From Alphaproteobacteria bacterium (lineage in GTDB: Bacteria; Pseudomonadota; Alphaproteobacteria; Micavibrionales; Micavibrionaceae), in the NCBI GenBank assembly GCA_018608245.1, contig JABAZY010000037.1:1-64000 (forward strand): DNA of 64,000 bases. Direction: 5' to 3'. The position numbers and the translations under genes are program-made. Under the pieces are notes generated by a model. That model was not told the origin of the DNA. It worked only from the letters and a program-made list of their open reading frames with translations, and ran no database searches. Positions 1 through 64,000 of the stretch are shown piece after piece. The first letter of the stretch is position 1. Each line of letters begins with the position of its first letter.

Positions 1-2757
1 GGCTCTGGGAAATCCTCGCTCGCCTTTGATACCATCTATGCCGAAGGGCAACGCCGCTACGTCGAGAGCCTCTCCGCCTACGCCCGCCAATTCCTTGAGA
101 TGATGCAAAAGCCTGATGTAGATAGCATCGAGGGACTATCCCCCGCCATCTCCATCGAACAAAAAACCACCAGCCGTAACCCGCGTTCAACGGTCGGAAC
201 AGTAACAGAAATCAACGATTACATGCGTCTATTATGGGCGCGTATCGGTGTGCCCTATTCCCCCGCCACAGGCAAACCCATCGAAAGCCAGAGCGTCACC
301 CAAATCGTTGACCGCATCATGGACATGCCAGAGAAAACCAAACTCTACATCCTCGCCCCCATCGTCCGTGGACGCAAAGGCGAATACCGAAAAGAATTCA
401 AAGAGTTACAGGCAAAAGGTTTCCAACGCGTTAAAGTTGATGGCGAGCTATACGAGATTGACGAGCTCCCCGCCCTCAACAAAAAACTAAAACATGATAT
501 CGAAGTCGTTGTTGACCGTGTTGTTTTACGCGAAGATGTCCGCACCCGCCTCGCCGACTCCGTTGAAACCGCTGTAAAGCTTGCCGATGGCTTGTGCATC
601 ATTGAGGACGCGACCTCCGCCGAACAAACTTTATATTCCGAGAAATTCGCCTGCCCAATATCTGGCTTTACCCTACCTGATATTGAGCCACGCTTATTCT
701 CGTTCAACTCACCCCACGGCGCATGCCCCACTTGCGACGGCTTGGGCGAGAAAATGCTCACGGATGAAAGTTTAATTGTCCCCGACTCATCAAAATCAAT
801 CGACAAAGGTGCAGTAGAGCCTTGGTCAAAAAACTTCGCGCCCTTCTATATGCAAGCCATGCAATCCGTTGCCGATCATTACGGCTTCAAAACCACCACC
901 GCTTGGTCAAAAATGAAGCAAGAGCATAAGGACATTATCCTTTATGGTTCAGGCGATACAGCCATCAAAACCACCTACCACAGCAAAAGCGAAAGCACGT
1001 GGAAATCAAACAAACCATTCGAAGGTGTGATCCCAAACATTGAACGCCGTATGTTGGAAACCGACAGCAACTCCATGCGCGAAGGCCTTTCGCAATACCA
1101 AACTAGCGCACCGTGCGAAGCTTGTTCAGGTTACCGTCTGAAGAAAGAAGCGCTCTGCGTAAAAATCAACGGCAACCACATCGCCGAGATTTCAAATCTT
1201 TCCATAGAAGACGCCGATAAGTGGTTCAGAACATTAAACAAAAAGATCACCAAACAGCATTTAGAAATTGGTCAAACAATCCTAAAAGAAATCAACGAGC
1301 GCCTAACCTTCTTAATGAATGTCGGCCTAGATTACCTCTCTTTATCCCGCTCATCAGCCACATTATCAGGTGGCGAGAGCCAACGTATTCGTCTAGCTTC
1401 CCAAATTGGCTCAGGCCTAACAGGCGTGCTTTATGTTTTGGACGAACCGTCCATCGGTCTTCACCAACGCGACAATAACCGCCTTCTAGAAACCCTCCGC
1501 CACTTACGCGATTTAGGGAACACCGTGCTTGTCGTTGAACATGACGAAGACGCCATCCGTAGCGCTGATTACCTCATCGACATCGGCCCAGGCGCTGGTG
1601 TCCACGGCGGTGAAATCATCGCCGCAGGCACCCCCGATAAAGTCATGAAATGCAAAAAAAGCCTGACCGCTGACTACCTAACAGGCAAGCGCGAAATCCC
1701 AATCCCAGACAAACGCCGTAAAGGCAAAAAGGGCGAAAAACTAAAAGTCATCGGCGCAAAAGGTAACAACCTCAAAAACATCACAGGCGAAATCCCACTC
1801 GGCACATTAACATGTGTGACAGGTGTTTCTGGCTCAGGTAAATCCACCTTCACCATCGACACATTATTCCGCGCCGCCTCTCAAACCCTAATGAAGGCAC
1901 GCCATTACCCGCTCGCCCATAAAGAAATCAAAGGCTTAGAATTCCTAGACAAAGTCATCGACATTGACCAAAGCCCCATCGGTCGTACCCCACGTTCAAA
2001 CCCCGCCACCTATACGGGTGCGTTCACCCCAATCCGTGAGTGGTTTGCAGGGCTTCCAGAATCCAAAATCCGTGGCTACGGCCCAGGTCGTTTCTCCTTT
2101 AACGTCAAAGGCGGACGCTGTGAAACTTGTTCAGGTGACGGACTTATCAAAATTGAAATGCATTTCTTACCAGATGTCTACGTGACCTGCGAAGCTTGCG
2201 ACGGCAAACGCTATAACCGCGAAACATTAGAGATCAAATTTAAAGGCAAGAGCATCTCTGATGTCCTTGATATGACGATAGAAGATGCCGCTGAATTCTT
2301 CAAGGCCGTCCCCTCAATCCGCGATAAAATGGAAACGCTAAAAGATGTTGGCTTGACCTACATCAAAGTAGGACAACCTGCCAATACGTTATCAGGCGGT
2401 GAAGCCCAGCGCGTGAAATTATCCAAAGAGCTATCGAAACGCTCAACAGGTAAAACACTCTATATTCTGGACGAGCCAACCACAGGTCTTCACTTCGAAG
2501 ATGTCCGTAAACTATTAGAAGTCTTGCAAAAACTAGTCGACCAAGGCAACAGCGTTGTCGTCATTGAACACAACCTAGAAGTCATCAAAACAGCTGATTA
2601 TATTTTGGATATCGGCCCCGAAGGCGGAAACAAAGGCGGCAACCTACTCGCCAGTGGAACCCCCGAAGACATCGCTGCCTGCCCAGAGAGCTACACAGGC
2701 CATTTCCTAAAAGAAATCCTAGAAGGCGCCAAAAAAACCAAGAAAAAAGCGGCTTAA
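1..2757 (+). CDS. uvrA: UvrABC excinuclease subunit A (5'-truncated by window edge)
   Basis: UvrA is the damage-recognition ATPase of nucleotide excision repair; it dimerises, loads UvrB at lesions and then leaves. The reading frame is open from base 1, so the gene begins before the window and about 918 residues remain of the usual 940-960. The fragment opens inside the first Walker A motif ([11 protein letters not shown]). Visible next are the zinc-binding CxxC pairs (CPISG, CPTCDG, CEACSG), the first ABC signature [14 protein letters not shown] near fragment residue 455 with [10 protein letters not shown], the second Walker [10 protein letters not shown] near 607, [14 protein letters not shown], and the second signature [11 protein letters not shown] near 796 with [10 protein letters not shown]. 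All catalytic elements of both ABC modules are intact. The C-terminus is a short Lys-rich tail (KKTKKKAA). Confidence 0.97.
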
Positions 2758-2788
2758 AAAAATTATATGTGCTTACGACAGCGAATAG

Positions 2789-3466
2789 TCAAGGAGAGGT
2801 TTTAGCCAAACTAAACCCACCCATAAATCCACGCGCGACTAAACTCTGCATATGACCAATATCCGCTTTGTGAGCAAACGTTGAGCTATCATCTGACCAG
2901 CTGTTATTAATTGAATCAAATTGACCTTTCAACGGAATATTCGTTGAACGAATTGGTTGTGCTTCTGGCTTAAACGCTAATCCCTTACCATCCGCACCCG
3001 CCAACTCTAAATTCACCCGTCTTAATTGATGACAATCTTGATGCAAAGGGTTTAGGGCATACAAATCATTATCACCCGAAACTGGCATTAATATAACGGC
3101 TCCTGGCTGCAACGCCACCCGATCATTTCGCATATAATCAGAATAATGATCGCCCCATTCTCTCGTTTTTTTAAACTCCTTAAGATCTTTCATAACGGCA
3201 ATGCCTAAATCTTCATTTACTTCAGGATCATCACCAATAACCGTCCAAACCCCTTCAACTTCAACGGGCTCATCAACACGCACAGCTTTATAGAATTGGT
3301 ATTGGCTGAGATCTCGACCACCTAATGAATTGAGTGATAACACAGGAGCGTCAACCGCCATATATAACTGACTATCAGATAATGATATGACCTCTGTTCT
3401 CGGATTCGCCAAAGTCCAGCTAGACATTAAAACACCAGGCTTATCTGTTGGTTTATAAACACACAT
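2789..3466 (-). CDS. Hypothetical protein, 225 aa
   Basis: Not recognised. It is a soluble-looking, acidic protein of 225 residues with no signal peptide or membrane span. It contains several Trp/Asp-rich segments (GVWTVIGDDPE, REWGDHYSDY, NNSWSDDSS). It lies 19 nt downstream of the 177-aa gene at 3486-4019 on the same strand, so the two probably form one transcript. It runs convergently into uvrA with about 30 nt between stop codons. An ordinary coding gene is favoured by its length, coherent codon use and genomic spacing. Confidence 0.7.
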   Translation of the reverse strand: MCVYKPTDKPGVLMSSWTLANPRTEVISLSDSQLYMAVDAPVLSLNSLGGRDLSQYQFYKAVRVDEPVEVEGVWTVIGDDPEVNEDLGIAVMKDLKEFKKTREWGDHYSDYMRNDRVALQPGAVILMPVSGDNDLYALNPLHQDCHQLRRVNLELAGADGKGLAFKPEAQPIRSTNIPLKGQFDSINNSWSDDSSTFAHKADIGHMQSLVARGFMGGFSLAKTSP

Positions 3467-3485
3467 TGTTACACCTTTTTAATTA

Positions 3486-4019
3486 CTAATAACCCAGTCC
3501 TAATGTTCTCAAACTTTCAACATCACGAAGCTGTGCAGGTTTGTCTTCATTATCATCCCAGTGCTGCAAAGCGCCCCACTGATCATCTTTAGGGGCAACA
3601 ACACTAACCGCTTTTGATGTATCATCATTATCCCACGGCAGGCGATGTAGCGTTTTTAGTGACATTTGATCACTAAAACATACCCCAAACCATTCCCCCT
3701 GTTCATTGACCAGCAACAATGACCCTTCAGGTAGCGTTTCGGAAGTCGTGACAATTGCCCCACTACCCGTCAGAACGTGAACCCCATTAACCGTCGTCTC
3801 TTGCATAAGCCTAACCGCGCCATACTCCACATAAGGGGCATCATTATAGGAGGCATCATTCGCTGCCTGAAAAGCTCTACTAACAGGTTGTTCTATAGGA
3901 CTTCCCTGCGCAAACAAGGTAAAATTAGAGGTTATTTTGACCATTCTACCGCTAGCGTCGATTACCAAAGGCAACGTAGGATCACTTTCGACAGGTCTAT
4001 AAATTGGTTCTGGTTGCAA
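3486..4019 (-). CDS. Hypothetical protein, 177 aa
   Basis: Not recognised. The protein has 177 residues with no signal peptide. It is rich in short beta-prone segments (VRLMQETTVNGVHVLTGSG, GSLLLVNEQGEWFGVCF), which could suggest a compact beta-sheet fold. It is the first gene of a two-gene unit with the 225-aa unknown downstream. A good promoter on the minus strand (4044-4072) lies 18-25 nt upstream of the ATG. Both proteins mention Trp/Asp motifs but I see no convincing homology between them. Confidence 0.7.
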   Translation of the reverse strand: MQPEPIYRPVESDPTLPLVIDASGRMVKITSNFTLFAQGSPIEQPVSRAFQAANDASYNDAPYVEYGAVRLMQETTVNGVHVLTGSGAIVTTSETLPEGSLLLVNEQGEWFGVCFSDQMSLKTLHRLPWDNDDTSKAVSVVAPKDDQWGALQHWDDNEDKPAQLRDVESLRTLGLGY

Positions 4020-4043
4020 GGCGCTCTCTTTGTTTTTTTATAT

Positions 4044-4072
4044 TACATAAAGAATTAATTATAATATGTCAA
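4044..4072 (-). promoter_or_regulatory. Sigma-70-type promoter for the 3486-4019 gene
   Basis: On the minus strand TTGACA (4067-4072) and TATGTA (4044-4049) are separated by exactly 17 nt. The predicted start is about 18 nt before the ATG at 4019. It belongs to the ATTGACATA-type group seen repeatedly in this window. Confidence 0.55.
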
Positions 4073-4202
4073 TAAAATAGAGACACCTAAGGGAGTAAAA
4101 AATTTACATAATTGTTGGCTTTTCTATTATTTTACTATATTAATAATAAATAGCAAAAATAGAGAATGTGTGAAATTACCTAATAATAACAAGGAGTTTT
4201 GC

Positions 4203-4511
4203 ATGCCCGTCGAACCAGAATTTATTGCCTTTATCGCCTCAATGCTCGGCGTTGGTGGCACCCTACCTCAGATCATCAAAATCATTAGAACAGGCGACAC
4301 GCGCGCCCTCTCTTATCCAACATATTTAATGTGGGTTATAGGCTCTATGCTTTGGGTGTCCTATGGTTTAGCAGAAGCCGTCTACTCAATTGTCTTCTGG
4401 AACTGCGTATCCTTCATGACAGCGATGACCGTCATAAACCTAAAATTTAAAAACGAAAACAAAGCGTTATTTGATCAGGATTATCATTCAGAAAATATCT
4501 CATCCCATTGA
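4203..4511 (+). CDS. SemiSWEET / PQ-loop family small transporter
   Basis: A 102-aa, three-helix membrane protein. SemiSWEETs dimerise to form a sugar uniporter in the inner membrane. The sequence [18 protein letters not shown] in the first helix/loop is the PQ-loop signature, followed by [20 protein letters not shown] and [20 protein letters not shown] as helices two and three. The frame extends upstream to a GTG at 4170, but AAGGAG at 4191-4196 sits 6 nt before the ATG at 4203, which decides the start. The 3' end overlaps the end of lipB on the opposite strand by 28 nt. Substrate is not evident. Confidence 0.8.
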
Positions 4512-5116
4512 TCCTGAAGCGCCAGATCTAACTCTGCCATCGTGGCTTTTGCGCCTAAATCTTCAAAACTGGTCACGCCATGCTCAGCAATGCCACACGG
4601 GACGATCCCGCCAAAATGTGACAGGTCAGGATTAAGGTTAATAGATATGCCGTGGTAACTCACCCAATGCCTAATCCGCACCCCAATCGCCGCGATCTTA
4701 GCCTCGCTCCCATCAGGCTTTACCACCCAAATACCTACACGTTCTTCGCGTCGTTCGCCAACAATATCAAATACTTGTAGCGTATTGATAATCCATTGCT
4801 CGAGCTGATAGATGTATTTCTTAATGTCAGGAACCGCCTGACGCTCTTTTAAATTCAACATCACATAGCCAACCCGCTGACCGGGACCATGATAGGTATA
4901 CTGCCCCCCGCGCCCCGTCTCAAACACAGGAAATTCAGCGCTCAATAAATCATCCGCCTTCGCACTCGTCCCCGCGGTGTAAAGACTCGGATGCTCCAAC
5001 AACCAAACCTGCTCGGGCGACGTGTCTGCGCGTATATCCGCCACCGTGTCTTCCATGACCGCCAGCGCATCTTCATACCCAACAGGCATCTCCGATATCG
5101 TCCATTCAATACTCAT
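4484..5116 (-). CDS. lipB: Lipoyl(octanoyl) transferase
   Basis: LipB moves the octanoyl group from octanoyl-ACP to lipoyl domains (pyruvate and 2-oxoglutarate dehydrogenases, GcvH), the first step of de novo lipoate attachment. Key motifs are [30 protein letters not shown], the catalytic Lys in KIAAIGVRI and the acyl-accepting Cys in VPCGI; all are present. The frame stays open to a GTG at 5188. The alignable protein begins at the ATG at 5116 (MSIEWTIS), giving 210 aa, a usual length; no clean ribosome site decides between them. LipA is not in this window. Confidence 0.95.
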
Positions 5117-5233
5117 CCTTAATAAATGCCTATATAATGCCCCAAGAGCAATAAGTATCTTGCTCCTACAGAATTTATTTGTTACCACAACCCTGACCTT
5201 ATTTTAGTAAAGGTCATGCTTTCTTACCTGATT

Positions 5234-5283
5234 AGGCACAAGCAACGAAGCGTATGCAAATACGTGAGGCGCGCAGTAACGAC
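5234..5283. repeat. Dispersed imperfect palindromic repeat, copy 1
   Basis: An approximately 50-bp intergenic element just upstream of the tRNA gene. It shares most of its bases with 39578-39632: both contain AACGAAnCGTAT, AAATACGTGAG and GTAACGAC in the same order. The centre CGTAT-n4-ATACG is an inverted repeat. It looks like a REP-type element; function unknown. Confidence 0.6.
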
Positions 5284-5308
5284 ATCAGAGAAGAAATGAT
5301 GATCTTTA

Positions 5309-5395
5309 GCGGCCGTGGCGGAATGGTAGACGCGCAGCGTTGAGGTCGCTGTGGGAGATAATCCCGTGGAAGTTCGACTCTTCTCGGCCGCACCA
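5309..5395 (+). tRNA. tRNA-Leu (anticodon GAG)
   Basis: An 87-nt class II tRNA. The acceptor stem GCGGCCG pairs with CGGCCGC, followed by discriminator A and an encoded CCA. The anticodon stem CAGCG/CGCTG encloses loop TTGAGGT with anticodon GAG, which reads CUC and CUU leucine codons. A long variable arm (GGGA..TCCC) fits leucine, and the T-arm carries TTCGACT. All stems pair by eye. Confidence 0.95.
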
Positions 5396-5409
5396 TTACT
5401 TTTTCTATA

Positions 5410-5438
5410 TTGACATAAAACAAAGCATTGATTATATA
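5410..5438 (+). promoter_or_regulatory. Sigma-70-type promoter for the 5470-5814 gene
   Basis: TTGACA (5410-5415) is followed after 17 nt by TATATA (5433-5438), overlapping TATATT (5435-5440). The promoter lies just after the tRNA and about 25 nt before the expected transcript start of the small gene at 5470. Confidence 0.55.
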
Positions 5439-5469
5439 TTAGCTATACTCAATAAATAAGGTATTTGAT

Positions 5470-5814
5470 ATGAAAACTGATACGCAAAAAGCACTTCTAG
5501 CGCCTGATCTTGTCTTAGCAAACATACTCGCCAGAGCGAATGCATCAGTATTTAAGGGACAAAAAGCTACCGCACCTATTATTCATACCGCCTTACTCAG
5601 TGTTCAGGATGGCGTTCAAGCAACCAAACCATTTGGCGTTAAAGACGTATCAAACTTTCCACATACTGAAGGAATTCTCTTACATTTCACGCTCAAAGCA
5701 ATTACCAATAGCGATGATCTACACTACACTTCTAGCAAAGACGTGCCTACTGTCGGTGAATTAATAGAAATACTTACAAATCGTGTAAAACGAACACGTG
5801 CACTAACCTGTTAA
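5470..5814 (+). CDS. Hypothetical protein, 114 aa
   Basis: Not recognised. The 114-aa soluble protein has no signal peptide. It starts at an ATG preceded by AAGG about 7 nt upstream and by its own promoter. It sits alone between tRNA-Leu and maeB. It contains mixed alpha/beta segments (APIIHTALLSVQDGVQ, GILLHFTLKAI, TVGELIEILTNRV). Confidence 0.65.
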   Translation: MKTDTQKALLAPDLVLANILARANASVFKGQKATAPIIHTALLSVQDGVQATKPFGVKDVSNFPHTEGILLHFTLKAITNSDDLHYTSSKDVPTVGELIEILTNRVKRTRALTC

Positions 5815-5904
5815 TCCCAAACATTTTCCCCCTTGCCTTTTCCCCCTATAAAAAGGCATGATCGCCCTATATTTAGTGTGTGTTATATAGAGGGACTTAC
5901 AACT

Positions 5905-8280
5905 ATGGCTGATCAAGAAAAAAAGAAGCAGGATAATTTAAGAAAAGCAGCGCTGGATTATCACCTCCTGCCGACTCCTGGTAAAATCTCCATCAAGCCG
6001 ACAACACAGCTTGAAACCCAGCGTGACCTTGCTTTGGCTTACTCTCCGGGTGTGGCCATTCCTTGTGAAGAAATTGCAAAAGACCCTCTCAAAGCATTAG
6101 ATTATACATCGCGCGGTAATTTAGTCGCAGTTATCTCTAACGGTACAGCGGTGCTTGGCCTTGGTAATATCGGCGCACTTGCCTCAAAGCCTGTCATGGA
6201 AGGGAAATCAGTCCTCTTCAAAAAATTCGCCAACATCGACTCTATTGATTTGGAAGTTGATGAAACAGACGTTGATAAATTCGTCGAAGCCATTGCTGTC
6301 CTTGAGCCATCCTTCGGTGGAATTAACCTAGAAGACATCAAAGCGCCAGAATGTTTCGAAATTGAAAGACGCTTGAAAGAGCGTATGAACATTCCTGTAT
6401 TCCACGATGACCAACACGGAACAGCGATTATCGTTGCTGCCGCCTTTACCAACTGGTTGGAAATTCAGGGACGTAAAATCACTGACGTGCGCTTGGTCGC
6501 TAACGGTGCTGGTGCCTCTGCCCTTGCTTGCCTGAACTTACTCGTCAGCGTTGGCCTACCAAAAGACAACATAACCGTCTGTGACCGTAGTGGTGTGATC
6601 TACAAAGGTCGCGACGAATCTATGGATCAATACAAAGAGAAATTTGCAGTTGATACAAACGCCCGTGACCTAAACGATGCGCTTGAGGGTGCGGACGTAT
6701 TCTTAGGTCTATCAGGGCCAAACATGGTCACCGCTAAAATGGCATCAACCATGGCAGATGCTCCATTAATCATGGCACTTGCCAACCCAACACCAGAAAT
6801 CATGCCTGACGTTGCGCGTGAAGGAAAACCAAACGCTATCGTTTGTACAGGTCGATCAGACTTCACCAACCAAGTGAACAACGTGCTTTGTTTCCCATTC
6901 CTCTTCCGTGGCGCACTAGATGTAGGTGCCACCACCATCAACGAAGAAATGAAAATTGCCTGCGTGAACGCTATCGCCGCACTCGCCCGTAAAGAAGTCC
7001 CTCCAGAAGTTGCCGCCATCTACCCAGGCGAACAAATGGAATTCGGGCCAGAATACATGATCCCAAAACCTTTCGATCCACGTTTGGGTGTGGAGCTTCC
7101 AATCGCCGTTGCACAAGCCGCAATGGATAGTGGTGTTGCCGCCCGCCCGATCAAAAACTTTGAAGCCTACCGCGAGACATTAAAACAATTCCACATCCAA
7201 AGTAATTTGGTCATGCGTCCTGTTTTCTCACAGGCTCAAAAAGCACCGAAGAAACTTGCTTATTCTGAAGGTGAAGAAGACCGCGTTCTACGTGCCGTTC
7301 AAATGGCGCTAGATGAAAAGGTTGTTAAGAAACCTGTTCTCATCGGTCGTCGCGATGTTATTGCGACCCGCCTTGAGCGTCTTAGCCTCCGTATGGAAGT
7401 CGATAAAGATTTTGAAATTTGCGATCCGCAAAATGACCCGCGCTATAAAAAATACTGGGAAACTTATCACCAATTAATGGCACGCCAAGGCGTCACCCCT
7501 GCAATGGCAAAAACCATTGTCCGTACCAACACAACCGTCATTGGCGCATTGATGGTGCATAAGGGCGAAGCAGATGCGCTCATCTGTGGTGCCATCGGTG
7601 ACTACCAAGATCACTTGCAACATGTAACAGGCATTATCAGTTTAAAACCAGGTGTAGAAACCGCCGCCGCCTTACGTATTCTAATCATGCCAAACAAAGG
7701 AACTTATTTCGTTTGTGATACGCATGTGAACCCAGACCCAAGCGTGCCACAAATTTCTGAAATGACCTTACTATCCGCCGAGCGTGTAAAAGCTTTCGGG
7801 ATGAAACCAAAAGTAGCCCTTCTGTCTCACTCTAACTTCGGCTCACATGACGGCGGTAGTGCAGAGAAAATGCGCATGGCCTGCATGGATATTAAACAAC
7901 GCGATCCTAAGTTAGAAATTGACGGTGAAATGCACGCCGATACGGCTCTGTCACAAGAAATTCGTAACGACCTACTGCCAGACTCCACTCTTAAGGGGGA
8001 AGCTAATTTACTCGTCATGCCAAACATTGATGCCGCCAATATTTCCTTCAACATGTTGAAGATTTTAGGCGAAGGTATTCCTGTTGGGCCACTACTTTTA
8101 GGGATGAGCAAACCTGTTCATATTACAACATCAGCTGTAACCGCACGCGGTATTTTAAACATGACCGCAGTGGCCTCTGTTGATGCTCAAAAATCAGCCA
8201 CAGACGCTAAAGCACAAAACAAAAAACCTGCCAACACGTCAAATAAAACACCAGCAAAAAGAAAAGCGAAAGCTAAATAA
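5905..8280 (+). CDS. maeB: NADP-dependent malic enzyme with phosphotransacetylase-like C-domain
   Basis: MaeB decarboxylates malate to pyruvate with NADP+, feeding NADPH and pyruvate metabolism. The N-terminal malic domain (about residues 1-410) shows [25 protein letters not shown], the metal/catalytic region [10 protein letters not shown] and an NAD(P)-binding NGAGASA. The C-terminal half (about 420-760) is the phosphate-acetyltransferase-like domain typical of MaeB, thought to be regulatory. AGAGGG before the ATG at 5905 supports this start over an in-frame upstream start at 5833; length is 791 aa. The last 25 residues form a Lys/Ala/Pro/Thr-rich tail ([11 protein letters not shown]) that is unusual for the family and resembles the N-terminal tail of the penicillin-binding protein downstream. 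Confidence 0.95.
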
Positions 8281-8339
8281 ACAAAAGCAACTATTTGAAA
8301 AAATTAATTTAAATCAATTTCGAAACGGAGGAATTTTAT

Positions 8340-9755
8340 ATGCCAGAACAAACTAAAATTACTCTCGAAGATGATATTGAACCAGTTGCAGATGCTTTCG
8401 AAGATGCCAGTGTTATCGGCCTAAGTGATGACTCCATTTCTACAATCGTTGATGCCCTTCATGAAGAAGGCAACGACGATCACTTAGACTTAATTAACGA
8501 CCTAAGCGTGCCCGACACGGCCGATCTAATTCATAAAATTAATGAAGAAGATCGCCAAAGTTTATTGATCGACCGCAAGGTAAAACTTGACCCGCAAGTC
8601 TATCCCTACCTTGACCCTGATGTTGGTAAATCCGCGCTATCCTCCATGTCTGCTTCCCGCGTGGCCGCAATTATTTCCGAGCTAGACAGTGATGACGCGC
8701 TTGAACTGATCGAGAATTTAGACGAAGACTTCCAACAAGAAATTATCCACAAACTATCCGCCAAAATGCGGGTTGCGATGGAAGAAGGTCTAACCTTCCC
8801 CGAAGATTCTGCTGGTCGTTTGATGCAACGCGAATATGTCGCGATCCCACAATATTGGACAGTTGGTAAAACAATTGATTACATGCGTGTCGCAGCCAAC
8901 GACTTGCCCGCCGACTTTTCAGATATCATCATCATTGATCCGCTCTATCATGTGGTTGGTGAAGTCCCACTTAACCGCATCTTGCGCTCCAAACGCACAG
9001 AAAAACTTGAAGACCTAACGTATGACAGCCTTCACACCATTCCCGCTGACATGGATCAGGAAGAAGTAACTTACATCTTCCGTCGTGAAGGACTAAGCTC
9101 CGCACCCGTTATCGACAACGATAACCGCCTCATCGGCATCATCACCGTTGACGACATCTTGGATGTTATCGATGAAGAGGCGAACGAAGACATCTTGAAA
9201 CTTGCTGGTTTGGGCAGAGGTGACCTTTACCGCGCCATCCTTTCTACAACAGGCACGCGTTTCCGTTGGCTATTCGTCAACCTAATGACCGCTATCCTCG
9301 CCTCCTTTGTCATCTCAATGTTTGACGCAACGATTGAACAAATTGTCGCCCTCGCCGTCCTAATGCCCATCGTGGCTTCAATGGGTGGAAATGCAGGTAC
9401 ACAGGCGCTAACCGTTGCCGTTCGTGCTCTTGCCACCAAAGAACTCTCCAGCACCAACACCTTCCGTGTTATCTGGAAAGAAACCATCGTTGGTACACTC
9501 AATGGTATTGGGTTTGCACTTATCATGGGCGTTATCGCTACGGTTTGGTTCCAATCCGTCACACTCGGCCTCGTCATCGGCGCCGCGATGGTGCTAAACC
9601 TCATTGTTGCAGGTTTAAGTGGCGCAGGTATTCCTATCCTGCTCAATAAAATGGGCAGTGACCCTGCTTTATCCTCCACCGTCCTACTGACCACAATCAC
9701 AGACATCGTAGGCTTCTTCGCCTTCTTGGGGCTAGCTTCTATCTTCTTACTCTAA
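8340..9755 (+). CDS. mgtE: Magnesium transporter MgtE
   Basis: MgtE is a dimeric inner-membrane Mg2+ channel gated by intracellular Mg2+. The 471-aa product has the N-terminal superhelical MgtE_N domain (about 30-135), a CBS pair (about 140-265, with VVGEVPLNRIL and LIGIITVDDILDVIDEEANEDI), and five predicted membrane helices from about 300 to the end. The permeation-path region MPIVASMGGNAGTQALTVAVRALA is conserved. A strong ribosome site CGGAGGA precedes the ATG. It follows maeB by 59 nt. Confidence 0.96.
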   Translation: MPEQTKITLEDDIEPVADAFEDASVIGLSDDSISTIVDALHEEGNDDHLDLINDLSVPDTADLIHKINEEDRQSLLIDRKVKLDPQVYPYLDPDVGKSALSSMSASRVAAIISELDSDDALELIENLDEDFQQEIIHKLSAKMRVAMEEGLTFPEDSAGRLMQREYVAIPQYWTVGKTIDYMRVAANDLPADFSDIIIIDPLYHVVGEVPLNRILRSKRTEKLEDLTYDSLHTIPADMDQEEVTYIFRREGLSSAPVIDNDNRLIGIITVDDILDVIDEEANEDILKLAGLGRGDLYRAILSTTGTRFRWLFVNLMTAILASFVISMFDATIEQIVALAVLMPIVASMGGNAGTQALTVAVRALATKELSSTNTFRVIWKETIVGTLNGIGFALIMGVIATVWFQSVTLGLVIGAAMVLNLIVAGLSGAGIPILLNKMGSDPALSSTVLLTTITDIVGFFAFLGLASIFLL

Positions 9756-9846
9756 TGATTTTAGTAACAAATTCTTAAGATTTATAGTATTCTATAGGAA
9801 TTATGATAGAAGATCGTAAACACACTTTAAAAGAAGAGTACTAATA

Positions 9847-10380
9847 ATGTCCGCCTCAAAACTTGTTCGTCCATCCATAGATTACAAAGATGATTACCTT
9901 GAAGCCTTAAAAGAATATCATGGTGAAGGGCGCTATTTATATCAAGACATTGAAAAGCTAGACATTGACTTTGAAGGCTTCGTTAAAGAACTCAAGGCTG
10001 AAAAAGGCTACCCTCACCAACCCTACCAAGACTGGGTCGAGCCCGTGCCTGAAACCGTTGTCTGGTTTGTGAAAGACAATGACTATATCGGCACCGTTGA
10101 TATTCGTCACCGCCTGAATTGGCATCTTGAAAAATGGGGTGGTCACGCACATTTTGTTATTCGCCCGACCATGCGCGGTATGGGCTTCGGCCGTAAAATT
10201 CTTAGAAAATCTATGCCTATTATTAACTATATTGGTATTGATAGAGCGCTTTTTACCGTCGCCCCTGATAATCACTCCGCCATTAACATCCTAGAAAGCT
10301 GTGGCGCAGAGTTCGAAGACGAAACCACCGAAACCGACAAATTCCCCACGATGCGCAGATATTGGCTAGATTGCACTTAA
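9847..10380 (+). CDS. GNAT family N-acetyltransferase
   Basis: A 177-aa acyl-CoA-dependent N-acyltransferase of unknown substrate. The acetyl-CoA-binding motif A appears as FVIRPTMRGMGFGRKIL (R-x-x-R-G-x-G-x-G/A) near residues 110-120, followed by DNHSAINILESCGAEFEDE, the usual motif B region near the end of GNAT folds. GAAGAG lies about 9 nt upstream of the ATG. It resembles predicted acetyltransferases of the YjaB/COG3981 type in overall layout, but that is only an impression. Confidence 0.85.
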   Translation: MSASKLVRPSIDYKDDYLEALKEYHGEGRYLYQDIEKLDIDFEGFVKELKAEKGYPHQPYQDWVEPVPETVVWFVKDNDYIGTVDIRHRLNWHLEKWGGHAHFVIRPTMRGMGFGRKILRKSMPIINYIGIDRALFTVAPDNHSAINILESCGAEFEDETTETDKFPTMRRYWLDCT

Positions 10381-10467
10381 AACGCCAAAATTAACTGGAC
10401 TTTTTTCTTAAAATCCCTATAGATATGCCTTTCCGAACACCCCTATAGAAATTATGGATAAAGCCTC

Positions 10468-12597
10468 ATGGCAAAGAAACCTGCCAAAAAGACAGCGAAG
10501 AAATCAGCGAGCAAAAAGACCGCAAAGAAAACCGCTAAAAAAAGCGCAAAAAAATCAACCAAGAAGCAATCTTCTGGCTGGTTCGGTACTTTATTTGCTT
10601 TTGCGGTTAAGTGGGGCATTGTCACGGGGCTTTGGCTATTAATCATCCTGACAGGAACAATTATCTGGTTCGCTAGCGAGCTTCCTAACATTACAAAAGC
10701 AATGGTCTTTGAACGCCGCCCAAGCATTATCATCAAAGATAGCAGTGGTGTAATCGTTGATCGCTACGGTGATACAAAAGGTAAAATTGTTGATGTTAAA
10801 GATCTCCCTCCTCACGTCGTCAATGCCGTGCTTGCGATTGAAGATCGTCGTTTCTATGACCATATTGGGATGGACCCAATCGGTATTGCCCGTGCGTTCG
10901 TTGTAAACATTAAACGCGGTGGTTTCTCCCAAGGGGGGTCGACCATCACTCAGCAACTTGCGAAAAACTTATTCCTTAGCCGTGAACGTAAAATCAAACG
11001 TAAAATCCAAGAACTTATCTTGGCGTTTCAACTTGAATACGAACTCACCAAAGATGAAATTTTAAGCGCCTACCTTAATCGTGTTTATCTAGGTGCAGGC
11101 GCATACGGTATCGATGCTGCTGCCAATATTTACTTCAACAAATCAGCCACAGAGCTAAGTATTCGTGAAGCCGCGACTATTGCGGGGCTACTGAAAGCCC
11201 CTTCCCGTTACGCCCCAAGCAATAATCCTGAGTTATCGGCTCAACGGACAGATGTTGTGCTACAGGCAATGGTTAACGGTGGTTACATCGAACAGGCTGA
11301 AATCGATAAAATGAAAAACATGCCGCCCTCACCGCGCAAAAAACCATCAAGCGGTAGCACGGTGCGTTACTTCACTGACTATGTTGTCTCACAACTTGAT
11401 GATCTTATCGGCACAATTGATCAAGACATTATTGTTGAAACAACGCTAAACACTGACGTTCAAAATGAAATGGAAGAATCTTTAACCAAAGCGCTTCTAA
11501 AATACGGCGAAAGCTCTAACGTCTCCGAAGGGGCTGGCGTTATCATGCGTCTTGATGGTGCCGTTGTTGGTATGCTTGGCGGTAAAAATTATGCCACCAG
11601 CGAATTTAACCGTGCCACAGATTCTCTTCGCCCTCCAGGTTCGTCCTTCAAACCTTTTGTTTATTTAACGGCAATTGAAAAAGGTTGGAATGTCGACAGT
11701 ATTATTGAAGATGCAAAAATTACCCGCGGTCGTTATAAACCTCAAAACTTTGGCCACAGATATTACGGCCCTGTCACACTTTACCGCGCCCTAACACTTT
11801 CACTGAATACAGTTTCTGTGAATTTAATGCGTGATGTTGGTCCAGGCGAAGTCATCGGCATGGCACGCCGTTTAGGGATCACCGCAGATTTAGAGCCAGA
11901 CCTCAGCTTAGCACTCGGAAGCTCTGGCGTGCCCATGATCCAAATGGCGACCGCCTACACAACATTGGGACGTGCTGGTAGCGCCGTTGACCCATACTCA
12001 ATTCGCAAAATTACTAACAAAGAAGGCACCGTGCTTTATCAATACTCTGCCCCAACCGAAAAACGTCAGGTTGTCTCACAAAAAGATGTTGGTGCTATCA
12101 CATACATGATGCGTTCAGTCGTTGAAAACGGAACAGGTAAAGCGGCGCAACTTCCCTACCCAACTGCCGGTAAAACAGGTACTAGCCAAGATTACCGTGA
12201 CGCATGGTTTGCTGGCTTCACAACCAAATATGCTGGCGTAATTTGGATGGGTAATGATGACAACTCAAGCACCAACAAACTTACTGGTGGCTCTGCCCCT
12301 GCACGTATTTGGAAAGAAGTCATGTTGAAAGCTCAATCAAAAGGCGGTAGATCCTACCCAGCCTTTAGTTCATACGTGCCTCGCTATAATTTATTTGATG
12401 ACTTACTTGGCGACATTTTGGCAGATGACGAATTCGAATATGGCAGACGCCCTGAAAAAGAACGTAGTGGCTTCGGCTGGTTCTCGTCAAGACCACGCGA
12501 ACAAGACGTTCCTCGCGATAATAACGATGGTCAAAAGTTTTTAATCGAGGAAGATAAAAACAAACCCGACCGTCACCGCTTGAAGGTGAACGATTAA
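10468..12597 (+). CDS. Class A penicillin-binding protein (PBP1A-type)
   Basis: This bifunctional enzyme polymerises lipid II glycan strands and cross-links peptide stems in the periplasm. The 709-aa protein has a cytoplasmic tail of about 35 residues made almost only of Lys, Ala and Ser/Thr, then one membrane anchor (about 45-68). Next come the GT51 glycosyltransferase with AIEDRRFYDHIGMD and GGSTITQQLAKN, and the transpeptidase with SSFK near residue 391, SLN near 445 and KTGT near 568. All catalytic motifs are intact. It is shorter than many PBP1A proteins and has no large OB insertion that I can see. Its stop overlaps the convergent gene at 12594 by 4 nt. Confidence 0.93.
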   Translation: MAKKPAKKTAKKSASKKTAKKTAKKSAKKSTKKQSSGWFGTLFAFAVKWGIVTGLWLLIILTGTIIWFASELPNITKAMVFERRPSIIIKDSSGVIVDRYGDTKGKIVDVKDLPPHVVNAVLAIEDRRFYDHIGMDPIGIARAFVVNIKRGGFSQGGSTITQQLAKNLFLSRERKIKRKIQELILAFQLEYELTKDEILSAYLNRVYLGAGAYGIDAAANIYFNKSATELSIREAATIAGLLKAPSRYAPSNNPELSAQRTDVVLQAMVNGGYIEQAEIDKMKNMPPSPRKKPSSGSTVRYFTDYVVSQLDDLIGTIDQDIIVETTLNTDVQNEMEESLTKALLKYGESSNVSEGAGVIMRLDGAVVGMLGGKNYATSEFNRATDSLRPPGSSFKPFVYLTAIEKGWNVDSIIEDAKITRGRYKPQNFGHRYYGPVTLYRALTLSLNTVSVNLMRDVGPGEVIGMARRLGITADLEPDLSLALGSSGVPMIQMATAYTTLGRAGSAVDPYSIRKITNKEGTVLYQYSAPTEKRQVVSQKDVGAITYMMRSVVENGTGKAAQLPYPTAGKTGTSQDYRDAWFAGFTTKYAGVIWMGNDDNSSTNKLTGGSAPARIWKEVMLKAQSKGGRSYPAFSSYVPRYNLFDDLLGDILADDEFEYGRRPEKERSGFGWFSSRPREQDVPRDNNDGQKFLIEEDKNKPDRHRLKVND

Positions 12598-13049
12598 GTC
12601 TCGATAAACACCGTCTCTTCAACCGTATCAACTTTATATTGAAACGCGGCGAACTTATCTTCGCCAATTAAATCCCAATGTTTGCGCAACTCTGCAATAT
12701 GCGTACTCGGCGCACCATATTCCATACCTGAACGCATCAATGCGCGGTCTACGAATTCAAGATAGGAACTCGGCAAAGATTTACGTGTCCCCTTCAACCC
12801 CAAATCAACAAGTGTTTTCGCGACATACTCATCGGCAATATCCAACATGTCTGCAGTGAATTGAATGGCTGATAAAATCTTTATCTCCATACGGCTATTC
12901 GGCACCATGCGTAAGTGACGCATGAAGCGCGCATATATTTCCATCTCGGAACGCGCTAACTTATCTGTCGGTGGTAGCGGCAAAATAAAATTGCCATCAG
13001 ATCTATTATCGTTTGATTTGAACGTTTGTTCATTTGTGTGTTTAGTCAT
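12594..13049 (-). CDS. Hypothetical protein, 151 aa
   Basis: Not recognised. A mainly helical, soluble 151-aa protein with a low-complexity N-terminus of about 35 residues. The body has repeated charged helices (KLARSEMEIYARFMRHLRM, TADMLDIADEYVAKTLVDLG). AGAGAGG lies upstream of the ATG at a suitable distance. It converges on the penicillin-binding protein and is followed by 156 nt of non-coding sequence before rnhA, in which I see no clear element. Confidence 0.65.
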   Translation of the reverse strand: MTKHTNEQTFKSNDNRSDGNFILPLPPTDKLARSEMEIYARFMRHLRMVPNSRMEIKILSAIQFTADMLDIADEYVAKTLVDLGLKGTRKSLPSSYLEFVDRALMRSGMEYGAPSTHIAELRKHWDLIGEDKFAAFQYKVDTVEETVFIET

Positions 13050-13205
13050 GATACAGGCCTCTCTTTTGTGGGTGGCACTTCAGCAAATCATATATCTAAT
13101 CATCGTTAACATGGCTTGCCATATACGTTAAGTATACCTTAAGCGTGCCCTTCAAATCTTAACGAAAGGTTAACGCTTGGCACTCCACAACTTTAAGAAA
13201 TTTCT

Positions 13206-13634
13206 CTAAGGCCTTGATATTGCATCAACTGCTAGTTTATCCACACGCTCATTCTCAACGTGCCCATCATGCCCTTTTACCCAAATTATTTTGATCGAAT
13301 GCATCGAAAAAAGCGAATCGATTCTCTCCCAAAGGTCTTGATTCTTCACTGGTTTCTTCGCCGCCGTCTTCCATCCCTTGGCTTTCCAACCCTCTAACCA
13401 TTCTTCAACGCCCTGCTTCACATACTTACTATCTGTATAAAGCGTGGCCGTAGATTCCTTCTTTAAACTCTCTAACGCCTTAATAACCGCCATCATTTCC
13501 ATGCGGTTATTGGTGGTATCTGGTTCACCCCCTGAGAGTTCTTTTTCATGACCATTCCAACATAGCAATGCACCCCACCCGCCAGGGCCAGGGTTGCCGC
13601 TACACGCGCCGTCTGTATAAATCTTAATACTCAT
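13206..13634 (-). CDS. rnhA: Ribonuclease HI
   Basis: RNase HI cleaves RNA in RNA-DNA hybrids, removing primers and R-loops. The 142-aa length is standard. The four acidic catalytic residues are visible: D8 ([14 protein letters not shown]), E46 ([10 protein letters not shown]), D68 (LYTDSKYV) and D132 (ERVDKLA), with the conserved His in KGHDGH. The start overlaps the end of the P-loop ATPase gene by 11 nt, so it is the third gene of an ispH - ATPase - rnhA operon. Confidence 0.97.
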
Positions 13635-14394
13635 CAGGTAAATGCCTCACAATAACGTTCAAAAATTCATCAGATGTCTTTATTCCCTGAAACTCTTCAG
13701 ACGGAATTGTCACACCATACTTGTCTGCAATCGCTTGGTATTTTGGTAGACGGTTTTCAAACAATCTTGGAAACACCCAACGCGCAAAATCATCAGACTC
13801 AATCTCATTCGCGCTCTCAAGATTTCGATCCGCCAAATATTCTGCCACCCAAAAATCAAATCGCTCGGGTGAGAAAAACATCGGCTTCGGATAATCCTGC
13901 GCCCGTTTTAAAACTTGTTTCTCTTCTTCTGCATTGGCCTTGATATAAACAATCAACGAATTCTCATCGATACTATCCAACAAAATATCATCATCAATTT
14001 CGCACATGCTACCTGTGGAATCATTAATGACATTCTCATGTCCACCGTTGGTCACTTCATGCACTACACTTTGTAATTCATGCAGTGAATCACATTCAGC
14101 TTTTAAATATATTTCCTGACGGCGTTTAAACTCATCCAGAGGTAAATCCCCTAACCGCCCAACATAATTCGATAATTGTGATAAATCCTCGGCGACAACG
14201 CGGTTCTCTTCACCCAGCGTTTCTTCAATCTCTTTGCCTAAATAACGCGTGCCAATTTCAAGATCGCACGAATAATGATACCACCCCTGCTCCGCTAACA
14301 TCAGCGACAGATAAGTTTTACCAACGCCAGACATCCCCATCAGCGTGATAACCTTATGGTCAATTTTATCGAAATCAGATTTGGTAATCGTCAT
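13624..14394 (-). CDS. P-loop ATPase/kinase-like protein
   Basis: A 256-aa protein with a Walker A motif [11 protein letters not shown] near residues 19-29 and a possible Walker B/DxxG-like [14 protein letters not shown] segment. ND(S/A)xGSxCE and [21 protein letters not shown] look like family-specific conserved blocks. I recall similar ATPases of about 250 aa in alphaproteobacteria, mostly without an assigned function. The ATG overlaps the ispH stop (ATGA), so translation is probably coupled to ispH. In many alphaproteobacteria thrB lies between ispH and rnhA; this is not a ThrB (no APH-type kinase fold motifs). Confidence 0.8.
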
Positions 14395-15362
14395 GCTTTT
14401 CTGGCTTCACTGTCTCTTAGAATACGTGGAATATTAAAGACAACATTTTCTTCTACAATAGAAATTTCTTCAACCTCTACGTTAAACTTATCCTTAATCG
14501 CTTTGACAACTTCCTGAATTAAAACTTCTGGCGCAGACGCACCAGCGGATAGCCCCAGCACAGACACGCCCTCAAACCAATCCCAATCAATATCATCAGC
14601 CCGTTGCACCAACGTTGATTTCTTTGACCCATAAGCAAGCCCCACTTCAACCAATCGATTAGAGTTGGATGAATTCGGCGCACCAATCACCATCAACGCA
14701 TCGCATCGCGCGGCAATCTCTTTCACCGCATTTTGACGGTTGGTGGTCGCGTAACAAATATCTTCTTTGTGCGGGCCTATAATCTCTGGAAAACGCACCT
14801 TCAACGCCTCAACAATCCCCGCCGTGTCATCAACACTTAAGGTCGTCTGCGTACAATACGCAAGCGGCTTGCTCTCATCAACCTTCAGCTTCTCAACATC
14901 CGCTTCGGTCTCAACCAACAACACAGCACCATCAGGCAACTGCCCCATTGTCCCTTCAACTTCTGGATGCCCCAAATGCCCAATCAGGATAATCTGACAG
15001 CCTCGATCAAAATGACGTTCTGCCTCACGGTGAACTTTACTCACCAGCGGACAGGTTGCATCAATATAAAACATGTTCCGCTTCTCGGCATTCTCTGGCA
15101 CAGATTTCGGTACACCATGCGCGGAGAAAATCACAGGTGCTCCATCATCAGGAATTTCGCTCAATTCCTCAACAAAAACAGCCCCCTTATCGCGCAAGCT
15201 CTCCACCACAAATTTATTATGAACAATCTCATGGCGCACATAGACAGGCGCACCATATTTCTCCAGCGCCTTTTCAACAATCTGAATGGCACGGTCAACA
15301 CCCGCACAAAACCCGCGCGGACTAGCCATTAATATCTTTAAATCTCTAATATCTGTATCCAT
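14391..15362 (-). CDS. ispH: 4-hydroxy-3-methylbut-2-enyl diphosphate reductase
   Basis: IspH is the last enzyme of the MEP pathway; its [4Fe-4S] cluster reduces HMBPP to IPP and DMAPP. Three cluster cysteines are seen in [24 protein letters not shown] and [10 protein letters not shown]-flanking [10 protein letters not shown]. HxxH-type substrate histidines appear in HEIVHN and SAHGVP. The protein has 323 aa from the ATG at 15362; a GTG two codons upstream (15368) is also possible. It is the first gene of a coupled operon with the ATPase and rnhA. With ispA, dxs and ispB elsewhere in the window it supplies polyprenyl synthesis. Confidence 0.96.
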
Positions 15363-15469
15363 AAGCACGACTATAGCTACGTAAAGGCATAAAATAAAGG
15401 GGGTAAATAATGGTGGGAATATCTATCAAAAAACTTGTCATCCCCTTCTCGCTCTTCTAGTCTAAGGAC

Positions 15470-16120
15470 ATGAAAAAATTTACGCTCCTAAGCTTTGCAA
15501 TAAGCACTTTAGTTCTGTCTGCCTGCGGTACCATGCAAGGTATGCAGAAAGACTTCCTTAGCAACCGTGACAAACTGGTTGAAACCAAAGAAAATTGGGG
15601 CAAGGACAAAAACCAGCAAATGACTGAAACCACAAGCCAAGTGCGCTCCAGCATGGGTGATATTGTCTCCAACAACTGTCCGCCAATTTACATTGATCCA
15701 AGCTTAAGCAAAATGTCTGAATTCAAAGACATGGAAAAACCATCCTCTTATAGTGAAGTTTCTTTCATTGAATTAAAAAGCACAGCCCAAGAATGTAAAA
15801 TCGAAGGTAGCTTTATCAATATGCGCATCGACCTAAACTTCGAAGGACGTTTAGGGCCAAAAGGCAGATTGAAAACAAGCGACCGCCCTTTCTTCGCCTA
15901 CCCTTATTTCATTGCCGTCACTGACAGCATGGGCATAGAACTGGCCAAAGAAATTTTCGCGGCGTCAGTATCTTATGATGAAGGCCAAGACTCTATTCGA
16001 TTGGTTGAAACTATTCGCCAGCGCCTACCGCTAAATCCAGATGGGTCAGTACCTGCTTATAACGTGAATGTTGGTTTCCAATTAACAGAAGATCAACTCT
16101 TCTACAACACATCACACTAA
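15470..16120 (+). CDS. Putative lipoprotein, 216 aa
   Basis: Not recognised by family. The N-terminus MKKFTLLSFAISTLVLSACG is a lipoprotein signal with lipobox LSAC, so the mature protein is probably acylated at Cys19 and held in the periplasm or outer membrane. The rest contains an acidic/Lys-rich helical linker (about 25-60) and then a beta-rich region (about 70-205) with VNVGFQLTEDQLFY near the end. It stands alone, divergent from ispH. Confidence 0.8.
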   Translation: MKKFTLLSFAISTLVLSACGTMQGMQKDFLSNRDKLVETKENWGKDKNQQMTETTSQVRSSMGDIVSNNCPPIYIDPSLSKMSEFKDMEKPSSYSEVSFIELKSTAQECKIEGSFINMRIDLNFEGRLGPKGRLKTSDRPFFAYPYFIAVTDSMGIELAKEIFAASVSYDEGQDSIRLVETIRQRLPLNPDGSVPAYNVNVGFQLTEDQLFYNTSH

Positions 16121-16194
16121 TAGTTGATTTGGACGCAGAAAAAACCCGTCGCATGAGCATAGGTCATATTTGCGTGTGGCATATTGGGCAACAA

Positions 16195-16728
16195 TTAAGC
16201 TTGGTTTAATTCTAGCTTAGCGCTTTGTATCTCAGCATATCTCTGATGAACGGGATGATCTGCATTATCTTTGTTCAGCATATCGACAACCTCTTCAGAC
16301 AAATCTGTCGCCAAAGAAAATGCATCCTCCAATAATTTACAATCTCCTATCGCACCATTATCATAGGCAGAGCGCAAAGAGTTCAAAGTAAGGTTAACTG
16401 ATCGAACAATCCCTAGACATGTTTTAGCCCGCAGTTCAGGCAAAATGATATCATTATTCAACCCAAGATAAAGCTCTTCTGCGTCCAAAATAAGCTTTTC
16501 CGTTAACAGATAATTGCCATCTTCTGCTTTTGCTGTTGCCTCTGATGTTTTATCGTCACCGACAAGAGCATAAGCACACGAGTCTCCCCTTAAAAATGCT
16601 ATTCTTACCTCATAATCAAAAGCACTCCTCCCATTCCATTGACTTGTTAACACAAGCGGAGGTGTGTCACTTTCAAACGCCATCAAATTTTCGACATTAA
16701 TATCAGGACCTTCATTATCTTCATTCAA
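16195..16728 (-). CDS. Hypothetical protein, 177 aa
   Basis: Not recognised. A soluble acidic protein with a helical C-terminal half (LRAKTCLGIVRSVNLTLNSL, LATDLSEEVVDMLNK). It lies 12 nt downstream of the 121-aa gene at 16741-17106, on the same strand. Both contain a helical stretch ending in Ala/Leu-rich residues, and both look like members of one small operon. Confidence 0.6.
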   Translation of the reverse strand: MNEDNEGPDINVENLMAFESDTPPLVLTSQWNGRSAFDYEVRIAFLRGDSCAYALVGDDKTSEATAKAEDGNYLLTEKLILDAEELYLGLNNDIILPELRAKTCLGIVRSVNLTLNSLRSAYDNGAIGDCKLLEDAFSLATDLSEEVVDMLNKDNADHPVHQRYAEIQSAKLELNQA

Positions 16729-16740
16729 AAACGCAGCTGT

Positions 16741-17106
16741 TTATTGTGCAAGCTTTATCGCCCATAATTTCACTTCGTCTATAAGACTTGCAACTCTTGC
16801 GTCTTCGTTTGGTTTATCTTTCGCATGCGCCATTAGTAATTTTTTGATTTTTCTAATAGCCGTTATTGCTATATCGGCGCGCACTTCGTCCGACATAGTA
16901 AAGGCACCCAATTGATCACCATTCGAAAATCCCAACACACCATTGGCAAAGCCAGCGTTATAAAATAATTGAGTTGCAAAATTATAATCTGATTGGTTAG
17001 ATATATTCTGCACACGCTCTTTCAAAGCAACAATATGTAGCGTTGCTGCAGTTTCACGAAAGTCAGTGCATTTTTGCTTTAAAATCATAAGAAACCTATT
17101 GCTCAT
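16741..17106 (-). CDS. Hypothetical protein, 121 aa
   Basis: Not recognised. A largely helical soluble protein (DFRETAATLHIVALKERVQN, IAITAIRKIKKLLMAHA). It is the first gene of a two-gene unit with 16195-16728. A promoter with TTGACA and TAAATA lies 15-43 nt upstream. No signal peptide or metal-binding motif is seen. Confidence 0.6.
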   Translation of the reverse strand: MSNRFLMILKQKCTDFRETAATLHIVALKERVQNISNQSDYNFATQLFYNAGFANGVLGFSNGDQLGAFTMSDEVRADIAITAIRKIKKLLMAHAKDKPNEDARVASLIDEVKLWAIKLAQ

Positions 17107-17120
17107 TATTAAAAAAGCAA

Positions 17121-17149
17121 TATTTAGATCATCTAAGATTTTATGTCAA
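17121..17149 (-). promoter_or_regulatory. Sigma-70-type promoter for the 16741-17106 operon
   Basis: On the minus strand TTGACA (17144-17149) and TAAATA (17121-17126) are spaced by 17 nt. The predicted transcript starts about 10 nt before the ATG at 17106. Confidence 0.5.
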
Positions 17150-17156
17150 TATAAAG

Positions 17157-17942
17157 TCAGCTTTCCTCAATATCTTCCAGCTCTTCTTCAGACATAGGTG
17201 GCCAGACTTGTAGTTTGCGCACCTGATCTTCTTGTAAAATCACACAACTTAATGGCCCCCCCTTATAGATACCGGTATCAATAGCAATACGATTAGGGTG
17301 AATTTCAATGTCATATTCTTGGGTAATAGTATGCCCATGCACCACACGTTGTTCATGCATAATCTCGCTATCCAAAAATCCTTCACGGATAAAAGTTACG
17401 TCTGTCGTACGCTGTTTATCCAACGCCACTTTCGGCCTAATGCCTGCATGTGCAAAAACATAATCATCAACGGCATGAAGCTTTTTTAAGTTCTTCAAAA
17501 ATTCATAATGATTGTCTGGCACAGCCTCTTTCAACGCCTTTGATAACATTGGTATCGCTTCATTCAACGCCCGCTCAAACACAACATCGACACCATAACT
17601 AGCTGCCGTTTCAACACCACCCCACAATAACCAATCTTTGCGCGCCCCATCAGGATTGCGCATAAATTCCAGCATCCCTAATTCATGATTACCCAGTAAA
17701 AACACATGGTTAATGCTTTTAGCCACTAATTCACGTTGTATTAGAAAATCAATAACCCCCTTAGACTCTGGCCCACGGTCAATATAATCACCAATATACA
17801 CAATCGTAATGTCGTCAGCAGGATTAGATTTAATATCTGCATAAATCAATGTATGTAGTTGTTCTAATTGTTCTAAATGTCCGTGAATATCGCCGATAGC
17901 GTAAACGCGTTTCCCAGATTCTAATTTATATTCCTTATTCAT
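17157..17942 (-). CDS. PPP-family metallophosphatase (Ser/Thr phosphatase-like)
   Basis: A 261-aa calcineurin-like phosphoesterase. The three metal-binding signatures of the PPP family are present in order: GDIHGH (about residue 17), GDYIDRGPES (about 52) and LLGNHE (about 83), with later histidines in FAHAGI and VVHGHT. Members act on phosphoproteins or dinucleoside polyphosphates; the sequence alone does not choose. It is divergent from the deacetylase-like gene with only 28 nt between start codons, so their promoters must overlap. Confidence 0.9.
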   Translation of the reverse strand: MNKEYKLESGKRVYAIGDIHGHLEQLEQLHTLIYADIKSNPADDITIVYIGDYIDRGPESKGVIDFLIQRELVAKSINHVFLLGNHELGMLEFMRNPDGARKDWLLWGGVETAASYGVDVVFERALNEAIPMLSKALKEAVPDNHYEFLKNLKKLHAVDDYVFAHAGIRPKVALDKQRTTDVTFIREGFLDSEIMHEQRVVHGHTITQEYDIEIHPNRIAIDTGIYKGGPLSCVILQEDQVRKLQVWPPMSEEELEDIEES

Positions 17943-17970
17943 GCGAATTATTCTATAGTCTTAGACGCAG

Positions 17971-18909
17971 ATGAAAACAGTTATTTATACAAATCCTACA
18001 AATACCGATCACAACACTGGCGCAGGTCACCCCGAAAGTCCTGATCGGCTTATGGTGTTATACGAATTATTTCAAGAAGAGCCTTTTAATGCATGGCTTC
18101 AAGAAAGAGGCCAATCTGGCACGAATGAGCAACTCTCTTTTGCTCATACCTCTGACTATATCTATGACCTCTTGGAAAAAACACCCGAAGGTGGTTTACA
18201 TTTTATAGACAACGACACAGTGCTATCGCCAAGCTCTTATGATTGCGCCCTCGCTAGCGTTGGCACTGCCTGTACCGCCATTGATGATATAGCTGATAAT
18301 AATAGTGCTGCCTTTTGCGCTATTCGTCCGCCAGGACATCACGCAAATGCTGATACCGCGATGGGGTTTTGCCTATTTAACAACATTTTCATCGCCGCCC
18401 GCTATGCCCAAGAAACATATGGCTTTAAAAACATAGCCATCGTTGATTTTGATGTGCATCACGGCAACGGCACGCAGGATTTAACCAAAGCGCATAACGC
18501 CCAAAACCCTGATAAACCAATCTTCTACGCCTCCAGCCACGCCGCCCCCTTGTGGCCAATGACGGGCACCATAGAAGATAATGATGATTTGACCTGTAAT
18601 GTCCCCCTAGCCCTCGACAGCGATTCCAGCGCATTTAAATATGCCTACAGAGATGAAATACTTCCTGCCTTAGAAGCCTTTAAGCCAGAGATATTGCTTA
18701 TTTCTGCGGGGTTCGATGCCCATAAAGATGACCCCCTTGCAACCTTAAGCCTAACCGAAAGCGATTTTCACATTGTGACAACACGTCTTAAATTAATTGC
18801 TGATAAATATTGTGACGGACGTATTCTCTCGATTTTAGAAGGTGGTTACAATCTCGAAGCCCTGAAAAACAGTGTCCGCGCCCACCTATTAGCGCTAAAT
18901 GGCGAATAG
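17971..18909 (+). CDS. Histone deacetylase-family protein (class II-like amidohydrolase)
   Basis: A 312-aa zinc deacetylase of the arginase/HDAC fold. Visible motifs are AIRPPGHHA (catalytic His pair, about residue 120), FCLFNNIFIAARYA, DFDVHHGNGTQ (zinc Asp/His, about 158) and SAGFDAHKDDPL. Bacterial members deacetylate acetylpolyamines or other small acetylated amines, or proteins; the target here is unknown. It starts the cluster deacetylase - xseB - ispA - dxs, an order I know from alphaproteobacteria. Confidence 0.92.
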   Translation: MKTVIYTNPTNTDHNTGAGHPESPDRLMVLYELFQEEPFNAWLQERGQSGTNEQLSFAHTSDYIYDLLEKTPEGGLHFIDNDTVLSPSSYDCALASVGTACTAIDDIADNNSAAFCAIRPPGHHANADTAMGFCLFNNIFIAARYAQETYGFKNIAIVDFDVHHGNGTQDLTKAHNAQNPDKPIFYASSHAAPLWPMTGTIEDNDDLTCNVPLALDSDSSAFKYAYRDEILPALEAFKPEILLISAGFDAHKDDPLATLSLTESDFHIVTTRLKLIADKYCDGRILSILEGGYNLEALKNSVRAHLLALNGE

Positions 18910-18985
18910 AGACCAATAATAGTTGAGAATTTGTGGAATCTGACATACACTCTGCGCTTATTAAAACAACAGTTACTAGAGTGAA

Positions 18986-19225
18986 ATGACCGCACAAGAC
19001 ATAGCTAAAATGAGCTTCGAAGAATCTCTTGCAGAATTAGAAACAATTGTAGGTCAGCTAGAAAGCGGGCAAGCTCCCTTAGAGCAATCAATATCATCCT
19101 ATGAACGTGGCGTAGCCTTACGTAAACATTGCGAACAGAAACTGAGCGATGCCCAAGAAAAAATCGAAAAAATCACAATCGGCGCAAACGGCCAAGCCTC
19201 TACTGCTCCGTTTGATACCGAATAA
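18986..19225 (+). CDS. xseB: Exodeoxyribonuclease VII small subunit
   Basis: The small subunit of ExoVII, a single-strand DNA exonuclease complex. At 79 aa it has the standard length and the typical helical hairpin: SFEESLAELETIVGQLESGQ, then LEQSISSYERGVALRKHCEQKL. It lies 25 nt before ispA, as in many proteobacteria. xseA is not in the window. Confidence 0.96.
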   Translation: MTAQDIAKMSFEESLAELETIVGQLESGQAPLEQSISSYERGVALRKHCEQKLSDAQEKIEKITIGANGQASTAPFDTE

Positions 19226-19250
19226 AACACTAATATAAAGAGACATACAC

Positions 19251-20162
19251 ATGGCACCATCCCCAAGAGACGCATCCCCCCGCCTTCAAGAAGCGCTAGA
19301 TGAAAATCTAGAAGCCGTTAATAAAACAATTGGGCGCCTACTACCAGAAGCTGACCTTGCAGAAGCCAAATTATATGATGCCATGCGTTACAGTGTGATC
19401 GGTGGTGGTAAACGCCTACGTCCTTTCATGGTCATGGAATCAGCCAAATTATTTAATGTGGATTCTTCCCGCGCACGCCGTGTCGCAGCGGCCGTTGAGT
19501 TTCTACATTGTTACTCCCTCATCCATGATGACTTACCTGCGATGGATGACTCCGATAAACGCCGTGGCAAAGCCACAACTCACCGTAAATACGACGAAGC
19601 CACAGCAATTTTAGCGGGTGACGCCCTTTTAACACTGGCTTTTGAAGTATTAGCAGACCGCGACACCCACCCTGATCCACATGTACGTGTTGAACTTGTC
19701 CGTAAATTAGCCATCGCCTCTGGCGGTCACGGTATGGTTGGCGGGCAAATGCTTGATTTAATTGGTGAGAGCGAAGAATTTGACCTTGGTACCATCAGCC
19801 GTATGCAACGCATGAAAACAGGTAAACTGTTTGCCTTCGCCTGTGAAGCTGGTGCCATCCTTGGTAAAGCCTCCGATGAAAAGAAAAAAGCACTTTGTAA
19901 CTATGCCTATGACTTAGGTCTCGCCTTTCAAGTAACAGATGATGTGTTGGACGTGGAAGCATCAAGCGAAGAAACAGGCAAGCCAGCGAACCAAGATGCA
20001 GCGGCCAATAAATCAACCTTCGTATCGACAATGGGTAAAGACCAAGCCAAAGGCCGCGCAGAAATGCTCGCCCACCAAGCTGTTCGTCACCTACACTCCT
20101 TCGACGGTCGCGGCGAAATGCTCAAAGAGCTTGCAATGTATGTGTTGGAACGTCGGGCTTAA
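19251..20162 (+). CDS. ispA: Farnesyl/geranyl diphosphate synthase
   Basis: IspA condenses DMAPP with IPP to give GPP and FPP, the precursors of quinones and undecaprenyl phosphate. The 303-aa protein has the first Asp-rich motif in YSLIHDDLPAMDDSDKRRGK and the second in FQVTDDVLDVE; GGKRLRPF is the IPP-binding loop. It is the middle gene of xseB - ispA - (isochorismatase-like) - dxs. Confidence 0.95.
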   Translation: MAPSPRDASPRLQEALDENLEAVNKTIGRLLPEADLAEAKLYDAMRYSVIGGGKRLRPFMVMESAKLFNVDSSRARRVAAAVEFLHCYSLIHDDLPAMDDSDKRRGKATTHRKYDEATAILAGDALLTLAFEVLADRDTHPDPHVRVELVRKLAIASGGHGMVGGQMLDLIGESEEFDLGTISRMQRMKTGKLFAFACEAGAILGKASDEKKKALCNYAYDLGLAFQVTDDVLDVEASSEETGKPANQDAAANKSTFVSTMGKDQAKGRAEMLAHQAVRHLHSFDGRGEMLKELAMYVLERRA

Positions 20163-20173
20163 CCACAAAATTA

Positions 20174-20202
20174 TTGACATAACAATTTAAATTTGCTTTA
20201 TT
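20174..20202 (+). promoter_or_regulatory. Promoter of the isochorismatase-like gene, likely leaderless
   Basis: TTGACA (20174-20179) and TTTATT (20197-20202) are spaced by 17 nt; TATTAT (20199-20204) overlaps as an alternative -10. The ATG at 20209 is 5-7 nt after the -10 box, where transcription should start, and no Shine-Dalgarno sequence is present. Confidence 0.55.
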
Positions 20203-20208
20203 ATTTGA

Positions 20209-20862
20209 ATGTTATCTATACGTGATACATTTGAGAATAGATCAACGCGCTTTTGGAACGTTCACCCCTCCCAAATAGCGCACTTAGTTATTGATTGCCA
20301 AAAACAAACAATGTCAACTGAACTAATGTCTATGGGGCGTGGCCCTGACGCAGTATTTTATACCTATGGAACAACCGAGACAGAAAGTACTGCTGAAAAA
20401 ATTGCAACGCAAGCACCTAAACTTGGACAAACGGGTATCCTAACAGGCATAGCCTTCTCGACATCAGATGGCATGGATATAGACACGGCTTGCGGTGGGC
20501 TACATAAACTAAGCCATCAAGAAACATATTTACAGTTACCTAAGACCGATGCCTCTCTCTTCAAAGGCAGTGACGCAGAAACACAATTAAAAGATCGAGG
20601 CATCAAAAATTTATTAATTTCGGGCGCGAATATTAGCATCTGTGTTTATGAAACAGTGATGGATGGCCTAGCCAAAGATTTTAACATCGCCCTTATGAGT
20701 GATCTCATCACAGAAAATCAACAACGCCACTCAATAGCCTTAGTGCGCGCTCTTGCGACACCTTTATATATAAAAAGAATGGAAAAAGCAGGCGCTCTTA
20801 TGACAGATTCAGATACCGCCCTATCCAGACTACAAAACCAACCACAACTCGTTGCGGCTTAA
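20209..20862 (+). CDS. Isochorismatase-family cysteine hydrolase-like protein
   Basis: A 217-aa protein that fits the isochorismatase-like hydrolase fold. HLVIDCQKQ has the catalytic Asp (D29). QLPKTDASLFKGSDAETQL carries the usual Lys before a Phe/Ser segment, and IKNLLISGANISICVYETVMD has the nucleophile Cys in the family's V-x-x-C-V-x-x-T position. The central part differs from common nicotinamidases (long YTYGTTETESTAEK region), so the substrate is unknown. It is inserted between ispA and dxs and has its own promoter, with an apparent leaderless start. Confidence 0.72.
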   Translation: MLSIRDTFENRSTRFWNVHPSQIAHLVIDCQKQTMSTELMSMGRGPDAVFYTYGTTETESTAEKIATQAPKLGQTGILTGIAFSTSDGMDIDTACGGLHKLSHQETYLQLPKTDASLFKGSDAETQLKDRGIKNLLISGANISICVYETVMDGLAKDFNIALMSDLITENQQRHSIALVRALATPLYIKRMEKAGALMTDSDTALSRLQNQPQLVAA

Positions 20863-21008
20863 TACTAACCTTTAAGAGTTAATATCACACCGCTCTGCGA
20901 TTTTTTGAACATTCCTAAACATTATGGCGAAAACCTTATACCCCTTAAACCATTATGGCAACAAAAAATCCTTGGCATTTTGGGGCATAACAAGCTAAAA
21001 CAGTTCCC

Positions 21009-23024
21009 ATGCCTAAACCACAAGAACATAGTGAGCCTCAGAACGCCAAAACGCCCCTCCTTGACCAAGTCAATGAGCCGGCGGACATGCGCGGTTTCAG
21101 CGATGATGAGCTTCAGCAAGTCAATGATGAGCTGCGCCAAGCGGTCGTCAATGCGGTCTCCAAAACAGGTGGTCACTTGGGCGCAGGGCTAGGCGTGGTT
21201 GAGCTAACAACAGCCATTCACGCCGTCTTCAACACCCCCGAAGATCGCCTGATCTGGGATGTTGGGCATCAATGCTACCCCCACAAAATTCTGACAGGCC
21301 GCAAAAGTCGCATCACCACCCTCCGCCAAGGCGATGGGCTATCTGGTTTTACCAAGCGTGATGAGAGCGCATATGATCCCTTCGGTGCCGCCCACAGCTC
21401 CACCTCCATCTCAGCTGGCCTAGGCATGGCGGTGGCGCGTGATCTGGATGGTGACAAGCCTGACAAGAACGTGATTGCCGTGATTGGCGACGGCGCACTG
21501 TCCGCAGGTATGGCCTATGAAGCCCTCAACAACGCAGGCGCGCTCAAGTCCAAAATGATCGTGATCCTGAATGACAACAACATGTCGATTGCCCCGCCCG
21601 TCGGTGCTATGAGCAAATATCTGACCAACGTTGTCTCCTCCAACCCCTACATCAATGCCCGTGACATAGCGAAAAAATTCGCCGATGTCCTCCCGCTTCC
21701 CCTCAAGAATGCCGCCCGCCGTGCCGAAGAAACTGCCCGCGCCGCCCTTGGTGGCGGGACGATGTTCGAAGAGATGGGCTTTTATTATATCGGCCCCGTT
21801 GACGGTCACAACCTACCGCAACTGCTTTCTATCCTGCGTAACGTCCGCGATAACAAAACAGACGGCCCCATCCTCATCCACGCCATCACCAAAAAGGGCA
21901 AAGGCTACGCCCCAGCTGAGAACGCGCCTGATAAAATGCACGGCGTGGCGAAATTTGATGTGGTAACAGGCAACCAATTTAAACCAAAATCGACCCTGCC
22001 CTCCTACACCAAAATCTTCGCGAAGGAACTCATTACCTGCGCCAAGCGCGATGATAAAATTGTCGGCATCACCGCCGCTATGCCCGATGGCACAGGGATG
22101 GATTTATTTTCTTACGAATTCCCAGAGCGTATGTTTGACGTTGGCATCGCCGAGCAACACGCCGTGACCTTCGCCGCAGGCCTCGCCACCGAAGGCTATA
22201 AGCCCTTCGTCTCCATCTATTCCACCTTCCTGCAACGCGCCTATGATCAGGTCGTGCATGATGTCTGCATCCAAAACCTGCCCGTTAAATTCGCGATAGA
22301 CCGCGCAGGACTGGTCGGCGCTGATGGCTGTACCCACGCAGGCGCGTTTGATGTTGCCTACCTTGGATGCTTACCGAACATGGTGCTGATGGCCGCCGCT
22401 GACGAGGTGGAATTAATGCACATGGTCGCCACCGCCGCCGCTTACGATGCTGGCCCCATTGCCTTCCGCTACCCACGCGGCGAAGGCTTAGGGCTAGACC
22501 TCCCGCCCCACGGCGAGATTTTAGAGATCGGTAAAGGGCGTATTGTTCACACAAGTCATGCTGACTTGAGTGTTTCCCCTCAGGCGGGCAAGCCCGCTAA
22601 GGGCGACACAAATAAAAAACCTCAGGCGCGTGAACGCGCTACGGCGGATAACTCGAACAGCGTGGCTATTCTGAACTTTGGGGGGCGTATGCAGGAATGT
22701 ATGGAGGCTGCCAAGTTATTAGAGGCAAAAGACATGTCCGTGACGGTCGCCGATGCCCGTTTCGCCAAGCCCCTTGATACCGCGCTCATCCGCACCCTCG
22801 CCGAGACCCATGAGACGTTAATCACCATAGAGGAAGGCTCTGTCGGAGGCTTCGGCTCTTACGTGCTTGAATTCCTAACCAATGATGGCGCGTTGGATAA
22901 GGGCGACTTAAAACTCCGCACAATGCACCTCCCCGACACATTCCAAAACCACCACACCCCCGCCCAACAATACGAAGAAGCAGGACTGGTTGCGAAGGCG
23001 ATTGTTGAGAAGGTATTAAAATGA
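21009..23024 (+). CDS. dxs: 1-deoxy-D-xylulose-5-phosphate synthase
   Basis: Dxs makes DXP from pyruvate and glyceraldehyde 3-phosphate with thiamine diphosphate, the first MEP-pathway step. Motifs include [15 protein letters not shown], the ThDP site [18 protein letters not shown] with NDNNMSI, and in the second domain [15 protein letters not shown] and [15 protein letters not shown]. Length is 671 aa, longer than the usual 630-645. The extra part (about residues 510-550) lies between the pyrimidine-binding and C-terminal domains, and its DNA contains two short palindromic units. By eye the gene is more GC-rich than its neighbours. The stop overlaps the next ATG (ATGA). Confidence 0.96.
22578..22646. 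repeat. Two palindromic units inserted in frame within dxs
   Basis: Two copies of a unit of about 27 bp, offset by 42 bp. Each begins CCTCAGGCG, has a perfect 6-bp inverted repeat with a 2-nt loop (GCGGGC-AA-GCCCGC at 22584-22597; GCGCGT-GA-ACGCGC at 22626-22639) and continues CGCTAnGG. They encode part of a Lys/Ala/Arg-rich linker in Dxs. Confidence 0.7.
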
Positions 23025-23689
23025 TCAGCATGTATAGAGAAGACTTAAAAGGTCTTAATAGATGCCCTCATTGTGGAATTGCTAATCCACAAATGATTTC
23101 AGTTTGGTCTCAAATATTTGAAGACCATCGTATAAGTGGAAACATGTATCATAGAAACTGGGCAACTTTTCAATGCACAAGCTGTAAAAATCTTGTTCTT
23201 TGCGAGTCCGATTTAAAACGCAGCAATACCACTTCAAGAGATTTAGAAAATGGTGCTTCTATAAAAGTAGTGTCTATATTCCCTGATACGCAACGAATTA
23301 TAGATAACCTCCCAGATTCTGCAGAAAAATTTTTAAAGCAGGCATTAGATAGTATGCACGCCCCAGATGGAGCTGTGATGCTTTGCGCTTCTGCCATAGA
23401 TTCAATGCTAAAAGAAAAAGGGTATAAAGATGGTAATTTATATTCACGCATAAATGAAGCTGCAGAAAATAACCTTATCACCCAAGATATGAAAGAGTGG
23501 GCTGATGCAGTTCGACTAGAAGCTAATAACACAAGACATGCTGATGAAGAAAGGCCTCATATGACACAAGAGGATGCCAAACAAGTATTTACCTTTGCAA
23601 ATGCATTGGGAACATTTTTATATGAATTACCTGCAAAAATTGAAAAAGGTAAAGCTGCCGCAGAAGAAAACAAAAGCGCAACAGAATAA
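23021..23689 (+). CDS. DUF4145-like protein
   Basis: A 222-aa protein with an N-terminal zinc-ribbon-like part (CPHCG near residue 15 and CTSCKN near 52), followed by a helical region with the DUF4145 pattern: [32 protein letters not shown] and then [17 protein letters not shown]. Such proteins are poorly characterised; some occur near restriction or defence genes, but nothing of that kind is adjacent here. Its ATG overlaps the dxs stop. By eye it is much more AT-rich than dxs, which suggests a later arrival. Confidence 0.72.
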
Positions 23690-23714
23690 GAGATATCGCG
23701 CAAATGGCATAGCC

Positions 23715-24173
23715 TTGACAAATTTAAACAACACCCCCACAGACAACACGCAAACCACCCTTCCCGCCACCACGTCAGAGGCGCTTGATACCAACGAGGC
23801 GCTCGCCGTTTTGGCCAAGCTTACCGCCGATGTGTCGGGCAAGTTGATGTCGCCGATGGATGAGGCGCTCTCGCCCGAGACATTGGGGCGCGCCCTCACC
23901 CATGCCCGCCTGCACGATCCCGACGCCACCGATATCCTGTTTGCGCAGACGCATATCCTTAATAATATGTTCGCCCGCTTTCTGGATAAGGGGTTGGGGG
24001 CTGAGTACATCACCAACGGTTATGACCCCAGCTATATCAATGCAAACTATATGGCGCTTGCGTTACAGGTGCAGACGCAATGCCGTATGACGGCGCAGGC
24101 GATGAAGGCCATCCGCACTACCCCCGACCTGCCAGATTTCCCTTCCCCAGAGGAACAAACTGAAAGACCATGA
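23715..24173 (+). CDS. Hypothetical protein, coupled to the next gene
   Basis: The open frame runs back to an ATG at 23574 inside the DUF4145-like gene, but the convincing protein begins near a TTG at 23715 (LTNLNNTPTDNT), giving 153 aa. The body is helical: ALAVLAKLTADVSGKL, then ATDILFAQTHILNNMFARFL and NYMALALQVQTQCRMTAQAM. This last block resembles an alphaproteobacterial family often paired with proteins bearing a TGPxTxxGK...NAxKHG motif, as here. Function unknown. The stop overlaps the next ATG (ATGA). The start is uncertain. Confidence 0.6.
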   Translation: MTNLNNTPTDNTQTTLPATTSEALDTNEALAVLAKLTADVSGKLMSPMDEALSPETLGRALTHARLHDPDATDILFAQTHILNNMFARFLDKGLGAEYITNGYDPSYINANYMALALQVQTQCRMTAQAMKAIRTTPDLPDFPSPEEQTERP

Positions 24174-24430
24174 AAAACGATTTAAAATCAATTGGTTACC
24201 AAGCCAAAAAAGGCAAGGGTTGGTCACAGGAACGCCGAGACGCACAGGCAAAACGGTGCAAAGCGCAAAAGCCCTCGCGCCATGCCACTGGCCCTAATAC
24301 GGATGCAGGCAAAGAAATCGTTTCTCAGAATGCCTATAAACACGGCTTTTATGATGCGGATATGACGTTAATCAAAACCTACTTACAGGCGCAGGCGCGC
24401 TTTATCCAAATGGTTTTGGGGGCGAAATGA
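24170..24430 (+). CDS. Small basic protein with GPNTDAGK...NAYKHG motif
   Basis: An 86-aa basic protein. ATGPNTDAGKEIVSQNAYKHG is the recognisable element; related TGPKTPEGKARSRMNALKHG sequences occur in many unknown proteobacterial proteins, sometimes near mobile DNA. Translation is coupled to the previous gene by a 4-nt overlap. I infer a functional pair but cannot assign a role. Confidence 0.65.
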   Translation: MKNDLKSIGYQAKKGKGWSQERRDAQAKRCKAQKPSRHATGPNTDAGKEIVSQNAYKHGFYDADMTLIKTYLQAQARFIQMVLGAK

Positions 24431-24476
24431 GGGTTTTCCCTCGCTTTTGGCGAAACAACGCATTATATTCCTTCGA

Positions 24477-25214
24477 ATGACTGCCATTAAGCCCACAATC
24501 GTCCTGTTTGATATGGATAATACAACCATAAGGCACGTGAACCCGCGTCTTATTGGCTGTATCGAATTTCTCGATAACGCCCTCTATGCCGTGACGAACA
24601 TTTTCCGTCGCAAGCGCGAGATTGTCGATTTCTCCGAAGAACCCGCCAAACGTAAACGCTTACTCGTGCATCACGCCCTCCATAAATTCCGCCGTAAAGA
24701 GATCGAACAAATCGTCGAACCCTGCCCTGGCATCTACGCGTTGCTAACATTGCTCAAGAAAAATAATGTGCGCCTTGGGATTGTCAGTAACGGCCTCGGA
24801 AAAGGTTACGGCCATGACGTGCTTGAGAAATTCAACCTAGAGCATTTTTTCGAGATTGATATCTTCCGCGAAGATGTCCAAAAATCAAAACCCCACCCCG
24901 ACCCAATCCTACGCGCCGTCCGCGCAATGGACGGTGAGGAACTATGCGAAGAAGATGGTGGCGTCATTTGGTATATCGGTGATCGTCATAAAGACATCAA
25001 AGCAACATTGGCAGCGGATAAAATCCTGAGCTGTAAAATCCTGCCCTTCTCCTATGGCTTAAACGCGGCGATGGCGGTATTGCAAAACAACGTTGGTGCT
25101 GACCATATTATCCTGAACTACTTCGACTTCATCGCGCGGATTAAGCCGCTAATAGAAGGCAGCTCTACAGTTGAGACAGCGGGTCAGCGTAAGGCTTCCA
25201 GCTCCGCATCATAA
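24477..25214 (+). CDS. HAD-superfamily phosphatase
   Basis: A 245-aa haloacid-dehalogenase-type hydrolase. Motif I is VLFDMDNTTIR (nucleophile Asp, general acid Asp), motif II is LGIVSNG, motif III Lys is in KSKPHPDPI, and motif IV acidic residues are in YIGDRHKDIKA. Substrate not predictable. The frame is open further upstream (24447), but the ATG at 24477 directly precedes the conserved core. It overlaps the convergent sppA end by 31 nt. Confidence 0.85.
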   Translation: MTAIKPTIVLFDMDNTTIRHVNPRLIGCIEFLDNALYAVTNIFRRKREIVDFSEEPAKRKRLLVHHALHKFRRKEIEQIVEPCPGIYALLTLLKKNNVRLGIVSNGLGKGYGHDVLEKFNLEHFFEIDIFREDVQKSKPHPDPILRAVRAMDGEELCEEDGGVIWYIGDRHKDIKATLAADKILSCKILPFSYGLNAAMAVLQNNVGADHIILNYFDFIARIKPLIEGSSTVETAGQRKASSSAS

Positions 25215-27052
25215 ACTGTATGCTCTGGCGCACGGGTCATGATATCTAGATGCTCTGATAACACGTTCAAACGATCCAACCATTTTGATTGTTGCTGAAG
25301 CGTATGGCCAATACTAACCTGCCCTTCCAATAACGCAATGAACTCCTCAACGGCAGATTTCTGACGGGGGATTTGAATAACGTTTAGGCTCTTGCGGTTT
25401 TCTTTACCCAACATAATCGCCGTACGATCCAACGCATGATTTAATCCACCCAACTCATCGACCAAACCAATATCCAATGCTTGAGCCCCCGTCCACGCAC
25501 GTCCTTGCGCAACATTACGAACTTCGGCTTTGGTCATGCCACGCCCTTCAGACACGCGCGTTAAAAATGCATCATAGACATCATCAATCAGAACAGTCAT
25601 CCGCGCACGCGCCGCTTCATCAAACGGGCTAGAGACAGAAAAGATATCAGAATTCTCACCATACTTAATCGTTTCCCAATTAATACCCAACTTATCCGAC
25701 AGCGCACTAATTTCAAACTTACCCATGATCACACCGATAGATCCCGTAAGTGTAGAAGGAAGCGCCACAATTTCATCCGCATCTGCAGATATCCAGTACC
25801 CACCTGAGGCCGCAACTGTCCCCATAGACACAGTAACTTTCTTGCCCTTCTCCTTTGCCTTCACCAACGCACGGCGAATAGTTTCAGACGCCGACGGTGA
25901 CCCTCCAGGACTATCAACGCGCAAGACGATGGCTTCGATAGTATCATCCATATAGGCTTCGCGAATAGCCGCAGAAATATCATCTGCCCCCGCGCTACCA
26001 CCATTGCCTGTTTCATCAACAATTGTTCCAACAGCGTAAATAAGTGCAATATTAGATTTCGTGCTCTGGGCAGGTTCAGCAGGTGTTGACGGTGTTTTTT
26101 TCGCTTGCGCATATTGCCCCAACAAAATGAACTTTAAATTCTCATCTTCAGGATCGCCCATTGTCGCTTGGCGGATTTCAGACGCTAACACATCAACATA
26201 ATCCAAGCGGTCAACAAGTTTGGCGTCCAACGCTTCACGTCCAGTCAAAAGCCCAAGGTCAACTTTTTGCTTAATAAAAGCAGGTGATACTTCTCTATCT
26301 TTAGCGACCTGCGTAACCATCTGTTTTGATAGATCATCAACAATAGAGCTTAGCATTTCTCTGTTCTTTGCAGACATTTTTGAATTGGTTAAATTCTCCA
26401 TCGCGCTTTTAAAGCCTTCACGTTGGAAGAAATCAGGGTTAACACCAAGCTTATCAAGCGCCTCTTTCCCGAAGGGCATTTCCATGTTCATCCCAGTCAT
26501 GGTTAATTGCCCAACAGGTTGCATCCAAATCTCATCAAAGGCAGAGGCGAAATAATAAAGCCCTAACCCATTTCCACTATAAGATGGCGCATAGATTTTT
26601 GTGAATTTTCCGCTCTCTTTAAACTTGCTAAGCGCTTTACGAATTTCTTGCGTATGGGGCAATGCAACGCCGCCACTTTTGACACTAACAACAATACCGC
26701 GCACACGATTATCATTCGTTGCATTTTCGATAGCCTTCACCGCATCACGCAAAGTTGGTTTTGAAAAAGGAAACGGATCCATGAATGATGCTTTGGTACG
26801 CATCTCACTAAAGCCACCTTCAAGTTCTAACAACAAAACCATATCTTTCGGAAGCGCCGCAGGTTTTGATCCCTTCATAATAAGGGTCGTTGAAATTGTC
26901 AGCATAACGAGTGAAATTAAAAACATGACGCCGAAGGCCATACAAACGCGTTTTAACGCTTTCCAAATAATACCCGTAACACTCCAACGTTTTTTCTTAA
27001 TTTCAACGTCGCGTTTTTTTGGTTTGTAAAAGAGAGAACTGAAATTTGACAT
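25184..27052 (-). CDS. sppA: Signal peptide peptidase SppA (67K type)
   Basis: A membrane-anchored serine protease that degrades cleaved signal peptides at the periplasmic face. The 622-aa protein has one N-terminal membrane span (about 30-58) and two tandem S49 domains. The catalytic Lys is in FKSAMENLT (about residue 214) and the Ser in GTVAASGGYWIS (about 416), as in the E. coli tandem-domain enzyme. It lies apart from the second, single-domain S49 gene at 53733. Confidence 0.93.
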   Translation of the reverse strand: MSNFSSLFYKPKKRDVEIKKKRWSVTGIIWKALKRVCMAFGVMFLISLVMLTISTTLIMKGSKPAALPKDMVLLLELEGGFSEMRTKASFMDPFPFSKPTLRDAVKAIENATNDNRVRGIVVSVKSGGVALPHTQEIRKALSKFKESGKFTKIYAPSYSGNGLGLYYFASAFDEIWMQPVGQLTMTGMNMEMPFGKEALDKLGVNPDFFQREGFKSAMENLTNSKMSAKNREMLSSIVDDLSKQMVTQVAKDREVSPAFIKQKVDLGLLTGREALDAKLVDRLDYVDVLASEIRQATMGDPEDENLKFILLGQYAQAKKTPSTPAEPAQSTKSNIALIYAVGTIVDETGNGGSAGADDISAAIREAYMDDTIEAIVLRVDSPGGSPSASETIRRALVKAKEKGKKVTVSMGTVAASGGYWISADADEIVALPSTLTGSIGVIMGKFEISALSDKLGINWETIKYGENSDIFSVSSPFDEAARARMTVLIDDVYDAFLTRVSEGRGMTKAEVRNVAQGRAWTGAQALDIGLVDELGGLNHALDRTAIMLGKENRKSLNVIQIPRQKSAVEEFIALLEGQVSIGHTLQQQSKWLDRLNVLSEHLDIMTRAPEHTVYDAELEALR

Positions 27053-27132
27053 AGCGACCTGAGCGTTTGTTATTTATGATTAAAGACAGTCATAAATATG
27101 CAGGGCTACGCCGTTAATGTCACGTAAAAGAT

Positions 27133-27399
27133 TTAGGAAAGACTATCTAATTTAAATACAAACTCTGGACAAACCTCAGCTATTACCTCGTAAATGTTAC
27201 ATTGCAGATCTTGAGGGCCACTAATTTGGCTAATCGTTCCATTTTCAAAATCTATGGAAAGTTTAGTAGGAATTTCAGCCATTGTACTACTTACTTGAAA
27301 AGAAAACACACCCTTACGAGATGTCTTTAACATTTCATAAAATGCAGGCAAATTCTGCGCTACCAGCATTTCTGTTCTTTCACTGTCTTGTAACATCAC
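27133..27399 (-). CDS. Hypothetical protein, single copy of a shared domain
   Basis: Not recognised. The 88-aa protein resembles each half of the neighbouring 207-aa protein: FSFQVSSTMAEIPTKLSIDFENGTISQISG aligns with the FEVRAGD..MYIDFDNSRMAL and FDVQIEN..VFIDFESNQILVEGG segments. Each ends with a helix of 15-20 residues. It lies 39 nt downstream of that gene, so the pair probably arose by duplication of one alpha/beta module of about 85 residues. Confidence 0.6.
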   Translation of the reverse strand: MMLQDSERTEMLVAQNLPAFYEMLKTSRKGVFSFQVSSTMAEIPTKLSIDFENGTISQISGPQDLQCNIYEVIAEVCPEFVFKLDSLS

Positions 27400-27438
27400 A
27401 AAGCTATCCCAAAGTAATCTGACTTATAAATGGCTGTA

Positions 27439-28062
27439 TTACTTATCAATAATTAAATCAAATTGACCAAAAGCTTGAATCATTACTCCTAGCGCTTGAG
27501 TACATACACCTTCACCCGATTTATTAAGAGCCATACGACTATTGTCAAAATCTATATACATAGTCATGCCAGACGTTTTATCACCAGCACGCACTTCAAA
27601 AATTTGCGGCAAACCTGCTCCACTCATATAAGCACAACCTTGTAATGTTTCCCGAAAATCAGTAATGCCTTCAAAAGCGAGAGGGCTTTGGTTTTCAAAT
27701 TGCACCATAAATTCACTCTTATCTGGTAACGCTTCACGCTCACGATTTGTATCTTCAATCGTTGATATATGCGTAACATTTGTACATATTGCTAGCTCAT
27801 CAAAAACACTCTGAAACAGTTGTTGAATTCTTTTTACAGATTCGTTACTTCCACCCTCAACAAGAATTTGATTTGATTCAAAATCTATAAAAACTTTTGA
27901 TAATTCATTCTCTATTTGCACATCAAAACGTACTTTTTTATCATCCAAGCCTTGTATATAAGCATGCGAACCCAATTCTTTACCTAGATGATCAATACTA
28001 GTAAATATATACGGTTTAATTCCACTAAATTGAGCTTGAAACTCTTTTTCAACAACAGACAT
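27439..28062 (-). CDS. Hypothetical protein with two copies of a ~85-aa domain
   Basis: Not recognised. Residues about 5-90 and 115-205 are two versions of the same module: an N-terminal helix or strand, a xxYIDFDNSRM/VFIDFESNQI strand pair, and a C-terminal helix (VKRIQQLFQSVFDEL; TQALGVMIQAFGQFDL). A third copy is the 88-aa protein downstream. No signal peptide. A promoter of the TTGACATAA type lies upstream on the minus strand (28090-28118). Confidence 0.65.
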   Translation of the reverse strand: MSVVEKEFQAQFSGIKPYIFTSIDHLGKELGSHAYIQGLDDKKVRFDVQIENELSKVFIDFESNQILVEGGSNESVKRIQQLFQSVFDELAICTNVTHISTIEDTNREREALPDKSEFMVQFENQSPLAFEGITDFRETLQGCAYMSGAGLPQIFEVRAGDKTSGMTMYIDFDNSRMALNKSGEGVCTQALGVMIQAFGQFDLIIDK

Positions 28063-28089
28063 AACACACCTATAATTTTATTTTTTTGG

Positions 28090-28118
28090 AAAATAGCGTG
28101 ATATTTAGATTATGTCAA
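28090..28118 (-). promoter_or_regulatory. Sigma-70-type promoter for the 27439-28062 operon
   Basis: On the minus strand TTGACA (28113-28118) and TATTTT (28090-28095) are spaced by 17 nt, about 28 nt before the ATG at 28062. Confidence 0.5.
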
Positions 28119-28132
28119 TAAAAATTGGCGTT

Positions 28133-29218
28133 TTATAGGCACTGAGCCTTGTGGCGAAGGTAATGGTCGGCTAAAACGCAGGCCATCATGGCTTCACAGA
28201 CGGGTGTCCCGCGGAGGCCAACACATGGGTCATGACGGCCTTTGGTCATGATTTCAGTCTCATTTCCTGCCTTATCGATTGTGTTGACGGGTTTTAAGAT
28301 AGAGCTGGTCGGTTTAAACGCCGTGCGGACAACAATATCCTGCCCTGAGGAAATTCCACCCAGAATACCACCTGCATTATTTGATTGGAATTCTGGCTGA
28401 CCGTCTGCGCCGATACGAATTTCATCAGCATTGTCTTCACCGCCCAATGTTGCTGCCTCAAACCCATTGCCAATCTCTACGGCCTTGGTTGCGTTGATTG
28501 ACATCATGGCTTTGGCTAAATCAGCATCTAGTTTGTCGTATACTGGGGCACCTAATCCTGCGGGAATTCCGATTGCGTGAACTTCAACAATGGCGCCAGC
28601 GCTAGAGCCGTCTTTGCGTTGGCCGTCTAAATATGTTTCCCATTCAGGGACAGCCTTAGGGTCAGGACACCAAAAAGGATTTTGAGCAACTTGATCCCAA
28701 TCCCAGTTATCACGGTTTATTTTTTGCGTACCGACTTGAACAACGGCGCCTAAAATTTGCACCTCGTTGCCAATCTCATGTGCCAGAACTTTGCGGGCAA
28801 TCGCTCCAGCCGCCACACGCATCGCTGTCTCACGCGCAGATGATCGTCCACCACCACGATAATCGCGGATGCCGTATTTGGCGTTATAGGTGAAGTCTGC
28901 ATGGCCTGGACGAAATTTATCTTTGATGTCACCGTAATCTTTTGATTTTTGGTCAACATTTTCAATGAGGAGACCAATTGGCGCGCCTGTTGTCATACCC
29001 TCAAACACACCAGACAAAATTTTCACTTGGTCAGGTTCTTTGCGTTGGGTTGTGAATTTGCTCTGCCCTGGTTTACGGCGATCTAGAAATACTTGGATAT
29101 CGGCTTCAGTTAAGGGAATACGCGGTGGCACGCCATCAACCACACAGCCAATCGCTGTGCCGTGGCTCTCACCAAAGCTTTGATATTGAAATAATGTTCC
29201 GAACCGATTACCACTCAT
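28133..29218 (-). CDS. aroC: Chorismate synthase
   Basis: AroC converts EPSP to chorismate with reduced FMN, the last step of the shikimate pathway. The 361-aa protein carries the three family signatures: [18 protein letters not shown] (about 12-29), [20 protein letters not shown] with [10 protein letters not shown], and [14 protein letters not shown] near the C-terminus. It starts 20 nt after fabI on the same strand, so the two are probably co-transcribed. Confidence 0.97.
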
Positions 29219-29238
29219 TCTGCTCTCCTAGAGGCGAA

Positions 29239-30099
29239 TTAAGCCGCTTCGCCTTTTTGTTTTTTGGGGGCTAGGGATGTTAGAAGCTCACCTGTTTCGG
29301 CGGCTGTATCAACGGCGCACATGCCGACAGTATGATAACCGCTATCAACGTGGAGACATTCTCCTGTGACACCACTTCCAAGGTCAGAAAGCAGGAATAG
29401 GCCTGAACGACCGACATCTTCTATGGTGACGTTACGACGAAGGGGTGAATTAAGCTCATTCCACTTCAAAATAGCGCGGAAATCCCCAATACCAGAGGCC
29501 GCCAATGTCTTAATCGGCCCTGCTGAGATGGCATTTACACGGATATTTTGAGGCCCTAAATCATTGGCTAAATACTTCACAGAAGCTTCCAAAGCCGCTT
29601 TTGCGACGCCCATGACGTTATAATGTGGCATAACTTGTTCTGCACCGTAATAAGTCAGCGTAACAAGGCTTCCGCCCTCTTGCATCAATGGCGCGGCGCG
29701 TTTTGCAACGGCCGTGAAAGAAAAGACAGAAATATCCATTGTTTTCAAGAAGTTAGCGCGACTAGTGTCAACATACATGCCATCTAGCTCATTTTTATCA
29801 GAAAAGGCAATTCCATGGACAACAAAGTCGATTTTGCCCCATTTCTTCTCAATTTCTTCAAAAGCGCTATCGATACTGCCCTCATCCGTCACATCACAAG
29901 GCAGCAAAATATCAGAGCCAACGCTCTCAGCCAGCGGTCTTACGCGCTTCTCCAGCGCCTCACCTTGGTAAGTAAACGCAAGCTCAGCACCAGCTTCGTG
30001 AGCCACCTTTGAGATGCCCCATGCGATAGAGCGCTCATTAGCCACGCCCATAATCAAGCCTCTTTTACCTTCAAGCCAGTTTTTTGATGTATTTGTCAT
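29239..30099 (-). CDS. fabI: Enoyl-[acyl-carrier-protein] reductase (NADH)
   Basis: FabI reduces trans-2-enoyl-ACP in each cycle of fatty-acid elongation. The 286-aa short-chain dehydrogenase has the atypical nucleotide-binding loop of FabI (GLIMGVANERSIAWGIS), VVHGIAFSDKNEL, and the catalytic YNVMGVAK (Tyr-x6-Lys), followed by ISAGPIKTLAASGIGDF. It precedes aroC in a two-gene unit. The 197-nt region upstream should hold divergent promoters for fabI and the 552-codon gene. Confidence 0.96.
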   Translation of the reverse strand: MTNTSKNWLEGKRGLIMGVANERSIAWGISKVAHEAGAELAFTYQGEALEKRVRPLAESVGSDILLPCDVTDEGSIDSAFEEIEKKWGKIDFVVHGIAFSDKNELDGMYVDTSRANFLKTMDISVFSFTAVAKRAAPLMQEGGSLVTLTYYGAEQVMPHYNVMGVAKAALEASVKYLANDLGPQNIRVNAISAGPIKTLAASGIGDFRAILKWNELNSPLRRNVTIEDVGRSGLFLLSDLGSGVTGECLHVDSGYHTVGMCAVDTAAETGELLTSLAPKKQKGEAA

Positions 30100-30250
30100 T
30101 AGATTCGTATCCTTGAAATTATTAACATATCCTACACAAATAAACGCTCACGTCCAGCCTATATCATGCTGAAAAATCTGCTTTTTCCGCCGGTTTTGGC
30201 TTTTTTAAAGGTTTTTATGGTATTTTGATATTCTGTTAACCTTATTGTTT

Positions 30251-30256
30251 TATAAT
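30251..30256 (+). promoter_or_regulatory. Possible -10 element for the 30303 gene
   Basis: A perfect TATAAT at 30251-30256, in a TTTTATAAT context. The nearest -35-like TTGATA (30225-30230) is 20 nt upstream, longer than ideal, so only the -10 is convincing. Confidence 0.35.
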
Positions 30257-30302
30257 TTAAGGATCGGAAAGTGAAGGCTTTTAGGGGCAAAATTAGGTGA
30301 CG

Positions 30303-31955
30303 ATGGATATTGATAAAATAAAGGAAGTATGTGAACAGACATCAAAGCGCGTTGAAAACGCCTATGATGGCCTTACACTACATTTTGTCATCTACCCTCA
30401 TGGGAAAATGAAAGAGAACATTGCCCTTGCAGAACATGACATTGTTTTGCACCCAGCTGGCGAGACTGCCAGAAAAATCCTACGCCAAAATAATAACGGT
30501 GAAAAATCATCCTTCTTAGGCTTAGCGATTGCCAATGAATCAAAATACTTAGGTCTTAAGAGTAAAGATCACTTAGTCGGACTCTACACGCTTAACACAA
30601 GTGAGTTTAAAGACATGACTGAAGTTAGAGCGCATATTTATCACTCTGCTTGGCATGCGATTGACTTATATGACATTCGTAAAATTCCGCAATATCGTAA
30701 AAAATTCCGCGTAGGCGAAATGATTCCAAAAAGAACAGCCCTTAATTTAAGCAAAGCCAATTTACAGGCAGATGTTTTTTCAATGCTATTAATGGCGTTA
30801 GAAAAAGAAGAACGTGCCATTGATATCTTAGGCGCCCTTCGCGCCAAGCAAGCAGTCACATCAACTATTGGATTTAAAGCTGAAGACTACCCATCAGTCC
30901 TCGCTATTGAATCCTGTAAAGTTGCTTATGCTGATTTACAAGGCTTTAACCTAAGAAAATCTGAGTATATGGCACGCGCACGCGATATTTCAATTGAAAT
31001 TGGTCAAACTTATGATGAAGAAAATATCAGACAATGGTGGAATTTTACGATCCCTGCACAAGACATGGCATGGCGTGATTTCTCACAAGAAGATATTTTG
31101 GGCGCAGCCGTTAATACCAGCTTAGATCCATTTGTACGCTCAACTGGGCTACTTGTATCTGAAACCAGTCATATAGAACCAAGCGAAGCCATTACATTAG
31201 ATAATGGTTATAATGCCTTTCTTGATCCTGATAATAACTTAAACCTGCACCGTGAAATAGTTGATAAAACTTTTGCTGACGCCATTGAACAAGGGATTAA
31301 AGAATCAAGTCACCGCGCACTTCTTAATGCTGCGAACGCACAGAACGAAGCGCTTACGAATGGTAAGATTTTAGGCTGGTGTGCAAATGCATTACAAGAA
31401 GCCGCCGCCGCCTTTGAACGTTCTCTTATTAGTGGTACAGCGCCAGAGCAAGCTGCAAAAATGCAATTTGAAAGCAAGCGCGATGAACCTGAATGGGAAG
31501 ATTTAAAGAAATTAAGCAACACAATTATCGAACAAAAAAGACAAGGCCTGACCATTACAATGGGGCATATTGCAGAAATTTGTAACAACCACATTGCCTT
31601 CTCACCAATGTTAAACGCCGTAACAATGACAATGAAAGATCCTGCTTATATTCAAAAACTTGAAGCAGCGAATGACTTTGGTCTTATTCCTGCCAAACCT
31701 TTGGAGCCAACATTTGCCGGCCCATCAATAAAAGGCCCTGGCCCTAAAGCACCACAAAAAGAACTTGAATATGCAGTGGCACCAACAATGGCTGCCGCGC
31801 GTGCCGCGCCGTCACTTGGTGGCAGTAAATCCAATAATGATGCCGCACGTGCAATGTATCAAAAACATATGGATATAAAGAAAAAGCGTGAAGAAATTCA
31901 ACGCGAACAAGAAATGGAAGCACGTCGCGAAATTGAACGACAAACAGATGAATAA
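30303..31955 (+). CDS. Large hypothetical protein, 550 aa
   Basis: Not recognised. The N-terminal part (about 1-140) looks alpha/beta (LTLHFVIYPHGK, SFLGLAIANESKYLGL, HLVGLYTLNTSEF) and includes a His-rich stretch AHIYHSAWHAIDLYD. The middle is mainly helical. The C-terminus is a Pro/Ala linker followed by a charged coiled-coil tail rich in Lys/Glu/Arg (MDIKKKREEIQREQEMEAR). No signal peptide or membrane span. The ATG at 30303, with AGGTG just before it, is preferred over GTG at 30297. A strong terminator follows. Confidence 0.7.
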   Translation: MDIDKIKEVCEQTSKRVENAYDGLTLHFVIYPHGKMKENIALAEHDIVLHPAGETARKILRQNNNGEKSSFLGLAIANESKYLGLKSKDHLVGLYTLNTSEFKDMTEVRAHIYHSAWHAIDLYDIRKIPQYRKKFRVGEMIPKRTALNLSKANLQADVFSMLLMALEKEERAIDILGALRAKQAVTSTIGFKAEDYPSVLAIESCKVAYADLQGFNLRKSEYMARARDISIEIGQTYDEENIRQWWNFTIPAQDMAWRDFSQEDILGAAVNTSLDPFVRSTGLLVSETSHIEPSEAITLDNGYNAFLDPDNNLNLHREIVDKTFADAIEQGIKESSHRALLNAANAQNEALTNGKILGWCANALQEAAAAFERSLISGTAPEQAAKMQFESKRDEPEWEDLKKLSNTIIEQKRQGLTITMGHIAEICNNHIAFSPMLNAVTMTMKDPAYIQKLEAANDFGLIPAKPLEPTFAGPSIKGPGPKAPQKELEYAVAPTMAAARAAPSLGGSKSNNDAARAMYQKHMDIKKKREEIQREQEMEARREIERQTDE

Positions 31956-31987
31956 TTCAGCAGAAAATAATTAAGGTGTGTAATAGC

Positions 31988-32025
31988 AAAAGCCTCCCTG
32001 TTTTAAAGACAGAGAGGCTTTTTTT
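31988..32025. terminator. Bidirectional intrinsic terminator
   Basis: AAAGCCTC..CTGT and ACAG..GAGGCTTT form a hairpin of about 12 bp with a 7-nt loop, flanked by A and T runs. It can serve both the 30303 gene (plus) and the lipoprotein gene (minus). Confidence 0.85.
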
Positions 32026-32049
32026 AATTCTTAAATTTAGAGAAAGTTA

Positions 32050-32526
32050 TTAACTAACGATTTCCCAAGTACCATCTGCTTGACGACAAGCAATACCAAA
32101 GCCACTTTCTTGCTGACCACCAACATAGATTGTTTGTTGGTATTCACGACAGTAACGTCCTGATGTATCCTGACCATCACGCACAGGTGTTACAACACCA
32201 CGGTTACCTGATTCAGGGTTGTTCCAAGAAATTTCATCTCCGATTGGTGCGCTATGTGCTTCGTAGTTTGCACGTTGTGCATAAGCAACGTCAGCTTTAT
32301 CCAATGAACGACCTACTTCACTTCCGACTAGGCCACCTAAAAGTACACCAATACCAGTTGCCCATAATTGACCACTACCGTTTCCGACTTTTGAGCCTAA
32401 AACGCCACCTAATACAGCGCCAGCACCAGCACCTACAGTTTGTTTTGTACCTGCGCCTTGGAAGCTTTCACACCCAGCTAGTCCAACAGATGCAATCAAT
32501 GCCATTGTTAATATAATTTTTTTCAT
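32050..32526 (-). CDS. 17-kDa-antigen-type glycine-zipper lipoprotein
   Basis: A 158-aa outer-membrane lipoprotein. The signal MKKIILTMALIASVGLAGCES has lipobox LAGC. The mature part has a glycine zipper (GAGAGAVLGGVLGSKVG and GIGVLLGGLVGSEVGRSLDK), then a C-terminal domain with RYCREYQQTIYVGG and CRQADGTWEIVS, the layout of the Rickettsia 17-kDa surface antigen family. Role probably envelope-structural. It is monocistronic, ending at the shared terminator. Confidence 0.9.
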   Translation of the reverse strand: MKKIILTMALIASVGLAGCESFQGAGTKQTVGAGAGAVLGGVLGSKVGNGSGQLWATGIGVLLGGLVGSEVGRSLDKADVAYAQRANYEAHSAPIGDEISWNNPESGNRGVVTPVRDGQDTSGRYCREYQQTIYVGGQQESGFGIACRQADGTWEIVS

Positions 32527-32628
32527 AACGATTACCGCCTTTCATATATTGCGATTTTTATAATTACCGTTAAGGTAAGCAAAAAATTAGGTTAAATAAA
32601 GGCTTTAATAAGGGAAAAACACATAAAA

Positions 32629-33255
32629 ATGACGAAAAGTGACAACAAAGAGGCGCCAGAAGGATTTGAAGCCCCAGAAAATCCATATGATTTATTCAAA
32701 GATTGGCTAACGCTCGCGGAAGATAATGAGATTAATGATCCAAACGCCATGTGCCTTGCCACGGCCACACCTGATGGAAAACCAAGTGCGCGCATGGTAC
32801 TACTTAAAGGTTTAGATGAGCGTGGGTTTGTGTTCTATACTAATGACACTAGCCGTAAGGGTGAACAGATTAATGAGAATAAAAACGCTGCCATCTGTTT
32901 TCACTGGAAGACACTACAAAAGCAAGTGCGCGTTGAAGGTGTTATTGAACAGGTAAGCGCAGAAGAAGCTGATAAATATTATAACACACGTCACCGCGGT
33001 AGTCGTGTTGGTGCATGGGCATCAAAGCAGTCGCAAGAATTGGGTAGTTATGATGAATTGAAAAAATTTGTTGAAGGTTACGAAGAAGAATTTAAAGATA
33101 GAGAAACGATTCCCCGCCCACCCTATTGGAACGGCTTTCGTCTCAAACCAAACTATATAGAGTTTTGGATTGATGGCGAATATAGGTTACACCAACGTTA
33201 CCTATACGAGCCAGATGGTAACGGTGGTTGGACAACAAAAATGTTATACCCGTAA
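32629..33255 (+). CDS. pdxH: Pyridoxine/pyridoxamine 5'-phosphate oxidase
   Basis: PdxH oxidises PNP or PMP to pyridoxal phosphate using FMN. The 208-aa protein shows ATATPDGKPSARMVLLKG (FMN-binding), FYTNDTSRKGEQINEN, CFHWKTLQKQVRVEG, the substrate loop HRGSRVGAWASKQSQ and the C-terminal IEFWIDGEYRLHQRYLYEP. All are standard. It lies downstream of aroC/fabI in a neighbourhood common in alphaproteobacteria. Confidence 0.96.
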   Translation: MTKSDNKEAPEGFEAPENPYDLFKDWLTLAEDNEINDPNAMCLATATPDGKPSARMVLLKGLDERGFVFYTNDTSRKGEQINENKNAAICFHWKTLQKQVRVEGVIEQVSAEEADKYYNTRHRGSRVGAWASKQSQELGSYDELKKFVEGYEEEFKDRETIPRPPYWNGFRLKPNYIEFWIDGEYRLHQRYLYEPDGNGGWTTKMLYP

Positions 33256-33265
33256 GTGAGGAAAC

Positions 33266-33520
33266 ATGACTAAAAAGAAGATTATGATTGGCGTGGTTGC
33301 TTTGCTTTTAGTCCTAGGTGGTATGGGTGTGTATTTATATCCAGCTGAAAAAGAGTTGGATTACAAAAAAATATACACTGCAGAAGAATTGAGTGCTTTA
33401 TCAGTGGCTGATCGAGAAGAAATTCGCAATAGAAAACTTTGTTCTAATGATGGGGTTGATACTAGCGAACCTCACGGGGATGTAGGGCACATAGGTATAG
33501 ATTGTAGTAAATATAAATAA
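33266..33520 (+). CDS. Small membrane-anchored or exported protein, 84 aa
   Basis: Not recognised. MTKKKIMIGVVALLLVLGGMGVYLY is a membrane anchor or uncleaved signal. The exported part has an ELSALSVADREEIRNRKLC segment and ends with DCSKYK. The same arrangement, ending in LDCSKYDK, occurs in the 133-aa protein at 59055, so these are probably distant paralogues with a conserved Cys pair. GAGG precedes the ATG, and the gene lies between pdxH and htpG. Confidence 0.6.
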   Translation: MTKKKIMIGVVALLLVLGGMGVYLYPAEKELDYKKIYTAEELSALSVADREEIRNRKLCSNDGVDTSEPHGDVGHIGIDCSKYK

Positions 33521-33545
33521 TAAGTAAAATTAATTAGAGGAAAAA

Positions 33546-35501
33546 ATGGCTGAAGCAAAAATGAAGAATGAAGAAAACAACAATGACGAAACAATGAATT
33601 TTGAAACCGATGTTTCAAGATTACTGGATATTGTGACGAACGCGCTTTATTCAAACCGTGATGTTTTTTTACGTGAGCTAATTTCAAACTCCGCAGATGC
33701 GTGTGATCGTTTACGTTATCAGGCTTTGCAAGATGACAAGCTCACCAAAGGTAGTGCGCCGTTTCATATTCGCCTTTTAACCACCATTAAAAACCCAAAT
33801 CTTACAATCGTCGATAATGGTATTGGGATGAACCGCGAAGAATTAATTAGCAACCTCGGCACTATCGCCCGTTCAGGCACAGCCGCGATTTTAGAAAATC
33901 TAAAAAACCAAGGTCAAGAAAAAGACATGAACTTGATTGGTCAGTTCGGTGTTGGTTTCTACGCCAGCTTCATGATTGCGCACAAGGTTGAAGTGGTCAG
34001 CCAAAAGGCAGGTGAGCCAGAAACATGGTATTGGGAATCTGATGGTAAAACAGGATTCACTATCCGCGAAGCCAATGATGATGAAAAAGCTTGGTTAACA
34101 GATGCTCACGGAACAGCCATTCGCCTGCACGTGAACTCTGACTCAACTGATTATTTATTGGAAGATGAGATTAAACGTATTGTTCTAGAATATTCCGACC
34201 ATGTTGAAGTGCCAATTTATTTCAACAAGCCAGAAGAAGGTAAGGAAGACGAGCAAGCACCGATCAATGCCGCGAGCGCCCTTTGGACTCGCCCAAAAAG
34301 TGAAATCACTCAAGAACAATATAATGAATTTTATCACCATACTGGGCAGCTCTTTGATGACCCCATCATGACAACGCATTGGACAGCAGAAGGTGTTATT
34401 GAATATACAGCATTGTTGTTTATTCCGACAATGCGTCCGTGGGATTTGTATGACCCTGACCGTAAAACGGCGCTACGTCTCTATGTTAAGCGTGTGTTTA
34501 TCACTGATAAATTGGACACCCTTCTGCACCCTTGGTTACGTTTTGTGAAAGGTATTGTGGACTCACAAGACCTACCGTTAAACATTAGCCGTGAAATGTT
34601 GCAATCTAATCCTGTTGTTCACAAAATCCGTAATGGTGTGACCAAGAAAATTTTGAGTGAAATTCAGAAACTGTCTGAAAAAGATGAAGAAGCATTTGAC
34701 ACTTTATGGGGTCAATTTGGCGCCGTGTTAAAAGAAGGTCTGTATGATGCGATTGAACATCGCCCAGACTTATTCAAAATTTGCCGTTTTAATTCGACCA
34801 ATAAAGATGCGCCAATGACTAGCCTTGATGAGTATATTGAGCGTATGAAAGATGGGCAGGACACTATCTATTATATCACGGGTGAAAACGCCGAGAGCCT
34901 GTCACGCTCACCGCAGATCGAAGGGTTAATTTCTCGCGGTATTGAAGTGTTGCTGATGACTGACACCGTGGATGAATTTTGGTTACAACAAGTCAAAGAT
35001 TACAAGGAAAAGAAATTTAAATCTGTGACGCAAGGAAACATCAATCTTGATGAATTCAGCGACGACAAAGATTCTGATGCCAAAAATGACAACGAAGAAA
35101 CAGCCAGCGATGATGATAAGGAAATGGACGCATTAACGCTAATGCTTCAAACACAATTGGCTGAGCAAGTTAACCGCGTGCGTGTATCAAAACGCCTAAC
35201 GGAATCCCCAGTCTGTTTAGTGGCGGATGATGGTGGTGTTGATATGCACATGGAAAAAGTGCTGAAACTTCAACAAAAATATGAGCCAAGTAATAAGCCC
35301 GTTTTAGAAATTAATCCAACACATCCATTGATTAAAAAGATGGCTAATATGGTGAGCAAAGACGCAGAGCAAGAAACGCTAAAAGACACAGCGCTATTGT
35401 TAATGGATCAAGCGCTAATCATCCAAGGCGACAGCGTAACCGACCCCGCCGCCTTCGCGAAACGCATGGCAAGTTTTATTGAGAAGGGATTGGGGTCTTA
35501 A
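33546..35501 (+). CDS. htpG: Molecular chaperone HtpG (Hsp90)
   Basis: HtpG is the bacterial Hsp90, an ATP-driven dimeric chaperone. The 651-aa protein has the GHKL ATPase domain (FLRELISNSADACDRLRYQ, DNGIGM, IGQFGVGFYASFM), the middle domain (LPLNISREMLQSNPV) and the C-terminal dimerisation domain. An acidic low-complexity stretch (about residues 505-530, rich in Asp, Asn, Glu) lies at the start of the C-domain. AGAGG precedes the ATG. Confidence 0.97.
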   Translation: MAEAKMKNEENNNDETMNFETDVSRLLDIVTNALYSNRDVFLRELISNSADACDRLRYQALQDDKLTKGSAPFHIRLLTTIKNPNLTIVDNGIGMNREELISNLGTIARSGTAAILENLKNQGQEKDMNLIGQFGVGFYASFMIAHKVEVVSQKAGEPETWYWESDGKTGFTIREANDDEKAWLTDAHGTAIRLHVNSDSTDYLLEDEIKRIVLEYSDHVEVPIYFNKPEEGKEDEQAPINAASALWTRPKSEITQEQYNEFYHHTGQLFDDPIMTTHWTAEGVIEYTALLFIPTMRPWDLYDPDRKTALRLYVKRVFITDKLDTLLHPWLRFVKGIVDSQDLPLNISREMLQSNPVVHKIRNGVTKKILSEIQKLSEKDEEAFDTLWGQFGAVLKEGLYDAIEHRPDLFKICRFNSTNKDAPMTSLDEYIERMKDGQDTIYYITGENAESLSRSPQIEGLISRGIEVLLMTDTVDEFWLQQVKDYKEKKFKSVTQGNINLDEFSDDKDSDAKNDNEETASDDDKEMDALTLMLQTQLAEQVNRVRVSKRLTESPVCLVADDGGVDMHMEKVLKLQQKYEPSNKPVLEINPTHPLIKKMANMVSKDAEQETLKDTALLLMDQALIIQGDSVTDPAAFAKRMASFIEKGLGS

Positions 35502-35511
35502 TAGAGCAACC

Positions 35512-36033
35512 ATGACTAGAAAAAGAAAATTCAATTTATCACTTATCATTATTACACTGCTAGTTATTGCATTCGATCAATATATGAAAGCGACGTGGGA
35601 TCACAGTGTCGTTGCAAATGAATACCAACGATATATTATTTATTATAAAGATGGCAACCGTAAAACATTGGATAGTAAAGAGCTGGACGCAATTCCTGCT
35701 AAATATTAAAAACCTCTGAAAATTATCAAAAAGAGCAATCAATACCTTTGGGGTGATGTTGTTTTAACGAAGTCAGCGCGTTGGTTTATATTACATGAAG
35801 GTTTAATCGGGGAGACGTCAAACGCGAAAATTGAAGAAACTGTCTTTGTTAATGATAGCGGATCTATAAAAGTTAGAGTTGCCAGTGGTGGTTATATCAA
35901 AAATTCTTGTAAGCCTTATAATAGAGAGGGAAATGCCGCTGTTCATTATCAACTTGATAATGGTGAGAGGTTACAATTAAAGACAAACGTAATGGTCTAT
36001 GAAAATATTATACAATTTATATTATGTAGATAA
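35512..36033 (+). pseudogene. Gene interrupted by an in-frame TAA (65 + 107 codons)
   Basis: An ATG at 35512 opens a 65-codon frame with a membrane anchor (FNLSLIIITLLVIAFDQY) that ends with TAA at 35707-35709. The same frame then continues open for another 107 codons to TAA at 36031-36033 with no start codon near its beginning (QYLWGDVVLTKSARWFILHE, SGSIKVRVASGGYIKNSC). Reading through the first stop gives a 173-residue exported protein with a single anchor. I infer a nonsense mutation, or a sequencing error, in a membrane-anchored unknown protein. A functional 65-aa protein cannot be excluded. Confidence 0.6.
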
Positions 36034-36067
36034 TTTAAAAAAAGTTCAGGTTCGTAATTTTTACTTC

Positions 36068-36150
36068 CGTCATTGCGAGCGTAGCGTGGCAATCCAGTGA
36101 TTTAAGGAAAGATTCTGGATTGCTTCGTCATTACATTCCTCGCAATGGCG
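36068..36150. repeat. MITE-like palindromic repeat
   Basis: An 83-bp imperfect palindrome. CATTGCGAG pairs with CTCGCAATG at the ends, and GCAATCCAG with CTGGATTGC inside. Very similar ~100-bp elements (CGTCATTGCGAGCG...GCAATCCAG) are widespread in proteobacterial intergenic regions. No transposase is encoded. Confidence 0.85.
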
Positions 36151-36164
36151 TATTAAAAATTTAA

Positions 36165-36581
36165 TTAAACGTAACGGCGTTGCATTTCTTCGATGTCGTC
36201 GTCGGAGAATTCGAAGTTTGTGGCTAGTTCTTCGATCATCGCTTCGCGGATAATCGTGCTTAGTTCTTCGCCTGTTTCGCACCAGACATCTAATAAGGCG
36301 CGACGATATAAGACAAGTGCATCGTCATCATTCGCGCTTTTCTTTTCAACGCCTGGGGTTAATTGTTTACCGCCCTTAAATAACGCCAATAAATCATAAG
36401 GGTGGTCGAGGTCTAAATCGCTCTCCGTTGCTTCATCTGCAATGTCTTCAATTTGGATAACAACTTCTTCACAAAGCTCAGCCAGCTCATCTGGTAAATT
36501 CTCAATCTGTTCCAACGCGATGACGTTAATGTCATCAGCACTTGGCGCTGTCGAAAAGTTCATGATGATTTGCTGTCCCAT
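36165..36581 (-). CDS. Zincin-like metallopeptidase homologue lacking its HExxH histidines
   Basis: A 138-aa member of the small zincin family (PF06262-type). Family features are kept: ENLPDELAELCEEVVIQIEDIAD, HPYDLLALFKGGKQLTPG, LVLYRRALLDVWCETGEELSTIIR and FSDDDIEEM. In usual members the stretch before FSDDDxE reads HEIGHHFG; here it is EELATNFE, so both zinc-binding His residues are replaced while the Glu stays. The protein should not bind catalytic zinc, making it a likely pseudoenzyme. The C-terminus RRYV follows directly. Confidence 0.82.
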   Translation of the reverse strand: MGQQIIMNFSTAPSADDINVIALEQIENLPDELAELCEEVVIQIEDIADEATESDLDLDHPYDLLALFKGGKQLTPGVEKKSANDDDALVLYRRALLDVWCETGEELSTIIREAMIEELATNFEFSDDDIEEMQRRYV

Positions 36582-36798
36582 TTAAGAGAGCCCTACCCGT
36601 TATTATTGATTCTGTAATATGATTTTAAGCCCAATTTAAGCGCTTGCCAATGCCTTATACAATATTCATCCACCTGCATAGACGTTATGTGCAATACATA
36701 TGTATATTTATGACCAATAAGTTAAAATTATTTAAGAAACATTAACTATTTCATGCTATTCTGTTTAGTCAATTGGGTAATACACTGGGAAAGTATCT

Positions 36799-36975
36799 AT
36801 GGAATTAAATTCAGCCGTTGCGGCTCAAATCCAACAAACTAAGCAAAATGCAACGACCAGCTTCATTAAACAGAATGCTGATGCTGAGGCTCAGATTGCT
36901 GATGTTTTAACAGATTCTATTTCCCGCGTTCCAAATTCACCCGTTCGTGGTGTCAATGTGGATATTAACGCTTAA
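36799..36975 (+). CDS. Small conserved-looking protein, 58 aa
   Basis: A 58-aa frame starts at ATG 36799 with GGGAAAG upstream and ends at 36975, just before the convergent rbsK. The product has a helical part (SAVAAQIQQTKQNATTSFIK and DAEAQIADVLTDSI) followed by VPNSPVRGVNVDINA. The overall form recalls YjfB-type small motility-associated proteins (an 'xxLK.ADAEAQ' helix and a short tail), but I cannot confirm this. Codon use is like its neighbours. Confidence 0.55.
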   Translation: MELNSAVAAQIQQTKQNATTSFIKQNADAEAQIADVLTDSISRVPNSPVRGVNVDINA

Positions 36976-36979
36976 GGCT

Positions 36980-37924
36980 TTAAACACCTATCTTTTGAAC
37001 TTTCGGAAAATTTTCTAACTTCTTTTCTATATCCGCTAAATATGGGTAGGCTTCTTGTGTGCCCTCACTCAAGCAAGACAATCCAGAAGCCACTGTTGCC
37101 ATACGTAGAGAATCCGAAAATAATTTTTTCTGATCTAAGCCAGCTGCGAATGTGCCACAAAAACAATCCCCAGCACCCGTCGTATCAATAACTTGATCAC
37201 CCAAATCAATTGAGGGTACTACCCACCCGACACCATTGGGTTGAACCGCAATAACCTCTTTTGGTCCTTGGGTAATAATACAAGTTAAATCGCCTTGCTT
37301 GGCAAAAATGGCCGCTAGTTTTTTTGCGTCTTTTTTAATGTCTAGCCCAAGGCTTTTGCCTAATTGCTCCGCCTCGATGCTATTCACGATTAAATAATCA
37401 ACATCTTCCAAAATATCTTTTGAAATTTCCGCGACAGGCGCCAAATTTAAAATAATTGTAGAGCCCTTTGCTTTCGCATTTTTTATAACTTGTTTAGTTT
37501 GCTCGACAGGCACTTCCATTTGTACGAGCAAGGTTTTTTCGTCGTTGAAAATATCGACTGGTGCTTGCTCAGCATTAATTTGCGTATTTGCACCAGAGGA
37601 AATAATGATCTGACTTTCACCTTTTGCGTCACGAATTACAGAGGCCATCCCCGTTGGTAAATCCTCAGAGGTTGCGACGCCAGAGGTCATGACTTCGTTA
37701 CGTTTCAGGTGGGTTAATACCCGCATACCCATGCCATCGTCACCGACCTTGCCCACTATGGCTGTCTTTGACCCTAATCTGGCGGCTGCGAAAGCTTGGT
37801 TTGCGCCTTTACCGCCGGGAAGCAATGTATAGCTTGAGGAAAGCGTTGTTTCTCCTGCTTTTGGGAACTTCTTCACCCGCAGATTATGATCCATATGTAT
37901 TGAGCCAAAGACGATTATCATCAC
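36980..37924 (-). CDS. rbsK: Ribokinase
   Basis: A 314-aa PfkB-family sugar kinase. The N-terminal GSIHMDHNLRV, PGGKGANQAFAAARLG and the catalytic DTTGAGDCFCGTFAAGL are ribokinase-like; the ATP loop TQGPKEV is present. Ribokinase phosphorylates ribose at O5 for the pentose phosphate pathway; the sugar specificity is inferred from overall resemblance. A second PfkB enzyme at 43029 is of the adenosine-kinase type. Confidence 0.85.
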   Translation of the reverse strand: MMIIVFGSIHMDHNLRVKKFPKAGETTLSSSYTLLPGGKGANQAFAAARLGSKTAIVGKVGDDGMGMRVLTHLKRNEVMTSGVATSEDLPTGMASVIRDAKGESQIIISSGANTQINAEQAPVDIFNDEKTLLVQMEVPVEQTKQVIKNAKAKGSTIILNLAPVAEISKDILEDVDYLIVNSIEAEQLGKSLGLDIKKDAKKLAAIFAKQGDLTCIITQGPKEVIAVQPNGVGWVVPSIDLGDQVIDTTGAGDCFCGTFAAGLDQKKLFSDSLRMATVASGLSCLSEGTQEAYPYLADIEKKLENFPKVQKIGV

Positions 37925-38007
37925 TAAATTCCTTATTTTTCTAGCCCTACTATAGACTTTTAGGTCAAAGATTGAAATAACTAGGCTGAAATTATAAAGA
38001 ATAAATA

Positions 38008-39234
38008 ATGATGCATAATTATAACAAGATTTTTGAACAGCATTTACACGACCTTAAACAGGAAGGGCATTACCGCGTTTTTGCGACCCTAGAGCGCCAA
38101 TCAGGCAACTTTCCACATGCTTATTACCATGATGAAAATGGCACGCGCAAGCAAGTAACCATTTGGTGTTCCAATGACTATTTGGGCATGGGACAAAATA
38201 AGTCTGTGCAACAAGCGATGCATGATGCGATTGATCAATATGGTGCGGGCGCAGGTGGTACGCGTAATATTTCTGGTACGCAGAAACTACATTGCGATCT
38301 TGAGGCATCACTGGCTGATTTACACAGTAAAGAATCTGCGATTACGTTTACCTCTGGCTACACCGCCAATGTTGGTGCGCTGAGTACGTTAATTAATTTA
38401 CTCGATAATCCGATTGTTTTTTCTGATGCGTTAAATCATGCATCAATGATTCATGGTATACGCTCGGGCAATGCTCAGAAAAGAATATTTAATCATAATG
38501 ATCTGGCACATTTAGAAGCATTGTTAAAAGAAGCACCTATTGATGCGCAAAAAATTATTGCGTTTGAGTCTGTTTATTCAATGGAAGGCGACATTGCACC
38601 TATCAAAGAAATTTGTGATTTGGCGGATAAATATAATGCTATGACTTATCTGGACGAAGTTCATGCGGTTGGCCTTTATGGCTCTAACGGTGGTGGTATC
38701 GCGCAGATGCGTGGGTTGTTGGATCGTATAGATATTATCGAAGGTACGTTCGGCAAAGCTTATGGGTTAATGGGTGGATTTGTGACTGGTACACAGGCGA
38801 TGATTGATGCTATTCGCTCCTTCTCCTCCAGCTTTATTTTTACGACCGCCCTACCGCCAGCGATTTTGGCAGGTGCGCTTGCGAGTGTTGAGCATTTAAA
38901 GGTGTCAGAAATCGAACGTAAAACGGCGCATATTAATGCGCGTTATCTTAAGGACGCGTTAGAAGAAAATGACCTGCCTTACCTACAAGGCGATAGCCAC
39001 ATCGTGCCATTAATTGTTGGTGATGCGGTTTGTTGCAAGGCCGTGACGGATATTTTATTGAACGACTATGATATTTACGTGCAACCCATTAATTATCCGA
39101 CAGTCCCCAAAGGCACAGAACGTATGCGCCTAACCGCGACAGCCGCGCATACAAAAGATGACATTGATAAAATGGTTTCTGCTCTTACTGAGCTATATCA
39201 AGAGCATAGAATTTTAGAACGGATGGCAGGTTAG
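38008..39234 (+). CDS. hemA: 5-aminolevulinate synthase
   Basis: ALAS condenses glycine with succinyl-CoA to 5-aminolevulinate (Shemin pathway), the first step of tetrapyrrole synthesis; it is typical of alphaproteobacteria. The 408-aa PLP enzyme shows [36 protein letters not shown] and the Schiff-base Lys in [14 protein letters not shown]. No 5' repeats or Fnr-type site were noticed. The next gene starts 3 nt after the stop. Confidence 0.96.
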
Positions 39235-39236
39235 TT

Positions 39237-39557
39237 TTGAAAAGCTTCATTAAGAAAAATCTCTGGCTTATCGGACCATTTATCCCCTTAATATTACTTT
39301 TCATTTTCACCTTAATAAGCTTTGTTTTAAATGCATTATTTGGTGATAACTGGATTACCATGGGCTTGCTAATACCCGTTGGTATTGCACTTTTTTTACC
39401 AGCAATAATGTTTGACGCCCTTGGTGTAGAAGGTCTTATGTCAGGGTTAGATGTCTTTAATATGCCCTCAACAAAAGGTCTATGGCTCTCGTTTTTCTTC
39501 TGGGTCTTAATAAGTGCAATAATAGCGCTTATTAATTTTCGCAAACGAAAAAAATAA
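39237..39557 (+). CDS. Small membrane protein, 106 aa
   Basis: Not recognised. It uses a TTG start 3 nt after the hemA stop, suggesting translational coupling. Three hydrophobic helices are seen: LWLIGPFIPLILLFIFTLIS, ITMGLLIPVGIALFLPAIMF and SFFFWVLISAIIALINF, followed by a basic RKRKK tail on the cytoplasmic side. No transport motif. A later ATG (39361) would remove one helix. Confidence 0.55.
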   Translation: MKSFIKKNLWLIGPFIPLILLFIFTLISFVLNALFGDNWITMGLLIPVGIALFLPAIMFDALGVEGLMSGLDVFNMPSTKGLWLSFFFWVLISAIIALINFRKRKK

Positions 39558-39570
39558 TCAAATAATTTAG

Positions 39571-39639
39571 GCGTGTGTTAGGCGCAAGGAACGAAACGTA
39601 TTTTTAAATACGTGAGCGACGCGGTAACGACGCACACGT
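39571..39639. repeat. Dispersed imperfect palindromic repeat, copy 2
   Basis: Related to 5234-5283. The core ACGTATTT-TT-AAATACGT is a perfect 8-bp inverted repeat, and outer arms GCGTGTG...CGCACACG also pair. It lies between the 106-aa membrane protein and the DUF2330 gene, on whose 3' side the hairpin could stop transcription. Confidence 0.65.
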
Positions 39640-39656
39640 TTAAAGTATGCAGATTA

Positions 39657-41054
39657 TTACTCATTCCACATTTGTTCGTACCATGGACGGTCGTCGGACT
39701 TTGGTTTCATGGCGAAAGATTGTCCGCCTTTTTCCATTTTCTTACGAATATCTGAAATGCTCCAGCCTGTTAGGTTCGCAAGCGCTTTTGCTTCTTTTTC
39801 GAAACGCTCTGGTAGGCCTTTATAGTAATTACTTGCCATTTCACAAGATGCTTCTTCTGTCCAAGGATGGCGCATGACGTAACGCCCTTGGAAGTTTTGA
39901 CGATCTTCTGTTTCTTGCAACACAATATCCTCTGGGAATGTATCAGCCGTATAACGAACATGCATACGGGTCACAAAAGCGTTAACCGCCTGTGATGGTG
40001 GGCGTGGTGGCATGATACGTGGTTGTGATTGCCCAGGCATCGGACGTACTTTTCGACCAGGTTCTTTATCCAACCACCAAACACCTAACTTACGCAAATC
40101 AGCCTTTGGAAGTGGATCAGCCGCACAAGGATCACACCATGCCATATCCCATGCATATTCCAGCATCACTGTTTTCATTTTTTCTTTTTGAACAGCTGTT
40201 TCAAACATCGCCTTATAGAATTCACCAAACTCATCCGCGACGAATAAAGGAATATCATCCCCAGTTGGAATTTTTGTTGTGCGGTAATTCGTTGGCTCAA
40301 CACGGCCTTTTTTGGTTAGCGTGAATAGTAATAGATTTTGAGGGCCATTGGCGTTTAATGTACCGAGGCGCACAGGCAACATAAATTTTTCTGACTCATA
40401 CGCCACTTGTAATGGGCGTAGGTAAGTAAAGCCTTCTTTCTCGTAGCTATCCAAATTCACTTTTGCGACGAAGAATTTCATGTTTTGTTTAATGTAACTA
40501 CCCAGAACTTTTTTAGATCCTTTAGGAAGTTGATAGCCCTCTTGGTTCAACCATTTGAACAAGCCATCGCTTTCTTTGGCAGAAAGGATGAGGATATCGT
40601 ACTCACCAACACTGTAGCTCTCTTCAATGGTCACGCCTAATTTTTTAGCTGATTTTTGCATTGCTGCACCATCTGCCATTGCCATAGGTGCCGCAGCCAT
40701 ATTACGCGCCATCGTTTCAAATTGTGGCTGACATGGATTGCTATCATAATATTCAACCAAGCGTGGTGCAGTATAGGCATCCAGATGATCAATTAATTTT
40801 GTGTCTGCGACATTCACTTGTGATTTTGTAACAACTGTCGGTACAGGGATAACGATGGCGAAATCTTTGGCTTCCCCTTGGAAGTCATTGGCCATTGTCA
40901 TGACGGTGCGCCCTTCATGGCGAGACATCACAACCTTTGAAGCGCCGTTAAATAAATCTGCATCGGCTTTCGCGACATAGAAACCACAGAATGCTTGTGC
41001 GTTTTGGGTGCTGGCGAAAATCAATAAAGTTAGTAAGAATAATAAACGGGTCAT
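39657..41054 (-). CDS. DUF2330 domain exported protein
   Basis: A 465-aa exported protein. The signal peptide MTRLLFLLTLLIFASTQNAQA is followed by FCGFYVAKADADLFNGASKVVM, which matches the start of DUF2330 (Cys-Gly-Phe). Other family blocks are DFAIVIPVPTVV and LDAYTAPRLVEYYDSNPC. The C-terminal half contains a CDPCAADPL segment and Pro-rich linkers. The ATG at 41054 overlaps the stop of the upstream RnfD-like gene (ATGA), with GGAGAG before it. The function of DUF2330 is unknown. Confidence 0.85.
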   Translation of the reverse strand: MTRLLFLLTLLIFASTQNAQAFCGFYVAKADADLFNGASKVVMSRHEGRTVMTMANDFQGEAKDFAIVIPVPTVVTKSQVNVADTKLIDHLDAYTAPRLVEYYDSNPCQPQFETMARNMAAAPMAMADGAAMQKSAKKLGVTIEESYSVGEYDILILSAKESDGLFKWLNQEGYQLPKGSKKVLGSYIKQNMKFFVAKVNLDSYEKEGFTYLRPLQVAYESEKFMLPVRLGTLNANGPQNLLLFTLTKKGRVEPTNYRTTKIPTGDDIPLFVADEFGEFYKAMFETAVQKEKMKTVMLEYAWDMAWCDPCAADPLPKADLRKLGVWWLDKEPGRKVRPMPGQSQPRIMPPRPPSQAVNAFVTRMHVRYTADTFPEDIVLQETEDRQNFQGRYVMRHPWTEEASCEMASNYYKGLPERFEKEAKALANLTGWSISDIRKKMEKGGQSFAMKPKSDDRPWYEQMWNE

Positions 41055-41908
41055 GTCTCTCTCCACTGATAGCGTTTGTCTTTTATAAAATAATCAATAA
41101 TTGGCGTTATGCAACAAACAATGAATAACGCGTAAAATAATCCCTCTCTAATTTGCAAATGATATTGCATGATATAGGCGATCACCGCAATTGAGATGGC
41201 GAAGATCAAACGCCCAAGGCGATGATCTGGGGTAGTTTTAGGATCAGACACCATAAAGAAGGCAAAAATAAGGAGTGCCCCACTTTGCGCATTATGAATT
41301 GGTATCTCCAACGGATCACCCAACCATAGCGCCCGCCCTAATAATAACGCGAACCAAGCACCCAGTAAAAAGAGTGAAATATCTGCACGCCCTGTGCGCC
41401 CCAACACCATGATCGCTAAGCATATAAGCAAGAAGCCCATCCATACAGCACTGCCCCACTGCCCCGGTGAAATCCACACCATTTCGGGTAGCGCGATTAG
41501 ACCAATGACAATAGCGGCGTTGGCGGGGTTGAAGATGTGCTTATCATCCCAACGAATAAGGAATTTTGAGGCCATCGCGATAATCCCCGCAAGCGGATAG
41601 AGCCACAGCACGCTGACCTTCAGCAATAAGCATAAAGATAGCCCCGTGATAAGTGGTGAACGGAAATCAAACGTGGGCACATCGAATATTTTGGTGAACA
41701 TATATTGTGAGATTAATGTCGCAGACAAGGTTAACACCAACACCTCCCAGCTAGGAGCAAAGTCGCTCCAGAGCAATAATAGCGTCAGTAAACTACTTAG
41801 CGCGATAATTTGAAAATGCCGTGGGTCGGCTTTGATGGCGTTAATTAATCTCATTAACCGACTATCTGCGCCAAAAATGGCAATAATATGCACGATTTTC
41901 ATTGACAT
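41051..41908 (-). CDS. RnfD/NqrB-like membrane protein, short form
   Basis: A 285-aa polytopic protein with 8-10 hydrophobic helices. KHIFNPANAAIV and AQSGALLIFAFFMVSDPKTTP match conserved loops of RnfD/NqrB subunits of ion-translocating electron-transport complexes. It is shorter than RnfD (about 350 aa). The segment that in RnfD holds the covalent FMN site (D-x-x-S-x-A-T) is not recognisable, and no other Rnf/Nqr genes are nearby. It is translationally coupled to the DUF2330 gene, so the two probably form one system. Confidence 0.82.
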   Translation of the reverse strand: MSMKIVHIIAIFGADSRLMRLINAIKADPRHFQIIALSSLLTLLLLWSDFAPSWEVLVLTLSATLISQYMFTKIFDVPTFDFRSPLITGLSLCLLLKVSVLWLYPLAGIIAMASKFLIRWDDKHIFNPANAAIVIGLIALPEMVWISPGQWGSAVWMGFLLICLAIMVLGRTGRADISLFLLGAWFALLLGRALWLGDPLEIPIHNAQSGALLIFAFFMVSDPKTTPDHRLGRLIFAISIAVIAYIMQYHLQIREGLFYALFIVCCITPIIDYFIKDKRYQWRET

Positions 41909-41930
41909 AATTTTAATCTGGAGTTATGTT
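41902..41930 (+). promoter_or_regulatory. Sigma-70-type promoter for the 41963 lipoprotein
   Basis: TTGACA (41902-41907) and TATGTT (41925-41930) are spaced by 17 nt, about 26 nt before the expected first bases of the mRNA leading to the ATG at 41963. The -35 overlaps the start codons of the divergent RnfD-like gene. Confidence 0.5.
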
Positions 41931-41962
41931 CATGCTGAATTTTTAAATATATGGAGTTAACT

Positions 41963-42268
41963 ATGCTTAATACAAATTTCGGAAGAGTTGCAGCAATAAC
42001 AACAGTAGCAGCTTCTTTAGCTTTATCATCATGCACGTTTAGCGCCCCTAAGCGCCCTAGAGCAGATTTCAACCTACAAGGTCTTGATATTGTTGTTGCA
42101 GATCCAAAAACAGGTGCTGCTTTATGCGTGTTTGCAAATCCAGAAAACGAAAACAGCACTGTTAGATCAGCGCCTGGTTTTGATAATTTAATGGATTGCG
42201 ATCCTGAAATTCTTGAGAGATACTTATATGATCGCGAATTTAAAGATCATGGCCCTAGAGCTTGGTAA
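41963..42268 (+). CDS. Small lipoprotein, 101 aa
   Basis: Not recognised by family. MLNTNFGRVAAITTVAASLALSSC is a lipoprotein signal with lipobox LSSC; GGAG at 41952-41955 lies 7 nt before this ATG, so it is preferred to the ATG at 41951. The mature part is polar, with CVFANPENENSTV and DNLMDCDPEILERYLYDREF; two Cys may pair. A strong terminator follows. Confidence 0.7.
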   Translation: MLNTNFGRVAAITTVAASLALSSCTFSAPKRPRADFNLQGLDIVVADPKTGAALCVFANPENENSTVRSAPGFDNLMDCDPEILERYLYDREFKDHGPRAW

Positions 42269-42285
42269 GTTTTAGCTAATTTAAA

Positions 42286-42948
42286 TTAAGCGTCTTTTTT
42301 CATACAGGAAAAGACGCTTTCTTTTATGGTGGATAGCGTTGAAAACACATCTCTGTTTTCAATGTCATTATAAAGCATCTCTGCTTTGTCTAAAGCTTTA
42401 TCAAGCGTCGCCATGGTTTTACCCATATCGGCGCTTTCGTCTTTCTTCCACACGCGTAGAACGTGGAGGTATAGTGCGGTTAGACCAGTGACGTTAACTG
42501 CACCACAAATACCATCATTCTTAATTCCTGCCGATTCCAAGATACGCTCCATCGAGCGCCCTAGATGAGGCAAGCTGATAATGGCCTGTTTTGGATCAGT
42601 TTTAAATGAGCTGAGGATAGATATAACGGCCGCTCGGTTTTCATTCACGTAATCAAAACGCTCCATCATCAGATCAAATATCTTCTCACGGCAAGATAGC
42701 GAAGGCGTGCCTTCTTCATTCTCAACGAACACGCAATTTTCCAGCATGTGACGGTCAATACGTCTTCCATAAGCCACCAGAATATCGGTTTTATCATCAA
42801 AATATTCGTGCGCATCGACAAGTGATACATCTGCATGGTCTAAAATTTCCTTGAAAGACAGCTCTGACCAACGGCGCGCAGACGCTAAATCTAGCGCCGC
42901 ATCAACAACTTGGTCTTTTAAGCTTTTTTCTGTGGTCTTTTTAGCCAT
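42286..42948 (-). CDS. TetR-family-like transcriptional regulator
   Basis: A 220-aa protein with an N-terminal TetR-type helix-turn-helix: KDQVVDAALDLASARRWSEL, FKEILDHADVSLVDAHEYF and DDKTDILVAYGRRID follow the usual pattern (A-x-x-L, S/T-x-x-I-A, L-Y-x-Y-F). The C-terminal ligand/dimer domain is helical with several Cys (NCVF, SCREK, ICGAV, FSCMKK). Some alphaproteobacterial proteins of this form are COQ9-like instead, so DNA binding is inferred. It is divergent from the adenosine-kinase-type gene. Confidence 0.7.
   Translation of the reverse strand: MAKKTTEKSLKDQVVDAALDLASARRWSELSFKEILDHADVSLVDAHEYFDDKTDILVAYGRRIDRHMLENCVFVENEEGTPSLSCREKIFDLMMERFDYVNENRAAVISILSSFKTDPKQAIISLPHLGRSMERILESAGIKNDGICGAVNVTGLTALYLHVLRVWKKDESADMGKTMATLDKALDKAEMLYNDIENRDVFSTLSTIKESVFSCMKKDA
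42288..42319. terminator. Bidirectional intrinsic terminator
   Basis: AAGCGTCTTTT (42288-42298) pairs perfectly with AAAAGACGCTT (42309-42319) around a 10-nt loop. It overlaps the last codons of the TetR-like gene and ends the lipoprotein transcript. Confidence 0.8.
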
Positions 42949-43028
42949 TTACACGTCTATCCCTTGCCTTTCTTGTGACAAAATATAGAGATATAAGGGT
43001 TAATATACAAATGAAAAAGGAATTAAAT

Positions 43029-44036
43029 ATGTCTACTCCTAAATACGGTTTAATCACCATCGGAAACGCGCTTGTTGATGTACTCGCCGAAACTACGGAA
43101 GACTATATTGCTGCGCAAAAAACAAGTCACGGCATGGAAAAAGGATCAATGAATTTAGTGGATGCTGAACGCGCCCTAAACTTGTACGAGAAGATGACAA
43201 ACCCTTTGGAAAAATCTGGTGGGTCTGCTGGTAACACGATGGCTTGTTTCGCTTCCCTTGGTGGTAAGGGTGCATATATCGGTAAAGTTGCTGATGATAC
43301 CGTTGGAGAAACTTTTGCGGGTGACCTAAAAAATATGGGTGTTCATTATGATACAGCGCCGTTATTAAACAGCACCGCAACTGGCGTCTGTATGATTTTA
43401 ATTACGCCAGATGGTGAGCGTACGATGAATACTTTCTTAGGTGCCGCTGTTGAGCTAACGCCTGATGATATTGACCCTGCCTTAATCGCCGATGCGCAAG
43501 TAACGTATTTGGAAGGGTACTTATTTGATCCGCCAAAAGCTATGGAAGCATTTATTAAAGCATCTCGTGAAGCGCATGAAGCAGGTCGTAAAGTTGCATT
43601 GACGCTATCAGATTCTTTCTGTGTTGGTCGTCACCGCGAAGCGTTCAAAGATTTGGTAAGCTTACATGTTGATATTTTATTCGCCAATGAGGATGAAATT
43701 AAATCGCTTTATGAAGTAGGCACTATTGAAGAAGCGATTGAACACGTCAAAATGCAATGTGCGTTGGTTGCAATCACCAGAAGTGAAAAAGGATCACTTA
43801 TTGTTGATGGCGATAATGTAATACAAATTGCGGCCGAACCAGTTGAACGCGCCGTTGATACAACAGGTGCTGGTGATGCTTATGCGGCTGGTTTCCTGTT
43901 TGGTTATACAGAAGGCAAAGATTTAGCAACTTGTGGTCGTTACGGATCTATCGCAGCGGCAGAAGTTATTTCACACATTGGCCCCCGTCCAGAAGTTGAA
44001 TTAAAAACTTTAATTCAAAACAAAAAGGCAGCTTAA
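43029..44036 (+). CDS. Adenosine-kinase-type PfkB carbohydrate kinase
   Basis: A 335-aa sugar or nucleoside kinase. TIGNALVDVLAETTEDYI, HGMEKGSMNLVD, SGGSAGNTMACFASLGG and the catalytic VDTTGAGDAYAAGFLFG place it in the adenosine-kinase-like group common in alphaproteobacteria. It probably phosphorylates adenosine or a related nucleoside. AGGA 9 nt before the ATG at 43029 supports this start rather than in-frame starts at 42975 or 43011. Its stop overlaps the apparent start of the binding-protein gene. Confidence 0.88.
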   Translation: MSTPKYGLITIGNALVDVLAETTEDYIAAQKTSHGMEKGSMNLVDAERALNLYEKMTNPLEKSGGSAGNTMACFASLGGKGAYIGKVADDTVGETFAGDLKNMGVHYDTAPLLNSTATGVCMILITPDGERTMNTFLGAAVELTPDDIDPALIADAQVTYLEGYLFDPPKAMEAFIKASREAHEAGRKVALTLSDSFCVGRHREAFKDLVSLHVDILFANEDEIKSLYEVGTIEEAIEHVKMQCALVAITRSEKGSLIVDGDNVIQIAAEPVERAVDTTGAGDAYAAGFLFGYTEGKDLATCGRYGSIAAAEVISHIGPRPEVELKTLIQNKKAA

Positions 44037-45763
44037 TCATCCGATTACTATTCCTCATCACCGCTCTTATATTTTCTTTTGCCACACAAAGCTTGGCAGA
44101 AGAAAGTTACGGGCAAGAGGACTTTGGTTTAGCAATGGTGGGTGCGCCTAAATATAATGCTGAAAGCACTCATTTAGACTACGCCAATCCAGATGCGCCC
44201 AAAGGTGGTATTTTAAAACAAGCCGCAACGGGCTCATTCGACACACTCAACCCCTACGCCATTAAAGGTAAAGCCGCGCAAGGATTAAACCTTGTGACGG
44301 ATCGCCTAATGGCGCGGGTTTGGGATGAGCCCTTTACGATGTACCCGATGATCGCCGAGAGCGTTGATGTGCCAGAGGATCGCTCTAGCATTACTTTTAA
44401 CTTAAATCCTAAAGCGCGCTTTCATGATGGCTCGCCCATCACCACGGACGATGTTCTTTTTTCTTATGAGATACTCAAAGAAAAAGGCCGTCCAAATATG
44501 CGCCGTATTTATACGCTTGCGACATCAAGCGTGATTGATAAACAATCCATTCAATTTAAATTTAGCGAAGGGTATGACCGTGAGACAGCCTTAATTTTTG
44601 CGCTTATGCCTGTGTTATCCAAAGCTTATTGGACAGATAAAGAATTTGACAAAACAACTTTAGAAACACCTCTTGGCAGTGGCCCCTATAAAATAGCAGA
44701 CGTTGATGTTGGCAAGCGCATTAACCTAGAACGTGTTCCAGATTATTGGGCGAAGGATAGCCTGACCAATAAGGGTCATCATAATTTTGATAAAATAATT
44801 TTTGATTATTACCGCGATGATACCGTCGCCTTTGAAAGCTTCAAAACAGGTGATCTTCATTTACGCCGTGAGTGGGATGCAGGCAATTGGAACAACACTT
44901 ACGACTTCCCTGCCCTTAGCGAAGGTAAAGTCGTCAAAGAAGAAATTATGCATGGACGCCCTGATAAAGTGCGTGGGTTTATTTACAACACCCGCCGTGC
45001 GCCCTTTGACGACATTCGCGTGCGTCAAGCGCTTGCACTGTTCTTTGATTTTAACTGGATGAACAAAAATTTATTCTATGATGAGTATAGCCAGATCGAT
45101 AGTTTCTACCCGAACACTGACCTTGCTTATAAAACGCCACACATCCGCAAAACAAATAACCCTCGTATCTTGATGCGTGAAGGCGATCAGCTTTTGAAAG
45201 ATGCTGGTTGGATTATTAAAGACGGTAAACGCGTGAGCGAAAAAACGGGCGAGCCGATGACATTCCAAATTTTGCTGGATAATCCATCAGATGAAAAAAT
45301 TGCGCTCTCCTTCACCCGTTCATTGCAAAAAATGGGCATTGAAGCAAACGTGCGTGTCCTCGACAGCGCTGCCTATCGTGGGCGGATGAGCAATTATGAT
45401 TTTGATATGACGCTTTATTACTGGCACTCCACCTTGTCACCTGGAACAGAGCAATATTTGTACTGGTCGTGCGATTCTGCGGATATGCCGTCACGTTGGA
45501 ATTATGCAGGGATTTGTGACGAGGGAATTGATGAACTGGCCAAATCTATTCCAACCGCCAAAACACGCGCCGAACTGGTTGAAAAAACGCAAGAGCTAGA
45601 TAAAAGGCTACAAGAGGGGCATTACTTGATCCCGCTCTACTATAATCCCAAGGATTTCGTCGCCTATTGGAAACCACTGAAACGCCCAAAAACTACCCCA
45701 TTATACGGCATTGTCACCGAAACATGGTGGATAGAGCCTGATATCACGCAAAAAGAGCGTTGA
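44036..45763 (+). CDS. YejA-like extracellular solute-binding protein (family 5)
   Basis: A periplasmic oligopeptide-type binding protein of about 575 aa. HLDYANPDAPKGGILKQAA, FDTLNPYAIKG, RFHDGSPITTDDVLFSYE and LHLRREWDAGNWNNTYDFPA fit the YejA/microcin-C type. Reading upstream of a TTG at 44093 gives a classic signal peptide (IRLLFLITALIFSFATQSLA), but no ATG, GTG or TTG exists at its beginning. The only sensible start is ATC at 44036, which overlaps the previous TAA as TAATC and has AAGG about 7 nt before it. No permease or ATPase genes follow. The start is inferred. Confidence 0.8.
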   Translation: MIRLLFLITALIFSFATQSLAEESYGQEDFGLAMVGAPKYNAESTHLDYANPDAPKGGILKQAATGSFDTLNPYAIKGKAAQGLNLVTDRLMARVWDEPFTMYPMIAESVDVPEDRSSITFNLNPKARFHDGSPITTDDVLFSYEILKEKGRPNMRRIYTLATSSVIDKQSIQFKFSEGYDRETALIFALMPVLSKAYWTDKEFDKTTLETPLGSGPYKIADVDVGKRINLERVPDYWAKDSLTNKGHHNFDKIIFDYYRDDTVAFESFKTGDLHLRREWDAGNWNNTYDFPALSEGKVVKEEIMHGRPDKVRGFIYNTRRAPFDDIRVRQALALFFDFNWMNKNLFYDEYSQIDSFYPNTDLAYKTPHIRKTNNPRILMREGDQLLKDAGWIIKDGKRVSEKTGEPMTFQILLDNPSDEKIALSFTRSLQKMGIEANVRVLDSAAYRGRMSNYDFDMTLYYWHSTLSPGTEQYLYWSCDSADMPSRWNYAGICDEGIDELAKSIPTAKTRAELVEKTQELDKRLQEGHYLIPLYYNPKDFVAYWKPLKRPKTTPLYGIVTETWWIEPDITQKER

Positions 45764-45833
45764 GCAGGGCTTTTGATACTGTTATCCTATTGTTCAGTAA
45801 TGATTCTACATAAATATCCTTTAAGGTTCTCTT

Positions 45834-46391
45834 ATGCTTAACAAAAAAACAACATTAGCCCTTTCTTTAGTATCTTTGGGTGGGCTTGCAGCTTGCACAA
45901 ATCATAATACGCATCCAAAATTTGAGTCCGCTGATTATTGGCAACGCAGTAACGCGACGTCGGCGCTGTACCAACAAGGGCCAAAAGCACAACAAATGTT
46001 GCACAAAGACATTGCTAATTGCACCAATGAAATTAGAGAGCTGGAAAATCTAGGCGCTATCCGTAGCGTTATTCCTCCCAATTACAACCGTGGAAACACA
46101 ATGGACCGCACCGCATCTGAACAACAATTAGATGAATGGGATAGCCCAGAACGCGATGGTTATTTATATGCTGAGCATTTAGACTATAGTGACTTCGAAG
46201 GGTGCATGGTTAATAAAGGTTGGGAACGTGTAGAGTATCTACCTTACACAAATGCAAAACGTGCGCGTCAGGATTACATCGAAAATACGGGACGTAAGAA
46301 GAAGAAAAAACCACGTGGTGATCGCGAAAACGTCACGACACTTCATACAGATAAACAAGATCCACCACCGTACGAAAATTTGAATGATTAA
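45834..46391 (+). CDS. Putative lipoprotein, 185 aa
   Basis: Not recognised by family. MLNKKTTLALSLVSLGGLAACTN is a lipoprotein signal with lipobox LAAC. The mature protein has a polar N-terminal part, two conserved-looking Cys (IANCTNEI, FEGCMVNKGW) and a basic KKKKKPRGDRE tail. CMxxxGW resembles the end of small bacterial lipoproteins of unknown role. AAGG precedes the ATG. It sits between the binding-protein gene and ygfZ. Confidence 0.75.
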   Translation: MLNKKTTLALSLVSLGGLAACTNHNTHPKFESADYWQRSNATSALYQQGPKAQQMLHKDIANCTNEIRELENLGAIRSVIPPNYNRGNTMDRTASEQQLDEWDSPERDGYLYAEHLDYSDFEGCMVNKGWERVEYLPYTNAKRARQDYIENTGRKKKKKPRGDRENVTTLHTDKQDPPPYENLND

Positions 46392-46407
46392 TTAGTCTGC
46401 CATTAAA

Positions 46408-47181
46408 ATGACTGACACATCCTATGTCACCCTTCCCAATCGTGGGCTTATTCATGTTGAGGGGGAAGACCGCATAGAATTCCTTCAGGGGCTTATTTCA
46501 CAAGATGTTATCAAGCTTGAAGAAGCTAAAATTATGTATGGGTGTTTGTTGACCCCCAATGGTAAATTCTTGCATGACTTTTTTTTGCATCATGGTGATG
46601 ATTTTATCCTGATGGATTGCGAAGGTAGTGAGCGCGCGCAAGATTTATATGAACGCTTAACCAAATACCGTTTACGCTCTGATGTTTTTATCTCAGTTGA
46701 GAAACATAATCTTGTTTATGCCGTGTTTAATGAACGTCATGGCTTGCCTGATCCGCGCCATTTTAAACTAGGCAATCGTAGCTTTGAAAAGCCAGAAAAC
46801 CTACGTGAAGAAAATTTCAATGAATGGGATTTGGAACGTATTACGCTTGGTATCCCTGATGGCTCCCGTGATATGGCGATTGAAAAATCGACTTTGCTAG
46901 ATTGCAACATAGATAAGTTCAACGGCATTGATTTCGACAAAGGTTGTTACATGGGGCAGGAATTAACTGCCCGTATGCATTACCGCAATTTGGGTAAGAA
47001 ACATTTACGTAGCCTTAAGTTCAAAGGCACGCCCCCCGCCCCGTTCGAAGATATTATCGTAGATGATAAAAAGATTGGTAATATGCGCTCAAGCTGTGGC
47101 ACTATTGGTCTAGCCGTGGTTAGAGATGAACATTTAGAAAGCTTAAAAGATGACAAAAATTCTATATACCTTTTGGGATAG
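46408..47181 (+). CDS. ygfZ: YgfZ/GcvT-domain folate-binding protein
   Basis: YgfZ is a tetrahydrofolate-binding protein that helps Fe-S cluster assembly or repair in certain enzymes. The 257-aa protein has RGLIHVEGEDRIEFLQGLISQDV at the start, LTPNGKFLHDFFLH, and the signature DKGCYMGQELTARMHYRN (K-G-C-Y-x-G-Q-E, about residue 177). Its 3' end overlaps the HAD gene by 32 nt. Confidence 0.92.
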   Translation: MTDTSYVTLPNRGLIHVEGEDRIEFLQGLISQDVIKLEEAKIMYGCLLTPNGKFLHDFFLHHGDDFILMDCEGSERAQDLYERLTKYRLRSDVFISVEKHNLVYAVFNERHGLPDPRHFKLGNRSFEKPENLREENFNEWDLERITLGIPDGSRDMAIEKSTLLDCNIDKFNGIDFDKGCYMGQELTARMHYRNLGKKHLRSLKFKGTPPAPFEDIIVDDKKIGNMRSSCGTIGLAVVRDEHLESLKDDKNSIYLLG

Positions 47182-47764
47182 TGATAACACATTAGTGGAA
47201 ACCATTGAGCACCATTGGCGCAAACATGTCGAAACATTAAAAACATACGATATTATTTTAGACGAAAAATATCGTCAGAAAATTTACGAAAATAACGGCA
47301 ACCAAAATTGGATATGGATCACCGAAGAGCTTGGCCTTCAGGTCAGGTGTGAAGATTATCTTGATCAAATTGATGCGTGGTATTTTGAGCATATCAATGA
47401 AATCAAAATCCGTGCGGGCGTGTTAGAAGCACTCGTAAAATTTCAAAGCGTCGATATGAAACAATGTGTTGTTAGTAATGGTCGTCGTCGTTCTGTCATG
47501 GCTGCGCTTGAGGCTAAAGACCTGCTCCAATATTTTGAGTTTGTTTTATGCAAGGAAGATTATGAGGGACGCAAACCCGATCCAGCCCCCTACCTAAAAG
47601 CCCTCGCCACAATGAAGGCCAAGACGGGCGAGAATATAGACCCCGCCAGCTGTCTGGTCATTGAAGATGACAAATTAGGCGCGTGTGCCGGCGAAGCAGC
47701 TGGTATGAGCGTGCTATACCGCCCAATTGGCGATGATAAGCCTATTGATATGCTCATTGCTTAA
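47150..47764 (+). CDS. HAD-superfamily hydrolase
   Basis: A 204-aa hydrolase. Motif I is FWDSDNTLVET (Asp-x-Asp kept, with Trp in place of the usual Phe), motif II CVVSNGRRRSVMAALE, motif III GRKPDPAPYLKALA and motif IV VIEDDKLGACAGEAAGM. It resembles phosphoglycolate phosphatase-like or beta-phosphoglucomutase-like enzymes; substrate unknown. It starts inside the end of ygfZ, so the two are probably coupled. Confidence 0.87.
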   Translation: MTKILYTFWDSDNTLVETIEHHWRKHVETLKTYDIILDEKYRQKIYENNGNQNWIWITEELGLQVRCEDYLDQIDAWYFEHINEIKIRAGVLEALVKFQSVDMKQCVVSNGRRRSVMAALEAKDLLQYFEFVLCKEDYEGRKPDPAPYLKALATMKAKTGENIDPASCLVIEDDKLGACAGEAAGMSVLYRPIGDDKPIDMLIA

Positions 47765-47797
47765 ACGCCTAACATCCTGCTAAATAAGCATAATTTT

Positions 47798-47826
47798 TGC
47801 ATTTAATTCCATAATTATACGATAAT
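47798..47826 (+). promoter_or_regulatory. Candidate promoter, possibly leaderless
   Basis: GATAAT (47821-47826) is a good -10 and ends 6 nt before the ATG at 47833. The -35 (TTGCAT, about 47797-47802) is weak. No Shine-Dalgarno sequence precedes the ATG. Confidence 0.35.
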
Positions 47827-47832
47827 TTGACT

Positions 47833-48834
47833 ATGGATAACCCAGCAGCACAATCGTCCTCTATTTCAATGTCTAAAAGGCAATACGATGCCCTTAATAA
47901 TACTGCCGGGCAAATGTTCCAAGAAATGAAAGAGAAAGGCATCATTACTATTTATGATGTTGCTAATGTTGAAGAAATGCAAACCCAATTTCCTGAGATC
48001 GCTGAGGAATTATTAGAAAAAGGGATTATCTCCCCAGAGAACGTCATTAATTTAGACCGCGTCTTATTAGAAATGCCCCGCGGTACTTACCAAAAAATAA
48101 TAGATGCTGAACTTGTAAGCCCAGGAATCGATTTTAATCAAGAAAAATATGATGCGGAAATGCCAGCATTATTAGAAAAATATGGTGAACGAATAATAGA
48201 GCTTTTAGAGCTTAAAGATTATGGCGCGGTCATAAAACTTGGGCAAAGCGTTATTTCTGCTGGCCTTCAATTACCCTTAAATCAATTAACCCCAATGGGT
48301 GTGTATTTAGATACAGATGGAAAATTAAATTTTGAACTCGATAAAGAACTTAACAGCGTTGAACTATCTCCCTCGTTTACTTTAAGCTCAAATGGATACT
48401 TACATAAAGGTTTAAATTCAGGTGATTATTCAATGGGGCTTAGGGGTGGATTTAATCACCACTCAACCAGTGATGCAGAGAGCACCTTTTCGTATGATGG
48501 ATCATCTATTTATATAGGCGTTGGACAAGACCAAGATGGTACCATAACTGGACTAACGGCTTATACTGGTGTTGCTGCAGGCGAAAGAATTGATCTATAT
48601 GGTCGTTTTGACGCTACATATAGATTGGATAATGAAGAAACCAATTTTCAAACAGAGGCTGGTGCAAGTTATAAAATATTTAGCATTCAAGACGTTTTCA
48701 CTAAAATGGGCATGCCTATCCCGCTCCCTTTGGGAAGAGTAGAAGCATATGGCTCCTATGAGTGCGAAAGCGAAGATTTATCTGAGCTGAAATGCGACAC
48801 AAGCACAGGTATTCGTTGGTCTTTAGAGCCTTAA
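47833..48834 (+). CDS. Hypothetical protein, helical N-half and beta-rich C-half
   Basis: Not recognised. The 333-aa protein has no signal peptide by eye. Residues about 10-150 are helical and acidic (TAGQMFQEMKEKGIITIYDV, ELLEKGIISPENVINL, then ERIIELLELKDYGAVIKLGQ). From about 165 to the end it alternates short beta strands (YSMGLRGGFNHH, SSIYIGVGQDQDG, ITGLTAYTGVAAG, IDLYGRFDATYRL) like a small beta-barrel or beta-solenoid. The final residue pattern is TGIRWSLEP. The frame opens upstream at TTG 47827 but the ATG at 47833 is preferred. Confidence 0.65.
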   Translation: MDNPAAQSSSISMSKRQYDALNNTAGQMFQEMKEKGIITIYDVANVEEMQTQFPEIAEELLEKGIISPENVINLDRVLLEMPRGTYQKIIDAELVSPGIDFNQEKYDAEMPALLEKYGERIIELLELKDYGAVIKLGQSVISAGLQLPLNQLTPMGVYLDTDGKLNFELDKELNSVELSPSFTLSSNGYLHKGLNSGDYSMGLRGGFNHHSTSDAESTFSYDGSSIYIGVGQDQDGTITGLTAYTGVAAGERIDLYGRFDATYRLDNEETNFQTEAGASYKIFSIQDVFTKMGMPIPLPLGRVEAYGSYECESEDLSELKCDTSTGIRWSLEP

Positions 48835-48887
48835 ATTTTTCTATTCTAATTAATATTGATAACCTTATTTATACCCCCTAATCACTG

Positions 48888-48916
48888 TTGACATATATAC
48901 TCACCCTGTCTAAAAG
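48888..48916 (+). promoter_or_regulatory. Weak candidate promoter before the 48941 reading frame
   Basis: TTGACA (48888-48893) and TAAAAG (48911-48916) are spaced by 17 nt. The -10 is poor. It precedes a short interrupted reading frame. Confidence 0.3.
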
Positions 48917-48940
48917 CTTCAAATAAAAAGGTGTGTTTAA

Positions 48941-49305
48941 ATGATTATTTTAAAATTTGAAGCTGCAGATACTGATAATGTCAAAGCTGCTGTCCGTAAA
49001 GCGTTCCAAGGTACGACATGGTATGGTTATGAAGAAACAGCTGTCGACCATACAGTAAGCTAGGGTGTTCGTGTTGACACTTTAGAACGTCAAAAAGGCG
49101 GAGGTCATCAGAGAAAACCATTAGACACCGCTCGCATGAAAAATTATTATCTGGTAGAAACTTAACTATAACGGATGATGGTGAAGATACCCTGAGATGT
49201 ACATATAAAGAGAAAGCAGCACATCAGCCCAGAGGTGTAGTTAGTGCCGAGCAATCACCAAAGATAACATACAGAAGATCAAGACGTGGATTACAGGTAG
49301 CTTAA
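48941..49305 (+). pseudogene. Decayed small gene region
   Basis: This lies in a 575-nt stretch (48835-49409) with no intact gene. ATG 48941 opens 40 codons to TAG at 49061; the same frame then runs another 33 codons to TAA at 49163. A second frame, without any start codon, is open from 49078 to TAA at 49305 (76 codons) and encodes a basic Arg-rich stretch (RNLTITDDGEDTLRCTYKEK). I infer a small gene broken by a nonsense codon and probably a frameshift. No homologue is recognised. The remaining bases hold a promoter-like TTGACA before it and the terminator at 49342. Confidence 0.4.
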
Positions 49306-49341
49306 ACACTAGCTAAGTAAAAATAAATTTTCCTTATATAA

Positions 49342-49371
49342 AAAACCGTAGAACGTTAATTCTACGGTTTT
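49342..49371. terminator. Bidirectional intrinsic terminator
   Basis: AAAACCGTAGAA (49342-49353) pairs perfectly with TTCTACGGTTTT (49360-49371) around a 6-nt loop; A and T runs flank it. It ends the kbp transcript on the minus strand. Confidence 0.85.
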
Positions 49372-49409
49372 AATTTTTAGTGGTTTATTTTAATCCAAAC
49401 AACTTATAA

Positions 49410-49898
49410 CTATGCTGCTGATTTTTCTTCGCGTGGAATGCGTAAGTTTTGACCTGGATAAATTTTATCTGGGTGTGACAGCATTGGTTTATTTGCTTCA
49501 AAAATTGTTGGGTATTTATTAGCATCACCATAAAACTGCTTCGCAATTTTTGATAAATTATCACCAGATTTTACCGTATAAAACTGTGGCTCTGGCGCTG
49601 TTTCAACATTGGCAACATTGATGTTAGATTCAACTTGATCCACACCGCGAATATTACCAGCAACCAAAATTGTTTTTTCTAATGTGTCTGCATCTGGCGC
49701 TGTTCCGTTTAGAATAACTTTACTGCCCTGTACTTGAACATCGAAACCCTCAATATTAAAATCATATTTGGCAAATTCACCCTTGATGTCATTGGCTGGC
49801 GCCTGTGTTTGTTCTGGCGTTGCGGCATTTGCTTCACTCGCACCAAATACACTTGCTACTTTTGCACCTGCGTCTTTTACAAAATTAAATAATCCCAT
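49410..49898 (-). CDS. kbp: Potassium-binding protein Kbp (BON + LysM)
   Basis: Kbp (YgaU) is a small cytoplasmic K+-binding protein in E. coli, needed for normal growth at high K+ levels. The 162-aa product starts MGLFNFVKDAGAKV, as in the E. coli protein. It has a BON domain (about 38-100, with VQVQGSKVILNGTAPDADTL) and a LysM domain (about 107-157, FYTVKSGDNLSKIAKQFYGD and HPDKIYPGQNLRIP). The region between is an Ala/Thr/Pro linker. No signal peptide. It ends at a strong terminator. Confidence 0.92.
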   Translation of the reverse strand: MGLFNFVKDAGAKVASVFGASEANAATPEQTQAPANDIKGEFAKYDFNIEGFDVQVQGSKVILNGTAPDADTLEKTILVAGNIRGVDQVESNINVANVETAPEPQFYTVKSGDNLSKIAKQFYGDANKYPTIFEANKPMLSHPDKIYPGQNLRIPREEKSAA

Positions 49899-49962
49899 TG
49901 TCTTCTCCTATATTGATTAAAATTTATCGCATTAATTACACTAGTTAATTATCATAAACGCC

Positions 49963-52632
49963 TTAAGCTGCTTTTTTTACTTTGCTCACTTTATTTGTGC
50001 GTATAGCCTCTTGCGCCGCGGCTAGTCTGGCGATTGGCACGCGGTATGGGGAGCAGGATACATAATCTAACCCAACGCTTTCACAAAAAGCGATAGAGGC
50101 TGGATCACCACCATGTTCACCACAAATACCAACCTTGATTTCTGGACGGGTTTTGCGTCCACGCTCACACGCCATAGAAATAAGTTGTCCAACGCCGTCT
50201 TTATCAAGCGTTACAAACGGGTCTTTTTCTAAAATTCCTTGTGATACATAATCAGGTAAGAATTTTGCCGCATCATCACGGCTCATCCCAAAGGTTGTTT
50301 GCGTTAGGTCATTTGTACCAAAACTAAAGAACTCTGCTTCTTCTGCAATATCTTCTGCCATCAATGCCGCACGAGGAAGTTCGATCATTGTGCCGATCAT
50401 GTAATCAACTGATTTACCTTTATCAGCAAAGACAGCTTCAGCCGCATTAATCACAACTTGCTTTAAAATACTTAGTTCCGTCTTAGTTGCAATTAGCGGG
50501 ATCATCACTTCTGGAATAGCCCCCGTCTCCACGGCCGCTTCAAAAATTGCGCGCGCTTGCATCTCATAGATTTCAGGGAAGCTAATTCCCAAACGACAAC
50601 CACGATGGCCCAGCATTGGGTTTGCTTCTTCAAGCTCGCTCAAGCGACGTTTCACCGCTTCAATTTCAAACCCTGCCGTTTTTGCGAAGCCTTCAATATC
50701 TTCTTTACTATGTGGCATAAATTCGTGTAGTGGCGGATCTAGCAAACGCACCGTCACGGGCAGACCGTTCATAATTTTAAATAATTCTGTGAAGTCACTA
50801 CGTTGTGCTGGTAATAATTTTGCAAGCGCTTCACGGCGTGCATCCATATCACTAGCGAAAATCATCTCACGCACATGTTGGATACGATCAGCATCAAAGA
50901 ACATATGCTCTGTACGACAAAGACCAATTCCTTCCGCGCCGAAATCAATAGCTGTTTGCGCATCAAGAGGTGTTTCCGCGTTGGTACGAATTTTCATACG
51001 GCGTAATTCATCCGCCCAGCCCATAACTTTACCGAAGTAGCCAGAAAGTTCAGGCTTGATCGTATCAACCGCGCCCAACATTAACTCACCCGTTGAACCA
51101 TCGATGGTGACGATGTCACCTTCTTTTACATCAGTGCCATTAACGTTGAAACTCTTATCGGCATAATCAATCGCAATTGCACCCGCACCAGCCACACAAG
51201 CGCGTCCCATACCACGCGCTACAACAGCTGCGTGTGATGTCATCCCACCACGTGTGGTTAGAATACCCGCCGCCGCGTGCATACCGTGAATATCTTCAGG
51301 TGATGTTTCAATACGGCAAAGGATAACTTGTACGCCGTCTTTGGCTTGCGTTTCAGCTTCATCGGCAGAGAAAACAACTATACCAGATGCCGCCCCTGGG
51401 GATGCAGGAAGCCCCTTCGTTAGAATATTTTTCTGCGCCTTGGGGTCAAGCGTTGGGTGCAATAATTGATCAAGTGAGTTTGGCTCAATTCTTAAAATTG
51501 CTTCTGTCTTATCAATTAATTTTTCTTCAACCATATCAACGGCAATTTTTAATGCCGCCGCAGCAGTTCTTTTTCCTGCACGTGTTTGCAACATATAAAG
51601 TGTTTTTTGCTGAACAGTAAATTCGATGTCCTGCATGTCCTTATAATGTTTTTCCAACGTATGGCGCACTTCATCAAGTTGTTTAAAAACAGCGGGCATA
51701 ACCTCTTCCATGGCTGGCATGTCAGAGCCTTCTTTTTCTTTACCCTGAATGGTCAAAGATTGCGGTGTACGAATACCCGCGACAACATCTTCACCTTGTG
51801 CATTCACAAGATACTCACCATAGAAAAAATTCTCACCAGTTGATGGATCACGGGTAAAGGCAACGCCTGTCGCGCAATCTTCGCCCATGTTACCAAAGAC
51901 CATAGACTGTACATTCACAGCCGTTCCCCAGCCTGATGGGATATCATTAATTTCACGATACTTAATCGCGCGTGGCACCATCCATGAACCAAAGACCGCA
52001 CCAATCGCGCCCCATAATTGTTCGTGTGGATCTGTTGGAAAGGGTTTTCCCAACTGACGCTGTACCATTTCTTTGTATTTGCCGACAACTTCTTGCCAAC
52101 CTTCGGCGGTAATGTCTGTATCTTCTGATACATCAACATCGCGTTTATGTTGGTCAATAATATCTTCAAAATCATGATGCTCTACGCCCATCACGACATC
52201 GCCATACATTTGAACAAAGCGACGGTAAGAATCCCACGCAAAACGTGCATCACCAGATTTAGCAATTAACCCCTGCACTGTTTCATCATTTAGACCCAAG
52301 TTCAAAACTGTATCCATCATCCCCGGCATCGACACGCGCGCACCAGAGCGCACAGATACGAGCAATGGGTTTTCTGCATCACCGAATTTCATGCCCATTT
52401 GATTTTCAATTTTGGCAAGCGATTCCAGAACTTGAGGCTTTAACTCCTCAGGGTAAACTTCTTCATTCTCATAGTAAGCTGTACAAACTTCCGTTGTGAT
52501 CGTAAATCCTGGCGGTACTGGTAATCCTAGAGAGGACATTTCAGCAAGGTTCGCCCCTTTTCCCCCAAGAAGATTTTTCATCTCCGCTTTACCGTCTGTG
52601 TCTTGACCGAAATTATATACCCATTTAGTCAT
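49963..52632 (-). CDS. ppdK: Pyruvate, phosphate dikinase
   Basis: PPDK interconverts pyruvate + ATP + Pi with PEP + AMP + PPi, a route to PEP for gluconeogenesis. The 889-aa protein has the N-terminal nucleotide domain (LLGGKGANLAEMSSLGLPVP), the phosphohistidine domain TRGGMTSHAAVVARGMG (catalytic His) and the C-terminal PEP/pyruvate domain with GLCRTEHMF, FGTNDLTQTT and the catalytic Cys in GICGEHGGDP. All are intact. Together with maeB it could convert malate to PEP. Confidence 0.97.
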   Translation of the reverse strand: MTKWVYNFGQDTDGKAEMKNLLGGKGANLAEMSSLGLPVPPGFTITTEVCTAYYENEEVYPEELKPQVLESLAKIENQMGMKFGDAENPLLVSVRSGARVSMPGMMDTVLNLGLNDETVQGLIAKSGDARFAWDSYRRFVQMYGDVVMGVEHHDFEDIIDQHKRDVDVSEDTDITAEGWQEVVGKYKEMVQRQLGKPFPTDPHEQLWGAIGAVFGSWMVPRAIKYREINDIPSGWGTAVNVQSMVFGNMGEDCATGVAFTRDPSTGENFFYGEYLVNAQGEDVVAGIRTPQSLTIQGKEKEGSDMPAMEEVMPAVFKQLDEVRHTLEKHYKDMQDIEFTVQQKTLYMLQTRAGKRTAAAALKIAVDMVEEKLIDKTEAILRIEPNSLDQLLHPTLDPKAQKNILTKGLPASPGAASGIVVFSADEAETQAKDGVQVILCRIETSPEDIHGMHAAAGILTTRGGMTSHAAVVARGMGRACVAGAGAIAIDYADKSFNVNGTDVKEGDIVTIDGSTGELMLGAVDTIKPELSGYFGKVMGWADELRRMKIRTNAETPLDAQTAIDFGAEGIGLCRTEHMFFDADRIQHVREMIFASDMDARREALAKLLPAQRSDFTELFKIMNGLPVTVRLLDPPLHEFMPHSKEDIEGFAKTAGFEIEAVKRRLSELEEANPMLGHRGCRLGISFPEIYEMQARAIFEAAVETGAIPEVMIPLIATKTELSILKQVVINAAEAVFADKGKSVDYMIGTMIELPRAALMAEDIAEEAEFFSFGTNDLTQTTFGMSRDDAAKFLPDYVSQGILEKDPFVTLDKDGVGQLISMACERGRKTRPEIKVGICGEHGGDPASIAFCESVGLDYVSCSPYRVPIARLAAAQEAIRTNKVSKVKKAA

Positions 52633-52786
52633 TTTTAAGCCCTCTATGCTAGTTGAATGATAATTGCTGGTAATCTAAAGAGATTCATACGGGAAATATA
52701 GCAAAAACACAACAATTTTATTGACATAATTTCTCACCTTGTGTAATCAAGCTTTCTATACAGTTTAATAGGTTAATAAGTTTCAA

Positions 52787-53212
52787 ATGATTAAAAAGCT
52801 CGTCACAGATAAAGTTAAAAAAAGCCGAGAAGAAAAGCAGACAAAGCGTGTTGAAAATCTCTGTGCACACTTTAGGGAAGCAAAAGAGCGTATTTTTGAA
52901 TTGCCGCATGATGACACCCCTTCAAGTGACGATCTTTTTTATACACTCATTGAATTAGAGGTAACATCAGCAGCGGAAGAGATGTATGAGCCTGTTATTA
53001 ACCAAGCTATAGCAGATCTAGAAGAAAGCAGATGTGTCACAGAACCTACCTTAGCGGAATTTAACCGCTTAATGGAGGGTCTATCACCTGATGGTGAAAA
53101 AGTTGAAATGAGTAAGGTAGAAAAATATTTTCATGACAATTTCACGCGTGAAATATCAAACATACTGACCTCAAAACGTTTTATCAATGCTCAAAATTTT
53201 AATCATGGGTAA
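52787..53212 (+). CDS. Hypothetical protein, 141 aa
   Basis: Not recognised. A charged, mostly helical soluble protein (MIKKLVTDKVKKSREEKQTK at the start, then LIELEVTSAAEEMYEPVINQ). TTGACA at 52721-52726 may be its -35, though the best -10-like TGTAAT is only 15 nt away. It is divergent from ppdK and convergent with the GNAT gene, 9 nt away. Confidence 0.6.
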   Translation: MIKKLVTDKVKKSREEKQTKRVENLCAHFREAKERIFELPHDDTPSSDDLFYTLIELEVTSAAEEMYEPVINQAIADLEESRCVTEPTLAEFNRLMEGLSPDGEKVEMSKVEKYFHDNFTREISNILTSKRFINAQNFNHG

Positions 53213-53221
53213 TATAAAAAG

Positions 53222-53716
53222 TTATTGAGAAAGATCTTTCACCATCATCAAACACAAATCATCATCCACTGGGTAAGAAGCCCCAACCTTAACATACTCA
53301 CGGTCATAGGTAATACCTGAGCCGTCGGGTAGATAACCCATCTTCGTATAGAGCCTTTGTGCTGGTCCGTAATCTTGATTAAGACCTACTGAAATACCGA
53401 CCTGCTCTATCTCTTGGTCACGTGCAATATTTTCAAACGCGTCCACCAACGCGGTCGCTATCCCCTGCTCCCGCATTGTCGGAATAACATTTAAATCTTG
53501 AATTTCTGGAATTTCTAATCGTTTATAAAGACTATATTTTGGTTCAAAATTTATAAGACCAAATCCAACATCAACATTATCTTTTGACGCGATTAAAAGG
53601 ATACAATCTTTCTCAAAACATTGCTCAAAATACCCCTCATCTTTATGCCCAATTTTTTCGTATAATTCATAAAGAGAAGCAATATCATCTTCCGTTGCTT
53701 GGCGAATATCAGGCAT
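53222..53716 (-). CDS. GNAT family N-acetyltransferase
   Basis: A 164-aa acetyltransferase. LNVIPTMREQGIATALVDAF is the acetyl-CoA-binding motif (R/Q-x-x-G-x-A), preceded by the usual IPEIQDLNV strand and followed by VGLNQDYGPAQRLYTKMGY. Substrate unknown. It starts 16 nt after the S49 peptidase gene, in the same orientation. Confidence 0.87.
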   Translation of the reverse strand: MPDIRQATEDDIASLYELYEKIGHKDEGYFEQCFEKDCILLIASKDNVDVGFGLINFEPKYSLYKRLEIPEIQDLNVIPTMREQGIATALVDAFENIARDQEIEQVGISVGLNQDYGPAQRLYTKMGYLPDGSGITYDREYVKVGASYPVDDDLCLMMVKDLSQ

Positions 53717-53732
53717 AGTTTATTCCTTTAAA

Positions 53733-54614
53733 TTATAAACCGTATCTTGTCCAAAGAGCGCGGTTATTCATGACATCCAGTGCATCAATCAGTATCTCAC
53801 CATCTATTTTAGCCTCAGCACCAAATGGAATTAATCCAGCAAACATTTTTTTCTCCGGGCTCATCTCAATAAATTTTACTTTCTCACCAAACTCACTTTT
53901 CATGACCTCCGTGACGTCCCCCAGCTCATCAATGATACCTTTTTCAATCGCCTCGGGCGCGACCCAAAAGCCACCTTCCATTAAGACAGCATCTGTTCCG
54001 TTCAAACGATCACCACGGCTTTCCTTCACCCAGTTTTTGAAACTCTCATGCAATTGTGATTGCAATTTTTTCAGACGTTTAACATCAGCTGGCTTTTCTT
54101 CCGTAAACGGATCAAGAAATGATTTATCTTTACCTGACGTATAAATACGGCGCTCAATTCCATGTCTTTGAATTAATTCAGTAAACCCAAACCCACCAGA
54201 GATAACCCCGATAGAACCGATAATAGAAGTTTCCTGCGCATATATTTTATCCGCCGTACAAGCTAACCAATACCCGCCCGATGCCGCAACATCTTCGACA
54301 AATGCATAAACAGGCACTTCCTTTTCTTTGGATAAGCGTTGAATTTGGTTGGAGATCAACGCGCACTGCGTTGGCGCACCGCCTGGTGAATTAATCACCA
54401 ACGCGAGTGCTTTGACGTTATCTATACCAAATGCTTTATCGATCAGCTTCGTATATTTTTGAAATGAAATGCCAGCCTTTCTTGTATTAGAGCTATCAGC
54501 GATAACCCCAGCCATGCGCATGACAACAACTTTATCTTTTGGCGTAAAAATTTTTCCAATCACTGGAACCGTTGCTAGTTTCTTTTTTACGCATTTAACT
54601 TTGCCGTCACTCAT
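53733..54614 (-). CDS. S49-family serine peptidase (single-domain SppA-like)
   Basis: A 293-aa peptidase of the short SppA/SohB type. The Ser is in EDVAASGGYWLACTAD and the catalytic Lys lies in RRIYTSGKDKSFLDPF; ALVINSPGGAPTQ is the conserved oxyanion-side loop. A hydrophobic N-terminal helix is weak, so membrane attachment is uncertain. In alphaproteobacteria I know this gene next to a TrmN6-like methylase and ispB, as here. It is the second S49 gene in the window. Confidence 0.88.
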   Translation of the reverse strand: MSDGKVKCVKKKLATVPVIGKIFTPKDKVVVMRMAGVIADSSNTRKAGISFQKYTKLIDKAFGIDNVKALALVINSPGGAPTQCALISNQIQRLSKEKEVPVYAFVEDVAASGGYWLACTADKIYAQETSIIGSIGVISGGFGFTELIQRHGIERRIYTSGKDKSFLDPFTEEKPADVKRLKKLQSQLHESFKNWVKESRGDRLNGTDAVLMEGGFWVAPEAIEKGIIDELGDVTEVMKSEFGEKVKFIEMSPEKKMFAGLIPFGAEAKIDGEILIDALDVMNNRALWTRYGL

Positions 54615-54630
54615 TTATTTTAAGCCCTTA

Positions 54631-55092
54631 TTATTTAGCTGGTTTACATTGCGGATAGTCACTCTGTGATGTGCGTGTCCAATATTGTGTTTTACCCAAA
54701 AGGCTTATTCCTTTGAAGCCACGGATTTTCATTTTATCTGCGCTTTGCAGTTCTGCGAACACGTCATATATATCGCCATCATCCGCTTTATATATCGTAC
54801 CACCCTGCCATTTATTAGGGTTAAAAGGTGACTGTTTTAGGGCAGACATAATGCGTAAGCCACACATAGGTTTTTTGTGTTTTGTCGCATCTGGATTTTT
54901 AGAGTCATATTGCATACCCCCTTCAATGATCCACGCGATCTTACCGTAAATTTTGCCATTGGTCGCTTTTTGAACTTCAATGACCGAGCGCTTATTTTCC
55001 GTCAGCCAAAACCCTTCTGGGTTGAACACTTCTTGAGCGTTTGCACTGAATGAAAAAGTAATCAGCAATAATGTGAATAATATATTTTTCAT
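54631..55092 (-). CDS. DUF2147 exported protein
   Basis: A 153-aa exported protein. Signal peptide MKNILFTLLLITFSFSANA, then EGFWLTENKRSVIEVQKATNG, GKIYGKIAWI, CGLRIMSALKQSPFNPNKWQGGTIY and MKIRGFKGISLLGKTQYWTR follow DUF2147 (W/Y-L-T-x-x-G, G-x-I-Y, lipocalin-like strands). Its function is not established. It overlaps the methylase gene end by 4 nt and precedes the S49 gene. Confidence 0.82.
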   Translation of the reverse strand: MKNILFTLLLITFSFSANAQEVFNPEGFWLTENKRSVIEVQKATNGKIYGKIAWIIEGGMQYDSKNPDATKHKKPMCGLRIMSALKQSPFNPNKWQGGTIYKADDGDIYDVFAELQSADKMKIRGFKGISLLGKTQYWTRTSQSDYPQCKPAK

Positions 55093-55835
55093 AGATTGAG
55101 ATCTCCTGCGTCACGTAATATTTTTTCTGCTTCTAATGTATACTCCCCCTCTGCGTCATGCAAGATAAGTCCTGCATGGATACGCGCAGGGGTTTTACGC
55201 CCTTTTAATGCACGAATAATAACGCGCTTAGCCTCAGTGCCAGCCTTTGGCCATAGGGGAATAATTTCTACCGCGCCAAATTTAGACTCCAGCGCTTGAA
55301 TAATTTTATCAACAAAATCCGCACGGTGAATAAGTGTCAGTGATCCATTTGGGCTTAACGACCGCCTTGCACAATCAACCCAGTCCTGAATAGTTAAGTC
55401 ATCGTCATCATGCCCCATCGCCGTGGCTTTTTCATCTGAGGGAGAACGTAAGTGCGCACCCGTTTCCAGATAAGGAGGATTACAAATCACATGATCAAAT
55501 TTCTGTTCGCATTTAAAGCTACGAATATCTGCATTAATAAATTCAACCTGCTTCGAATAATTATTTAGCTCTGCATTTACTTGGGCTAGCGCAACATGGT
55601 TTTCTTGAATTTCAACGCCCGTTAAGTGCGCCCCCTCAACGCGTTTCAGTACGCAGAATCCTGCACTACCAACACCACAACCTAAATCCAGAACAGTTTG
55701 TCCTGCCTTCAAGGGACAGGCACTTGCCAACATCACCGCATCCAAACCAGTTTTGAACCCATCAGCAGGCTGTTTTAGGGTTAATTTCTTACCCAGTAGG
55801 AATATTTGATTATCAATTTCTTGATGGGGCGTCAT
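55089..55835 (-). CDS. TrmN6-like methyltransferase (tRNA1(Val) A37-N6 type)
   Basis: A 248-aa SAM-dependent methylase. VLDLGCGVGSAGFCVLKRV is motif I, and VICNPPYLETGAH is the catalytic NPPY loop of N6-adenine methylases. Related enzymes methylate A37 of tRNA1(Val). HLTGVEIQENHVALAQVNAELN is motif II. It is divergent from ispB with 44 nt between the starts. Confidence 0.85.
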   Translation of the reverse strand: MTPHQEIDNQIFLLGKKLTLKQPADGFKTGLDAVMLASACPLKAGQTVLDLGCGVGSAGFCVLKRVEGAHLTGVEIQENHVALAQVNAELNNYSKQVEFINADIRSFKCEQKFDHVICNPPYLETGAHLRSPSDEKATAMGHDDDDLTIQDWVDCARRSLSPNGSLTLIHRADFVDKIIQALESKFGAVEIIPLWPKAGTEAKRVIIRALKGRKTPARIHAGLILHDAEGEYTLEAEKILRDAGDLNL

Positions 55836-55879
55836 ATTTGCTCTTGCTGTTATGTTTAAGCTGGTCTAAATGACTATAT

Positions 55880-56893
55880 ATGACTGTTTTAAAGACAAAA
55901 ACAAGTGAAACAACCACTCCCTTGGACACGTTGCAATCTCAGATGGCGATTGAGATGAAGGCCGTCAATAAAATGATCCTTGATCATATGCACTCTGATG
56001 TCCCACTGATACCACATTTAGCCAGCTATTTAATTGCGGCTGGTGGTAAGCGTATCCGTCCACTTCTAACATTAGCCGCCACACAACTGTTCGATGGCGA
56101 CATGACCCGCGCGCACCGTTTGTCAGCCTGTGTTGAATTTATCCATACCGCCACGCTCCTGCATGACGATGTCGTGGATGATAGTGACGAGCGTCGGGGC
56201 AAGAAATCCGCCAATGTCATCTTCGGTAACGAAGCCAGCGTATTGGTGGGTGATTTCCTATTCTCCCGTGCTTTCCAATTAATGGTTGCTGATGGGAATT
56301 TAGATATCTTACGCATCCTGTCCAACGCCTCCGCTGTGATTGCCGAAGGTGAAGTCCTACAGCTTAGTGTCCAAAATAACCTTGAGACCACAATGGAGCA
56401 ATATTACGCCGTGATTGAGGGCAAGACAGCCGCGCTCTTTGCTGCTGCCTGTGAAGTAGGTCCTGTGATTGCAGATAAAGATGAAAGCACCATTCAAGCA
56501 TTACGTGATTACGGCATGAATTTAGGGATCGCCTTCCAAATCGCCGATGATGTTTTGGACTACAGCGCCGAACGCGCAACAATGGGTAAGGCTGTTGGGG
56601 ATGATTTCCGCGAAGGGAAAATGACTGTACCAATTATTTTAGCGATTGAACAAGCAACTGACGAAGAAAAAAAATTCTGGACGCGTACTTTAGGCGATAA
56701 AAACCAAACCGAAGATGATCTAGCGACAGCACAAGAATTAATAAATAAATACGATACGATTAGTAAAGGATTGGAAATCGCCCATAGCTATGGCGAAAAA
56801 GCGATTAAGGATTTAAAACAAGCCGCGCCCGATAGCCCTCTCCGTCAAATTATGATCGACCTTGTTGAGTTTACAATCAACCGCGATCATTAG
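55880..56893 (+). CDS. ispB: Long-chain polyprenyl diphosphate synthase
   Basis: IspB elongates FPP with IPP to the octa- or decaprenyl side chain of ubiquinone. The 337-aa protein has the first Asp-rich motif in TLLHDDVVDDSDERRGK, GKRIRPLLTLAA and the second Asp motif IADDVLDYSAE, then GDDFREGKMTVPIILA. It uses the product of IspA; chain length is inferred from the family only. Confidence 0.93.
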   Translation: MTVLKTKTSETTTPLDTLQSQMAIEMKAVNKMILDHMHSDVPLIPHLASYLIAAGGKRIRPLLTLAATQLFDGDMTRAHRLSACVEFIHTATLLHDDVVDDSDERRGKKSANVIFGNEASVLVGDFLFSRAFQLMVADGNLDILRILSNASAVIAEGEVLQLSVQNNLETTMEQYYAVIEGKTAALFAAACEVGPVIADKDESTIQALRDYGMNLGIAFQIADDVLDYSAERATMGKAVGDDFREGKMTVPIILAIEQATDEEKKFWTRTLGDKNQTEDDLATAQELINKYDTISKGLEIAHSYGEKAIKDLKQAAPDSPLRQIMIDLVEFTINRDH

Positions 56894-56957
56894 ACGCTTT
56901 CTCATCCCTCATAAATCAGATATACTCGTTTAAAACAATCATTAGGGAGAAAACCTC

Positions 56958-57101
56958 ATGTTAGAACATAAACAAAAAATTATCGTTAGTGGTATCGGTG
57001 TTATCGGTATTTTACTTATTCTATTAGGTCTTGCTGGTGGTGCCTTGCCTCCTGTTTTATCTGGCGTTGGATTTCTACTTATCCTTTGGAAGCTAGTTTA
57101 A
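56958..57101 (+). CDS. Small hydrophobic membrane protein, 47 aa
   Basis: Starts at ATG 56958 with GGGAGA 8 nt upstream and ends at 57101. After MLEHKQK the protein is almost entirely hydrophobic: IIVSGIGVIGILLILLGLAG and then a GGALPPVLSGVGFLLILWKL stretch, likely two short helices with a Gly/Pro turn. Not recognised. Codon use and ribosome site favour a real gene. Followed by about 237 nt without an obvious feature. Confidence 0.6.
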   Translation: MLEHKQKIIVSGIGVIGILLILLGLAGGALPPVLSGVGFLLILWKLV

Positions 57102-57338
57102 GTTAACTCCATTTCGCTATCATCTTGATATTAAAGCGACATAAACCGATAGATAAAAATTGATCTAAATACGGCTTAAATCACATTTAAGTAACTGATA
57201 AATAACGTATAAAATTCGACCTAAAATCGAAACGACTCTTCTTGACCAAACCTTATTTTTATATGTAAACTTAAAAGATAGAGAAATAAAAATAACCGCC
57301 GCAAAAATAAGCGCGTCAAGATAAAGAGGTCAACAAAC

Positions 57339-57527
57339 ATGGAGAAGTTATTATTACTAGCAGTTATCGGCATGATGGATAATGCCCCACCAGTGAAATC
57401 AGGACAGGACGAAATTACCGCCCCTGCCAAAATCACAAAGGAAGTTAAAACAGTTAAAGCCGTTCGGGTCAATAATATCCAGCCGACACAAATTGCTTAT
57501 TATCAAAGACGATACGATAGATATTAA
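57339..57527 (+). CDS. Possible small protein, 62 aa
   Basis: Weak prediction. ATG 57339 has AGAGG upstream; the product begins with a hydrophobic segment (LLLLAVIGMM) and continues Lys/Val/Pro-rich (AKITKEVKTVKAVRVNN) to YYQRRYDRY. Not recognised. Its 3' end overlaps a frame on the other strand (57472-57645). At most one of the two is likely to be expressed strongly. Confidence 0.35.
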   Translation: MEKLLLLAVIGMMDNAPPVKSGQDEITAPAKITKEVKTVKAVRVNNIQPTQIAYYQRRYDRY

Positions 57528-57645
57528 ATTTTGTTATTACTTTACTAGGATTTCTATGCGTTCTATCCATGCTTTCCGCCCAGTAGTAAACACTCATAAG
57601 TGTTGGGATAGACAGACATAGAAGACACAAGAAGAAAGGCCTCAT
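57469..57645 (-). CDS. Possible small secreted protein, 58 aa
   Basis: Weak prediction. From ATG 57645 the product has a signal-like start (MRPFFLCLLCLSIPTLMSVYY) and a polar tail. It lies divergent to the CsoR-type promoter at 57651. Not recognised; no strong ribosome site. Confidence 0.25.
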   Translation of the reverse strand: MRPFFLCLLCLSIPTLMSVYYWAESMDRTHRNPSKVITKFNIYRIVFDNKQFVSAGYY

Positions 57646-57650
57646 ATTAT

Positions 57651-57679
57651 TTGACTTATACCTAAGGGGGGTATATATT
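57651..57679 (+). promoter_or_regulatory. Strong promoter of the copper-type operon, likely leaderless
   Basis: TTGACT (57651-57656) and TATATT (57674-57679) are spaced by exactly 17 nt. The -10 ends 6 nt before the ATG at 57686, so transcription should start at or next to the start codon. The spacer carries the operator described next. Confidence 0.7.
57657..57675 (+). promoter_or_regulatory. CsoR-type operator in the promoter spacer
   Basis: TATACC (57657-57662) and GGTATA (57670-57675) form a perfect 6-bp inverted repeat around the 7-nt TAAGGGG. A/T-rich arms with a central G tract are typical of CsoR/RcnR/FrmR-family operators. It lies between the -35 and -10, where bound repressor would block RNA polymerase. 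The CsoR-family gene is at 58760 in the same operon. Confidence 0.65.
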
Positions 57680-57685
57680 AAATAT

Positions 57686-58327
57686 ATGAGGTTTTTTCTT
57701 TTTATTATCACAATGATTGCATTAATTCCCCTCCCCCTAATGTCTAGCGTGGAGGCTAGACCCGTTTCTTACCCAGGAGGATGGACAGTAATGTCCATGA
57801 ATGACAATGACACGAACAGTACGCATATACACTACTCACCAACGATTAATTATTCGATTGGGTGGCGTCATGACTATCAACGTGATACGTCCACGAATAT
57901 GGACAGCATCCAGATAAACAATCTGTTAAAGCGTTGGAACAAAAAAGGTGAACAAGCCAATTTCTATCTGAAATCTGGTGTTGGTATTGCCTATGATGAT
58001 GGCGAAGCAGCGCCTGCTGCTTTTACAGGGATTGCCCTTGATTGGGAAACCCGCCGTTACTTCACCTCATACGAGAATAAATTCCAATGGACAGACGATG
58101 TTGGCAATAGCTTTGTGAAGCATAAAGCCCGTGTGGGTATTGCACCTTATATTGGGAATTTTGGTGATCTGCATACTTGGCTAATGTTAGAAACACATTT
58201 TGATGCGGGGGAGAAAGATAGCTTTGGCGCTACGCCCCTCGTCCGTTTTTTCAAGGGCACAACAATGGTCGAAGCAGGTTATAATTTAGATGACGGCGTA
58301 TTATTTAATTTTGTACAAAGATTTTAA
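57686..58327 (+). CDS. Exported protein of unknown function, first gene of the CsoR operon
   Basis: A 213-aa protein with signal peptide MRFFLFIITMIALIPLPLMSSVEA. The mature part is rich in aromatic and beta-prone segments (IHYSPTINYSIGWRHDYQRD, FYLKSGVGIAYDDGE, GIALDWETRRYFTSYENKF) and ends with GYNLDDGVLFNFVQRF, a terminal Phe typical of outer-membrane beta-barrels. It looks like a small outer-membrane or periplasmic beta-barrel. A shortened paralogue lies at 60587. It is probably transcribed from the CsoR-regulated promoter without a leader. No annotated family recognised. Confidence 0.75.
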   Translation: MRFFLFIITMIALIPLPLMSSVEARPVSYPGGWTVMSMNDNDTNSTHIHYSPTINYSIGWRHDYQRDTSTNMDSIQINNLLKRWNKKGEQANFYLKSGVGIAYDDGEAAPAAFTGIALDWETRRYFTSYENKFQWTDDVGNSFVKHKARVGIAPYIGNFGDLHTWLMLETHFDAGEKDSFGATPLVRFFKGTTMVEAGYNLDDGVLFNFVQRF

Positions 58328-58388
58328 CCGTCCGTAATGTGTTTACACGTCTGAGGACAAAACAAAAAAGCAGAAGGAATAGAAGAAA

Positions 58389-58727
58389 ATGAAAAAATTA
58401 TTATTAGCAGTAGCTTTGATTACATTAGGCACAGCACCAGCGATAGCAGAAGAAAAAGTTGTGCTTGATCCAAAAGAAACACCAGCCGAAGTCGTTGCCA
58501 CTGTTGAGCGTGATGTTGTGATTGACGTGGCGGGTATGGTTTGTGATTTCTGTGCGCAATCCATCCAAAAAGTTTTTGGCAAGCAAGATAGCGTTGTCGC
58601 TACAAGCGTTGATTTAGATGCGGGCCAAGTGATTGTTGACCTTAAAGATGGCGCAGAGTTAAGCGATGAGAAGATAGATGAGATGATTACCTTTTCTGGT
58701 TATGAGGTCACAAAAATAACGCGCTAG
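58389..58727 (+). CDS. Periplasmic HMA-domain heavy-metal-binding protein
   Basis: A 112-aa protein with signal peptide MKKLLLAVALITLGTAPAIA and one heavy-metal-associated domain containing the CxxC metal site in VAGMVCDFCAQSIQKVFG (MerP/Atx1-like). It probably binds Cu(I) or another thiophilic ion in the periplasm. AAGGA precedes the ATG. It lies 61 nt after the exported-protein gene and 32 nt before the repressor start, so it is in the same operon. No P-type ATPase is nearby. Confidence 0.87.
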   Translation: MKKLLLAVALITLGTAPAIAEEKVVLDPKETPAEVVATVERDVVIDVAGMVCDFCAQSIQKVFGKQDSVVATSVDLDAGQVIVDLKDGAELSDEKIDEMITFSGYEVTKITR

Positions 58728-58759
58728 ATTTGTTAGCGCGCAGAAACAAGGAGCCTATT

Positions 58760-59065
58760 ATGAGCGATAATTGTTGTGGTGATAAAGATCACCAGCACCC
58801 AGATCATTCGAAATTAATTCCCAACCTGAACCGCGCCAGTGGACAGTTAGAGGGGATTAGAAAAATGATTGATGAACGGCGCTATTGCCCCGACATTATG
58901 ACGCAACTCCGCGCCACCCGCGCCGCGCTGAAAGCAATTGAAGCCAATATCCTTGAATCCCATCTATCAGGCTGCTTAACAGGCGCTCTTGCCGAAGGTG
59001 ACGAAGCAACGCGCGACCAAAAGATGGCAGAGATAAAAGATATTTTTAAACGCTATGATGATTAA
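58760..59065 (+). CDS. CsoR-family copper-sensing repressor
   Basis: A 101-aa all-helical repressor of the CsoR/RcnR/FrmR family. The ligands C43 (RRYCPDI), H68 and C72 (LESHLSGC) form the C-H-C pattern of Cu(I)-sensing CsoR proteins, rather than the RcnR (Ni/Co) or FrmR (formaldehyde) sets. The N-terminus is rich in Cys/His (DNCCGDKDHQHPDH), as in some family members. AAGGAG at a good distance before the ATG at 58760 decides the start over 58730. It probably autoregulates the operon through the operator at 57657. Confidence 0.88.
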   Translation: MSDNCCGDKDHQHPDHSKLIPNLNRASGQLEGIRKMIDERRYCPDIMTQLRATRAALKAIEANILESHLSGCLTGALAEGDEATRDQKMAEIKDIFKRYDD

Positions 59066-59456
59066 TAATAAAAATTTAGGCTTAACTGCCTTGTGTATTC
59101 TACTCTTCACGATTGGATGTTACAATGTATGGCAGCACCCAAAGGCACAAGAGTTTCTATCAGATAAAAAATTTTCCTACGGCCCGTGCGGAAATAAGAA
59201 AATATCAATAAACCCCTCAGGCTGTATTACCTACTGGAAAGAATGGAACAAAAACATTCAAACAAAAGAAAACATTGGAACAGAATATAATAAACTGACA
59301 CCAAGACAAAGAGCCTCTAAATTTAAGGCGACATATTGCGATCCTGACAGCGATGTAAATGCTACAAGTCTTGATTGTAGTAAATATGATAAAATCAAAA
59401 AACACCCAAAACAAGGCGGCCGTTACAGAAACTCCTACGGAAACGAACCCAATTAA
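59055..59456 (+). CDS. Membrane-anchored Cys-containing protein, 133 aa
   Basis: Not recognised. LGLTALCILLFTIGCYNVW is a signal/anchor. The polar part has YGPCGNKKISINPSGCITYW and DVNATSLDCSKYDKI; several Cys are present. The segment around DCSKY resembles the end of the 84-aa protein at 33266. It overlaps the repressor gene by 11 nt, so it may be the last gene of the operon. Confidence 0.6.
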   Translation: MMINNKNLGLTALCILLFTIGCYNVWQHPKAQEFLSDKKFSYGPCGNKKISINPSGCITYWKEWNKNIQTKENIGTEYNKLTPRQRASKFKATYCDPDSDVNATSLDCSKYDKIKKHPKQGGRYRNSYGNEPN

Positions 59457-59530
59457 AATTAATGGTATTGACCATCCCCCTCGCCAGCTTCATACTTGAA
59501 CTTGATTTTATTTAACAAGAAAGCCTTATC

Positions 59531-60472
59531 ATGTCCTTCGATAGTTTTGTCAATTTTGCGGAAGCAGTGCCCGCTCTTATTATTACTGGTGTTATTTTAT
59601 TTTTAATTGGTAAGGGAACGTTCTATACCATTCCGCAGACTTATACGGGGTTGGTGACACGCTTTGACCGTCACGTGCGGACGAATGACTTTGCGGGGCT
59701 AAAGATGAAAATCCCATTGATCGAAAAAGTTGATAAAATTTCGATGCAGGAATTTCAAGCGGATGAAATGTTGGAAACAAAAACCACGGATAACTTGTTC
59801 GTGAAATTACCGATCTCTATCCATTACCAAGTAAACGCTCCAGAGAAGTTTTTCTTTGAAAAGGGTGACCCGATTAAATTGATGAAAAAGGTTGTGGCCG
59901 CCGCTGTGCGTGAATACACCTCTGGCAAAGACTTCCAAGAGTTATATGATGAGCGCCAACAAATCAAAGAAGGCGTGCTGAACAAGGTTGAAACTCAAGT
60001 TGGCACTTACGGTATCTTAATCAGCGATATCGTCATTGATGAACCACAAGCCTCCGTTGAAGTGAAAGAAACCTTTGACCGCGTACGCTCAAGTGCGCTT
60101 GAAAAAGATGCCGCCAAAAACGAAGCGGAAGCGGACTACATCAGAACCGTGAAACGTGCCGAAGCTGACAAGCAACGTAACATTTTAATAGGTGAAGGGG
60201 TTGCAGGTTTCCGTGAGAAAATTGCCGATGGGTATTCACTACTACGTAAGCAACTTATCTCTGATGGTGCAGACCCATATACGGCTGATCGTTTCATGGA
60301 AGAAGCGATGCGCCTTGATACCCTCCGTGATGTTGGTGACAAGGGAAACATGGTTATTGTGACAACCGATGGCGCTTCTGCGCTACGCGTGGCAGAGTTT
60401 CAAACACTGAACCAAATCCCTGCAAATAAAGAAACTCCAGACGGTAAAATAAAACAAAATAATAAAAAGTAA
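59531..60472 (+). CDS. SPFH/band-7 domain membrane protein
   Basis: A 313-aa protein with one N-terminal membrane helix (ALIITGVILFLIGKGTFYTI) and an SPFH domain (about 35-215: VTRFDRHVRTNDFAGLKMKI, KLPISIHYQVNAPEKFF, VREYTSGKDFQELYDERQQI), then a coiled-coil region (ALEKDAAKNEAEADYIRTVK). Such proteins form oligomers in membranes and act as scaffolds; this one is of the general prohibitin/stomatin type rather than HflC or HflK. Confidence 0.87.
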   Translation: MSFDSFVNFAEAVPALIITGVILFLIGKGTFYTIPQTYTGLVTRFDRHVRTNDFAGLKMKIPLIEKVDKISMQEFQADEMLETKTTDNLFVKLPISIHYQVNAPEKFFFEKGDPIKLMKKVVAAAVREYTSGKDFQELYDERQQIKEGVLNKVETQVGTYGILISDIVIDEPQASVEVKETFDRVRSSALEKDAAKNEAEADYIRTVKRAEADKQRNILIGEGVAGFREKIADGYSLLRKQLISDGADPYTADRFMEEAMRLDTLRDVGDKGNMVIVTTDGASALRVAEFQTLNQIPANKETPDGKIKQNNKK

Positions 60473-60574
60473 TAACCTGCAAATTTTAATCACCATTCAA
60501 CTTTTTATGCCCTGCTAAGCCTTTGATTTTAATTTGTTTTATGGAAATTTAGGGCTTATTAACCTTATTCATGC

Positions 60575-60580
60575 TAAAAT
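60575..60580 (+). promoter_or_regulatory. Extended -10 element, likely leaderless promoter
   Basis: TAAAAT (60575-60580) with the upstream TG of an extended -10 (ATGCTAAAAT). The ATG at 60587 lies 6 nt after it, at the predicted transcript start. No clear -35 or Shine-Dalgarno sequence. Confidence 0.45.
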
Positions 60581-60586
60581 AGTGAT

Positions 60587-60976
60587 ATGAGGTATTTGTA
60601 TGTCATTATTGGATTATGCTTAGTTTTCACATCCCCTGCAAAGGCGGATGGTCTTCTTGAGCTGCAAGAGTTTATTACTTACAACATCAAAGTGGTTGAT
60701 GACATCAAACAAGATTACAATCATCTATCCTTTAAAAGCTGGGATAAAACCCAAGACAACAATGGTATGTACATTAAATCTGGTGTTGGTTACGCCTCTC
60801 GTTTAGGGGAGATTGACGGTCACAACGCTTGGTTGATGCTAGAGCTGAAACATGAAGGTGGCGGTAAAGTTAGCCCGCAGACATTCGTGCGTTTTTATAA
60901 AGATGATAACGGCATTATTGAAGGCGGTTACAACATGGAAGATGGCTTCATCTTCAGATTGAAAAAATCGTTCTAA
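60587..60976 (+). CDS. Shortened paralogue of the exported protein at 57686
   Basis: A 129-aa protein with signal peptide MRYLYVIIGLCLVFTSPAKA. Its C-terminus (AWLMLELKHEGGGKVSPQTF, VRFYKDDNGIIEGGYNMEDG, ending FRLKKSF) aligns with the end of the 213-aa protein (TWLMLETHFDAG, VRFFKGTTMVEAGYNLDDG, FVQRF); MYIKSGVGYA matches FYLKSGVGIA. About 80 residues of the middle are absent. The gene is intact and uses an extended -10 promoter. Whether it is functional or decayed cannot be told. Confidence 0.7.
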   Translation: MRYLYVIIGLCLVFTSPAKADGLLELQEFITYNIKVVDDIKQDYNHLSFKSWDKTQDNNGMYIKSGVGYASRLGEIDGHNAWLMLELKHEGGGKVSPQTFVRFYKDDNGIIEGGYNMEDGFIFRLKKSF

Positions 60977-61387
60977 TTACTTCTTTTTATTTTTCTCACA
61001 TGGATAAGATTCAAACAGCGCAAGTGTAACAGCAGGCGCTGCAATAAATGGTCCGTGGTGGTCATTCACTTTTAAATATCTCCAAACAACATCTTGCAAT
61101 CTAGCTTTTTCCGCCGTATTTGGTACGCAAAAATCTATGCTGGGCGCTGTCCCTAACGAACGTAGTAAATTATGATAGTCAATAATTCCAGAGATATAAG
61201 ACTGGCACGCATTGTGCCCGCCTTTAACAACTTCTCCACCCTCTTCATTGCGCTTACACACTTCATATAAATACTCACCAGAAATAAGCGCACCTGTTTT
61301 ATTTTTTTGAGCATAAGAATTTTGTGGAATCATCGCCAACATAATCATGAACGTGATAAAAAAAGAAATTTTATTGATACGCGCCAT
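60977..61387 (-). CDS. Rap1a/Tai-like exported protein
   Basis: A 136-aa exported protein with signal peptide ISFFITFMIMLAMIPQNSYA. LYEVCKRNEE, ACQSYISGIIDYHNLL, FCVPNTAEKARLQDVVWRYL and APAVTLALFESYPC follow the pattern of the Rap1a/Tai immunity-protein fold, with two disulfide-type Cys pairs. Members neutralise type VI amidase effectors or are of unknown role. No T6SS gene is in the window, so an immunity function here is not supported. It ends 1 nt from the stop of the 60587 gene. Confidence 0.75.
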   Translation of the reverse strand: MARINKISFFITFMIMLAMIPQNSYAQKNKTGALISGEYLYEVCKRNEEGGEVVKGGHNACQSYISGIIDYHNLLRSLGTAPSIDFCVPNTAEKARLQDVVWRYLKVNDHHGPFIAAPAVTLALFESYPCEKNKKK

Positions 61388-61393
61388 TAAAAT

Positions 61394-62527
61394 TTATTCT
61401 TTGCTACCGGACTTAAGTTGTTCCAAAATTGCAAATGGATTATCAGCTTCCGTTTTTGCTTCTGCTACATAAACATTCACACGTTGCTCTTTTTTAGCAG
61501 GCTTTTTCCCGGAGTTTTTCCCGGAGTTTTTCCCGGAGTTTTTATTAGTGAATTTTTTCGCTTCAGGTTTCTTATCTTTCGCCACGTAAATTGGGCGACC
61601 AGTATTACCTGTGTTAATCGCCTTACCACGTTTTAATTTAAAAGTAGCAAGCTCTGGCTTAACATCTACCTTCTTCTCAGGGGTCTCACCCTCAGCAACA
61701 GGCGCAGGTTCCTCTGTCTTGATGACTTCTGCTTCTGCTGTTTTTTCATCAGCTGGGTCTTTAATTTTTGTATGTCCCATCGCCTCTAAAACTGCGTAAA
61801 GGTCAGCAATGTTACTGCCTAACCATTCAGCCATTTTATGTTGTGCTTCAAACACGCCCTTGTCCGCGCTATCGTAAACAGCACAGATCACACGATCTAA
61901 CATATCAACACGAATGGAACGCGGGCCATAGACAGGGTAGCCAATTGAGCGATAATAATTTTTATCAATCTCTTTCCCCTCAACAGAGAAAGAAACAATC
62001 CCATCCGCAGGAATTTCAGCAGGTAATTTTTTATCCTGCCAGATACTCAATAATAATCCGCGCAATCTTACAGCGGCTGGCTTATTTAACTCAGGCAAGA
62101 ATACAAGCAATGGCCCAAAACGAATTTTCTTGGTGCGTAGCGTGCTACGCGTCTCTTCGTCCATTTGCGCAATAAGATCTTCTAAGTCTACGCGTGGCAG
62201 AATACCCATAGCGTCATAAAGCTTATTTGTGATATCGCGTGGTGCGCCTTCTGGTACTTCATCTTTCTTAAGGTTAAATAACGGCTCTAATGTTACTTGC
62301 AAATGACGCGTTAGCCATTCCTTGATAAGCGCCTCAGCCTCAACCTTATCAACACCAGCCAAAGGCTGTGCTTCTTCGATTAATTTTGTTGTTGGATATA
62401 ACGCATCCTCGCCTTTAGCAATTTGCGCCACAGGGATACCCGGCAATGGATTCGTTTCATCACGTTGCCACGTAATCTGCCCTTCATCGTTCAATTTGAA
62501 CTGTTTGTCATTCGATTTTAATATCAT
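61394..62527 (-). CDS. Orphan C-terminal module of Suv3-like helicase
   Basis: A 377-aa protein that resembles the C-terminal half of the large alphaproteobacterial ATP-dependent (Suv3-like) RNA helicase: FKLNDEGQITWQRDE, VAQIAKGEDALYPTTKLI, RTKKIRFGPLLVFLPELNKP, YYRSIGYPVYGPRSIRVDML and LDRVICAVYDSA match its conserved blocks. There is no Walker A or DExH motif, and an in-frame TAG three codons before the ATG shows it is a separate gene. The C-terminal third is a Lys/Glu/Pro/Ala-rich tail with three NSGK repeats. Function is inferred from the parent family only. Confidence 0.75.
   Translation of the reverse strand: MILKSNDKQFKLNDEGQITWQRDETNPLPGIPVAQIAKGEDALYPTTKLIEEAQPLAGVDKVEAEALIKEWLTRHLQVTLEPLFNLKKDEVPEGAPRDITNKLYDAMGILPRVDLEDLIAQMDEETRSTLRTKKIRFGPLLVFLPELNKPAAVRLRGLLLSIWQDKKLPAEIPADGIVSFSVEGKEIDKNYYRSIGYPVYGPRSIRVDMLDRVICAVYDSADKGVFEAQHKMAEWLGSNIADLYAVLEAMGHTKIKDPADEKTAEAEVIKTEEPAPVAEGETPEKKVDVKPELATFKLKRGKAINTGNTGRPIYVAKDKKPEAKKFTNKNSGKNSGKNSGKKPAKKEQRVNVYVAEAKTEADNPFAILEQLKSGSKE
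61503..61538. repeat. Three tandem 12-bp repeats
   Basis: TTTTTCCCGGAG occurs three times in direct tandem and encodes the repeated NSGK of the orphan helicase module. Such tracts change copy number easily while keeping the frame. Confidence 0.85.
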
Positions 62528-62634
62528 GGCTCTCTATTTACCTTAACTAGAGCGCGGGATAAAGCGAAAACCTGCTTTATCATCGGAAAAAAACTTGTTA
62601 AGCTTGGTCAACTTATAACAACGGACACATAATC

Positions 62635-64000
62635 ATGCTTACAAGAATCGCCCTAACGCTTTGTTTTATCGCTCTTTTACCTCTAACTGCTCACGCAAAA
62701 GTCGAAATTAATGACGAAGGCGCAAGCAGGTTAAAAGCCATATTTTCTGATTATTTAGACACGCAAAAGACTGCTTTGGCTGCACAAGGTGGTGAATTAA
62801 TAACAGAAGGCGAGCTTTTAATCGAACAAGCCGATAGTTACTACGCCATAACAATGCCTTCCGTAACAATAGGTATGGGTGAAGGTGCGAAGATAAAGTT
62901 GGGGCTAATTGCCGTAAATGCTATCCCGACCGACAAAGAACATGAATGGAAAATGTCCCTATCTATTCCAACCCCTCTTATGTTCCACAGTAAAAAAGGT
63001 GAACTATTCCGCTTTAACATTGGTGAACAAAAAGCAGGCGGTGTTTATAACGAAAAACTAAATAGTTATTCCAGCTTTGCCTCCATTTATAAAAACATGA
63101 ATTTAGAATCTGCTTCAGGTGAAGAATTAATGACCCTAGATAAGATCATTGCCAAAACGCAGTATGCACCAGATGAAAACGATAAATGGTCAGGCGATGC
63201 AAAATTTAATTTTTCTGGGTTGTCCATTAAAGATGCAAAGGATGTTTCAAGCATTAACATTGGTTCTATTTCAGCCTTAGCAGAGCTTGGTGGATTTGAT
63301 CCAGTAGTATACAAAAGCGCTCAAGAAAAAGTACTGAGCCAGCTAGAAGATATGAACAAAGAAATGGATGCCCTTCGTAAAGCGATGAAAGATGGTACAG
63401 AACTAGACCAGTCTAAAATTAAAGGGTTAGAAGAGAAATCTGAAAAAATGATGACTTCAACATTGGATTTAATGTTGAAAGCGATGAACAAATCAACACT
63501 AACCCTTTCTGTAAAAGACTTTGGTATTGAAGGTGTTGATAAGAAAACAGGTAAAAACAACGCATTAAGCCTTGGTAATATCCTCTTTAATGCTGGTATT
63601 GATGGTCTTAAGGATGATAAAGCAGACATCATTTATGCGCTGTCCTTTGACGGTTTGAATATTGATCCTATACCAGCAAATTCTGAATTAATGCCAAGCA
63701 AATTTAAAACGCAGCTGAAGCTAAACCACCTGCCCATCAATCAACTAATTGATATGGGTAAAAACGCGATGGCGGCCAAAGCAGAAAACCCAGATGCTGG
63801 TGGTATGATTGCCATGCGTTCACTTATGTCGCTTCCACAAATTTTGGCGAATGCGGGTACAACCCTGACATTAACTGACTCATATCTGGCAAATGACACT
63901 TACAACGCCAAAATTGATGGTGAAGTAAAAGCTAGCACGACCTCTATGATTGGTGCTGTTGGTGACATGACATTGGATGTTAGTAACTTGAGCAAAATTA
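62635..64000 (+). CDS. Exported protein of unknown function (3' end beyond window)
   Basis: An open frame from ATG 62635 to the window edge, at least 455 residues. MLTRIALTLCFIALLPLTAHAK is a signal peptide with AxA cleavage site. The mature protein alternates beta-prone segments (YYAITMPSVTIGMGEGAKIK, WKMSLSIPTPLMF) with a helical, Lys/Glu-rich middle (EKVLSQLEDMNKEMDALRKA). The overall layout resembles DUF945/DUF2125-like periplasmic proteins, but I cannot assign it firmly. It is divergent from the orphan helicase module. Confidence 0.75.
   Translation, partial: MLTRIALTLCFIALLPLTAHAKVEINDEGASRLKAIFSDYLDTQKTALAAQGGELITEGELLIEQADSYYAITMPSVTIGMGEGAKIKLGLIAVNAIPTDKEHEWKMSLSIPTPLMFHSKKGELFRFNIGEQKAGGVYNEKLNSYSSFASIYKNMNLESASGEELMTLDKIIAKTQYAPDENDKWSGDAKFNFSGLSIKDAKDVSSINIGSISALAELGGFDPVVYKSAQEKVLSQLEDMNKEMDALRKAMKDGTELDQSKIKGLEEKSEKMMTSTLDLMLKAMNKSTLTLSVKDFGIEGVDKKTGKNNALSLGNILFNAGIDGLKDDKADIIYALSFDGLNIDPIPANSELMPSKFKTQLKLNHLPINQLIDMGKNAMAAKAENPDAGGMIAMRSLMSLPQILANAGTTLTLTDSYLANDTYNAKIDGEVKASTTSMIGAVGDMTLDVSNLSKI

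Follow-up and report, generated by a model that had tools for sequence, protein, structure and literature searches.

CsoR-family repressors are normally tied to cytosolic efflux pumps, and the locus described here raises the question of what such a repressor does when the genes that precede it in its operon encode two exported proteins. The locus lies in a window of 64,000 nucleotides (the whole stretch of DNA that was analysed), part of a 76.5-kb contig (G000:C48) of a 2.02-Mb, 99.9% complete genome from the Micavibrionaceae. A sequence-only reading of the window had proposed that a copper-releasable CsoR governs a secreted protein and a periplasmic HMA protein, with no exporter. We find that csoR is here repeatedly paired with an unnamed barrel family and a periplasmic HMA carrier, and that the operon, judging from its sequence and that of its relatives, very probably constitutes a genuine module for copper handling in the cell envelope, of which we found no earlier description.

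A predicted CsoR operator is embedded in the promoter of a three-gene operon

The operon begins at a sigma-70-type promoter on the forward strand (57651–57679), which by direct reading is the best promoter-like match of the region (10/12) and consists of a −35 box TTGACT (57651–57656), a 17-nt spacer (57657–57673), and a −10 box TATATT (57674–57679). Within it, at 57657–57675 on the same strand, lies a predicted CsoR type-2 operator, TATACCTAAGGGGGGTATA, built as TATACC-TAAGGGG-GGTATA. Direct reading confirmed the promoter, the inverted repeat, and the gene positions of the sequence-only reading, and its placement of the repeat exactly in the spacer holds to within 2 nt, the final 2 nt overlapping the −10 box. 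In the window this exact repeat is found a single time (0.006 copies expected from base composition alone), and this is its sole copy in the 2.02-Mb genome (0.19 expected on the same basis). It is also an exact fit to the published consensus for the type-2 site of Streptomyces lividans CsoR, with its invariant TAC-X9-GTA (PMC3902906).

Three genes follow on the forward strand. The first (57686–58327) encodes a 213-aa barrel-like protein with a signal peptide and a C-terminal F; the second (58389–58727), a 112-aa periplasmic HMA metallochaperone with a signal peptide (PF00403, E = 1.4e-8); and the third (58760–59065, ATG at 58760), a 101-aa CsoR repressor (PF02583, E = 3.9e-24). Because the first gene starts, at 57686, only 6 nt past the end of the −10 box, the mRNA of the barrel operon is probably leaderless. 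The distance from the operator GTA to the ATG is 11–13 nt in most csoR-linked sister promoters of the barrel family, and csoR-free relatives (e.g., L066 and L070) have a recognisable ribosome-binding site. Ahead of csoR, a strong hairpin, ACGCGCTA-N7-TAGCGCGC (58719–58741), spans the HMA stop codon; it is terminator-like only when read on the minus strand, and we predict it to be a possible attenuator or processing stem, which could possibly set the ratio of HMA protein to repressor.

The limits of the operon are less sharply drawn. An ORF on the forward strand at 59055–59456, overlapping the csoR stop, encodes a secreted or anchored orphan with no Pfam or NCBIfam match and no relative in the neighbourhoods of the loci compared; co-transcription with the operon is possible, and its membership is doubtful. 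Upstream of the operon, at 56958–57101, the window carries a 47-aa single-helix membrane ORF, and a similar ORF occupies the same place in L058.

The first gene probably encodes a small outer-membrane beta-barrel

The secreted protein encoded first has no Pfam or NCBIfam match above cut-off, and among 22 members of its family none matches a Pfam model above cut-off or has a PDB relative by profile. Relatives occur in 36/95 genomes of related bacteria, 19/385 genomes across the class, and 4/398 in a sample of the phylum (the three samples overlap, some genomes being in more than one); a plasmid search found none on plasmids. For the comparisons that follow, we used 51 loci encoding a relative of this protein, drawn from the same order, class, and phylum, together with one Nitrosomonadales contig.

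A C-terminal aromatic residue with alternating hydrophobic residues is the signature of outer-membrane barrels assembled by BAM. At 50 of the 51 loci the protein ends in F or Y; positions −1, −5, and −7 are hydrophobic throughout the 51, −3 is so in only 37, and −2 and −6 are almost always polar. In the members that were aligned, a signal peptide can be recognised by eye. An AlphaFold model (three sequences) gave about ten antiparallel strands at low confidence (pLDDT 46), so that its strand pattern lends weak support only, and a Foldseek search with the same model returned a list rich in outer-membrane barrels, with no significant match. On the strength of the C-terminal signature, along with the strand pattern and the Foldseek list, we regard the 57686 product as a probable small outer-membrane beta-barrel from a family without a model. 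The earlier description of a novel, beta-rich exported protein is thus borne out as to its secretion and its undescribed family, although the protein is most likely an outer-membrane barrel and not a soluble one.

The window also carries a short paralogue of the C-terminal half of the barrel protein (60587–60976, forward strand; E = 1.5e-7, profile E = 3.6e-4). It sits after an SPFH/Band 7 gene, and the two together form an insertion relative to sister genomes, in which a Rap1a-like gene directly follows the operon.

The HMA gene always follows the barrel gene and usually precedes a MerT-like partner

The HMA gene stands directly after the barrel gene in 51/51 loci. In the window, its product matches PF00403 with the CxxC motif MVCDFC and carries an export signal (read by eye), in support of the periplasmic HMA protein of the sequence-only reading, and the nearest solved relatives of its HMA domain are copper-ATPase domains and CopZ. 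At 39 of the 51 loci, the next gene encodes a MerT-like inner-membrane protein of 120–150 aa, in which helix 1 has an invariant CC and a loop contributes another cysteine pair, C-x(9)-C; the match to PF02411 is weak and was seen in 4 of 9 members (best E = 0.0013). This gene is missing from the window operon, which encodes no MerT inner-membrane protein, as well as from its csoR-bearing genus sisters L055, L056, and L058 and from L059, which belongs to another genus. In L057 the order is barrel–HMA–MerT-like–csoR–permease, and an SO_0444/SaoE-like permease has been added in two csoR-linked barrel operons in all. Since most relatives keep the MerT-like protein in the operon, the window operon appears to be a cut-down form of an envelope module of three genes, its missing membrane partner reflecting a derived loss or relocation in the window group, most simply a local loss.

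Far from the operon, L106:1423–1872 (minus strand) encodes a membrane protein without a family match whose CC pair resembles that of MerC/MerT; its product is a candidate for the missing inner-membrane partner. A cassette free of csoR, found in L066, L069, L064, L065, L070, and L018, comprises a CopL-like small secreted protein, the barrel, the HMA protein, and the MerT-like protein; some such cassettes also carry a glutaredoxin–MauE/DoxX fusion, a possible means of holding the HMA cysteines in the reduced state.

These partners bear on the direction in which the module moves metal. MerT and MerP are importers, and metal import would be odd for a detoxification operon. The MerT-like partner, with its CC and C-x(9)-C pairs and its weak MerT match, speaks for a reading in which the module brings metal inward, the barrel admitting copper, the HMA protein carrying it, and the MerT-like protein, where there is one, moving it across the inner membrane, or else parks copper in the periplasm as PcoB may do. 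PcoB, an outer-membrane barrel from an operon for copper defence, allows copper to enter and may aid its periplasmic accumulation (PMC9210255), and by analogy this precedent, too, keeps import or accumulation alive. We nevertheless consider this reading unlikely: we noticed no cytosolic detoxifying enzyme such as MerA near the loci, and induction of a CsoR operon by excess cytosolic Cu(I) would better fit export or sequestration. Export, import, and buffering all stand as candidate roles of the module.

The repressor has the fingerprint of a copper sensor

The 58760 product is the only PF02583 protein in the genome and belongs to the CsoR/RcnR family (85.3 bits against a cut-off of 22.8). Its best-scoring NCBIfam model is RicR, at 67.8 bits and short of the cut-off of 175, and among solved structures its closest relatives are InrS, the top by score, and several CsoRs. 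A Cys/His pattern alone does not predict the metal sensed (PMC4235346), and we typed the sensor by its W-X-Y-Z-(A-B-C) fingerprint with criteria from the same source. By alignment, the window CsoR has C43 at X, H68 at Y, C72 at Z, Y42 at A, E91 at B, and K88 at C, the pattern of a Cu(I)-sensing CsoR (C-H-C ligands, second-shell Tyr at A and Glu at B, and neither Glu nor Asp at C); the sequence-only reading numbered the three ligands correctly, counting from the ATG at 58760. Sister csoR genes from the same order stand directly ahead of a gene for a CopA-type ATPase (L076 and L082) or for a permease with scores to both SO_0444 and SaoE (L057, L059, L075, L077, L078, L079, and L080), the permease reaching 107 bits against the SO_0444 cut-off of 300 and thus being a relative only. 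These neighbours support copper as the sensed metal. Together with the fingerprint and the type of operator, they support the assignment of the window CsoR as a copper-type sensor, as the sequence-only reading had supposed.

Could the sensor instead answer nickel, as InrS does, or another thiophilic metal, with the module handling that metal? InrS is the best solved relative by score, and the window CsoR has both an N-terminal His cluster and H11 at the W position, the latter being compatible with an InrS-like sensor of Ni(II) as well. However, the A and C positions are Pro and Glu in InrS, its type being marked by Glu at C with a non-Tyr A, where the window CsoR has Tyr and Lys, and these two positions led us to disfavour InrS-type sensing. 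The W-position His is itself reported to be non-essential for Ni binding in InrS (PMC4235346), and H11 is not conserved among sister CsoRs, most of which lack it (among the relatives, it recurs only in L033). With copper-related neighbours beside the sister CsoRs and an HMA domain closest to those of copper ATPases and CopZ, we consider a module for nickel or another such metal improbable.

The operator accompanies csoR across related loci

We scanned the 51 loci for a strict TACC-N7-GGTA within 420 nt of the barrel gene. A first pass found the site at 9/9 loci with csoR and at 1/42 others; at the single exception, which at first seemed to have an operator and no csoR, extra DNA revealed a divergent csoR across the site. 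The final count is therefore 10/10 loci with an adjacent csoR against 0/41 without (naive p = 8e-11, the kinship of the loci being ignored), with the proviso that at several loci the sequence compared extended no further than 1.5 kb or the contig end; a csoR beyond that limit could escape notice, but the promoters of these loci lack the site. At all ten csoR-linked loci, as at 57657–57675, the site is a type-2 TAC-X9-GTA with a G-tract in the controlled promoter. The CsoR control put forward by the sequence-only reading is thus supported by an operator footprint.

Because csoR linkage requires at least four changes on the barrel protein tree, on well-supported branches, the association appears to be recurrent and not inherited once, with csoR linkage changing several times and the operator following each time. 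The repressor gene is found in three arrangements, last, first (L033), and divergent (L129), and in L054, a sister genome with the barrel–HMA pair in the same chromosomal slot, csoR and the operator are both absent. A scan of genome contigs with CsoR gave three relatives, one of them useful (L033). The suggestion that the trio is no functional unit, with csoR control of barrel and HMA an incidental product of chance proximity, could appeal to the lack of csoR at 41/51 loci and to the variable flanking gene order, but the operator footprint, which tracks csoR in several separate lineages and all three arrangements, and the universal adjacency of barrel and HMA make it highly improbable.

Two local peculiarities emerged among these loci. 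At L131:5603–5617 and L132:4285–4299 the predicted barrel ATG lies inside the CsoR operator (TACCCCCTATGGGTA), so that the sites for repressor and initiation overlap. At L055:6955–7046 the expected ATG and the region coding for the signal peptide are in different frames, at a run of four A; a fault of the assembly, a disrupted start, or else slippage or an unusual start could account for this.

The genome has no P-type ATPase

No P-type ATPase (PF00122) is present anywhere in the 99.9% complete window genome, which does encode a haem-copper oxidase. The same absence holds for 7/9 other genomes of the genus, and the csoR-linked sisters within the genus likewise encode none of any type. Genomes with a csoR-linked barrel lack the ATPase in 5/6 cases against 25/89 (p = 0.011), a comparison confounded by shared genus, and we do not claim a correlation. 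Two ArsP_1 fragments in the window genome come from YraQ-like permeases cut off at contig edges; one of them, a partial piece, was scanned and scored 45 bits to SaoE and 37 bits to SO_0444, far below the cut-offs, and we discounted these fragments as evidence of a copper exporter, although one may exist. The lack of an exporter noted by the sequence-only reading is accordingly true of the operon, in a genome without P-type ATPases, but is a derived state, given the MerT-like protein kept at 39/51 loci and the permease added at two csoR loci.

A model for the operon

What can be read directly comprises the promoter with its embedded operator, a copper-type CsoR, an exported HMA protein, an exported barrel-like protein, and their repeated co-occurrence. 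From these parts, control by copper induction is likely, and we hold it fairly probable that barrel–HMA–csoR is a copper-inducible, auto-regulated envelope operon whose products pass or bind copper at the envelope. At low cytosolic Cu(I), CsoR would occupy the operator between the −35 and −10 boxes and block transcription of all three genes; Cu(I) bound at C43-H68-C72 would release it, and the three proteins would then be made. The HMA protein would bind periplasmic Cu(I) through its CxxC, and the outer-membrane barrel would either pass copper across the outer membrane or offer a binding surface there. In most relatives, the MerT-like protein with its paired cysteines would complete the chain across the inner membrane; in the window group, its loss from the operon would leave a module of periplasm and outer membrane, working with transporters encoded elsewhere or as a buffer. 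More tentatively, and with considerably less confidence, we propose that the barrel and HMA protein, in full form with the MerT-like protein, make up a trans-envelope copper system under CsoR that stands in for CopA in some lineages.

The 41 barrel loci without csoR are a counterpoint to this model, since they imply that the module is not inducible by copper everywhere and that its metal is perhaps not always copper. In the search for the same trio in relatives, as proposed by the sequence-only reading, the barrel–HMA pair was constant and the operator was constant wherever csoR is adjacent, but csoR itself is absent from most loci. As to the proposal of an undescribed periplasmic buffering system, the trio was not found described in the open-access literature that we searched, but buffering is one option of several, beside export and import. 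For a family found in about a third of the order's examined genomes and scattered more widely, the model supplies a likely function, and the module offers a concrete way to test how bacteria lacking CopA move copper across their envelope or retain it there.

Comparison with known systems

CsoR-family repressors with non-ATPase outputs, HMA carriers, and outer-membrane copper barrels are each known already; in the open-access literature we came across no account of the barrel family, of the MerT-like partner, or of all these parts together. The SO_0444-family Cu/Zn efflux permease touches the module through related permeases beside sister csoR genes, in two cases within a barrel operon, but is absent from the window operon. 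MerT–MerP, a pair that takes up mercury, resembles the module as it stands in relatives, where a periplasmic HMA protein lies beside a small inner-membrane protein with CC and a second cysteine pair; it differs in that the window has no MerR, MerA, or MerT and adds an outer-membrane protein and CsoR, and in that the relatives' MerT-like partner matches PF02411 weakly.

Closer in regulation are the csoR–copZA/cso operons of Bacillus subtilis, S. lividans, and Mycobacterium tuberculosis, which share with the window a CsoR with the Cu(I) fingerprint, a promoter with a TAC-X9-GTA operator (of type 2, like that of S. lividans), and, in the copZA operons, an HMA protein among the outputs. Unlike them, the window operon has no CopA ATPase, its HMA protein is periplasmic, and its first gene encodes an outer-membrane barrel. 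Outputs other than an ATPase, which the sequence-only reading took to be unusual, have a precedent in RicR of M. tuberculosis, likewise a CsoR-family repressor over envelope and binding proteins (PMC10141476); its outputs, however, are MymT, LpqS, a permease, and a multicopper oxidase, in a dispersed regulon and a mycobacterial envelope. PcoB/CopB provides the parallel for the first gene, an outer-membrane barrel (here probable) encoded in a copper-responsive operon (here predicted), but neither CopB nor any other Pfam family matches the window barrel in sequence, and where a two-component system governs PcoB/CopB, the predicted control here is by CsoR.
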